A stretch of 34,384 nt of DNA, from positions 1 to 34,384 of IMG/VR virus record IMGVR_UViG_3300020129_000245, one strand, 5' to 3'. Both the position numbers and the translations under genes were made by a program. Positions 1 to 34,384 of the stretch are shown here, in pieces. The first letter of the stretch is position 1. Each line of letters begins with the position of its first letter. A model generated the notes under the pieces. That model saw only the letters and a list, made by a program, of their open reading frames with translations, was not told the origin of the DNA and ran no database searches. This DNA is from a virus.

Positions 1-1
1 C

Positions 2-358
2 TCACGATTTGCTAAATCGTAGGCTGTCCGGCCGCAGCCAATGGTGCGCTGGGTCGAGCGGCAGCCCGCGCGCATCGCAGCCGCCGAAGACGAAGCGTTG
101 TTCACGCATCTGAGCGGTGTACCGGCGGCCTTTCTCCCGATGGCTTTGGTTGTCGTGGAGAGCGCACAGTGAGCGCAGGTTGGCGAGGGATAGCGCGAGG
201 TGGGGATGGGTTCGGGTGGGTTTGATGTGATCGACGCGGGCTTGGCCGGGGCCGGCGACGCTGACGCCGCAGACGGTGCAGCGGTAGCCGTCGCGCTGGA
301 GCGCGACTTGGCGCAGCCGCCGCCAGGCAGGCGAGTAGTAAAATCCGTAGGGGATCAT
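2..358 (-). CDS. HNH endonuclease
   Basis: This 118-residue protein has a complete HNH nuclease core. It shows a zinc-type CTVC pair near residue 28, then a V-D-H-I-K-P block holding the catalytic histidine, then N-L-R-S-L-C-A-L-H-D-N giving the Asn/His end of the beta-beta-alpha metal fold. I start it at the ATG giving MIPYGF; an upstream in-frame ATG at 490 would add a low-quality basic extension. In HK97-like phages an HNH protein encoded beside the terminase helps cut the packaging site. Here its stop codon lies at the very left edge, and the small terminase starts at the right edge in the same orientation, so the pair are probably neighbours across the window ends. Family call is firm; the packaging role is inference. 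Confidence 0.9.
   Translation of the reverse strand: MIPYGFYYSPAWRRLRQVALQRDGYRCTVCGVSVAGPGQARVDHIKPTRTHPHLALSLANLRSLCALHDNQSHREKGRRYTAQMREQRFVFGGCDARGLPLDPAHHWLRPDSLRFSKS
4..20. repeat. Hairpin at the left end of the window
   Basis: A perfect 7-bp inverted repeat, ACGATTT-N3-AAATCGT, overlaps the last codons and stop of the HNH gene. It lies in the short stretch that would separate HNH from the small terminase if the window ends join. It could be a weak terminator or part of a packaging (cos) site. No T-tract follows in the minus direction inside the window. Confidence 0.4.
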
Positions 359-538
359 TGCAGAATGCCCCGGCGCCGCCTTGGCGGCCCGGTGGCGAGA
401 TGGTGCTGCATCACGGGGGTAACGCAGCACCGAAGTTCGGGAGGTAATCACTTGATGAGGCAAATGGCCGCGATGACAATTCGCGACCATCGGAAATTCC
501 CTACTCCATCGGGAATCGGGTTGTCAACACAAAATCGG

Positions 539-940
539 CTAGCCGGCATCGGCCGAACCACCCGATGTTGTGGCGTTGAGCCGAGCCAGCCGGGAGGCCG
601 CCAATTTACGCGAGTGTGCGAGTTGTGTTTTAAGTCGGTCGATCTTAATGGCATAGTCGTCGCGTTGTTGCGTCACGTAATCGCCCCATAGAAAAATGGC
701 GATATCCGCCTCGATGTTTCGGGTTTTCTTCCATTGCCCACAATAATGATTGGTTGTTACATCGAGCCATAGTGGATTCAGAGTGCACAATGCGGCGCAA
801 TGTTTGTTCGTTTCACGAATTAACTTCCTCACGTCCCGACGACCGAATTTGTCCCATTCATTCACTGGCTTCCAATCTGGGATTATCTTCAATTGATTAA
901 ACGCGGCATGTTTGCAGGTCAGGCAGCCTTTCACGTTCAC
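539..940 (-). CDS. Small CxxC...CGxW putative zinc protein
   Basis: This 133-residue protein starts at a GTG that overlaps the stop of the upstream gene by four bases (GTGA), the same coupling seen through this operon. Cysteines fall in a zinc-ribbon-like layout: C6-x-x-C9, then C48 and C52, then Y-C67-G-Q-W. The C-terminal third (after about residue 95) is rich in Lys, Arg and Ala and looks helical. No known family is recognised. The same CxxC...CGxW layout recurs in the 86-residue protein at 9999-10259. Function is unknown; metal binding is inference from the cysteine pattern. Confidence 0.65.
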   Translation of the reverse strand: MNVKGCLTCKHAAFNQLKIIPDWKPVNEWDKFGRRDVRKLIRETNKHCAALCTLNPLWLDVTTNHYCGQWKKTRNIEADIAIFLWGDYVTQQRDDYAIKIDRLKTQLAHSRKLAASRLARLNATTSGGSADAG

Positions 941-1392
941 CGCCGCAGATTGAGCGTGGCGAGGGCTCGGATTGCGGCGATTGTCCAGGCCCGCGCGGTC
1001 TTCGGATCGACGCCGAGGCGGGCGCCGAGATAGCGCCAGCTTGCGTCGTCGGCGAGGCAGGCTTCGAGCAGCCACAGTGCGAATGGCCCAAGGTTGGCGC
1101 GCACGCCGTCGAGCCGTGCCAGTGCGTCGGCCCGCCGTGCCAGCGCCGGTCCTGGGGATCTTCCCTGCGGTTCGCGGTCCCAGCTACGGGTCGGCAGCAT
1201 CGCGGCGCGGGCCGCTTCCATCGTCGCGCGCAGGCGCACCGCCGCTGACCATTCGTGGGGCGTGATGGCCCCGTCGAGCAGCAGCCGGTCGAGGCGCGTT
1301 CGCACGCGCCAGTACGGCCGCCAGGCGCCGAAATCGATCGCAGGCGGCTCGAGGCCGTGGTGCTGGCGGAAGAACGGCGATGGCGCGGTCAT
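937..1392 (-). CDS. Helix-turn-helix protein, possible late regulator
   Basis: I start this 151-residue protein at the ATG that overlaps the stop of the DUF1376 gene by four bases (ATGA). Residues 118-143 (SWRYLGARLGVDPKTARAW and following) fit a helix-turn-helix like those in sigma-factor region 4 or DUF6362-type phage proteins. The N-terminal half is rich in Arg and Ala and aromatic residues. It sits near the end of the early operon, two genes before HNH and, across the joined ends, before the terminase. That position would suit a regulator or antiterminator of late genes, but this is inference. The exact family is uncertain. Confidence 0.7.
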   Translation of the reverse strand: MTAPSPFFRQHHGLEPPAIDFGAWRPYWRVRTRLDRLLLDGAITPHEWSAAVRLRATMEAARAAMLPTRSWDREPQGRSPGPALARRADALARLDGVRANLGPFALWLLEACLADDASWRYLGARLGVDPKTARAWTIAAIRALATLNLRR

Positions 1393-2159
1393 TTCCCGGC
1401 TCCGTTGCGCATCTGGCGCGCCTCGGCGGCCAGCGCATCCGGCGCGCGGCAGCCGGCTTCGCTCGGCGGCGGTCCCCAAAAGCTGCTCCAGAATCCGCGC
1501 TCGACCCAGGCCCGACATCGCTGCTCCCAGGGTGGCTCGGGCAGGGCGTCGCCGTCGCTCCGCTTCCGTTTCGAAACGCGTTTCACAAAAAGCCCCCCCA
1601 CGGGGGGTTTGGGGGGTATATCTTCTGTCTCGTAGCGTCTCGTATCGTCCCTTACGCGTTCAGAAACGGTTTCGAAACGCGTTTCATACTGCGTTTCGTA
1701 CGGCGTTTCATCGCCACCTATGCTATTGTTTTCATTAGGACACGCATCTTTTCTACCGCGCCATTTTGCTAAGCGTGCGCGGTCTGCGTCGCGACGCTCT
1801 TCATAATTTTGCCTCATTTTTTTTGCTCGAAGAACCTCGACGCAGAGGAACCGATGATACAGCCGACCATCGGAACAGAGTTCAAAACCATGTAAGGCAA
1901 CCTGACGTACTTTTGCCCATCGCCGGCCGGTGCCGGAGAAGGACGCCAGCACTTTGTCGTCGTTCGGGAGCGAACCCGCTGGAACCTGCTTCCAGGCGCG
2001 GCACCAGAGCATCAGCGCGGCCCAGCATTCCTCTGGCGAGCCCGTCGCCACTAGTTCACTCGCGAGCAGATGCTCGACGTTCAGCATAAAGCCGGCGAGG
2101 TTGCTGACATCGGTATCGGCCGGGACGAAAGGATCGGGCTGCATGGGCACCGCCTTCAT
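1389..2159 (-). CDS. DUF1376-like replication-region protein
   Basis: This 256-residue protein resembles the DUF1376 (YdaU-like) family. The N-terminal domain, about residues 20-125, contains L-N-V-E-H-L-L-A-S-E, E-E-C-W-A-A-L-M-L-W-C-R-A-W and L-P-N-D-D blocks, followed by a basic RLAKWRGRK stretch. The start is the ATG overlapping the DnaA-like gene stop (ATGA). The C-terminal half is low-complexity and includes a four-residue repeat ([YF]-E-T-x, four times) encoded by 12-bp DNA repeats, and a P-P-K-P-P-V-G-G segment encoded by G/C runs. DUF1376 genes often sit among phage replication genes. The embedded repeats resemble origins that lie inside initiator genes such as lambda O. Direct function is unproven. 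Confidence 0.75.
   Translation of the reverse strand: MKAVPMQPDPFVPADTDVSNLAGFMLNVEHLLASELVATGSPEECWAALMLWCRAWKQVPAGSLPNDDKVLASFSGTGRRWAKVRQVALHGFELCSDGRLYHRFLCVEVLRAKKMRQNYEERRDADRARLAKWRGRKDACPNENNSIGGDETPYETQYETRFETVSERVRDDTRRYETEDIPPKPPVGGLFVKRVSKRKRSDGDALPEPPWEQRCRAWVERGFWSSFWGPPPSEAGCRAPDALAAEARQMRNGAGK
1568..1709. repeat. 12-bp iterons and 18-bp repeats; candidate origin
   Basis: Inside the DUF1376 gene, GTTTC begins four consecutive 12-bp units at 1669, 1681, 1693 and 1705 (consensus near GTTTCRTACNGC). The 18-bp sequence GTTTCGAAACGCGTTTCA occurs exactly at 1568-1585 and again at 1669-1686, and contains nested palindromes. Between the two clusters lies a run of seven or more C followed by six G. 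Iterons within the gene next to an initiator are typical of phage origins, and the adjacent gene encodes a DnaA domain IV protein. Origin function is inference. Confidence 0.5.
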
Positions 2160-2479
2160 GGCTGGTTCAACGGCAGCGTTGTCTGGCCTGGGTTGCTGAG
2201 ACGGCCGCGCAGCTCGGCGACGACCTCGGCGAGGTCGTGGTCCCTCTCGATCAGCGCGGCGATCGTCTTGCAGGCGTGGATCACGGTCGCGTGATCGCGC
2301 CGGCCGAACAATTCGCCGATCATCGTTGTCGAGGCCGGCGTCAATTCGCGCGCCAGGAACATGGCGATCTGCCGCGGCCGCGCGACGGCACGCGCATTGC
2401 GGTGCGACAGCATGTCGATGCGGGAGAGCCCGAAGCGCTCGCAGACGGCGGCCTGGATGTCGGCGACGTGCGGCGTCAT
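2156..2479 (-). CDS. DnaA domain IV (DNA-binding) only protein
   Basis: This 107-residue protein consists of little more than the C-terminal DNA-binding domain of the bacterial initiator DnaA. Residues 5-30 match the first helices (V-C-E-R-F-G-L-S). RDHATVIHA at 61-69 matches the DnaA signature that contacts the DnaA box, preceded by the helix [10 protein letters not shown]. The AAA+ ATPase domain III and the DnaB-loading domain I are absent. It is sandwiched by four-base overlaps with bet upstream and DUF1376 downstream. A plausible role is binding the iterons in the next gene to recruit or block host replication proteins. Domain identity is strong; role is inference. Confidence 0.9.
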
Positions 2480-3405
2480 TTGTCGGCCTCCTGCAATGGC
2501 GGCAGGCCGAAAGGGTTGTCTGCGGTCTTGGCGGTGTGCTGGAACACCTTGAGATGCGGGCGGATACTGTTGCGCTCGGGCTGTGACAGGCCGAGCCAGA
2601 AATCGCGAAACGCTTCGGTGCCGCGCAGTGACGCGGAGCGTGCTTCATCGAGGATGTCGCGCTCCGGCGGCGGCTCGGTTGCACTGAACATGTCACCGAC
2701 GATTTCACCCGTTTCTGCATCAACTGTTTCGCTGGTGACAGAAGCGGTGACAGAAGCGAATTTATCGAGTTCTGGCAAGGTGTTGGATGGCGTCGGCCCC
2801 GCATCGCGCGGATTATCGGCTTGTGCCATTTCGTCGTTGGTATAGAGGCCGCCCAGCTCCTGCGGAAAGGCTTTGCGGAGCGCCAACGCCTCGGCGCACT
2901 TGGCGATCATTACATCCGGCATGGTTGCCCACATGCGGACGAGAGTGCCATCTTTGCGGCGTTGCGCGTAACTGTCGAACCGCGCCACTGCCCAGCACGG
3001 CTCGGTGAAGTTCTGTCGGATCACGGCGACTTTGGCCGCTTTTGGCGGCTCCTTGGCGAGCCATACGTCATGCCAGGCGCCATCCTCGGCGCACCACATC
3101 GGGCCGAGCTGCCCGGTATATTTCCCGGTGCGCTCGGCGATCAGGCGCAGTCCGTCGATCGAAGTTTGTATCGCCATGACCTCGCGTCCTTGGCCGGCGT
3201 CATAGCGTTTTATGGCGTGGATCTGCCGCGAGAACGGATCGAGCCCGGTGCGTCGGCATTGCTGCAGGAAGAGCTGCAGCTCGTCATGGGTTGCGCCCTT
3301 GCAGATTGTCCGCTTTATCAGTTCAACTTGATCCTGGGTGAACTGCGTCGTGTGTTGGATTGCCGGGGAATTGTGCGGCAGTGTCACCACTTCATTCTGT
3401 GGCAT
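2476..3405 (-). CDS. bet: Bet/RecT-family single-strand annealing protein
   Basis: This 309-residue protein matches phage Bet recombinases over about residues 20-205. Key blocks are [22 protein letters not shown] near 41-61, [15 protein letters not shown] near 80-94, and [16 protein letters not shown] near 165-180. Bet coats and anneals complementary single strands made by a partner exonuclease. That partner is the next gene upstream, whose 3' end overlaps this gene by 14 bases. The C-terminal 100 residues are acidic and variable, as is usual for the family. Confidence 0.93.
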
Positions 3406-4312
3406 AGTCGTTCTCCTCGGTGACAGATTTCACGCGCAGCACGCGGATGGTCGCGGCGGGGATGACGGTTTCGCGCCGCTGCCACGAGCGAAACGAGATG
3501 TTCCAGCCGGGGAGCCAGCCGGTCATAGCGCGGCCCATGCGGTTTTTGATCTGGTAGTCGATCTCTTTAAGCCGCTTATCGGCGGCGCTGGTCGTGGCCT
3601 TCAAGCTGGCGCGCTCGGTGAGAATGGCCGGCAGCTCGTTGTCGCCGCTAAGGTCTTTGTGGCTGCCGTCGTCGAGGTCGGCGACGAGTTCGGCGCTCGG
3701 GGCGGCCTGGGGTATTTGGGCGCCGCTGTCCCATGCCGCCCACCACTCGGCGACGGCGGCCAATATGCGGCCCTCCGCGGCCGCGTGGCGCGGCACATCG
3801 AAGTAGTGCACCGGATAGGAGGGATTGCAGACCATCACCGCCAGGACGCCCCAGGCGCGCCCGGTGACAATGATTTCGGTCAACGTCTGGAGCACATAGG
3901 CGAGCGGCGCCCGGCCGTGCCAGCTATCCCATTGCTGCGGCGAGCAGGTTTTGACCTGGATCAGCCCGTCGTCATTGGCCCAATAATCGGGCGTGCAGCC
4001 GAGGCGGTGCTCTGGAAGCCGGTGATAGGTCGTCGCCTTGATCAGCAGCCATTCCGGGCGCTCTTCGCTGATCGCAGCGGCAACCGCCGGCTCCAGGATG
4101 CGGCCGCGGCGCATGGCGGGGCTATCTGGTGGGATGTATCCGGCGCCGCCGCCGCCTTCACCATGCATGATGCGCGCGAGGTCGTCGCGCGTCAGGTACG
4201 GATGCAGATCAAAGAGCGCGGCGATGCGGCTGGCGGTAATGTCCTTCTCGCGCCAGGTGAGCCAGTCGCCGAGCGATGTTATTTCGCGGACTTCGCGCGC
4301 CGGCTCGGTCAT
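3392..4312 (-). CDS. YqaJ/lambda-exonuclease-type recombination nuclease
   Basis: This 306-residue protein has the PD-(D/E)xK fold of YqaJ-type viral recombinases: R-R-G-R-I-L-E74-P early, then G-C-T-P-D109-Y, then L-I-Q119-V-K121, and a Q142-containing helix (A-Y-V-L-Q-T-L) like the QxxxY motif. Family members chew one strand of linear double-stranded DNA so that the annealase can load, and the bet gene follows immediately. The usual acid two residues before the lysine is Gln here. The start ATG overlaps the upstream gene by four bases. The C-terminal third resembles a helical extension ending in a basic S-W-Q-R-R-E-T stretch. Confidence 0.85.
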
Positions 4313-4683
4313 GGCGCCGGCCTCCGCGGATCATTGTGAGTCCAAAAACCGCGTTGGACGCATACGGCCCAGATTTCGCGGTAGCACTTAGGGCCGAAAT
4401 TCGGTAGCCGGTGCAGTTCGGCTCGCGTTAGTGCAGCAACCTCTGAGAGCATGGTCGGAGGTTTCGAGTCTTTGGGCCAATTCCACACTCCGAAACAATT
4501 ACGGATGCGAACCGCGAGATGGCTGTGTTTGAACGCCTCATAAAGTTCGACGTCGTTTGGCTCGTGCCTCGGTTCTATTATCTGCCGTAGCCGTTTAAGC
4601 CCATCGCAACTATGCTCCATCTCCGCGATTAGCTTGTCCAGCATCGGGATCGCCGTGTCCATCTCGCGGACGGGCTCAGTCAT
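4309..4683 (-). CDS. RNA polymerase alpha-CTD-like helix-hairpin-helix protein
   Basis: This 124-residue protein is the first gene of the leftward early operon. Residues 79-105 (L-S-E-V-A-A-L-T-R-A-E-L-H-R-L-P-N-F-G-P-K-C-Y-R-E-I) closely resemble the C-terminal domain of bacterial RNA polymerase alpha subunit, which binds UP-element DNA and activators. The rest (1-78) shows a helical region with charged residues and no known domain. It starts MTEPVRE, nearly the same as the next protein ([10 protein letters not shown]). A regulator that competes with or mimics alpha-CTD at promoters is possible; so is a plain DNA-binding HhH protein. Confidence 0.75.
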   Translation of the reverse strand: MTEPVREMDTAIPMLDKLIAEMEHSCDGLKRLRQIIEPRHEPNDVELYEAFKHSHLAVRIRNCFGVWNWPKDSKPPTMLSEVAALTRAELHRLPNFGPKCYREIWAVCVQRGFWTHNDPRRPAP

Positions 4684-4746
4684 GGCGCGGCCCGCTTTTC
4701 AGCGACATTTTTGTAAGGGCCGTCTCTGTGCCATTTTATTTTTTCC

Positions 4747-4815
4747 GATACGGGATTGACGACTAATGGATACGGGGAGTAGCCTTTTATATACGGGGTT
4801 GGTACACCCCGTATC
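4747..4815. promoter_or_regulatory. Repeated TACGGGG operator sites between divergent units
   Basis: Four copies of a 9-bp motif lie in the 146-bp gap between the leftward early operon and the plus-strand cassette. GATACGGGA is at 4747, GATACGGGG at 4769, TATACGGGG at 4790, and an inverted copy CCCCGTATC at 4807-4815. Spacings of 22 and 21 bp place the first three on one face of the helix. The last two form TATACGGGG-N8-CCCCGTATC. On the minus strand the motif overlaps an AT-rich TATATAAAAGG that could be a -10 region. Binding protein unknown. Confidence 0.6.
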
Positions 4816-4829
4816 CAACGGAGGAAATA

Positions 4830-5990
4830 ATGTCTTATCCTGCTATACGTTCTAGCCAAGAAGACGGTTTGGAATGCTATCTGCTCTCGCTGCGCCCTTC
4901 GACATTGTTCGCTTTCCTGCGCCACGATCCGCGTTCGGCGCACTGGAAATCGCTCACGCCATGGTTGCGTGGCATTTACGAAACCAAACAGCGGGAAACC
5001 AAGACCGCCCGTATCACCGCCCTTGAGGACTACATTCTCAATCGCGTGATGGACCCTGGGAAGATTGGCGCTTTGCCCCCGATCTCGGTCTTCCAGTTCC
5101 AGCCGTTCGACGCCTCCTGTCTGACGTGCGTTAGTGGCGTCAGGTACGAGATCGAGGACAGCGATGCCGAGGTCGAGCGCGTGCTGATTGACGGGCTGGC
5201 TCGCGTCACGGCTGCTCAGGCTGTGCGCGAGCGATTGCAGGTCGAGAACCCGCAGGCGTTCGACCATTTCAACAACACGTTCCGCTTTACCGTGGCGTTG
5301 TATGTGCCCACAACTGGCCGGCTGTCCCCGGATATTGCGGGGCAGTTGTTCGCCGACTTTAACAGTTATGCGTGGCCGGTCCCGGCCGCGACGACCGTGG
5401 CGAACGACATCTACAACCCCTATCGCGCGATTGCACGGAAGGTCGCTGAGTCCGATATTCTGCGACGCTACGGAGGGTTGAAGATCGGTAAGGCGAAGCT
5501 CGGGCGGAAGGATGTTAATTTCACGACCGAGGTCACGATGGCGCAATTCTGCAAGATCGTGATTGAGGGCGGGGCAGGGTACGGCAGCCTCAATAAGCCG
5601 GTGCCCAACGCCAAGGTTTCCGGTGTCGATCAGGATGCCGTCGCCGCCAAGATTGTAAGCTTCATTAGCGGTCTTGAAGCGGCCATGGGTGCCGACAAGT
5701 TCGCCGATACCGGCGCACTGTTTCGCACCGCCCACGGCTTCTATGCGCTGGCGATTCTCTTGCATGACATCGGCGAGGGATTGACGACCCAGGTGCAAGC
5801 CGTGCCCGCGCTTGCCGCCATTGATTGGACTTGGAACAACCCGGAGTTTCAGTCCAACATTGGCAGGAATGTTGGGGGCACTGGATGGCGCATGAATACC
5901 GGCTCGGCGACGATGTGGTGGCTGGTTCAGTATTGCCGGGCAAAGAGTGGGGTCGCGCTGCCGAACGCTACGGTTGTTCGCGCCGCATAG
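4830..5990 (+). CDS. DndB/DGQHR-like protein
   Basis: This 386-residue protein starts at an ATG six bases after a strong GGAGG. Two blocks resemble the DndB/DGQHR family: V-L-I-D-G-L-A-R-V-T-A-A at 118-129, where family members have DGQHR or DGQQR, and Q-L-F-A-D-F-N-S-Y-A-W-P-V at 172-184, matching the family pattern of a short acidic-Phe/Asn helix. DndB proteins are linked to phosphorothioate DNA modification, mainly as regulators. No dndACDE genes are present here. It is followed by an adenine methyltransferase on the same strand, suggesting a DNA-modification or anti-restriction cassette. The match is by motif only, and the DGLAR variant lacks the usual QH. Confidence 0.55.
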   Translation: MSYPAIRSSQEDGLECYLLSLRPSTLFAFLRHDPRSAHWKSLTPWLRGIYETKQRETKTARITALEDYILNRVMDPGKIGALPPISVFQFQPFDASCLTCVSGVRYEIEDSDAEVERVLIDGLARVTAAQAVRERLQVENPQAFDHFNNTFRFTVALYVPTTGRLSPDIAGQLFADFNSYAWPVPAATTVANDIYNPYRAIARKVAESDILRRYGGLKIGKAKLGRKDVNFTTEVTMAQFCKIVIEGGAGYGSLNKPVPNAKVSGVDQDAVAAKIVSFISGLEAAMGADKFADTGALFRTAHGFYALAILLHDIGEGLTTQVQAVPALAAIDWTWNNPEFQSNIGRNVGGTGWRMNTGSATMWWLVQYCRAKSGVALPNATVVRAA

Positions 5991-6007
5991 CAGCACTACC
6001 TTTGCGG

Positions 6008-6053
6008 AGAGAAAGCGGCCGCTAATTCGACCGGAAACGCGGCCGCTTTCTCT
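6008..6053 (+). terminator. Strong hairpin between DndB-like gene and methyltransferase
   Basis: A perfect 15-bp stem (6008-6022 paired with 6039-6053) encloses a 16-base loop. Each arm contains the 8-bp palindrome GCGGCCGC. It lies just after the DndB-like stop codon and is followed by TTACCTTT rather than a clean T-tract. It may be a partial terminator or an RNA stabiliser that sets the ratio of the two cassette genes. Confidence 0.55.
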
Positions 6054-6080
6054 TACCTTTAATAGAGGAACACGGACGGT

Positions 6081-6731
6081 ATGCACTGTATAAGTTGTGG
6101 GGCGGCTCTGCCGCCCTCTATCACTAAGCCGCGCAAGTTTTGTGATAACGCCTGCCGAAAGACACACAATCGGAAGAACATTCGGGAAGAAGGCAGGAAT
6201 GAATGGTATAGCCCGCAGAACGTAGTGGATGCCGCTCGGCGGGTTATGGGCGGTATCGATCTCGACCCAGCGAGTTGCTATCACGCTAACGAGGAGATCG
6301 TCCGCGCTAGGGGCTACTACACGCGAGCCGACGACGGACTGACGCTGCCATGGCGCGGCCGGGTGTGGCTCAATCCGCCTTACGACACCTTCGCTCCAAA
6401 ATTCTTTGTTAAATTCTGCGAGGAATACGAAGCCCGCCGCACTCCAATGGGATGCCTCCTCCTTGGCGTGCATCACTTGACGACAAAGTGGTTTCAGCGC
6501 GTCGAACAATTTGCCGCGATCTTGTGCTTGCCCGCCGGTCGGCTGAAATTCACCGGACGCCTCGCGCATGGGAATCCACCCATGCACGGCAGCGCGATAC
6601 TCGGGGTTGGGGTTAACCCGGATCTTTTCCGAAGCGAGTTCGGGGAGATCGGAATCATATTGGAGTTGCAGGCGAGGGAAGCCGCTGCAATAGCGCCTAC
6701 CCCGCTCGTGCTTGTATCCAATCATCGCTAA
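6081..6731 (+). CDS. dam: Phage-type DNA N-6-adenine methyltransferase with zinc-finger head
   Basis: This 216-residue protein has the Dam-family layout found in phages. NPPY at 98-101 is the catalytic motif that holds the adenine amino group, and I-D-L-D-P-A-S at 59-65 is the block typical of this family. An N-terminal C3-x-x-C6...C21-x-x-x-C25 cluster resembles a zinc finger (C-D-N-A-C-R), which not all members have. An AGAGGA ribosome site lies 12 bases upstream. It probably methylates phage DNA to block host restriction or to alter gene control. It shares a plus-strand cassette with the DndB-like gene and runs against the flanking early genes. Confidence 0.9.
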   Translation: MHCISCGAALPPSITKPRKFCDNACRKTHNRKNIREEGRNEWYSPQNVVDAARRVMGGIDLDPASCYHANEEIVRARGYYTRADDGLTLPWRGRVWLNPPYDTFAPKFFVKFCEEYEARRTPMGCLLLGVHHLTTKWFQRVEQFAAILCLPAGRLKFTGRLAHGNPPMHGSAILGVGVNPDLFRSEFGEIGIILELQAREAAAIAPTPLVLVSNHR

Positions 6732-6766
6732 TCGCGCCCGTATCACCGTCCCTCTCTACAAAACTC

Positions 6767-6786
6767 GGTGCCGTGCGCCGGGCACC
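6767..6786. terminator. Weak hairpin between convergent genes
   Basis: GGTGCC-N8-GGCACC lies in the 72-bp gap where the methyltransferase gene and the RuvC-like gene end facing each other. ATTT follows the stem on the plus strand. Its position suits a terminator, but the stem is short. Confidence 0.3.
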
Positions 6787-6803
6787 ATTTCGGGCCGCAC
6801 AAC

Positions 6804-7331
6804 TCACGCCGCCTCCCCCTTCGCGACACCTCCCAGCGCCCTTATCCCGTACAGCCCGATCAGCGCCGCCTCTGCGCGGCCGATCGCGGCGGCGCGGGTG
6901 CAATAGCCGCGGCGCACCGTCCACAGCCCCACGTCGTCCGGCATGAGCCGCCCGGCGCAGTCGAGCGCCAATGCCTTGTCGGCGCGGATTCCGAAATGGC
7001 CTTTCCATCGCACCGGCGCGACGATCTCGTAGGGCCAGCCGTGGCAGGCGGCGATGGCTTTGATGGCCATGTAGCGCTGGCCCATATTGAAGGCGCTGGC
7101 GGTGCCCATGCGGCGCGCCCTGTCGCTGCCGGCGTAAGCCGCCTGGCGCTCGATCCAGATGTGGCCGAGCCGCCGGCCGTCGAGCGCGCCGAGGAGATCG
7201 ACCGCCAGCTCGCGCACGCGCAGCTCGGCACCGCTCATCGGCATGTCGACGATCGCGAGCACGCGGCACGTCTCGGCGTCGAGCAGCGCCACCGCGCCGT
7301 CCGCGCCGGGGTCTGCGCCGGCGACGATCAC
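6804..7331 (-). CDS. RuvC-like Holliday junction resolvase
   Basis: This 175-residue protein shows the RNase H-fold resolvase blocks: A-G-A-D7-P-G-A-D-G-A, I-W-I-E61-R-Q, K-A-L-A-L-D near 119-124 and G-R-A-E154-A-A-L-I-G. Phage members cut four-way junctions to resolve recombination and packaging intermediates. I choose the GTG start at 7331 because it overlaps the upstream stop as GTGA; a TTG at 7346 would add five residues. The Asp that often precedes G-R-A-E-A is Ile here, which may reduce activity or reflect a shifted site. The gene lies downstream of the Cro-like gene in a leftward two-gene unit. Confidence 0.8.
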   Translation of the reverse strand: MIVAGADPGADGAVALLDAETCRVLAIVDMPMSGAELRVRELAVDLLGALDGRRLGHIWIERQAAYAGSDRARRMGTASAFNMGQRYMAIKAIAACHGWPYEIVAPVRWKGHFGIRADKALALDCAGRLMPDDVGLWTVRRGYCTRAAAIGRAEAALIGLYGIRALGGVAKGEAA

Positions 7332-7609
7332 CGCGGCTCTCCGCAAACCTCCAGCGGCTGCGCGCGACGGCGCCGCCGCTCAGCGAGGCCGGGCTGGATG
7401 TCAATGGGCCACGGCGCGTTCTCGGGCCACGTCGCGCGGAAATATGTCTCAGCCCGCGCCAAGGTGCGGATATTGGCGCCGCCGCCCTCTGCAAGCCTGA
7501 CAAAAATGCGGTTGTTGCCGCACGCTCGTCTGCCTAGGGTTGAGAGCGAGACGCCAGTCGCAGTCGCGTAGAGCTGCGCCAGTCTCAAGAGGTCGGCGGG
7601 GCTTAGCAT
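7328..7609 (-). CDS. Cro-like helix-turn-helix protein
   Basis: This 93-residue protein is divergently placed opposite the repressor-like gene, the position of Cro. Residues 8-35 (L-R-L-A-Q-L-Y-A-T-A-T-G-V-S-L-S-T-L-G) can form a helix-turn-helix. A G-G-G-A-N-I-R-T-L-A-R-A-E block at about 42-54 resembles the matching N-L-I-L-N-L-A-R-A block of the repressor at 7772-8185, suggesting related folds. The C-terminus is basic (E-R-R-R-R-R). It probably represses lysogenic transcription to start the lytic programme. Identity rests on context plus weak motif similarity. Confidence 0.65.
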   Translation of the reverse strand: MLSPADLLRLAQLYATATGVSLSTLGRRACGNNRIFVRLAEGGGANIRTLARAETYFRATWPENAPWPIDIQPGLAERRRRRAQPLEVCGEPR

Positions 7610-7620
7610 GGGGAAACTGT

Positions 7621-7714
7621 GTGCGTTTTAAAACGCGCTCGCAAGTGAAAAAAAGCGCACTCCCGGCCGTTGCGGTAAGTCAATGATTTTCCTTAGGTCG
7701 GTGAAAAATTTCAC
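7621..7714. promoter_or_regulatory. Immunity-region operator palindromes
   Basis: Three palindromic sites lie between the Cro-like and repressor genes. GCGTTTTAAAACGC is a perfect 14-bp palindrome at 7623-7636. GTGAAAAAAAGCGCAC is at 7645-7660, with GTGA-N8-GCAC ends like the sites at 8466 and 8525. GTGAAAAATTTCAC at 7701-7714 has 6-bp arms. A minus-strand TTGACT (7678-7683 complement) could be a -35 for the Cro-like gene, but I find no matching -10. Confidence 0.6.
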
Positions 7715-7732
7715 GTATTTGAAAGGTAGGAG

Positions 7733-7741
7733 TGTTATAAT
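7733..7741 (+). promoter_or_regulatory. Extended -10 promoter for the repressor gene
   Basis: TG-T-TATAAT is a perfect extended -10 element, about 31 bases before the repressor start. No good -35 is visible at normal spacing, which is common for extended -10 promoters. The operator at 7701-7714 sits roughly 20 bases upstream of it, a position from which the repressor could control its own gene. Confidence 0.6.
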
Positions 7742-7771
7742 CTTAGCCATTGGCACAGGGACGGGGGTCCG

Positions 7772-8185
7772 TTGGTGGTCGAGATTTTATGGGACGATGC
7801 CGCTTTCAAGCGGCGGGTGAAAACGCTGGCGAAAGAGCGCGGGCTGAAGCTCGGCGACGCATTGAAGGCGGCCGGCATCACGCCGCGGTATTTCTCGCGG
7901 CCGAGCGAGGGATGTTCGACCAACCTCATTCTGAACTTGGCGCGGGCGCTCGATGTGTCGCCGAGCGTGTTGTTCGGCCCAAGCGAAGCCTTACCGAACG
8001 ATCCGCCGATCGATCACGACAAACTGGAGCGCATTGCGGTGGCGACGCGCATGATGACGGCACAGCTCGCCGCGTTGATTTATGTTGTTTCCGATGGCTC
8101 GAATGCCGATCCAGCCCGGCTGATGGAGCTGGTCATGGATAAGGTCAACGGGATGACCGCGGCTCAGAAATCAACGAGCAAATAG
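7772..8185 (+). CDS. Repressor-like XRE helix-turn-helix protein (CI position)
   Basis: This 137-residue protein probably maintains lysogeny. Residues 27-43 (L-G-D-A-L-K-A-A-G-I-T-P-R-Y-F-S-R) fit a helix-turn-helix, followed by N-L-I-L-N-L-A-R-A-L-D-V-S-P-S-V-L-F, typical of XRE/CI proteins. There is no C-terminal LexA/S24 peptidase domain, so SOS self-cleavage is unlikely from this protein alone. The start is TTG at 7772 or GTG at 7775, both after a G-rich ribosome site. It is divergent from the Cro-like gene, and palindromic sites flank it. Its 3' end overlaps the convergent DUF551-like gene by 22 bases. Confidence 0.75.
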   Translation: MVVEILWDDAAFKRRVKTLAKERGLKLGDALKAAGITPRYFSRPSEGCSTNLILNLARALDVSPSVLFGPSEALPNDPPIDHDKLERIAVATRMMTAQLAALIYVVSDGSNADPARLMELVMDKVNGMTAAQKSTSK

Positions 8186-8373
8186 TGTGTAGCATCGACG
8201 GGCCCGTGATCGAAATCCTGCCAGTCCTCGCCGTCGTATTCGCCGAGGCTCAGGGGGCAGCCGTTGCGGCCAGGGATCAACAGACAGGGGCCATAGGGTT
8301 TGCCTTTTTCAATCGGCGCCTCGGCGATCGGGCGGAACAGAGAGCGCAGCGTGGCTGTCCTATGATCGGCCAA
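8164..8373 (-). CDS. DUF551-like small protein
   Basis: This 69-residue protein starts at a TTG preceded by a strong GAGGAGG, which decides the start. It contains F-R-P-I-A-E-A-P, P-C-L-L-I-P-G and G-E-Y-D-G-E-D-W, ending D-A-T-H-Y-L-L-V-D-F. That matches the layout of DUF551 phage proteins (I-x-x-A-P...V-L-L...W...T-H-W). Function is unknown in the family. It converges on the repressor gene and overlaps its end. A plausible promoter lies just upstream. Confidence 0.65.
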   Translation of the reverse strand: MADHRTATLRSLFRPIAEAPIEKGKPYGPCLLIPGRNGCPLSLGEYDGEDWQDFDHGPVDATHYLLVDF

Positions 8374-8416
8374 TCTGTCCTCCTCTGTCCTGTTTTTAGG
8401 TTGCTCATTAACGAGA

Positions 8417-8445
8417 ACGATACGCAGCCATTAGGTGGGGTTCAA
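8417..8445 (-). promoter_or_regulatory. Candidate promoter for the DUF551-like gene
   Basis: On the minus strand TTGAAC (complement of 8440-8445) and TATCGT (complement of 8417-8422) are 17 bases apart. This is good spacing, with a fair match to a sigma-70 promoter. The transcript would start about 30-40 bases before the TTG start codon. Confidence 0.4.
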
Positions 8446-8465
8446 CCGCCCTTTACGGTATAGCT

Positions 8466-8542
8466 GGTGATTTTTTTCGCACCTATCTGGACAGGTCGTT
8501 TGACTTGCGCTTAGGATGGGAAAAGGTGATTTTTTTCACACC
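8466..8542. promoter_or_regulatory. Paired 18-bp operators around the xis/int promoter
   Basis: GGTGATTTTTTTCGCACC at 8466-8483 and GGTGATTTTTTTCACACC at 8525-8542 are identical at 17 of 18 positions and 59 bp apart. Their GTGA-N8-RCAC ends match the site at 7645-7660 beside the repressor gene. Between them TGGACA (8488-8493) and TAGGAT (8512-8517), 18 bases apart, could form a promoter for the excisionase and integrase genes. Repressor binding here would link integration control to immunity; this is inference. Confidence 0.65.
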
Positions 8543-8564
8543 TCCCCATCCCCCGGAGGATCGC

Positions 8565-8921
8565 GTGCCAAACAAAACACTCAGCGAAGTTGCCGCGGAC
8601 TACCGCGTGTCGCGATGGACGATCCTGCGCCGCCTGAAGGAACACCCGGAGGTGCGCGTGCTGCGCCCCGGTGGCCGCATTATCATTTTTGACCCGCCGG
8701 CTTTAGCCGCCCTGGAGGCCGTCTTTCGATGCCAATCCAACTCTATGCACCCGGAACCCGAAAGGGGAACAAGTTCTGGCTCGCCAGAGTCTCGGTCAAC
8801 GGCCGACGCGCTGAGGTCAGTTCGGGCACGACAGACAAGGCGGCTGCTCAGCGCTGGGCGCGCGAGTTCGAGCGCAAGCTCGCCCTCGAAGATCGTACCC
8901 CTCGGCCGGGCGAAGCGATAA
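8565..8921 (+). CDS. Excisionase-like MerR/HTH_17-type protein
   Basis: A GTG start with GGAGGA eight bases upstream gives a 118-residue protein. Its first 60 residues, including S-E-V-A-A-D-Y-R-V-S-R-W-T-I-L-R-R-L-K and a wing-like V-R-V-L-R-P-G-G-R-I-I, match small winged-helix DNA-binding proteins such as phage excisionases. It lies just before the integrase and its reading frame continues 193 bases into it. The overlapping part is Ser/Arg-rich and looks like translated integrase sequence, so the functional protein may be about 60 residues plus an unneeded tail. It probably bends DNA for excision. Confidence 0.65.
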   Translation: MPNKTLSEVAADYRVSRWTILRRLKEHPEVRVLRPGGRIIIFDPPALAALEAVFRCQSNSMHPEPERGTSSGSPESRSTADALRSVRARQTRRLLSAGRASSSASSPSKIVPLGRAKR

Positions 8922-9751
8922 GCTTCACCTACGCCGCCGAGAAGTATCTCGCTTATCGCGGTGATCTCGGCATCGGCGCACAAGCTCGGGCCGAGCAGGC
9001 GCGGGTGGCGCGCTTGGTGGCGGTGCTCGGGCGCCGGATGCTTAGCGAGATCACCCAAGCCGATCTGGTCGATGCCGCGCGCAAGTTGTATCCGAAGCAC
9101 GCCGCCGCGACACTGAACCGCCAAGCGTTGCGCCCGGCCGCCGCCATCCTGCACTATGCCGAAAGCTGCGGCTGGTGCCCGTGGCTGCGCGTGCGCCTGT
9201 TCAAGGAACCGAAGCCGCGCACCCGCGCCTTGAGCCAGGAAGCGGCGACGGCGCTGATCGCCAACGCCACGGACCCCGATCTCCACCGTCTCTTATTATG
9301 GCTGTTCCGCCAGGGTGATCGCATCAGCGATGCCCTGCGCGTCGAATGGGCCAACATCGATCTTCGCGCCGGCACCGTCGAGATGCGGATCGGCAAGACG
9401 GCCGAGTGGCGCACCGCGGATCTGCACTGGGAGCTGGTGGCGCTGCTCGGCAATGTCGAGGATAAGGTCGGCCGGGTCTTCCGCTGGTCGTCGAAGCAAA
9501 GCGTCTATCGGCCGCTGCGGGCGCTCTGTAAGCAGCTCGGCATTCACATGACGCCGCACATGGCCCGCCACTCGATGGCGACCTGGCTGGTTCAAGACGG
9601 CGTCAACACCGCGACGATCATGGAGGCCGGCGGTTGGCGCGATGTTAAATCGGTGTTGCGCTATGGCCGCGCCAACCTCGCCGATGTGCGGGCCGCGCGC
9701 GGGGCGTTGCCCGCTCTGTACCGGGGGAAAAACGGGGGAGACAAGCTGTGA
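8729..9751 (+). CDS. int: Tyrosine integrase
   Basis: This 340-residue site-specific recombinase has the full catalytic set: R198 (G-D-R-I-S-D-A-L), K223 (G-K-T), H277-x-x-R280-H281 (H-M-A-R-H-S), W303 (G-G-W) and the nucleophile Y312 (V-L-R-Y-G). The N-terminal domain, about residues 60-160, is a core-binding helical bundle, and the first 50 residues form an arm-binding type beta region. The ATG is preceded by GGAGG ten bases upstream. It should insert the phage into the host chromosome at an att site. Repeats flanking its 3' end may be arm sites. Confidence 0.95.
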   Translation: MPIQLYAPGTRKGNKFWLARVSVNGRRAEVSSGTTDKAAAQRWAREFERKLALEDRTPRPGEAISFTYAAEKYLAYRGDLGIGAQARAEQARVARLVAVLGRRMLSEITQADLVDAARKLYPKHAAATLNRQALRPAAAILHYAESCGWCPWLRVRLFKEPKPRTRALSQEAATALIANATDPDLHRLLLWLFRQGDRISDALRVEWANIDLRAGTVEMRIGKTAEWRTADLHWELVALLGNVEDKVGRVFRWSSKQSVYRPLRALCKQLGIHMTPHMARHSMATWLVQDGVNTATIMEAGGWRDVKSVLRYGRANLADVRAARGALPALYRGKNGGDKL

Positions 9752-9940
9752 GCCGCAGGAATCCTAGGGTGCGTTCTCCCTTGGCCAGGACGAAGACGCT
9801 GGTTCGATATCAGCCGGCAGCACGATATAAAATCCTGAAATCATTGACCTTTCTGGCACCCAGCGGAATCGGGATCGGTGCAGCAAAACGCCTACAAACG
9901 CGGAACATGGCGGGGGAAACGGGGGAAAGCCGGGGGAAGA
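9722..9940 (+). repeat. CGGGGGA direct repeats; possible attP arm sites
   Basis: Five direct copies of CGGGGGA(A/G) occur: at 9722 and 9733 at the end of the integrase gene, and at 9911, 9920 and about 9931, some 190 bases further on. Integrase arm sites are usually short direct repeats flanking a crossover core, and attP normally lies beside int. The core would be in 9760-9905. No host att sequence is present for comparison, so this is a candidate only. Confidence 0.35.
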
Positions 9941-10002
9941 AAGACCTGTTTTGTTCGCCCCTTGAAGACGACCGGCCGACCGGCGGGCGCAGCGCCCGGT
10001 GA
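9748..10002 (+). CDS. Uncertain small ORF after integrase
   Basis: An 84-residue frame starts at a GTG that overlaps the integrase stop (GTGA) and ends in a TGA that overlaps the next GTG start in the same way. These tidy junctions favour a real gene. Against it, the protein is basic and low in complexity, with no recognisable domain, and the DNA contains the CGGGGGA repeats expected of an attachment region. It may be chance coding across attP. Confidence 0.25.
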   Translation: MSRRNPRVRSPLARTKTLVRYQPAARYKILKSLTFLAPSGIGIGAAKRLQTRNMAGETGESRGKKDLFCSPLEDDRPTGGRSAR

Positions 10003-10259
10003 TCGCCCAGAATTGCGGTAACTGTCGGTTTCGGGTTGACCGGGATTGTCGACGACGTGCGCCACCCGCGTATGACTTTGTTCGGTTCTATGAGCTTGAG
10101 TTGCTGCGCGACCTGGCGTGGTCGCTGCACATCATGGCCGGCATAGAGTTGTGCCCACGCGATGACCTACACACAGAAGCGACCGAGGCACTTCAACTTG
10201 CGAAGTGGCCGGAGGTTGACGAAGCGTATTGGTGCGGCGAGTGGGAGGGGCAGCCATGA
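9999..10259 (+). CDS. Small CxxC...CGEW putative zinc protein
   Basis: This 86-residue protein starts at a GTG. It carries C6-x-x-C9, C17-R-R-R-A-P, C52-P and a closing W-P-x-V...Y-W-C79-G-E-W. Short phage proteins with the pattern C-x-x-C...C-R-R-x-A-P...W-P...W-C-G-E-W are frequent in alphaproteobacterial phages and probably bind zinc. Here about 45 extra residues separate the two halves. It shares the CxxC...CGxW layout with the protein at 539-940. Function is unknown. Its stop overlaps the next start (ATGA). Confidence 0.7.
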   Translation: MIAQNCGNCRFRVDRDCRRRAPPAYDFVRFYELELLRDLAWSLHIMAGIELCPRDDLHTEATEALQLAKWPEVDEAYWCGEWEGQP

Positions 10260-10435
10260 TGACCCCATACGACGAGTGGCTCTCCCGCGAGCCGGACCAG
10301 TTCGTGGCCTTCAAGGTCGGCGAGTTCACCGATCAGCGCGAGGCCGAGATGGTGGCCGCGGAGTATTACGCCGACATGCATATCGAGCTGGAGCGGCGGC
10401 CCGGCGGGCTGATCGTGCTGTGGGTGTGGGAATGA
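10256..10435 (+). CDS. Small hypothetical protein (59 aa)
   Basis: The start ATG overlaps the previous stop and has GGAGGGG six bases upstream, which decides it over an upstream GTG. The acidic protein contains D-Q-R-E-A-E-M-V-A-A-E-Y-Y-A-D and a hydrophobic end (L-I-V-L-W-V-W-E). No family is recognised. It is part of a plus-strand chain of tiny genes that are probably cotranscribed. Confidence 0.6.
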   Translation: MMTPYDEWLSREPDQFVAFKVGEFTDQREAEMVAAEYYADMHIELERRPGGLIVLWVWE

Positions 10436-10539
10436 CAGAACGCAGGCGGCGGCACCTCTACCCCTGTCCCGTCGCCTGCCAGGGTGGGCGCCATGCCTCA
10501 TCACCGTGGCGCCCGCCCGCTCTTAAGGGGCGCGCCTGA
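10432..10539 (+). CDS. Very small basic protein (35 aa)
   Basis: ATG at 10432 overlaps the preceding stop (ATGA), and the TGA overlaps the next ATG (TGATG). The 35-residue product is Arg/Pro-rich with two cysteines (P-C-P-V-A-C). The ribosome site is weak (GGTGTGGGA). Both junctions follow the local pattern, which is the main support. No function can be given. Confidence 0.4.
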   Translation: MTERRRRHLYPCPVACQGGRHASSPWRPPALKGRA

Positions 10540-10700
10540 TGCCGATCCCTCACGCCGAGAGGATATGGGCCAGCAACGGGTTTGATCGCTACCGCACGCC
10601 GCCCCGGCGGCGCCTGCGCCGAACTCTGCTGCTGGCACTTCTGATGCTCTGGGGCTGGCTGGGCATTTATGGCGCAGCGGTCCTGATCGGTGGCCGGTAG
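10539..10700 (+). CDS. Small single-span membrane protein (53 aa)
   Basis: The start overlaps the preceding stop and follows AGGGG. The first 28 residues are basic (R-T-P-P-R-R-R-L-R-R-T). They are followed by one hydrophobic segment, residues 29-50 (L-L-L-A-L-L-M-L-W-G-W-L-G-I-Y-G-A-A-V-L-I-G), and a short G-R tail. The positive-inside rule predicts a cytoplasmic N-terminus. A holin-like, spanin-like or superinfection-exclusion role is possible, but nothing specific shows it. Confidence 0.55.
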   Translation: MPIPHAERIWASNGFDRYRTPPRRRLRRTLLLALLMLWGWLGIYGAAVLIGGR

Positions 10701-10723
10701 CACAAGGTGAGGAGGAGGGGACA

Positions 10724-10948
10724 ATGGATGAAGAACTGATCAGACTGCTGGAAACCTTCGCTGACAAGCAAGCGGCTTTCCAGGCAGCCCACGCAGCGGA
10801 CTATCAATCCCAACATTGCAAAGCGACGTTTGAAGAACAGGAAAAGGCATACGAGGAGCTTGAAGAGGAGCTTATGGATCTAGTCCGGCAAGAGCCACGG
10901 CGTCTTGCGGCGGCCCTCAGACAGGCGATCCCTCCAGGCCCGCGATGA
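10724..10948 (+). CDS. Small acidic coiled-coil-like protein (74 aa)
   Basis: A strong GGAGGAGGGG precedes the ATG. The protein is mostly helical and charged, with F-E-E-Q-E-K-A-Y-E-E-L-E-E-E-L-M-D-L in the middle, which could form a coiled coil. It ends P-P-G-P-R, and its stop is fused to the next start at the first copy of the recurring GCGATGAGTGACG junction. No family is recognised. Confidence 0.6.
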   Translation: MDEELIRLLETFADKQAAFQAAHAADYQSQHCKATFEEQEKAYEELEEELMDLVRQEPRRLAAALRQAIPPGPR

Positions 10949-11130
10949 GTGACGTGAGACGCGCCATCGCGGTCTACTGCGAAATGTGGAAACGCCAATG
11001 GCGTGACCCGAATGCCGGTGCGCGACTGACGCGCTTCCAGCGCGCCCAGAGAGGGCACCGGATCGGCAAAGCCGCCGCGCTCCTCATTTTGGGACCGCCC
11101 TATAGGCGGTGGTGGATATGGTTTCCGTGA
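10945..11130 (+). CDS. Small basic Trp-rich protein (61 aa)
   Basis: It begins MSDVRRA at the recurring start junction, overlapping the previous stop by four bases. The protein is rich in Arg and Trp (E-M-W-K-R-Q-W-R-D, Y-R-R-W-W-I-W-F-P) with a short hydrophobic patch (A-A-L-L-I-L-G). Its charge suggests nucleic-acid or membrane contact, but no family is recognised. Confidence 0.5.
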   Translation: MSDVRRAIAVYCEMWKRQWRDPNAGARLTRFQRAQRGHRIGKAAALLILGPPYRRWWIWFP

Positions 11131-11151
11131 GATGAGTGACGACCTGACGCG

Positions 11152-11367
11152 ATGAGTGACGAGGAACGTATCGAGTTAGCTTGGGGCATCATTGACAAGT
11201 TGCGCGCCGAGATCGCCGCTCTTAAGAAAGAACGGGACACGATAAAAGCGATTGTTGCAGCGCAAGCGAACGACGAAGGACTGTGGTTCATCGCCGCAAC
11301 GGCCCCCGAGGCTTATCTGCAGCAAGAGCTGCGCAGACTGCACGCAGCGATAGAGGCCCCGCGATGA
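11152..11367 (+). CDS. Small coiled-coil protein (71 aa)
   Basis: It begins MSDEER at a recurring junction and overlaps a seven-codon frame. The region E-L-A-W-G-I-I-D-K-L-R-A-E-I-A-A-L-K-K-E-R-D-T-I-K at about 7-32 has heptad spacing and should form a coiled coil. A second helix follows (Q-Q-E-L-R-R-L-H-A-A-I). It ends E-A-P-R before the next junction. No family is recognised; similar tiny coiled-coil proteins are common in phage accessory blocks. Confidence 0.55.
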   Translation: MSDEERIELAWGIIDKLRAEIAALKKERDTIKAIVAAQANDEGLWFIAATAPEAYLQQELRRLHAAIEAPR

Positions 11368-11732
11368 GTGACGACCCCGGATCAAGTCCAGGGCAGGCTC
11401 TGACGGAGCGGGCGCGCGTGGCCTATGAAACGGCCAACGCTCTCCTCGGGGGCGGCGTCTCTTGGGAAGAGCAGTCTGAGGTATACCGGGACGCATGGCG
11501 CGCTGCGATCGCCGCGATCGTGCCCCCCGCCGATGACGCCCTCCACTCCGAGCGCGAGGCCGCCGCAGCCGAGGCCCGGAGAGCGCTTAAAGAAAGCGTG
11601 AAGCTGCAAAGTCATTATGCCCGAATACTCAACGATTATGATGGCGGGAAGCGGATGACGTTTGGCTCAGCTGATGAATGGATTGCTAGGCTCCGCGCCA
11701 TCGCCGCCCCACAGGAGGCCCGCGATGAGTGA
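11364..11732 (+). CDS. Hypothetical protein (122 aa)
   Basis: It begins MSDDPGSS at the second full junction, with GAGG eight bases upstream. The middle contains S-W-E-E-Q-S-E-V-Y-R-D-A-W-R-A-A-I-A-A-I and a helical A-A-A-E-A-R-R-A-L-K-E-S-V-K stretch. It is probably an all-helical soluble protein. It ends E-A-R-D-E because its junction has one C fewer than the one before it, which pushes the stop five bases on. No family is recognised. Confidence 0.55.
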   Translation: MSDDPGSSPGQALTERARVAYETANALLGGGVSWEEQSEVYRDAWRAAIAAIVPPADDALHSEREAAAAEARRALKESVKLQSHYARILNDYDGGKRMTFGSADEWIARLRAIAAPQEARDE

Positions 11733-11781
11733 GGGTGTCAAGCAAAGAACAAACAACGAACAAGTAATCACGAAATTGTGA
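11725..11781 (+). other. 18-codon frame after last junction; possible gene remnant
   Basis: The third full junction supplies a ribosome site and ATG, but the frame (MSEGVKQ...) stops after 18 codons, just before the promoter of the next unit. It may be the stub of a gene lost when the promoter-led unit at 11767-12220 was inserted, or simply a non-coding leftover start. Confidence 0.3.
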
Positions 11782-11811
11782 TTTGACTAGTTCTTGGGAT
11801 TGTGGTAGTAT
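11767..11811 (+). promoter_or_regulatory. Strong sigma-70 promoter with adjoining palindrome
   Basis: TTGACT (11783-11788) and TAGTAT (11806-11811) are exactly 17 bases apart. This is the best promoter match in the window. Just upstream, ATCAC-N6-GTGAT (11767-11782) abuts the -35 and could be an operator. The promoter drives the single gene at 11871, so that gene can be expressed apart from the rest of the phage. Confidence 0.8.
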
Positions 11812-11816
11812 CATTA

Positions 11817-11841
11817 GGCCGGTAGCTGCGAACTACCGGCC
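11817..11841 (+). promoter_or_regulatory. 5'-end hairpin of the moron transcript
   Basis: A perfect 9-bp stem, GGCCGGTAG-N7-CTACCGGCC, begins where transcription from the adjacent promoter should start. TTTGCTGTTT follows it. It may protect the 5' end of the mRNA, or act as an attenuator; the T-run is too short to be a sure terminator. Confidence 0.6.
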
Positions 11842-11870
11842 TTTGCTGTTTGACATCTTGGAGAAGTCTT

Positions 11871-12182
11871 ATGAGCGTACCCATTAAACGGGGCGGGCGC
11901 AAACCTGTTCCCGTGCAGCCTCTCAAAGTGAGGTTGACCCTTACTCAGTATCGCGTCGATGCCACCGGGTTTCAAACCCGAGCCGAAGCCGAAGCCGCGA
12001 TGGCGAAACACAAGGCTTACAATCCGGATGATATCTATTCCGTGCGGCAATACCGCGGCGAGGGTTTTTTTGTGTTGGTGCAATTCAGCAATGGCGGAAG
12101 CCGTTGGCTGCGCACTCTCACTGAAGCCGATTGCCGAGCGTTCGCACAAGCCTTCAATCGGGCGATCGGATTGAAGTCCTAA
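11871..12182 (+). CDS. Moron protein of unknown function (103 aa)
   Basis: The ATG follows TTGGAGAAG, which favours it over an upstream in-frame ATG at 11850. The protein begins with a basic stretch (V-P-I-K-R-G-G-R-K-P). It then has an alpha/beta-looking region with T-L-T-Q-Y-R-V-D-A-T-G-F, T-R-A-E-A-E-A-A-M-A-K-H, I-Y-S-V-R-Q-Y-R-G-E-G-F-F-V-L-V-Q-F, and E-A-D-C-R-A-F-A-Q-A-F-N-R-A near the end. No family is recognised. With its own promoter and terminator it fits a lysogenic-conversion gene expressed in the prophage. Host-defence, stress or regulatory roles cannot be told apart from sequence. Confidence 0.8.
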   Translation: MSVPIKRGGRKPVPVQPLKVRLTLTQYRVDATGFQTRAEAEAAMAKHKAYNPDDIYSVRQYRGEGFFVLVQFSNGGSRWLRTLTEADCRAFAQAFNRAIGLKS

Positions 12183-12187
12183 ACTCG

Positions 12188-12220
12188 ATGGCCCCTCCCA
12201 AACCGGAGGGGCCATTTTTT
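12188..12220 (+). terminator. Intrinsic terminator of the moron
   Basis: A perfect 11-bp stem, ATGGCCCCTCC-N6-GGAGGGGCCAT, is followed directly by a six-T run (12215-12220). It begins five bases after the moron stop codon and is a textbook rho-independent terminator. Confidence 0.92.
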
Positions 12221-12249
12221 CGCGCCTCTCCCGCACACGACCACAGCCG

Positions 12250-12822
12250 TTAGGCCTTCGGCGATGGCTCACCCTGGGCTGGGAAGTAGCCCCAACCGTA
12301 CTGCGAACTGTAGCCCCACCCACCATCAGGCGGCGGCGGCTTGTTGCCCTCCGGCGGCGGCGGATAGGTTATCGGATGCTCCGGGTGAACCGGCGGCCCG
12401 CCCGGCTCAATCGGCGGCAGCACGATCGGGTGCGTCGGCACACCCGGACCCGGCATGGCGATCGGGTGCGTCGGAACGCCCGGCGGCGGCAGATAAATCG
12501 GGTGGGTCGGCACACCGGGCCCAATGGCTTCCGGCGGGATCACAATCGGGTGCGACGGATGCGCCGGCGGCGGCAGCACGATCGGGTGCGTCGGCACGCC
12601 CGGTGCAATCGCGCCCGGGGGAATCTCGATCGGGTGCGACGGGTATACCGGGATGTAAATCGGGTGGCTGGGCACACCCGGACCGATGGCGTCCGGTGGG
12701 ATCACAATCGGGTGCGACGGATGCGCCGGCGGCGGCAGCACGATCGGGTGCTTCGGCACGCCCGGTGAGCCCCCGCCGGCGTCTCCGGTCAACGGCGTAA
12801 TCATCGCTAGATACGGTTGCAT
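12250..12822 (-). CDS. Proline-rich HPI-repeat protein
   Basis: This 190-residue protein is built from units of the form G-V-P-[TS]-H-P-I-x-[LI]-P-P and A-H-P-S-H-P-I-V-I-P-P; HPI occurs ten times. It ends with Gly, Tyr and Trp-rich sequence (G-G-W-G-Y-S-S-Q-Y-G-W-G-Y). I prefer the ATG at 12822, which has AAAGGA upstream, over one nine bases earlier. Such HP-repeat proteins recur in alphaproteobacterial phages without known function. The repeats suggest an extended polyproline helix, perhaps a spacer or surface protein. It lies on the minus strand among plus-strand genes. Confidence 0.7.
   Translation of the reverse strand: MQPYLAMITPLTGDAGGGSPGVPKHPIVLPPPAHPSHPIVIPPDAIGPGVPSHPIYIPVYPSHPIEIPPGAIAPGVPTHPIVLPPPAHPSHPIVIPPEAIGPGVPTHPIYLPPPGVPTHPIAMPGPGVPTHPIVLPPIEPGGPPVHPEHPITYPPPPEGNKPPPPDGGWGYSSQYGWGYFPAQGEPSPKA
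12539..12766. repeat. Near-identical 66-bp direct repeats in the HPI gene
   Basis: Blocks 12539-12604 and 12701-12766 differ at one base and lie 162 bp apart (54 codons). A shorter ATCGGGTG core recurs about ten times through the gene. This is recent expansion of coding repeats rather than a CRISPR array, as the spacers are also repeated. Confidence 0.8.
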
Positions 12823-12968
12823 CCTAATCATCCTTTGAGGTTACGCCTCGGCCCGCGGCCGCGACGGTAGCAAAGGTGCTGATTATCAAGTTTCTGGCCG
12901 GAACTATCAGACCGGCGCGGCGGCGAGCCCCCAACTTCGAGAGTTTAACGGATTAAGAAGACAACCCG

Positions 12969-13391
12969 ATGAACCCCGCCAAATCGCTCGCCGCTGTGGC
13001 GCTGCTGACTGCTGCCGTTTGCGTTTGCGGCACGGCAAGCGCTGAGGAAACCGATCTACCGCTAGCTCCGGATATGCGGTTCTGCATTTTTAAGGTTACG
13101 GTTGAGGAAATGTCCGTACCTCACGCCCCACTGAATCTCGACGATCCTGTGGGTAGCTTCGGCAAGACCGGGGGTGGGATAATGACCAATAGAATGCGCT
13201 CGGAGTGCAATGTGCAGACAGCCCAAATGCGCTCAGCGATCGATCTCATGTTCGCGGTGATCATAGCAAGTGCGAAAACGAAGGAAGAAGAAGAGCGCAA
13301 AGCTGCATGGCACGCCGCCCATCCCGATCCCGGCGCCGTCCCGCTCTGCCGACCGCCGCACAAGATGACCGCCCGCGACGGTTGCCAGTAG
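12969..13391 (+). CDS. Secreted small protein with signal peptide
   Basis: Residues 1-25 form a clear Sec signal peptide: basic start (N-P-A-K), hydrophobic core (L-A-A-V-A-L-L-T-A-A-V-C-V-C) and an A-S-A cleavage site before E-E-T. The mature part, about 115 residues, has cysteines in F-C-I-F, S-E-C-N, L-C-R-P and D-G-C-Q that could make two disulfides, and a helical K-E-E-E-E-R-K stretch. No lysis or toxin family is recognised. A periplasmic role in lysis or in altering the host envelope is possible. It is convergent with the last late gene. Confidence 0.7.
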   Translation: MNPAKSLAAVALLTAAVCVCGTASAEETDLPLAPDMRFCIFKVTVEEMSVPHAPLNLDDPVGSFGKTGGGIMTNRMRSECNVQTAQMRSAIDLMFAVIIASAKTKEEEERKAAWHAAHPDPGAVPLCRPPHKMTARDGCQ

Positions 13392-13410
13392 GCCGCTAAA
13401 TTCAGCGGCC
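13391..13410. terminator. Bidirectional hairpin between convergent genes
   Basis: GGCCGCT-N6-AGCGGCC lies exactly where the secreted-protein gene and the last leftward gene end. Its symmetry would serve both directions. There is no long T-tract, so termination may be partial. Confidence 0.5.
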
Positions 13411-13653
13411 GCATGACTCGATCTTCCGCAACACCTGCGCCGCTGTCTCCGTTAAGCCAAAACCAGCGGGCCGCACCGCCAGATAAAGAACGCTGTGCGT
13501 CCCCGGCGCAATATGCTCCCGATGCGCATTCCCCACCGGCCGAATGACCTTGATGATGTCGGACTCCACCCAGAGTTCGGAGCCGTCTGGCGAGTGGAAC
13601 ACGAGGAGGCACTCAAGCCCTAGGACGATCCGCGCCAGCCGCCGCTCGGGCAA
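13402..13653 (-). CDS. Small hypothetical protein at end of late operon
   Basis: This 83-residue protein starts at a TTG preceded by GGAG, 12 bases after the LamG-like gene. The middle reads S-P-D-G-S-E-L-W-V-E-S-D-I-I-K-V-I-R-P, a beta-strand pattern seen in small phage proteins that resemble FlbD-type folds. It ends with a short helix. Function is unknown. It appears to be the last gene of the leftward late transcript. Confidence 0.6.
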   Translation of the reverse strand: MPERRLARIVLGLECLLVFHSPDGSELWVESDIIKVIRPVGNAHREHIAPGTHSVLYLAVRPAGFGLTETAAQVLRKIESCGR

Positions 13654-13665
13654 TGCCTGCTCCGC

Positions 13666-14361
13666 TCACGAATCGGGGAATGGCGCAGACGGCGGCGTGA
13701 ACGCGCCGCCATAGCGCGCCAGCCCCTTGGTGATTCGCACTTCGTCGATCTGACCGACAAATCCGCGCGACACGCCTCCATCATTGCCGACCACCAAAAT
13801 TCGGTTGCTATCAAAAAACGTCGCGCTCACGGTTCCAGACGCAACAACGCTGCCGCCGGCATAGACGCGCAATACATTGCTCGCGTCTCGATCCGCCGCG
13901 ATATGCACCCAAGTATTGAGGGTCGGCGTGTATGATCCGGTAACCACCGGGTTATCCGTGCCTGTCGTGGAGTAGAAAAAATTCAGCGTGTTGCCGTTGA
14001 ACGCCAAATTCCACCCAAGCTGACTGGCTGGCCCACCAAATTGAGCAATGACACTGCGTACGCCGGATATTGCGCTGGTAGGATAAATCCATGTTTCCAC
14101 GGTGAACTGGCCGGAACCAAAAAACCAATCTGCGCTATCAGGAGAGCTTATATATAAGCTGCCTGCGCTGGTTAACGATGCGGTTCCAAATTTCGGGTTC
14201 GTCGTGGTTAGACTGCCTCCGCCTGTTGTGAAGGTGTGATTAGATGCTGAATTATCTGGAAATGTCGTCGAGCCATTGGTGCCGTCGAGATGCAGCAACA
14301 GCACGACTTGGGCGAAATTCGGGTCACCTCCGCCGCCATACCAAAACGGGTCGATCAGCAT
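13666..14361 (-). CDS. LamG/concanavalin-like surface-binding protein
   Basis: This 231-residue protein matches the LamG-like jelly-roll fold: V-V-L-L-L-H-L-D-G-T-N-G near 19-30, F-G-T-A-S-L, F-T-V-E-T-W-I-Y-P near 86-94, W-V-H-I-A-A-D-R-D near 152-160 and G-Q-I-D-E-V-R-I-T-K-G near 203-213. Such domains bind sugars. Placed after the tail fibre, it probably contacts host surface polysaccharide. Its ATG shares one base with the preceding stop (TGATG). Confidence 0.85.
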   Translation of the reverse strand: MLIDPFWYGGGGDPNFAQVVLLLHLDGTNGSTTFPDNSASNHTFTTGGGSLTTTNPKFGTASLTSAGSLYISSPDSADWFFGSGQFTVETWIYPTSAISGVRSVIAQFGGPASQLGWNLAFNGNTLNFFYSTTGTDNPVVTGSYTPTLNTWVHIAADRDASNVLRVYAGGSVVASGTVSATFFDSNRILVVGNDGGVSRGFVGQIDEVRITKGLARYGGAFTPPSAPFPDS

Positions 14362-14927
14362 CAGCGGGTGCCGATCAGCGTAACCTTGAGCCCCTTAGCG
14401 CCGGTCCCTGCTACCGTGATGTCGATCGTGATCTCGGCATCGTCCGTCAATGAGCTAGTTGATATCACCGCGGCAGTTGCGGCCGTCGTGCTGGTTTTCT
14501 CGGTGGCGTCGATCGACAGCGCGGTTGATAAGATCGACGTGCCGTTCTGTTTAATGTCGACAGTGGGCAAGCCGGAACTGCTCGCCGTCGAGAGACTCGA
14601 CCGCAACGCCGTCAGCGTCAGCGCATAGGGCATTCGGAAGGTCAGTTTCGCGGTGCCCGTCGTCAGGTTCGTTGTCTCGTCGGATACGGCGACCTGGATG
14701 GCTTCTTTCTTCAGGTCGGCGATACTGGCGCCGCCGTCTGCGATGGCCTTGCCGGTCGTGCCGCTGTATGTCGCGACATTGCCGCTGACCGAGCTGCCCG
14801 GCCCGACGACATCGCCGACGCCGGTGCCGCTGCCGGCCGCAGCCCATTTCGTGCCATCCCATACCCACGATTCGCTAGCGCTTGTGAAGACCTGGCCGAC
14901 CGTCGGGCTATTCGGAAAGTCAATCAT
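14361..14927 (-). CDS. Tail-tip-associated beta-rich protein
   Basis: This 188-residue protein begins I-D-F-P-N-S-P-T-V-G-Q-V-F, followed by W-V-W-D-G-T-K-W, a short element common in phage fibre accessory proteins. The rest is Ser/Thr/Ala-rich beta sequence. It overlaps the end of the S74 fibre gene by eight bases and lies before the LamG-like gene. A role in fibre assembly or host binding is likely from context. Confidence 0.65.
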   Translation of the reverse strand: MIDFPNSPTVGQVFTSASESWVWDGTKWAAAGSGTGVGDVVGPGSSVSGNVATYSGTTGKAIADGGASIADLKKEAIQVAVSDETTNLTTGTAKLTFRMPYALTLTALRSSLSTASSSGLPTVDIKQNGTSILSTALSIDATEKTSTTAATAAVISTSSLTDDAEITIDITVAGTGAKGLKVTLIGTR

Positions 14928-17900
14928 CGCCGGCCTCTAACGCTTCGATCCGAGCGGACAATTCGCGCACCGCATTCAGCAGCGTGAAAACCAATTCCGA
15001 TGGGTCCACCGTTTTGTAGGTTTCGGGCGCACCCTCTGGGACGAGCTCGCCCTCATCATTGGGCGCGTGCGGTTGATAGGTCATCTCGCCGACGAGCGAT
15101 GGCATCGTGGCTGCGGCGGCCTCGGCATCGAGCCCGACATACTGCCGCCCATCATCGGGCGTTCCGGCGCGGCCGTTATAGGCATAGCGGACCGGCTGCA
15201 ATTGCAGCAGCGCATCGAGCCCATCGGTGTAGGGCGTGACATCGGTTTTCAGCGCGGGGTCGCTCGGGGCGACCCACGAGCCGCCGCCCGCTTTGGTTGC
15301 GGTGCCGCCGATGATCGTCAGGTTGCCGCTGCCGTCCAGTGTGAGATTGACTGCGGGGGTTATACTGCCGTTTGGTGTTGTCTGGACTTGTGCGATCGTG
15401 CCGTGCGCTGAAGCAGACCACGTTTCGTTCGCTGTAAATACCAGCTGACCGGGCCCATTTATCACCCAGGCCGTCCCGTCCCACCCGCCCGCGTTGATGC
15501 GCCCGATCCCTTGAGTTGCCGTTAATGTCGCGGGGGCGCCGGCCGTGTTGTTGGCGCGCATTACGTTAAGGTTGGCGCTACCGTTGAAAGCAAGGATGAC
15601 GTGGTTGTTAGCGCCGCCGTCCGGTCCCATGCTCAAAAATATCTGGTTGGCAAACCCGACATTGATCGGCGCGGTGACGGTGTTCGCGTTGCAGATCAGG
15701 CTCCCGCGCCCGTTGTCGGCACCGCTCGCGAGCGGCGTGCCGAGCGTCAATCCGGACGCAATCGTAGCAGCGGTTGCCAGGACGGTTGAACCAACCGGCG
15801 TCGTGTTAAAAATTATTCGGGTGCTATGGTCGGCGGTCGTCCACGGCGAGGTGATCGTCGAAACCGATATTTGCGCGGCTTGCCCCGTCCACGTCGTATC
15901 ATAACCACGCATCCCAAACGTCATTAGGGCGCCCGTCGTCGCGGTCGGAGCCGCAGCGGTCCCGCCAGAATTTTGGCTTAGGATAAGATTGTTGGACCCG
16001 AACGCGTTCAGCTGAACGATGTTGGCCGTTGCGTCTACCTGTTGCAGACGAAGGAGCGTACCCGCGCTTGGGTTAGCCAACGCGGCGGCGTTGGCGTTGA
16101 TCGTCAACGTACCGGGGCTGGTGCCGCTGATCGTGCCGCCTGACAGCGGCAGATAATTGCCGATGCTGGTTGTATTAGTCGCCGGCACCCATTGGGTCGA
16201 TGTGCCGTCGTTATATCGGATATACAGTTGTCCGCCGCCGCTATCGAACCATGCCTGCCCGACCGTTGGCGAGGCCGGCGGCGTGTCGCCGATGCTGATG
16301 CTGCCGCCTGTCGCCCATGCGGGATCGGCGCTGCTGCCGCCGGTAGTGAGCACCTGGCCGGTCGTGCCGGGCGCCAGCGCGACCCATCCAGTACTGCTGC
16401 GATAGAGCAGCATCCCGCGCGTTGACCCGACATCGTAATCGAGAATATCGCTGAGCGAATGCCCGGTCGCGACCGCGGTGCTGCCGCTTAGGTTGGCCAG
16501 TAGATAATGGTCGGCGATCGCCGCGCCGCCCGCGCCGCTGGCCCAGCTCGGATTAGCGCTCGCCCCGCCGGTCGTCAGAACTTGCCCGCTGGTGCCCGGG
16601 CCGAGTGCCGCATAAGCCGAGGCGCCGCGGTAGATGACCGACCCTTGCGCGCTCGAGGCAAAGATGTGATCGAGGAACTGCGTCAGCGTGACCGGGAGAG
16701 GCGCGGCCGAAGCGCCGGAGATATTCCCGAGGAATGCCGCATCCGCGATCTGCGCCAGCGCTATCGTGCCTGCTGACGTGACCGGCCCGCCGGTTAACCC
16801 GGTGCCGGTGCCGACGCTCGTCACGGTGCCCGCGCCGGTCGGGCTGTCCCACGTCGGGTCGACGCCTGGCCCTTGCGTCTTCAAGTATTTGCCGGCGGAA
16901 TCCGGTGGCAGTGCGGTCCAAACCGTGCCGCCGCGGTAAGCCACCGAGCCGCGGACATTGCCGACCAACGCATCGAGCAGCGCAGTGAGCGTGTTCGGGG
17001 TCGGCGCAGCAACGCTGCCGCTGATGTTGGAGAGGACATATCCCGATGAAATCGTGGCGAGCGCAACCGATCCGGTGCCGGTGATGGGCGCCCCGCCCGT
17101 GCTTATCCCCGCCCCGGCCGCAACGCTGGTGACGCCCGAGCCGCCGACCGACCATGCCGGGTCAGCGCCTGCTCCATGCGTTTGCAGGAAATATCCCGAC
17201 GTGCCGGGCGGCAGCGCGATCCATCCCGGGCTGCCGCGATATATCAGCGTACCGCGGACTGTGGTGCCGAGCGCAAAGTCGAGGTAATCGCTTAAGTAGT
17301 TCGGCACGGCAGCGGCGACGGTGCCGGTGATGTTCGCCATCATCGTTCCGGACGGTGCCGTCATCCCGGCCGGTAAAGCATCGACATAGGCTTTATTCGC
17401 CACGTCTAGCGGGTTCACCGGAGAACTCATGCCGGTGATCTGGCCGCCTTGAATGTTGACATTCGTCGAAGCCTGGAACGCCATATCGCCGAGAGTTTCG
17501 TTGCTCCATTTCTGTGTGCTGTCTTGCCAGACCAGTACGTCGCCATCGACGGGGGGACCACCTGGCGGAACGAGTGCGACATCACCGAGCGTCGAGAGCA
17601 GCGTATCGACAGAGCCGAAAAGCTGCAGGTACACCGGGTTGCCGTCGATGTCGGTCGCGGTCGGGTCGAACAAATCGTATGTGCCGGCGACCTGCACCAT
17701 AAAAATACCGTAGCGCACGGTCGCGGGATCGATCGATGCGTTGCCGCTGGTAACGGTGAATACATCGAGGACCGCGTATATGCCGGGCTCATATTCGCCG
17801 CGCCAGCGGAACGTCAGCACGGGGATCGTGAATGGTCCCATCACCGAACCATCGGTGAGGGTTATTGTCATCTGCGACCCTGATATGCCGATCGAGGCGA

Positions 17901-18045
17901 TGCCGACCGGCTGCGCCGGGTTATTCTGAAGATTGACAATCGCTTCCGCGAGCGACCAGAAATTGGCGTCTACCTCGCCCGCATCGAGGTTCGCGCCTTT
18001 GCCGGCGCCCCAGGCCCCTAATGTACGGAAGGTTAGATCGACCAT
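14920..18045 (-). CDS. Tail fibre with S74 intramolecular chaperone
   Basis: I start this 1041-residue protein at MVDLTFRTLG. The first 120 residues look like a tail-attachment region. The middle holds four repeats of about 80-90 residues with the pattern N-[IL]-[ST]-G...[RG]-G...Y-R...L-x-P-G-T-[ST]-G-x-x-L-x-T. The last 118 residues (924-1041) are a Peptidase S74 chaperone: S-D-P-A-L-K gives the Ser/Lys pair, then L-Q-P-V-R-Y-A-Y. The C-terminal coil reads V-R-E-L-S-A-R-I-E-A-L. S74 domains help trimerise the fibre and then cut themselves off. The fibre should contact the host. Confidence 0.88.
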   Translation of the reverse strand: MVDLTFRTLGAWGAGKGANLDAGEVDANFWSLAEAIVNLQNNPAQPVGIASIGISGSQMTITLTDGSVMGPFTIPVLTFRWRGEYEPGIYAVLDVFTVTSGNASIDPATVRYGIFMVQVAGTYDLFDPTATDIDGNPVYLQLFGSVDTLLSTLGDVALVPPGGPPVDGDVLVWQDSTQKWSNETLGDMAFQASTNVNIQGGQITGMSSPVNPLDVANKAYVDALPAGMTAPSGTMMANITGTVAAAVPNYLSDYLDFALGTTVRGTLIYRGSPGWIALPPGTSGYFLQTHGAGADPAWSVGGSGVTSVAAGAGISTGGAPITGTGSVALATISSGYVLSNISGSVAAPTPNTLTALLDALVGNVRGSVAYRGGTVWTALPPDSAGKYLKTQGPGVDPTWDSPTGAGTVTSVGTGTGLTGGPVTSAGTIALAQIADAAFLGNISGASAAPLPVTLTQFLDHIFASSAQGSVIYRGASAYAALGPGTSGQVLTTGGASANPSWASGAGGAAIADHYLLANLSGSTAVATGHSLSDILDYDVGSTRGMLLYRSSTGWVALAPGTTGQVLTTGGSSADPAWATGGSISIGDTPPASPTVGQAWFDSGGGQLYIRYNDGTSTQWVPATNTTSIGNYLPLSGGTISGTSPGTLTINANAAALANPSAGTLLRLQQVDATANIVQLNAFGSNNLILSQNSGGTAAAPTATTGALMTFGMRGYDTTWTGQAAQISVSTITSPWTTADHSTRIIFNTTPVGSTVLATAATIASGLTLGTPLASGADNGRGSLICNANTVTAPINVGFANQIFLSMGPDGGANNHVILAFNGSANLNVMRANNTAGAPATLTATQGIGRINAGGWDGTAWVINGPGQLVFTANETWSASAHGTIAQVQTTPNGSITPAVNLTLDGSGNLTIIGGTATKAGGGSWVAPSDPALKTDVTPYTDGLDALLQLQPVRYAYNGRAGTPDDGRQYVGLDAEAAAATMPSLVGEMTYQPHAPNDEGELVPEGAPETYKTVDPSELVFTLLNAVRELSARIEALEAGDD
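16300..17390 (-). repeat. Four diverged coding repeats in the tail fibre gene
   Basis: Four tandem-like segments of the fibre gene encode related 80-90 residue units; for example L-[GAS]-N-[IL]-S-G-[SA], [GR]-[ST]-[VM]-x-Y-R and G-Q-V-L-T-T-G-G recur. Units are diverged at the DNA level, so expansion is not recent. Repeat number could vary by recombination and change fibre length. Confidence 0.7.
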
Positions 18046-18049
18046 TATC

Positions 18050-18775
18050 TTATCTTCTGCGCTTATACGGTTGGAGCCCAATCATTGTCGGCGGCGGTAA
18101 CGGCGTGCTATCAGGCGGGCAGTCGTGCTGAACGGTGAGTGTTGAGCCATCCGGAAACAATTGGTTGGCGTTGCGAAATATTCCCAGATCGAAGAGGGCT
18201 TCATTCCATAGGGCGAACTGAACCATCGTCGTCCCTATCAAAACCCGGTCAGGATCGGCCGGTGGAGAACCCGGTACGTCTGCGGGCGTCAAAGGCGGTT
18301 TCAGAGGGATGGTAATTGTGAGAGTAGAATCGCTGCCTGACGTTTGGGTTGGTCGGCCGGCCGGGCCGAAAAGAACAATCACACCCGGCTCCTCTAATGA
18401 TACCCATATCAGCGGGTTTAAGAGATGAAGCGGATTTTGCTGCGGGCGTATCCACGCCCCAATCGTCAACCCTGGATGCGACGCCATGTAGCCGTCTGGG
18501 AGATTGACTGTCAGCGTCAGCGTGGTTGCCCCGCCCGACCACACTGTATGTTGCCCATAGTCGCCTTCACCGATGAAGTAATTTGATGGGCAACAAGTGT
18601 GCGGCAAAAGGGTTGTGGCGCTCCCATCGGCATATAGAAACCACGCCGCGAAGGGCGAAACATACTCCGGAACGCAGACGGGAGGCCCCGTACCGCCATT
18701 CCCGCCGTTAGGCTTCTTCTTCTTCCAATGCACATTGACGATGCGCTCGAATGGCGACTCGGCATAGAAGGGCAT
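18050..18775 (-). CDS. Hypothetical tail-region protein (241 aa)
   Basis: This protein sits between the tail tip genes and the fibre. Near the N-terminus it has a lysine run and N-G-G-N-G-G-T-G-P-P, then a Cys-containing block (H-T-C-C-P-S-N-Y). The body is beta-rich with Pro segments (P-L-K-P-P-L-T-P-A-D-V-P-G-S-P-P-A-D-P-D). It ends with a basic Y-K-R-R-R. No family is recognised; tail-tip or fibre-connector function is inferred only from position. Confidence 0.65.
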   Translation of the reverse strand: MPFYAESPFERIVNVHWKKKKPNGGNGGTGPPVCVPEYVSPFAAWFLYADGSATTLLPHTCCPSNYFIGEGDYGQHTVWSGGATTLTLTVNLPDGYMASHPGLTIGAWIRPQQNPLHLLNPLIWVSLEEPGVIVLFGPAGRPTQTSGSDSTLTITIPLKPPLTPADVPGSPPADPDRVLIGTTMVQFALWNEALFDLGIFRNANQLFPDGSTLTVQHDCPPDSTPLPPPTMIGLQPYKRRR

Positions 18776-18778
18776 TCT

Positions 18779-19201
18779 TTAGTTCTTCAGCGTCAGAGCT
18801 ATTTCGCAGCTATCCGGGTTTGTGCCGGTCCCGACCCCGCTCGGGGCGGCCATCGCCGCGTCGCTAAAGCCCAAGAAATTAAAAGCATTCTCGCAGCCAC
18901 TGCCGCCGGCTGTTTGCTTTTGCAGCTTCATCTTCTCAACACGAGCGACATCAACATAACTTTCCCCGTCGCTCCCGATTATCCGTTGGCTGCTTGTTTG
19001 CCGGCTCAATTCGTTATGGTCTTCGTTGCAGCAAGCCATTTTTATGCTACTGATCTGCGCCGGCGGAATGGTTTTGTTGATTTGCCCGCTCCAAATCAAC
19101 ACTGCACGTTGCGGAGGAAGACCCATCCGGGTCGATGGGACGATAATGCGCCCCTGCGCATCTGGCGTCTGATACGGGCGCACAACATATTCAAAGCTCA
19201 T
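18779..19201 (-). CDS. Hypothetical tail-region protein (140 aa)
   Basis: It lies three bases after the large tail tip gene. It begins S-F-E-Y-V-V-R-P-Y-Q-T-P and has V-L-I-W-S-G, then a cysteine-rich C-C-N-E-D-H-N-E-L block. The C-terminal half carries G-S-G-C and C-E-I-A-L-T-L-K-N. No family is recognised. Position between tail tip and fibre suggests a structural tail role. Confidence 0.6.
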   Translation of the reverse strand: MSFEYVVRPYQTPDAQGRIIVPSTRMGLPPQRAVLIWSGQINKTIPPAQISSIKMACCNEDHNELSRQTSSQRIIGSDGESYVDVARVEKMKLQKQTAGGSGCENAFNFLGFSDAAMAAPSGVGTGTNPDSCEIALTLKN

Positions 19202-19204
19202 CGC

Positions 19205-22048
19205 TTATCCTCCGCTAGTCGCTGACAGATCGATGGTTTTCGGTAACACCAGCGGCGTCACTGACGGGAAGAAATCCGTGTGAAATTCTGACCCCTGCAA
19301 TGGCTTGAGGTCGAGGATCACCGTCGTAGTGACCTGCGAGGTCATCGTTCGCGGGTCGGGGAAATGAGAAAACAGCAGCGCGTTACGGGCATCCTCGATA
19401 GCCTGTATATGTGAGTTGACGCCGTTGTCCACCCGGCAGATGTTTATGACCTGATTCTCGGTAAGATTAGTGAGATTGAGCCCATCGTCCACCACTACAA
19501 AATCGTCCAATGTCTCATAGCCAAAATCGCCGCTGACCAGCGATAGTTGCGCGCCGGCCATACGCTGATAGCCAGGGTTAACATAGCCGTCATCGACATA
19601 AACGCTGGTGCCGGTTTGATACGGGACGCTTTCCCCCGTGCCGATCGTGCAGCCGATGGTAAACTCGCCGATCATTTTCCCGTCTTTGACACTCAGGCGG
19701 TAGCTTTTCACTTTACCGACTGCGCCGCCGCCGGGGACGCGGCGATCCGTATAGGCAATGTTGTGGCGCAGCGTGATGCCGAGTGCGGTGCGCCAATCGA
19801 CGGCGAAGGTGATATCCACCGATCGCGCCCGAGCACGCATCTTCGCGCGGGCGAGCAACAGCAGATACTCGAACGACTGAGCGCCCCTCTGTGTCTGAAA
19901 ATATGATCGATACGCCAGATCCCCGATCGGCAAGGCCCCGTTGGGGTCGACGCCTTGCCCGACGATCTGTGAACTGAGGCTGATGGCCTCGCGGTCGCTT
20001 TCCGCTGTGTCCGACAGCTCCTGCTGAACGCCAGCAGCAAGAACGGCGGTGATCGTTTCCGTACGCTTCCGGTCGGCTTTGTATTCGAGCACAAGGCGAA
20101 ACTTAAATGTGTTGAGCGCGTAAGAGATGTTTACCGTGCCAGACGGGTTCATCATGATGCTGACATCCGATGCCCCGCCCGGCATCGGCATCTGCGCGTT
20201 GTAGCTCGTCGTATAGGACTGATCCGGTATCCAGCCGCCTTGACTGACATTGGCGTTGTTCACATAGTTTAGCGGATAGCCGAAATAGTCTGATCGTGAA
20301 CTGACGGACCAGCCGCCGCCGATGTTCGTTCCAGGCTTCGGCCAACTCGCCTGGATTCCCTGGTCAAATGACTGAATCAATCCGCCGCCGCCGCCTAGGC
20401 TTGTGAACGGACTGACTGCCCTATCGCCAAACAAAATCGTGTGGCCGAATTGCTCCGGCGTGATCCCGTTAACCCCGCCAATTTGCGGGAATGGATTAGA
20501 ATAGCTTGAGCCGGTAACGTGAAATGCGCCCAGCAGCCGATCCGATATATCCATCACCCCAACGGCTTGCTGCTGCCACTCGACGGTCCCGGCGATGTTG
20601 ACCGCTATCAATGGCGGCTGCTGATAGGACAGCGAAAAGTTTTCATATATCGACTGAGATTCACCGATGTCGCTGGTTCCGGCCTCGCCGTCGATGACAT
20701 CGCTGACCGTCACCGCCAGGCTGACGCGATCGATGTGCCACAGCGACGAATAGGTTTCGAGAACGGAATCCGGGTTGGCGTGCACCGTTTCCAACGCCCA
20801 CACCGGATCGTAATAGGGCAGCACCGCTAATTGGTTCACCCACGCTAGTTTCTGGGCGCTGAAATCATCGGGCCTTGCGAGAAATTCCAACTGCACGATT
20901 TCGCCGGCTTGCAACCGAGGTACACCGACGAGGCGGCCATTAAACAGCGGCACAAGGTCAGGCGTAGCCGTGCCGCCTGGCGTCCATGCTTGGTCCCAGG
21001 ATAGCCAGCACCAGATGTTCCGTCCCGGCGCGAGTAGCCCGACGCCGTTATATTTTATGTCAGCGTGGAGCGTCGCGAAGCCGCCTTCATCCTGCGTGAT
21101 TTCGAGGCCGATGATCTCTTCGTCAAAACGGTTGTGCACGGCCGGATCGAACGGCGCGTCAGGCGTGCGCGGCCCCGAAATCGTCAAGATGCCGTTGAGT
21201 GTTGATCCGATCGCGGGAAGCGCGAGATCGATGACGGTCCCGCCGCTTGGTGCGATGAAGGTGGTCCCAACTGTCAGACTGTTGCCCGTGATGTTGTAGA
21301 CCAGCCCCGGCGTCAAACTTGCTAAAGCATCGGCCGGAACCGCGGTAACATGATGCGGATCTTCCTGGGTTGGAAAGCCGGCAATCTGGAGCGGGAACAC
21401 CCCTGTTTCGATCGCCCGCACTTCCTGGGTTCGGATGTCGTAAGAGGTAACGTGGCTCTGAGCGTCGACCTGCGGCCACGCCGCTAATATCTCCAAGCTC
21501 CCGCCGCCCGCGCCGTCATAGGCAAGAAATGCTGTACCGATGAGCATGAACGCGTTGGGGTTAGTCCGTATGGTGCCGGGTGGCGGGATGGCGGCCGGCG
21601 CATCGGTTTCGCCGATCCCAACCCCTGAGACGGCATAGAGGCCGGCCGGCAGAGCGAGGTCACTAAAGACAACGGCGGGGCTGCCTTCTGTCAACGTCCC
21701 GAGCGCGACGCCGATAATGGTTGATTTGGTGGCCTCGAAATTTCCGGACCCCAGAGATTCGCCGAGCGCCGCAGTGAGGTTGAGTGATCCCGGAAAACCG
21801 TTCAACACGCTGTCGTCATAAATAAACCAGTTTCCGGGCGACACCCCTGGTCCGGATAACTCATATAGAGTTCCGGCTTCGAGCCCGGACGAACTCGCAA
21901 GGTTTTCCAGTTGGCGTCCGCCCGCGGTTGCGCTGGCCACAATCGGCGTACTGACCGGAAGCGCTCCGTGCGTGTTGCCGTTGGTGACGACGGCGATTTG
22001 ATCCTGAATCGTCCCGCCTGCCCAAGCAAAGCAAAAAGGCCCCGGCAT
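19205..22048 (-). CDS. Large tail tip / baseplate hub protein
   Basis: This 947-residue protein begins MPGPFCFAW, a start I associate with tail tip proteins of alphaproteobacterial siphophages. The first 320 residues are beta-rich and contain no hydrolase motif I can see. The following part, including I-I-G-L-E-I-T-Q-D-E-G-G-F-A-T-L near 332-347 and L-F-N-G-R-L-V-G-V-P near 388-397, fits the hub domain of gpJ/gp27-type proteins. Later segments have S-L-R-H-N-I-A-Y-type beta strands. It follows the distal tail gene by three bases and should form the baseplate hub that triggers DNA release. Exact family unassigned. Confidence 0.75.
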   Translation of the reverse strand: MPGPFCFAWAGGTIQDQIAVVTNGNTHGALPVSTPIVASATAGGRQLENLASSSGLEAGTLYELSGPGVSPGNWFIYDDSVLNGFPGSLNLTAALGESLGSGNFEATKSTIIGVALGTLTEGSPAVVFSDLALPAGLYAVSGVGIGETDAPAAIPPPGTIRTNPNAFMLIGTAFLAYDGAGGGSLEILAAWPQVDAQSHVTSYDIRTQEVRAIETGVFPLQIAGFPTQEDPHHVTAVPADALASLTPGLVYNITGNSLTVGTTFIAPSGGTVIDLALPAIGSTLNGILTISGPRTPDAPFDPAVHNRFDEEIIGLEITQDEGGFATLHADIKYNGVGLLAPGRNIWCWLSWDQAWTPGGTATPDLVPLFNGRLVGVPRLQAGEIVQLEFLARPDDFSAQKLAWVNQLAVLPYYDPVWALETVHANPDSVLETYSSLWHIDRVSLAVTVSDVIDGEAGTSDIGESQSIYENFSLSYQQPPLIAVNIAGTVEWQQQAVGVMDISDRLLGAFHVTGSSYSNPFPQIGGVNGITPEQFGHTILFGDRAVSPFTSLGGGGGLIQSFDQGIQASWPKPGTNIGGGWSVSSRSDYFGYPLNYVNNANVSQGGWIPDQSYTTSYNAQMPMPGGASDVSIMMNPSGTVNISYALNTFKFRLVLEYKADRKRTETITAVLAAGVQQELSDTAESDREAISLSSQIVGQGVDPNGALPIGDLAYRSYFQTQRGAQSFEYLLLLARAKMRARARSVDITFAVDWRTALGITLRHNIAYTDRRVPGGGAVGKVKSYRLSVKDGKMIGEFTIGCTIGTGESVPYQTGTSVYVDDGYVNPGYQRMAGAQLSLVSGDFGYETLDDFVVVDDGLNLTNLTENQVINICRVDNGVNSHIQAIEDARNALLFSHFPDPRTMTSQVTTTVILDLKPLQGSEFHTDFFPSVTPLVLPKTIDLSATSGG

Positions 22049-22051
22049 CCG

Positions 22052-22525
22052 TCAGATTTCCTCAAGCGCCAGGGTCCACGACACCGCCTGCTCCCATTCC
22101 TCGCGGTCGATGTTGTACTCGACAACCATCATCTGGAACGACGGGCGGTAATAGGTGAAATCGCCCTCGGTGCGCACGCTGCCGCTAACCGGCGTGCGCG
22201 AGGTGATGCCCGTGGCGGTGAGCACCGCCATCTCGACGTGCGAATTTACGTTGACGATCATGCCGACCCAGAGGCCATCCAGCGCGGGCGGCGCGTAGTC
22301 GTTGCCGGCGACACTGAGCCGATATTTCCGCATCTGCGGCGCCGAGATGTCGATGAGGCCGCCGTTGACGGTGCGCGCGAGCTTGTCGATCCCTTGCGCC
22401 GCATCGATCGGGCTCAGCGTGCCGCGCAGCCCGCGCGCCGAATAGGGATTGACGCCGGGGGCGACCGCCGCCGAAATATCGAAGGTGATACTAAGATCGG
22501 TCGGCGTCGCGGCAGTGATCGCCAT
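22052..22525 (-). CDS. Distal tail-like protein
   Basis: This 157-residue protein lies between the tape measure region and the large tail tip. It has an early G-L-R-G-T-L-S-P-I-D block, then M-R-K-Y-R-L-S-V-A-G-N-D-Y and a closing V-V-E-Y-N-I-D-R-E-E-W-E-Q. A beta-rich protein here usually caps the tail tube and joins the hub. The family call is by position and general character. Confidence 0.55.
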   Translation of the reverse strand: MAITAATPTDLSITFDISAAVAPGVNPYSARGLRGTLSPIDAAQGIDKLARTVNGGLIDISAPQMRKYRLSVAGNDYAPPALDGLWVGMIVNVNSHVEMAVLTATGITSRTPVSGSVRTEGDFTYYRPSFQMMVVEYNIDREEWEQAVSWTLALEEI

Positions 22526-22528
22526 TGT

Positions 22529-22687
22529 TCACCGCAAGCCCGGCACGAACAGGAAGACTCCCAACAACAGGACGGCGATAAATCCCAGCCAGGAACTCGC
22601 CCAGCCGAATTGCGCCGTCCCCGGCATCGGCAGGCACGTCAGGAACCACAGGAACATGCAGACGACGAACAGAATCTCGACGATCAT
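22529..22687 (-). CDS. Small two-span membrane protein (52 aa)
   Basis: The ATG follows GGGAGGGCGCG, a strong ribosome site, and gives a 52-residue protein (MIVEILFVV...). An upstream start would add 15 basic residues inside the end of the tape measure gene. It has two hydrophobic segments, about 2-19 and 28-50, split by P-M-P-G-T-A-Q-F-G. It lies between tape measure and distal tail genes. Size and topology suit a small holin, but no lysis partner is beside it; a tail-linked membrane role is also possible. Confidence 0.65.
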   Translation of the reverse strand: MIVEILFVVCMFLWFLTCLPMPGTAQFGWASSWLGFIAVLLLGVFLFVPGLR

Positions 22688-22701
22688 CGCGCCCTCCCTT
22701 T

Positions 22702-24318
22702 TCAGCGCCCGCTCGGCCGGCCCGCGAACCAACTCGGCTTGACGCCGGCGCTGCGCGTCTGCTGCCAGTGCGCCTCGCTCACGAGCGCATCGACGACGCC
22801 CGCCGAACCCGACAAGGCAAAGCTTTGCGAGCCGAGATGCAAATGCACGGCACGGCCACTGCTGGCCGAGGCCAGCCCGCCTGCGGCAAAGCGAATCGGC
22901 GGCGCGCCGACCAGCCCGCCCGCGGCAAAGTTGTTCAGCCCTTGGAGGAAATCGACACCAAGGCGGCGCACGCTGCCGGCGTTGAGCACAAATTCGCCAT
23001 TGCTGAGCCGCGCCAAGATGCTGTCGCTGGTGCCGCTGCCGGGGCCGCGGATGTATCCGCCAGCAGCATTTGTCGGCATCGCCGGTATGCTGGGATCGCC
23101 GAATTGCGGCAAAGCCGATGAACTCGCGCCGGGCGTAAAAGTTTTGGCAATAACGGCGTCAACGCTCTTGCCAATGTCGATGAACTTTTGAACCCATCCG
23201 ATGAGCGTTTTAACCTGCTGTATCGAATCCGAGATCCCCTTTGTTAGATCATTGAAAAACCTCGTCAGTTCTGGGCCGGCGAGCACAACGATCTGCTTCA
23301 CTAGGCCGTTGAATGCGTTGCTTAATTTGTTCAGCGCATCCGTATATTCGCGAGCACGCTGCTTGTCTTCCTCGCTGACCAGTTGCCCGGAACGTATCAG
23401 CTCCTGGCGCAGCGCTTCGCGGTCCCTGATGAATAATTCCAGGCTCGGGCCAATCACCCGAAGCGACGCTCCAAGTGCGTCGATGCTGAGCTTATCCGCC
23501 CTGTCTATTTGCCCCGCATTCTTCAAAGCCAGCACGCGCCGCATGACGGTTTGCGTATAGTCGAGAAACCCTGCTTCAGTCGGCGGGAACTTCCTGATGT
23601 CGATTTGCAGTTCCTTCAGCGACTTGGAAAAATCGACAATCGCCTTTTGTCCACCCCTCAAGACCTGTACGGCGGAATTACCAATGTTCGTAACGTCGCT
23701 GAACTGGTCCCTGGTGCCGCCGCGTGCGACTTGAACCGGGCCGAGCAGTTCGCCGGCTTCGAGCGCCTGCTGACGGGATCGGTCAAACAGCTCCCGCGAT
23801 TTAGCAAAAATTTTATTAGCGTCATCGGCCTGGCCGCCGGTCTTCTCTACAGCAAGACCTAACTCTTGAATGGCGGCAGTCGCCGCTCCGGTTTCCTTGC
23901 CGGCTCTGACCAGAGCCGTAATTTTATCGACCGCCGCTGTAATGCCGCGGATGACTTGGACCGCGCCAAAGGCGATGAGCCCCAGGCGCAAACTCCGCAG
24001 ACCCTCAATAGGCAGGCCGACAGCGTGCCCAAATTCGCCAACCTGTTTGGCAAGTTCACTAAAACTACGAGACACGACGACATTGGCCGCAACGGTGCTG
24101 CGCGCCGCTGTCCGATAAGATTGCATCTGCCGTTCGACGGCCAGAAGCTCGCCGCTTTTTGCCGTCATCGCCGGTGTGACGCCGGCCCCCTTCTGCACGT
24201 CGTCGGCTAATCCTTTTAGCTCCTTGCGCAACTCGCGGGCTTTTCTGCCCAGCAACTCAAAATCTGCGCGCGCTTTCGCAGAGTCGGCGCTGATCGATAT
24301 GCTCAGATTATCGGGCAT
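22702..24318 (-). CDS. Tape measure protein
   Basis: This 538-residue protein sets tail length and passes through the membrane during infection. The N-terminal 100 residues are coiled-coil-like (A-R-E-L-R-K-E-L-K-G-L). A hydrophobic part lies near 105-130. The C-terminal G-S-G-T-S-D-S-I-L-A-R-L-S-N-G-E-F-V-L-N motif at about 430-450 is a hallmark of many tape measure proteins. At about 1.5 angstroms per residue it predicts a tail near 80 nm, short for siphophages. Its ATG follows the GT frame stop with no gap. Confidence 0.88.
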   Translation of the reverse strand: MPDNLSISISADSAKARADFELLGRKARELRKELKGLADDVQKGAGVTPAMTAKSGELLAVERQMQSYRTAARSTVAANVVVSRSFSELAKQVGEFGHAVGLPIEGLRSLRLGLIAFGAVQVIRGITAAVDKITALVRAGKETGAATAAIQELGLAVEKTGGQADDANKIFAKSRELFDRSRQQALEAGELLGPVQVARGGTRDQFSDVTNIGNSAVQVLRGGQKAIVDFSKSLKELQIDIRKFPPTEAGFLDYTQTVMRRVLALKNAGQIDRADKLSIDALGASLRVIGPSLELFIRDREALRQELIRSGQLVSEEDKQRAREYTDALNKLSNAFNGLVKQIVVLAGPELTRFFNDLTKGISDSIQQVKTLIGWVQKFIDIGKSVDAVIAKTFTPGASSSALPQFGDPSIPAMPTNAAGGYIRGPGSGTSDSILARLSNGEFVLNAGSVRRLGVDFLQGLNNFAAGGLVGAPPIRFAAGGLASASSGRAVHLHLGSQSFALSGSAGVVDALVSEAHWQQTRSAGVKPSWFAGRPSGR

Positions 24319-24588
24319 TTAGTTTTCCCAATCTTTCATCTGACTGCGAATGGTCTGGGCGTCCGCGTGAGCGGCGAGCGCGTTGACGTGCAGTTGCTCA
24401 CGGAGATCGGATTGCCGACGTTTCGTGGCGAGGAACAGGTACGCCGTCAACTGCCGCGGCGTGTAGTTCATGACGTCGCATGCACCGTGTCCGCCGGCAA
24501 TGAGCCGTTCGGCCATTTCGGCGAGGTCGTATCCGGCACCTCGCCACGCTCCGCGTTGCCGCCGAGTTGGCGCAGCCGGGCGAAAAAA
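24319..24588 (-). CDS. Tail chaperone T extension reached by -1 frameshift
   Basis: This frame has no good start of its own. It joins the upstream chaperone frame at a slippery site, giving about 87 extra residues after residue 112 and a fusion near 199 residues. The extension contains M-N-Y-T-P-R-Q-L-T-A-Y-L-F-L-A-T-K-R-R-Q-S-D-L, the kind of helix that lets lambda gpGT-type proteins hold the tape measure and recruit tube subunits. It ends directly before the tape measure ATG, the standard position. Confidence 0.85.
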   Translation of the reverse strand, partial: FFRPAAPTRRQRGAWRGAGYDLAEMAERLIAGGHGACDVMNYTPRQLTAYLFLATKRRQSDLREQLHVNALAAHADAQTIRSQMKDWEN

Positions 24589-24917
24589 GGGGCGGCACCG
24601 CCCGGCATCGTCAGGTCGCGCACCGCAATCAAGCATTCCGCGACATCATCAATCGCGAAACCGTCGGCGATCGCTTCCGCGGCGTCGGGCTGGCCGGCGG
24701 CCTCGGCGATAATTGCACCAACGGCATCGGGCGCGACGACCAGCAGCGTCTCCACGGTCAGACCCTCGCCGCCGCCTTCGATGAACAGATTGCGCAAGGT
24801 CGGGAAACGCAGCAAAAGGCCCGCAATCTGTCTTAGGCCGAGGCCGCGCACCTCAAGCTCGCCGCTGCTGAGCTGCACCGTGCGTTTCTGCGGCACGATG
24901 TCGAGGAGCGACACCAT
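24468..24917 (-). CDS. Tail assembly chaperone G
   Basis: This 149-residue protein is mostly helical and follows the major tail gene (TGATG overlap). L-E-V-R-G-L-G-L-R-Q-I-A at 21-32 and the long Ala-rich middle fit gpG-type chaperones, which bind the tape measure during assembly and are absent from the mature particle. Ribosomes that do not slip at residue 111-112 finish this short form. Its 3' end overlaps the T frame by about 120 bases. Confidence 0.82.
   Translation of the reverse strand: MVSLLDIVPQKRTVQLSSGELEVRGLGLRQIAGLLLRFPTLRNLFIEGGGEGLTVETLLVVAPDAVGAIIAEAAGQPDAAEAIADGFAIDDVAECLIAVRDLTMPGGAAPFFARLRQLGGNAERGEVPDTTSPKWPNGSLPADTVHATS
24582..24588 (-). promoter_or_regulatory. Slippery heptamer for -1 frameshift (U UUU UUC)
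   Basis: In the chaperone frame codons 110-112 read CCT TTT TTC, so the heptamer is T-TTT-TTC, a classic -1 slippery sequence. The -1 frame here is exactly the one that carries the T extension. A preceding C run also gives C-CCT-TTT. G/C-rich sequence downstream could form a stimulatory structure. Confidence 0.85.
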
Positions 24918-25480
24918 CAGCCGCGGACTTCCTCGGTCTGCCGCGCTGCCATGCCGCCGGTATCGATGCCCATCAGCACCAGCTTCAGATTGTCGTAGGT
25001 GAACTCATCCATGATGATGTTCAGCGTTGCCGCCTTCTCGTGGATGATTTCGAGATCCTTGATCCGGACGCCGTGCCGCGAGGAATAGTGTGGCAGGGTC
25101 GTTACGGCCGGCACGAACTCAAAGGTGGGGACGTTCCCGACATCGCGATAGGTGACATCGGCGGCCGTCTGGACGCTGACGATGCCTTTGCCGAGGTAAT
25201 AGGCGGTGGTCACCGGCGAGACGAGCGTGCTGTCGGGGTGCGTCAGCGTGCCGAAGCTCCCGGTTTCGTCGGCCAGCACCTCGCCGGTCAGGTGCAGTTC
25301 GCCCCACGCATCCCCGATGAACGCGACCGGGTTGGCCGGACGGAGCAGGACGTTCAAAAGCTCCATCGTCACTTGCGGGCCGACGCTGTTGCCGCCGACG
25401 AACTTGACCTTCGCCGGGAATTGGTCGGCCGAGAACACATCGAAGGTCGCGGGTGTGGCGACGCGCGGTGTTGCTTGCAT
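24917..25480 (-). CDS. Major tail (tube) protein
   Basis: This 187-residue protein is beta-rich and directly precedes the G/GT chaperone genes, as tube proteins do. Segments V-S-V-Q-T-A-A-D-V-T-Y-R-D-V-G-N-V-P-T-F-E-F at about 100-121 and I-I-H-E-K-A-A-T-L-N-I-I-M-D near 145-158 fit the tail-tube fold. It forms the hexameric rings stacked around the tape measure. Call rests on position, size and character. Confidence 0.75.
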   Translation of the reverse strand: MQATPRVATPATFDVFSADQFPAKVKFVGGNSVGPQVTMELLNVLLRPANPVAFIGDAWGELHLTGEVLADETGSFGTLTHPDSTLVSPVTTAYYLGKGIVSVQTAADVTYRDVGNVPTFEFVPAVTTLPHYSSRHGVRIKDLEIIHEKAATLNIIMDEFTYDNLKLVLMGIDTGGMAARQTEEVRG

Positions 25481-25493
25481 GGTGGCGCCTTTC

Positions 25494-25955
25494 CTATGTC
25501 GGGATTTGAACTGCCGTCATGATGGTTTCTTGTATCTCGGCGAGGGCGCGCTCGCGGAGCGACGCGGCCGGCCCGCGCATAAAGCGGTATTCGTGGATGT
25601 TCTCGCGGCGCCGATAGCCGGCAACAGGGTGGCCGCGCCGCACATAGGGCTTGACCGACATGAAGGCGTGCGCAGCGCCATATTCAAGCGCGGCCGCGAT
25701 GCGGTGGATGTCGCTTTTCTGGCCGACGACGCGCACCTTGCCGGCGATGTAGTCCTGCCCCTCATCGATAAACATGCGGGTTGCCGACACCAGCCGGCCA
25801 GTGCGAACCGGCTCGGCTGCGTGAACTTCATTCAGGAGCGCCGTGGTCAATTCGGTGATCTTAGGCCGCAATGCCGTCTTCAGCATTTCCGGCAGGCTGT
25901 CCAGATGCTCGATCAGCCGCCGGTCGTTCACTTCCACTGTTATGAAGCCGGCCAT
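25494..25955 (-). CDS. HK97 gp10-like head-tail protein
   Basis: This 153-residue protein shows the gp10-like layout: L-P-E-M-L-K-T-A-L near 21-29, V-R-T-G-R-L-V-S-A near 50-58 (usually R-T-G-x-L) and A-L-E-Y-G-A-A-H-A-F near 89-98 (usually x-x-E-Y-G-T...F-M). These proteins join head and tail. The ATG has GGGGAG upstream and lies 95 bases inside the preceding gene. Confidence 0.8.
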   Translation of the reverse strand: MAGFITVEVNDRRLIEHLDSLPEMLKTALRPKITELTTALLNEVHAAEPVRTGRLVSATRMFIDEGQDYIAGKVRVVGQKSDIHRIAAALEYGAAHAFMSVKPYVRRGHPVAGYRRRENIHEYRFMRGPAASLRERALAEIQETIMTAVQIPT

Positions 25956-26418
25956 CGGCTCTCCCCAAGGGCAAAATGTCGTCGAGCTTGAATGTGTAGG
26001 TAAAGACGAGCGAAAGATCGATCCGGTATTCCCTGCCCTCGGCGCTCGGCGGGGCGACCGCGGCGCCGCTATAGCGGATGCGGCCTTGCCAGCAATAGCC
26101 GAGCAGCGTTGCGTCGCTCAAAACCGCGGCCAGCACGCGCGACCGATACAAGGACAAAAGCCCGCCGCCATCCACCGTGTCGGTGCCGCGGACATGCACT
26201 GAGAGCGCCGGCATCAGCTCCATGCGTTGGATCTGCGGCTGCATCGGCGCCCCGTTGGCCGGCGCATCGGTGAAATGCTCGCTGCCATCGAAGATGACGA
26301 TCGCTGGCCGTTCAAGCTGCGTGACATCGAGCCGGTTGCGCACCGCGTTCGCCACGCCCTCGATGGCGCCGCATACCGCCACCAGGCGCGACAGGATCAA
26401 TTCGCGCTGGTCAGCCAC
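25861..26418 (-). CDS. Tail terminator-like protein
   Basis: This 185-residue protein starts at a GTG eight bases inside the previous gene. R-E-L-I-L-S-R-L-V-A-V near 5-15, R-P-A-I-V-I-F-D-G-S-E near 37-47 and M-E-L-M-P-A-L-S-V near 66-74 fit tail-completion proteins that cap the tube at the head end. The last 30 residues overlap the next gene in another frame and are low-complexity, so the original end may have been about residue 155. Confidence 0.6.
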   Translation of the reverse strand: MADQRELILSRLVAVCGAIEGVANAVRNRLDVTQLERPAIVIFDGSEHFTDAPANGAPMQPQIQRMELMPALSVHVRGTDTVDGGGLLSLYRSRVLAAVLSDATLLGYCWQGRIRYSGAAVAPPSAEGREYRIDLSLVFTYTFKLDDILPLGRADGRLHNSGSERPAADRASGQPAGNAEDGIAA

Positions 26419-26752
26419 GGCAGAGCAGGTTCACGCGGACGAGCTGGCCGCCGTAGTAGAGCGGCGCGATCTGCTCGACGTTGCTCGGGTTGCCATCGAT
26501 CAGCACCGGATCGTCACGGCTCGGGATGCCGAACGTGCCGAGCGAGGTCGGGCTGAGAATGACCCGGATGCTTTGCACGTCGCCCGCCTCGAGATCCTGC
26601 GGCGCATAAGAGCGCACGCTCGCCGGGCAATCGATTTGCTCGATGACCGTACTCGCTCCGTCGGCATCGACCGCAGTGTGCTGCAATGTCACGGTCTGGC
26701 CATAGCCGGCGATGGCCGCATCAAGCCGCGCGATGATCGTTCCCGGCGTCAA
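26411..26752 (-). CDS. Head closure/stopper-like protein
   Basis: I start this 113-residue protein at a TTG that overlaps the adaptor stop (TTGA), matching local practice. It has T-P-G-T-I-I-A-R-L-D-A-A-I early, beta-rich middle with V-T-L-Q-H-T-A-V-D, and a closing I-A-P-L-Y-Y-G-G-Q-L-V-R-V-N-L-L. Position after the gp6-like adaptor suggests the stopper ring that closes the head. Confidence 0.6.
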   Translation of the reverse strand: MTPGTIIARLDAAIAGYGQTVTLQHTAVDADGASTVIEQIDCPASVRSYAPQDLEAGDVQSIRVILSPTSLGTFGIPSRDDPVLIDGNPSNVEQIAPLYYGGQLVRVNLLCRG

Positions 26753-27402
26753 ACAAACCACCGCTTGTAAGGCGCCAGCCATTCGCGCACGCCGCTCGGC
26801 ATCGCCGGCGCCGTCGTGTCCGAATAATAGGTATGCGTTATCACATCGGGGATCGCCTCGGTGCGCAGCGTCGAGTCGCGGCCGAGCGCGTACCACCGCG
26901 CGCCCAGCCATTCGAGCGCCGCGTTCTGCACGTCCGCCGGGATCTCGTCATAGCCGGCATCGTAATCCACCAGGATCAGACTGCCGGTCCACGACGACAC
27001 CATCACCGTCGCGGTGCTGTCGAGCCGGTAAACCGAACCCGACTCAACCTCGACCTCCCACAGCGAAACATCAAGGGCGGCGCCGTCCTCGGTAACGGCG
27101 ACCACCGGCACGCCATCGATATCGGGAGCGATCGGCCATTGCCGCGTCACCAGCGGCTCGCCCAGGCCGAGCCAGTTGCAGACGTAGCGGTACTGGTCCC
27201 GGTAGCTCTGCCGGGCAAATGTGCGGTCGCAGTAATTGTCGATCGCCAGCGACACCGCGTCGATCTGCGCAGTGAGCGCGGGATCCTTGGAGGTGTCGGA
27301 CGGATCGATCCCGAGCACCGCCTTCGCCTGGTCGAGCGTGACCAGCACCAAAGTGGCGGCCGGCGCCGTGATCCGCGTGATCCGGTAATTGGCTGGCGGC
27401 AT
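26749..27402 (-). CDS. gp6-like head-tail adaptor
   Basis: This 217-residue protein starts at the ATG sharing one base with the collagen-like gene stop. L-D-Q-A-K-A-V-L-G-I-D near 24-34 and the helix A-L-T-A-Q-I-D-A-V-S-L-A-I-D-N-Y-C-D-R-T-F near 41-63 are typical of HK97 gp6-like adaptors, where helices ring the portal. V-Q-N-A-A-L-E-W-L-G-A-R-W-Y later in the protein is another conserved adaptor helix. It should attach directly below the portal. Confidence 0.85.
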   Translation of the reverse strand: MPPANYRITRITAPAATLVLVTLDQAKAVLGIDPSDTSKDPALTAQIDAVSLAIDNYCDRTFARQSYRDQYRYVCNWLGLGEPLVTRQWPIAPDIDGVPVVAVTEDGAALDVSLWEVEVESGSVYRLDSTATVMVSSWTGSLILVDYDAGYDEIPADVQNAALEWLGARWYALGRDSTLRTEAIPDVITHTYYSDTTAPAMPSGVREWLAPYKRWFV

Positions 27403-28037
27403 TACCGCGCCACCCGGATCAGCACCGGATAGAGATCGCACGTCACCGCCGAGCCGTCCTCATGGGTCAGCGTCAGCAGACCTTCATTGTCGATCGTGGC
27501 GCTCGCCAGGCCGCGCCCCGGCGGACCCTTGGCTCCCGGCTTCCCCGGCGGCCCGCACTTGCCCTGCGCGGCGATCATCTGCCAGCCCTCGCCGGGACAC
27601 GGCCCCGGATCGTCCGCCCTGGCGGCAAAGCTCGCGCCGTTCAGCATGACGATATCGAGCGCCCGATAGGCACCCTTGGCCTGCCACGTCCCGCGAATCG
27701 TAAAAGACCGGCCATCGGCTCCGGCTTGCCCGGCCTCACCGGGCGCGCCAGGAGGCCCAGGAATGCCCGGTTCGCCGACTGGGCCTATGACAGCCTCCCC
27801 AGGCATTCCCCGCTCCCCACGCTCGCCCTGCGGCCCCGCAGCGCCATCCTGGCCGTCCCGCAAGCTCGCGAGCTTCGTGGCGATCAGCCGATCGAGGTTT
27901 AACTCCGCCTCGGCCCGGTCGGCGCGCAGCTCGGCCGCCAGCTTGGCAACCGAAAGGCGAAGCTCCCGCTCGAGGCCGGACGCAAAGGCGCCGAGCTCGT
28001 CGGCCAACGCCTCAAGCGGCGTCAGAGTATCGGTCAT
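27402..28037 (-). CDS. Collagen-like protein
   Basis: This 211-residue protein begins with a helical, probably trimerising coiled coil (residues 5-60). It then has Gly-X-Y repeats at about 62-109 and 162-176 (for example G-P-Q-G-E-R-G-E-R-G, G-P-P-G-K-P-G). Between them a compact domain reads G-A-Y-R-A-L-D-I-V-M-L-N-G-A-S-F-A-A-R, similar to carbohydrate-binding modules in fibre proteins. The likely start lies 26 bases inside the portal gene. Collagen-like phage proteins form fibres; here between portal and adaptor it may be a neck or head fibre. Confidence 0.85.
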   Translation of the reverse strand: MTDTLTPLEALADELGAFASGLERELRLSVAKLAAELRADRAEAELNLDRLIATKLASLRDGQDGAAGPQGERGERGMPGEAVIGPVGEPGIPGPPGAPGEAGQAGADGRSFTIRGTWQAKGAYRALDIVMLNGASFAARADDPGPCPGEGWQMIAAQGKCGPPGKPGAKGPPGRGLASATIDNEGLLTLTHEDGSAVTCDLYPVLIRVAR

Positions 28038-29397
28038 CCCCGGTGCGTCGCCGGAATCGGGCGATTGCCTTGGCGGCCTGATCTGCTCCATCGCCACTCC
28101 CATCGGCGGAATTGTCGGGCGGCGGTGTTGGCGGCGCTGCCTGCGGCGAGGGCGGCTTCAGATCGGCGCCATAGGACAGCGGGACGACCTGCTGCTGCAC
28201 CCGCGGTTGCTCGCCATAGCCGCCCGGCACCGCCGGCAGATCCTCCGACGCGCGCGCCTCGTCGGGGCTGTAGATCCCCGAGATGACACCTCGCGCCAAT
28301 GCCTCGATGCGCTCGCGGTACGCACTGCGCAGCAACGCGCGCGTGTCGAACTCCAGATATTCGTCAGGCTGGCCGCGCAGGCCGAACAAATTGCCCATCG
28401 CCTCTTCGATGTGGTTCAACGTGAACCCGAGCCCCGAGGCGATCCATGACTGCATCAACAATTCCGTCGAGGCATAGGTCGGGCCGCCGATGCCGAGGAT
28501 CTGCAACGGCACGCGCATCGCGAGCGCAATGTTCTGGTCGGTCATCTTCATCATTTCCGCCAGTTGCGCATCGACCGCGCTGGTGGCGATCGGGTTCGCT
28601 TTCAGGCCGTTGGCGAGAACCGCGGTGAGCCCCGCATTCTCGCCTTGCGTGACGTTGTTCCAGCGTTGCCGCGTCTGATCGATCTGCTGCTCGCTCAACG
28701 GCTGGTCGGTCTGGAGCGTAAAGCTCGGCCGCGCCTGGTTCAGGTAAAACGCAATCTGCTGATTGAGCGCTGCGCCCGACATCGCGAGATCGAGCACCGC
28801 CGACAGGATCGGGCTTTCGCCGATCAGGGGGTGCCGCGGCGTGTGCAATCGGACGTGGAGCACATCGCGCGCCGGGATCGGCATCGCCAGGTCGAACCGC
28901 TGCTGCGCGACCTCGTTGCCCTGCAACGAGTAGAAGATCGACCCGTCCTCCGCGATCTGCGCCCGGCCCTCGCGCATCAGATGCAATTCGACGATCTCGG
29001 CCCGGTTGTTGCGCACCGCCACCGCGAAGCTCTGGCCGCGCTCGTAGAGCCGCCGCGTCAGGTTCAGCAAGAAATCGCTAATGCTCTGATAATCGTTCGG
29101 CTGGCGCAAGATGCGGGTCAGCGCCGAATTGACGACACGCTCGCGGCCGCCATTGTCGAGCTTGCGCCAATGGTCGCCCGGACACATCGGCACCGTCTGG
29201 CTGTAGGCCGAGACGCAGGCCTCGACCATCGCGCGCCGCTCGCCGTACGGCAGCCCGTTCTGCGGCAACCCGGTCTGCCAGAAGTTCCACGGCGAGCCCG
29301 CCGGCAACCACCCGGTCGAGAGAGGATATGGCCCCGGCCGGTACTGCCCTTCGGCAGCCCGGCCGAATGGCCACATCCTGGCGAGCCAGTTCGCCAT
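28012..29397 (-). CDS. HK97-type portal protein
   Basis: This 461-residue protein matches HK97-family portals: V-E-A-C-V-S-A-Y-S-Q-T-V near 58-69, S-D-F-L-L-N-L-T-R-R-L-Y-E-R-G-Q-S-F near 107-124, the stem region with L-N-Q-Q-I-A-F-Y-L-N near 214-223, and I-A-L-A-M-R-V-P-L-Q-I-L-G near 289-301. The dodecamer is the channel for DNA packaging and exit. The end is Pro-rich and charged. It lies after the capsid gene rather than before it, which is unusual. Confidence 0.93.
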   Translation of the reverse strand: MANWLARMWPFGRAAEGQYRPGPYPLSTGWLPAGSPWNFWQTGLPQNGLPYGERRAMVEACVSAYSQTVPMCPGDHWRKLDNGGRERVVNSALTRILRQPNDYQSISDFLLNLTRRLYERGQSFAVAVRNNRAEIVELHLMREGRAQIAEDGSIFYSLQGNEVAQQRFDLAMPIPARDVLHVRLHTPRHPLIGESPILSAVLDLAMSGAALNQQIAFYLNQARPSFTLQTDQPLSEQQIDQTRQRWNNVTQGENAGLTAVLANGLKANPIATSAVDAQLAEMMKMTDQNIALAMRVPLQILGIGGPTYASTELLMQSWIASGLGFTLNHIEEAMGNLFGLRGQPDEYLEFDTRALLRSAYRERIEALARGVISGIYSPDEARASEDLPAVPGGYGEQPRVQQQVVPLSYGADLKPPSPQAAPPTPPPDNSADGSGDGADQAAKAIARFRRRTGDDRYSDAA

Positions 29398-29444
29398 TCA
29401 GAATTGCGTCCGAGGGAGTGACATCTTCGGCAGCGCCCGCGCTA

Positions 29445-29771
29445 TCATCGCGTCTGGTAGCCCGGCTGGTTCTGCGCCGGACGCGCGTCTCGCTGCTGCT
29501 TCTCGCGCGCTTGCCGCTGCGCACGCTCCTCCGGTGTCTCTTTGGCTTCGCGCGCCTCGCGCTCGCGGCGCTGCTCTGCGGTTTCGTTCGCGTGCATCGC
29601 TTCGGACGCCGGCTCTCCCCCTAGCAGCGCATCGGCTTCCGCCTGCGTCGGCGTCGGTTGTGGCGGGCTGTTCATCTCCGCTACCGTTTCTTCCACCGTC
29701 CGCTCTGCGATACGCGGGCCTTTCGGCGGCATCTCGCGATCGGTGCGTTTGTCGGGTTGTATTGATTGCAT
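29445..29771 (-). CDS. Small charged protein with TPTQAEADAL motif
   Basis: This 108-residue protein follows GGAGG. It is hydrophilic and probably helical, with a long E/R/A-rich stretch (E-Q-R-R-E-R-E-A-R-E-A-K). Q-P-T-P-T-Q-A-E-A-D-A-L at about 38-49 is almost the same as Q-P-T-P-T-Q-A-Q-A-D-A-L near the start of the Ig-like protein upstream. The shared peptide may dock both onto the capsid. It may also assist scaffolding; no family is recognised. Confidence 0.65.
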   Translation of the reverse strand: MQSIQPDKRTDREMPPKGPRIAERTVEETVAEMNSPPQPTPTQAEADALLGGEPASEAMHANETAEQRREREAREAKETPEERAQRQAREKQQRDARPAQNQPGYQTR

Positions 29772-29780
29772 GTTGGCCTC

Positions 29781-30164
29781 CTAGGTTATCGAAATGGCAT
29801 TCGACGGCGGTGCTGCCGTTGAGCCCAACGCATTCGTCGCGGTAACGATGCAAGTGATGGTATGCCCGGCATCGGTGGCGGCGACGACGTAGCTGCTGCC
29901 TGTGCCAAGATCGCCCGCCCCATCGCTTTTCCAAGCGTAAGCATAGCTGGTCGGTTCACCTTCCCAATTGCCCATCGTGCAGTTGAGGGTGTCGCCTACG
30001 GCGGCACTAGCCGTCACGGCGCCATTCCGTAAGATTGCAGGCACATCGACGTTGACCGGCGGCGCCGTCGCCGGCTCGGACTCGTCAGTGACACCGTGCG
30101 CCTGCTCCTTCAGCGCGTCCGCCTGGGCTTGCGTCGGCGTTGGCTGCGGCGTTTCGTCGGACAT
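29781..30164 (-). CDS. Ig-like head decoration protein
   Basis: This 127-residue protein, with GAGGAAG before its ATG, has an N-terminal Q-P-T-P-T-Q-A-Q-A-D-A-L motif. An Ig-like domain at about 42-126 follows (V-G-D-T-L-N-C-T-M-G-N-W-E, Y-A-Y-A-W-K-S-D-G, G-H-T-I-T-C-I-V-T-A-T-N). Such domains decorate capsids and may bind host surface sugars weakly. It directly follows the capsid gene. Confidence 0.82.
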   Translation of the reverse strand: MSDETPQPTPTQAQADALKEQAHGVTDESEPATAPPVNVDVPAILRNGAVTASAAVGDTLNCTMGNWEGEPTSYAYAWKSDGAGDLGTGSSYVVAATDAGHTITCIVTATNALGSTAAPPSNAISIT

Positions 30165-30217
30165 CTGACTTCCTCGCTCAAAATAGGCGGGGCCGAAGCC
30201 CCGCCCTCACAAGGTGC

Positions 30218-32131
30218 TTATGGCCCCCAATTAACGCCGGTGCTGATGAACTGAACCATGCCCGTGCGCCGCATCGCCCAGGAGATGTTCGCGATCATCC
30301 GAATTGCAATCTGACCCGTCTGGAACATCGATTGCGTCGGTGTTGCGAGAACGCCGCTCCCCTGCGCGCCGGTTGCGATGTTCAGCGGTGTCGTGTCCTC
30401 CATGTGGAGCGTCGCGACTTCGCTGACCTCGAATTCTGGTGCGCCGGATACCGAGACAAAGTCCACCGCGTCGATCATGTAGACGGAGCCGGCCGCGATG
30501 GTCGTGCTGGCAATGACGGTGAACATATCGGTGAACTGCGTCGACCAGCCGAACGGCGCGCCGGCTGGACCCGGTGCGTAGATCAACTGCTGCCGCTGTT
30601 GCGGGTTCGTCAGCATTACTAGCTTGCGGCCGGCGTTCACCGCGTAAAACGGTGCGGTTAATTTGTTGAGGTCGCCTAGGAACGCCGCATAACCGCCGCC
30701 CGCCGTCGCGGTGAGCGTCGAGACGCCGTTGGTCAACCCGGCAGGCCTCGTTGTCGATACCGCCGCGTTATCGAGCAGCACGCCGTCGACGTTGATGCTC
30801 GTATCGTTCACGATGCTGTCGCGGATCAGGCTCTCGATAGCCGGGTTCGAATATGCCGCAATCTCCCGGCTGTAGACTGAGATCGCACCGACCTTGTGCG
30901 GATAGAGCGTGATCGAGGTCGTCCCCAATCGGCGCACGGGAATGGGTGCCGATTCGGCGACGAACGACCCGCCGATGCTTGGCGTCGTTTGCCGCGACGG
31001 GATTTTTATCGCGCCGGCATTCGGCCCGAAGTTGAGCGCGGTCCCCATTGCCGACAGCTTAGGAAACACGGCGTTCGGGTAGAGCAGGTTCACGAACTCG
31101 CCCTGCGCGAGCTGGATAAGTTCAGCCGCCCAGTTCGTCGTCGTCGTCGTGGCGCCGGCTACTGCGGCACGGGTGATTGCGCCAGTGACGGCCGCGGTCG
31201 CCTCGTCTTCCGGATAATGTTCGCGGAGCACTTGATCGACCGGCTTGCGGCTTTCGCAGGCCCGCAAAAGAACCCCCAACGCGCGGAAGTAAAGCTCTCC
31301 CGGTTTCACCTCCTTCGTCGGCAATCCAAACGGCCGGCGGCTGATTGCCGGCGCGGCGGGCGGCAGAACTTCCTGCGTCTTGATCGCCAGCCGGCGCTCG
31401 GTTTCCTTGAACGACACAAGCCGCCGCTCATGCTCATCGATCTCGCCATTGAGCATGTCGGCCGTCTCGATGTCGTAATCCGGCTCTCGGGTGTGTTCCA
31501 ATAACTGGTCGCGAGCCGCGTTCAGCTTCGCTTGTACGTCCTCAATCTGTTTGCTGATGTTCATCGGAGTCGCCCTTGAAAGGCGTTTCGCCACGGCTTG
31601 CCCGCCGGTTGTCGCCACGTCCCGTCGCCCCATTACGGCTTGCCCGCCGAAGGCGAGAGACATGGTGTCGTCTGAAATGTTCAAGGATTTCGCGATCGCC
31701 AATGCCGCCGGGTTCGCCGGCACGCTGACGATCGATGTCTCCAGCAATTCCTGCTCGGTGTAGCGCGTGCCGCGCATCGGGTGCTTCGCATCGATCGGCT
31801 CCTGCGCAATCGCCCGGAACCCGACGCTTGTGGCCCGCAAAATGTCCTGTTCGATCAGGCTCAGGATCTCGTCAACCCGCTGCGAGGTGCCGCGCTCGGC
31901 CGGCACCAAATCCGCCACCAGTCGCTCGTCATCAACCCGGATGTTGCGCCACGTCCCGATCGGCGCGTTGGCGTTGTGGTTGAACAGAGCAATCGGGTTC
32001 TGGCGGAACCAATCGAGCCGCCAGCCTTGCGGGTCGATCGTGTCGCCATATCGATCAACCGTCGCGTCGCTCAAGACATAACTGAGCGACCCCGGCCGCT
32101 TTCCCGCCGCGGTTTTTCGAACGATGGACAT
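30218..32131 (-). CDS. Fused HK97 prohead protease and major capsid protein
   Basis: This 637-residue frame joins two head proteins. Residues 1-150 are the prohead protease: L-F-N-H52-N-A-N-A-P-I-G-T-W and L-E-T-S133-I-V-S-V-P-A-N give the His and Ser of the family. Residues 190-275 are a charged coiled-coil delta domain. From about 280 the major capsid fold follows, with G-E-L-Y-F-R-A-L, I-K-I-P-S-R-Q-T-T-P, F-V-A-E-S-A-P-I-P and I-S-V-Y-S-R-E-I-A. An internal ATG (31564, MNISKQIED) with AAGGG upstream could also start the capsid alone. The protease should cut the delta domain during maturation. Confidence 0.92.
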   Translation of the reverse strand: MSIVRKTAAGKRPGSLSYVLSDATVDRYGDTIDPQGWRLDWFRQNPIALFNHNANAPIGTWRNIRVDDERLVADLVPAERGTSQRVDEILSLIEQDILRATSVGFRAIAQEPIDAKHPMRGTRYTEQELLETSIVSVPANPAALAIAKSLNISDDTMSLAFGGQAVMGRRDVATTGGQAVAKRLSRATPMNISKQIEDVQAKLNAARDQLLEHTREPDYDIETADMLNGEIDEHERRLVSFKETERRLAIKTQEVLPPAAPAISRRPFGLPTKEVKPGELYFRALGVLLRACESRKPVDQVLREHYPEDEATAAVTGAITRAAVAGATTTTTNWAAELIQLAQGEFVNLLYPNAVFPKLSAMGTALNFGPNAGAIKIPSRQTTPSIGGSFVAESAPIPVRRLGTTSITLYPHKVGAISVYSREIAAYSNPAIESLIRDSIVNDTSINVDGVLLDNAAVSTTRPAGLTNGVSTLTATAGGGYAAFLGDLNKLTAPFYAVNAGRKLVMLTNPQQRQQLIYAPGPAGAPFGWSTQFTDMFTVIASTTIAAGSVYMIDAVDFVSVSGAPEFEVSEVATLHMEDTTPLNIATGAQGSGVLATPTQSMFQTGQIAIRMIANISWAMRRTGMVQFISTGVNWGP

Positions 32132-32146
32132 TTCGTTAGCCTTTAC

Positions 32147-32410
32147 TCAGCGGGAAGGAATATCGACCAATTTGGAGATAGCCCATCGCATCACAGCAAG
32201 CTCTACCTTGCGCTCATTGAGCAGTATTGCCGCCGTTTCCTGCTCGTCGCGACCTTGCCATAGGCTCTCGTTCTTCTGCCGAAGCGCGATGTCTTCGACT
32301 AGCCGACTTTCCTTCCATCGTAAAACTGCAAGCGCTTCGGCAGGCGTTATGCGACCGTTCCTGGCAACGATGCCCGACATAATATGGTCAGGTAAGAACT
32401 CGGCGAACAT
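32147..32410 (-). CDS. Small hypothetical protein after large terminase
   Basis: This 87-residue protein starts at an ATG sharing one base with the large terminase stop (TGATG). It is helical and charged, with A-L-A-V-L-R-W-K-E-S-R-L-V-E and E-R-K-V-E-L-A-V-M-R-W-A-I-S. No family is recognised. It ends 15 bases before the protease-capsid gene. Confidence 0.65.
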   Translation of the reverse strand: MFAEFLPDHIMSGIVARNGRITPAEALAVLRWKESRLVEDIALRQKNESLWQGRDEQETAAILLNERKVELAVMRWAISKLVDIPSR

Positions 32411-33981
32411 CAGCCGATCAGCGCCATGACGTTGAACGTCACGTCGTCATGCAGCGGCGCCGCTCCCTTCGCCATCACCAGCGCCACCATCCCGTCGATC
32501 CGCCCCGCCGACCTCGCCTTGTTGAGCTTCCGGTTCCCCGCGGGATCGGTCTGCACTACCGCATTCGCGGCGCACATCGTCAGTACCGGGTGATTGCCGT
32601 GAACCATGCTGACGTTCAGTAAATCACTTTCCAATTCACGCAAGGCCGGCGACATCGACTGCATCCCCTGGCCGAACTCGGTAAAGTGCGCCTCGAGCTG
32701 CGCCTCGGTGAAGCCCGCCTTGAGCAGCCACGGCCTCAGATGCGGCCAACCCCAGCGATCGAATGCGATCTTGCGAATGTCGTAGCGGTCGAACACGCCG
32801 CGCAAATACTCAGCGATATGCTCGTATTCGATCGACTTGCCCGGCGCCGTCTGCAAATAACCCTGTTCATGCCAAAGATCATACGGCACCCGATCCACTC
32901 GCGCCTTGTCGGCCAGCCCGACCGCCGGCAGCCAGAATGTCGGATGTATCTGCCACACGCCGTCAACTTCACCGATCAACGCCAGCGCCGTCAAATCAGA
33001 CACCGCCGACAGATCCAGACCGCCATACACCGGCACGCCGTCGATCGGTGACACTTCACCACCGCACGCGGCCCACACACTGGCACTGACAAACGGGTTG
33101 TTCGCCTCGACACGCTGGTTCAGAATCAGGTTGCGGTATTCGGCTTCCCGCGACGGCATCCGCCGCGCGTCCTCGGCCATCGACAACACTTCCGCCGCAT
33201 TCTGGAAATCGCCGAATGCCGGATTAGCCGTCCGGATCGTCGCTTCGGCGAACGGGTCCAACTCCTTGTCTGCCGACCACAACTTCACCACCACCCGCGG
33301 ATCATGTCCCGCCAACGCATCGTCGATCAACACGCTCAGCAGATCCGCATCAGTCGGCGCTTGCGTCGAGATGATGATCGACAACGGCTCGTCCTGCGCG
33401 CCCGTCGCCGTCTCCAGCGCCTCGTACAACGTGCTCCTCGGCCCGCGCACTTGCCCGAGTTCGTCATGCACGATAAACCGCGGGTTCAGCCCGAAAGCTG
33501 TCGTCGCTTCTGCGCTCAATGCTTTGTAAAACGTGCCAAGCTCGGGATACAAAATCTCCTTTGCCGTCTCGCGGATTTTGATGAACGGGTTTAATTCCGG
33601 CGATAGCCGCACGCACTTCGCCGCAAGCTCGTACAGCAGCCCCGCCTGGTCGCGTGATTGCGCCGCGCTGTACATCTGCGAGTTCGCTACCGCTTCAGGT
33701 CCGCATAGGTGAAGCAACAACAAGAACGCGCTGATCGCCGTCTTGCCGTTCTTTCTGCCGAACGAAAGGATCGCGCGCCTCGTGCCATGCGGGTTGTCGT
33801 AAATCGCCCGGATCGCGTCGCGCTGCCATTCCCGCAGCACAACATGCTTGCCAACCATGTCCGCCCGGCCGCTCGGCACGCGGCAGCATTCCTCGATCCA
33901 TCGGATGTTGCGCTCAGCTCGCGTCAGCGATGCGCGAGTGCGGGCTCGTGATGATCGCGCCAAGCGGCTTCTTGTTGCCAT
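32410..33981 (-). CDS. Large terminase subunit
   Basis: This 523-residue protein packages DNA. The ATPase has Walker A G-R-K-N-G-K-T at 75-81 and Walker B F-I-V-H-D-E at 169-174. The nuclease has acidic residues at Y-G-G-L-D323-L-S and R-I-D496-G. The G-R-K-N-G-K-T form is typical of HK97-type (Terminase_1) enzymes that cut at cos. It starts 68 bases inside the small terminase gene. The first 20 residues are basic. Confidence 0.95.
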   Translation of the reverse strand: MATRSRLARSSRARTRASLTRAERNIRWIEECCRVPSGRADMVGKHVVLREWQRDAIRAIYDNPHGTRRAILSFGRKNGKTAISAFLLLLHLCGPEAVANSQMYSAAQSRDQAGLLYELAAKCVRLSPELNPFIKIRETAKEILYPELGTFYKALSAEATTAFGLNPRFIVHDELGQVRGPRSTLYEALETATGAQDEPLSIIISTQAPTDADLLSVLIDDALAGHDPRVVVKLWSADKELDPFAEATIRTANPAFGDFQNAAEVLSMAEDARRMPSREAEYRNLILNQRVEANNPFVSASVWAACGGEVSPIDGVPVYGGLDLSAVSDLTALALIGEVDGVWQIHPTFWLPAVGLADKARVDRVPYDLWHEQGYLQTAPGKSIEYEHIAEYLRGVFDRYDIRKIAFDRWGWPHLRPWLLKAGFTEAQLEAHFTEFGQGMQSMSPALRELESDLLNVSMVHGNHPVLTMCAANAVVQTDPAGNRKLNKARSAGRIDGMVALVMAKGAAPLHDDVTFNVMALIG

Positions 33982-34330
33982 TGTGATTCAACAGTGATTG
34001 CGGCGTGATCCGCAGGGATGACGACAGCTTGCGGATCATATCGCTCTCCCCTCTCTGCTCCTTCAGCAGCTCAAGCAATTCATGTTTGTCGGCGGCTTGT
34101 GCAACCATCTCCGCAACATGATGGCTCATCACGACATGACGGCACAGTTGCACCAGCAACGCTACACTCCCCGCATCAAACCAATCGGCTGGATGTCCCG
34201 ATACAATGAGCCACCACACATCACGTTGCCCTGGTGACAGTCCACGCGGCGGCCTCAACCTCTCCATCGTGTCGAGTCGTTGAGCCGCCAACACCAACCG
34301 CGCTCCGGAGGGTCGCCCTCGCTGCTTCAC
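33914..34330 (-). CDS. P27-type small terminase subunit
   Basis: This 138-residue protein starts at a GTG with GGAGG eight bases upstream. It has R-G-R-P-S near the start, L-S-P-G-Q-R-D-V-W-W-L-I-V-S and L-L-V-Q-L-C-R-H-V-V near 57-66, and the C-terminal L-R-I-T-P-Q-S-L-L-N, all typical of P27-like small terminases. It recognises the packaging site, likely in the 50-odd bases between its start and HNH across the window ends. It overlaps the large subunit gene. Confidence 0.85.
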   Translation of the reverse strand: MKQRGRPSGARLVLAAQRLDTMERLRPPRGLSPGQRDVWWLIVSGHPADWFDAGSVALLVQLCRHVVMSHHVAEMVAQAADKHELLELLKEQRGESDMIRKLSSSLRITPQSLLNHNGNKKPLGAIITSPHSRIADAS

Positions 34331-34384
34331 CGATCAACCCTCCGGGGGGGAGGTCCAAAACTAGCCAGGATGGTCACGAGCAAG
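34331..34384. other. Right-end sequence upstream of small terminase
   Basis: This stretch contains the ribosome site of the small terminase and a CCTCC-N5-GGAGG inverted repeat at 34339-34353. If the window ends are continuous, it separates HNH from the small terminase by about 55 bases, the usual place for a cos site. No gene is visible in it. Confidence 0.45.

Follow-up and report, generated by a model that had tools for sequence, protein, structure and literature searches.

We describe a two-gene, moron-type phage cassette in which a nucleotide-binding autorepressor of the DndB type probably sets the dose of a co-transcribed, exchangeable methyltransferase, a reading that we draw from sequence comparison. 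The cassette lies in the window, by which we mean the whole stretch of DNA analysed, a 34,384-base IMG/VR virus record (IMGVR_UViG_3300020129_000245, positions 1 to 34,384). An initial annotation had proposed that the two genes are a phage epigenetic or anti-defence unit; on the comparative data, the first reading is a methyltransferase cassette under its own control, whose methylation might counter restriction or serve some other purpose. The sequences show four properties: membership of the first protein in the DndB family and, conserved among the loci, its pairing with exchangeable methyltransferases, a putative operator array restricted to the first gene itself, and a hairpin between the two genes. 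The features of the region are the following.

4733..4762, minus strand: possible promoter for leftward transcription of the HhH-exonuclease-RecT genes; overlaps box 1 (weak; one found against 1.3 expected)
4749..4755, plus strand: putative operator box 1, TACGGGA (box search)
4756..4761, plus strand: candidate -35 element TTGACG, abutting box 1 (read from the sequence)
4771..4777, plus strand: putative operator box 2, TACGGGG, 22 bp past box 1 (box search)
4792..4798, plus strand: putative operator box 3, TACGGGG, 21 bp past box 2 (box search)
4807..4813, minus strand: putative operator box 4, inverted, forming with box 3 the sequence TACGGGG-N8-CCCCGTA (box search)
4830..5990, plus strand: DndB-family protein of the DGLAR subclade, 386 aa (profile match, tree, AF2 model and fold matches)
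6008..6053, plus strand: intergenic hairpin with perfect 15-bp arms (15/15 complementary; z=-4.6)
6081..6731, plus strand: Dam-type DNA adenine methyltransferase, 216 aa, with an N-terminal CxxC...CxxxC treble clef and an NPPY motif (profile and motifs)
6766..6787, minus strand: candidate leftward terminator directly after the resolvase gene (such sites occur in the region at near the chance number)
6804-7346, minus strand: Holliday-junction resolvase (phrog_1770)
7328-7609, minus strand: small protein with only a function-less profile match (phrog_7669)

Profile scans of the window proteins revealed genes for an integrase, an HTH protein, recombination, head, portal, terminase and tail functions, and the record is that of a temperate phage. 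The ORFs 4830-5990(+) and 6081-6731(+) were both recovered, and they sit, as had been claimed, against a leftward operon: the two rightward genes are enclosed by the leftward resolvase gene (6804-7346) and by the leftward HhH-exonuclease-RecT genes (2476-4683), which encode a RecT protein, a YqaJ/RecE exonuclease and a small HhH protein. The names given earlier to these flanking genes held for the HhH protein and the exonuclease, while the gene called Bet fits RecT better and the one called RuvC matches the Holliday-junction resolvase family phrog_1770; the Cro-like label for 7328-7609(-) had to be dropped, its sole match being to phrog_7669, a family of unknown function. The candidate leftward promoter over box 1 was rejected as no better than the chance level. 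Among the window proteins scanned, which covered recombination, lysogeny and structural genes, there were no dndC, dndD, dndE or dpd genes, in agreement with the earlier statement that dnd genes are absent, and because these partner genes are absent from the scanned proteins we rejected the cassette as part of a Dpd or Dnd module.

In a related phage, L112, whose exonuclease is 66% identical to that of the window, the resolvase, HhH, exonuclease and RecT genes are co-directional and cassette-free, an arrangement that is consistent with insertion of the cassette in the window phage. The L112 resolvase, as read from its translation, is RusA-like and thus of another type than the window's, and for this reason L112 is not a clean empty site. 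In keeping with a moron, the cassette has a putative control region of its own, is opposed in orientation to its surroundings, and is absent between the resolvase and HhH genes of L112. Elsewhere in L112 (1940-4491), a helicase-like gene and another methyltransferase-like gene, also read from translation, are co-directional with the recombination operon.

A profile search with the 4830-5990(+) product gave the Pfam DndB family PF14072 and not an unrelated family, with a match that spans almost the entire protein (E=7.5e-7). The score of 29.0 bits is 0.1 bit short of the cut-off of 29.1, and we counted the window protein as passing via its clade, whose members L014 (37.3 bits), L025 (30.8), L005 (84.2), L006 (82.2), L007 (79.3), L011 (71.6) and L009 (53.3) are above the cut-off. 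The family assignment made earlier was thereby upheld; its more specific part, that the protein is of the DGQHR type, was not, since the canonical motif is absent, DGLAR stands in its place, and the match to the NCBIfam DGQHR family is below threshold (E=1.6e-4). The form DGL[A/G]R was found in 12/12 clade members and DGQHR in the 19 other DndB-family proteins that we inspected, four of which are high-scoring canonical ones. The 12 DndB-like proteins form one clade (SH-aLRT 100), apart from canonical DndB and from other DGQHR proteins, and by these criteria we place the window protein in a sister clade inside the DndB family, not with canonical DndB.

An AF2 model of the protein was of middling confidence (pTM 0.56), and its fold matches in BFVD included ParB-like and 'DNA-sulfur modification-associated' proteins at E about 0.007 to 0.01; in the PDB we found neither a sequence match nor a fold match. 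DndB has been assigned to the ParB superfamily (PMC10853773), a DndB-like protein has been reported to bind ATP and GTP, and in ParB-fold proteins that were tested, replacement of the conserved Box II arginine abolished nucleotide binding (PMC12704722). The DGL[A/G]R motif retains its arginine, which by analogy only may correspond to the Box II residue, and has lost the Q and H of DGQHR. Because of this loss, nucleotide use may differ from that of DndB, and binding without normal hydrolysis is plausible.

In four phage lineages, whose copies occupy different genomic sites, and at one bacterial locus, a methyltransferase gene comes after the DndB-like gene on the same strand. Three of these lineages, the window together with L014 and L025, carry the same pair, which the initial annotation had suggested should be sought in other phages: L014 has it at 46% and 47% identity, antisense between portal and terminase genes, and L025 at 51-52% and 47-48% identity, flanked by an integrase region and by leftward genes. 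The window phage has near-copies in L002 and L003. In the fourth lineage, L005, a more distant DndB-like gene precedes an N6/N4 methyltransferase gene, again antisense between portal and terminase genes, and in a bacterial MAG (L006) the adjoining gene is for a C5 cytosine methyltransferase. Seven bacterial loci of the clade were found. An HTH gene adjoins the DndB-like gene in L007, five chromosomal homologues (L008-L012) stand alone, and in L004, a Euhalothece plasmid, the DndB-like gene comes after a P63C gene. Since 7 of the 12 homologues, all of them chromosomal or plasmid-borne, are without an adjacent methyltransferase, the link of the DndB-like protein to such an enzyme is not obligate, and control of a methyltransferase cannot be the only role of the subfamily, five chromosomal members being solitary and two having an HTH or a P63C gene as neighbour. 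At least two changes on the tree are needed to account for the link to a methyltransferase, of which the starred branches by themselves force just one.

The clade is rare in bacterial genomes: we found it in 1 of 398 genomes in the order of G006 and in 1 of 392 in the family of G005, each match being the centre genome itself. A tblastn search of INPHARED with three clade members as queries gave zero matches, there is no PHROG for the DndB-like family, and the single find in a plasmid search was Euhalothece pEu4. That plasmid has, besides its intact P63C and DndB-like pair, another DndB-like copy that has decayed and contains internal stops (22,090-23,285). In four of the seven bacterial copies (L006, L008, L010 and L011), uvrA or polA, named from their translations, is directly or nearly directly upstream of the DndB-like gene.

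The separate control region and hairpin attributed to the cassette were borne out. The window control region has four TRCGGG boxes against 0.37 expected in shuffles (p=0.003), and 2-4 such boxes are present upstream of the gene or its operon in 12/12 clade members, where dinucleotide shuffles lead one to expect 0.08-0.41 (p <=0.023 in each of the 12; in L004, boxes were counted upstream of the P63C gene). Only one of 15 control promoters, from DGQHR-type DndB-family genes, had two or more boxes. The typical distance between opposed boxes is 15 bp (7-mer, N8, 7-mer), and between direct ones 21-22 bp, two helical turns. Nearly all boxes of the Dam-linked clade have an A (TACGGGG), and those at other loci are mostly TGCGGGG. 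A candidate -35 element was also read from the sequence of L025 (TACGGGGATTGACT).

Three of the four box pairs at these spacings in the whole 34 kb window fall within 4749-4813. In five records, four bacterial genomes among them, an N8 or N9 inverted array is in the clade member's own promoter; further array hits were at the level of reversed-pattern controls, and hits at other spacings were near the control level. Since the pattern-search hits elsewhere were at control level, we rejected the boxes as marks of a genome-wide regulon. DndB of S. enterica binds TACG-N10-CGTA sites and represses its own operon through them (PMC4507180). The window likewise has inverted TACG half-sites in the gene's own promoter, as TACG-N14-CGTA at 4792-4813, together with direct boxes; the half-site is common to both systems and the spacing differs. 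We regard this comparative evidence as strong, though not a demonstration, that the DndB-like gene is autoregulated. Downstream of the box array and ahead of the start codon, a GC-rich leader hairpin (z -0.6 to -4.4) was seen in L005 and in the chromosomal members L006, L008, L011 and L012, and not in the Dam-linked ones.

The second gene, 6081-6731(+), matches Dam (PF05869) at E=2.3e-11, with 44.1 bits against a cut-off of 28.1, and its NPPY and DLDPAS motifs are conserved in the DndB-linked Dams, as expected from its earlier designation as a Dam partner. The three DndB-linked Dams form a clade of their own (support 100/100), and all three have the N-terminal zinc finger (treble clef), which was present in 0/49 others. 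No DndB-like gene was near any of the 76 other viral Dam loci fetched, in stretches that reached 3.5 kb at most and were shorter at contig ends. Hairpins are frequently found downstream of genes; a strong one lies between the genes at 5/5 pair loci, in unrelated sequences (z -4.1 to -6.4). Among the phage pairs, a partial T run follows only the hairpin of the window, and because the others are without one it is doubtful that the 6008-6053 hairpin is a plain intrinsic terminator. Possibly, it stabilises the upstream message and lowers methyltransferase output.

We infer a scheme that involves DNA binding, nucleotide dependence, repression, methylation and a benefit of the cassette, as follows. 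A moron-type cassette with its own promoter would have entered a temperate phage, in opposite orientation to the recombination operon there. Its DndB-family protein, presumably of the ParB/Srx superfamily, most likely binds nucleotide as well as the four TRCGGG boxes that lie over the promoter of its own gene; by occupying the boxes it would repress its own transcription. The second gene, co-transcribed and set apart by the RNA hairpin, would supply a Dam-type methyltransferase for marking the DNA of prophage, phage and host. In the lysogen the autorepressor would hold this enzyme at a low, steady dose, which would rise upon a change in repressor or nucleotide state, for example at entry or induction. 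The likeliest benefit of methylation to the phage would be escape from host restriction.

It might be argued that the two genes are independent accessory genes, adjacent by chance and each of small benefit; Dam-like genes are frequent among phages, with 404 matching INPHARED records, and accessory genes in phage genomes gather at hot spots. We attach very little probability to such an accident. It is already made unlikely by four phage lineages, at different sites, and a bacterial locus that all keep the gene order and orientation; moreover, the zinc-finger Dam clade is confined to DndB-linked loci. A minimal restriction-modification or addiction unit, with the DndB-like protein as effector (a ParB/Srx-type nuclease or an NTP-degrading enzyme) and the methyltransferase protecting the carrier DNA, would accommodate the exchange of methyltransferase types (Dam, N6/N4, C5) next to a single conserved partner, a pattern reminiscent of restriction-modification systems, as well as weak fold matches of the DndB-like protein to GmrSD N-terminal-like proteins; nuclease or NTPase activity is possible in ParB/Srx proteins (discussed in PMC10853773). 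Yet no nuclease domain was detected in the DndB-like protein by Pfam or PADLOC, DGQHR is degenerate, and the solitary homologues, like those of L007 and L004 with only an HTH or P63C neighbour, would have no local methyltransferase shield. We consider such a unit unlikely.

We also regard as improbable that the DndB-like protein works together with the methyltransferase in the way that DpdB does with DpdA, and governs access or specificity in a nucleotide-dependent manner instead of transcription. Tight pairing and co-evolving clades speak for such a partnership, and in base insertion DpdB acts as an ATPase partner (discussed in PMC12839542); yet the methyltransferases come from three unrelated families, so that a specific protein interface is unlikely, and the operator array is present even at loci without a methyltransferase.

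The self-regulated cassette that we favour resembles several known systems in part. With DndB of dndBCDE operons it shares the PF14072 family, inverted TACG half-sites at the promoter with autoregulatory logic, and a position as first gene of an operon whose product modifies DNA, and we liken its dosage control to DndB's control of phosphorothioation. It differs in having DGL[A/G]R and not DGQHR, no dndC, dndD or dndE nearby, a base methyltransferase as partner, a phage location, and an operator with different spacing and an added direct-repeat array. Phage Dam-type methyltransferases (PF05869, phrog_111) have the same core domain with DLDPAS and NPPY; the treble clef and the DndB-like neighbour are found only in the cassette clade. 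In DpdA/DpdB deazaguanine modification a ParB-like ATPase is likewise beside a DNA-modifying enzyme, whereas here a methyltransferase takes the place of that enzyme and no transglycosylase (DpdA) or DpdC was seen. Type II restriction-modification systems also have a methyltransferase of interchangeable type with a conserved neighbour, but the cassette has no recognisable endonuclease, and several homologues of its neighbour are solitary. We found no description of the DndB-like gene and methyltransferase pair in phages in the open-licence literature searched. The nearest published report is of ParB-fold/methyltransferase fusions in prophages (PMC12704722), which also join a ParB-type nucleotide-binding module to DNA methyltransferases; those are domain fusions of the PF02195 type, whereas the cassette consists of two genes, is of the DndB type and has an operator array. 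New here are the DGL[A/G]R clade, the TRCGGG array at fixed spacings and essentially confined to its own promoter, the hairpins of the pairs, and the DndB-linked Dam clade.

DndB has so far been studied as the servant of phosphorothioation. The present clade keeps the operator logic and couples to three unrelated methyltransferase types, with no Dnd genes seen, which suggests that the core function of DndB is dosage control of DNA modification in general. Because the gene arrangement turns up again in unrelated phages, with methyltransferases of different kinds, the cassette looks like a mobile, self-controlled DNA-marking unit. More tentatively, and in our view less likely than not, the DndB-type nucleotide-switch repressor could have become a general control module for interchangeable methyltransferases on temperate phages, on which nucleotide state and possibly methylation of the boxes feed back; if so, it would form a self-limiting epigenetic circuit governing the strength of DNA marking by the carrier. 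The predicted operator is defined precisely enough for a single gel-shift to test it.

Two other window genes were of note. Directly after RecT, 2156-2479(-) encodes a DnaA C-terminal DNA-binding domain alone (PF08299, E=8e-27), without the ATPase part. The product of 30218-32131(-) matches the profiles of a head maturation protease and of a major head protein (phrog_80 and phrog_617) and is likely to be a fused protease-capsid protein.
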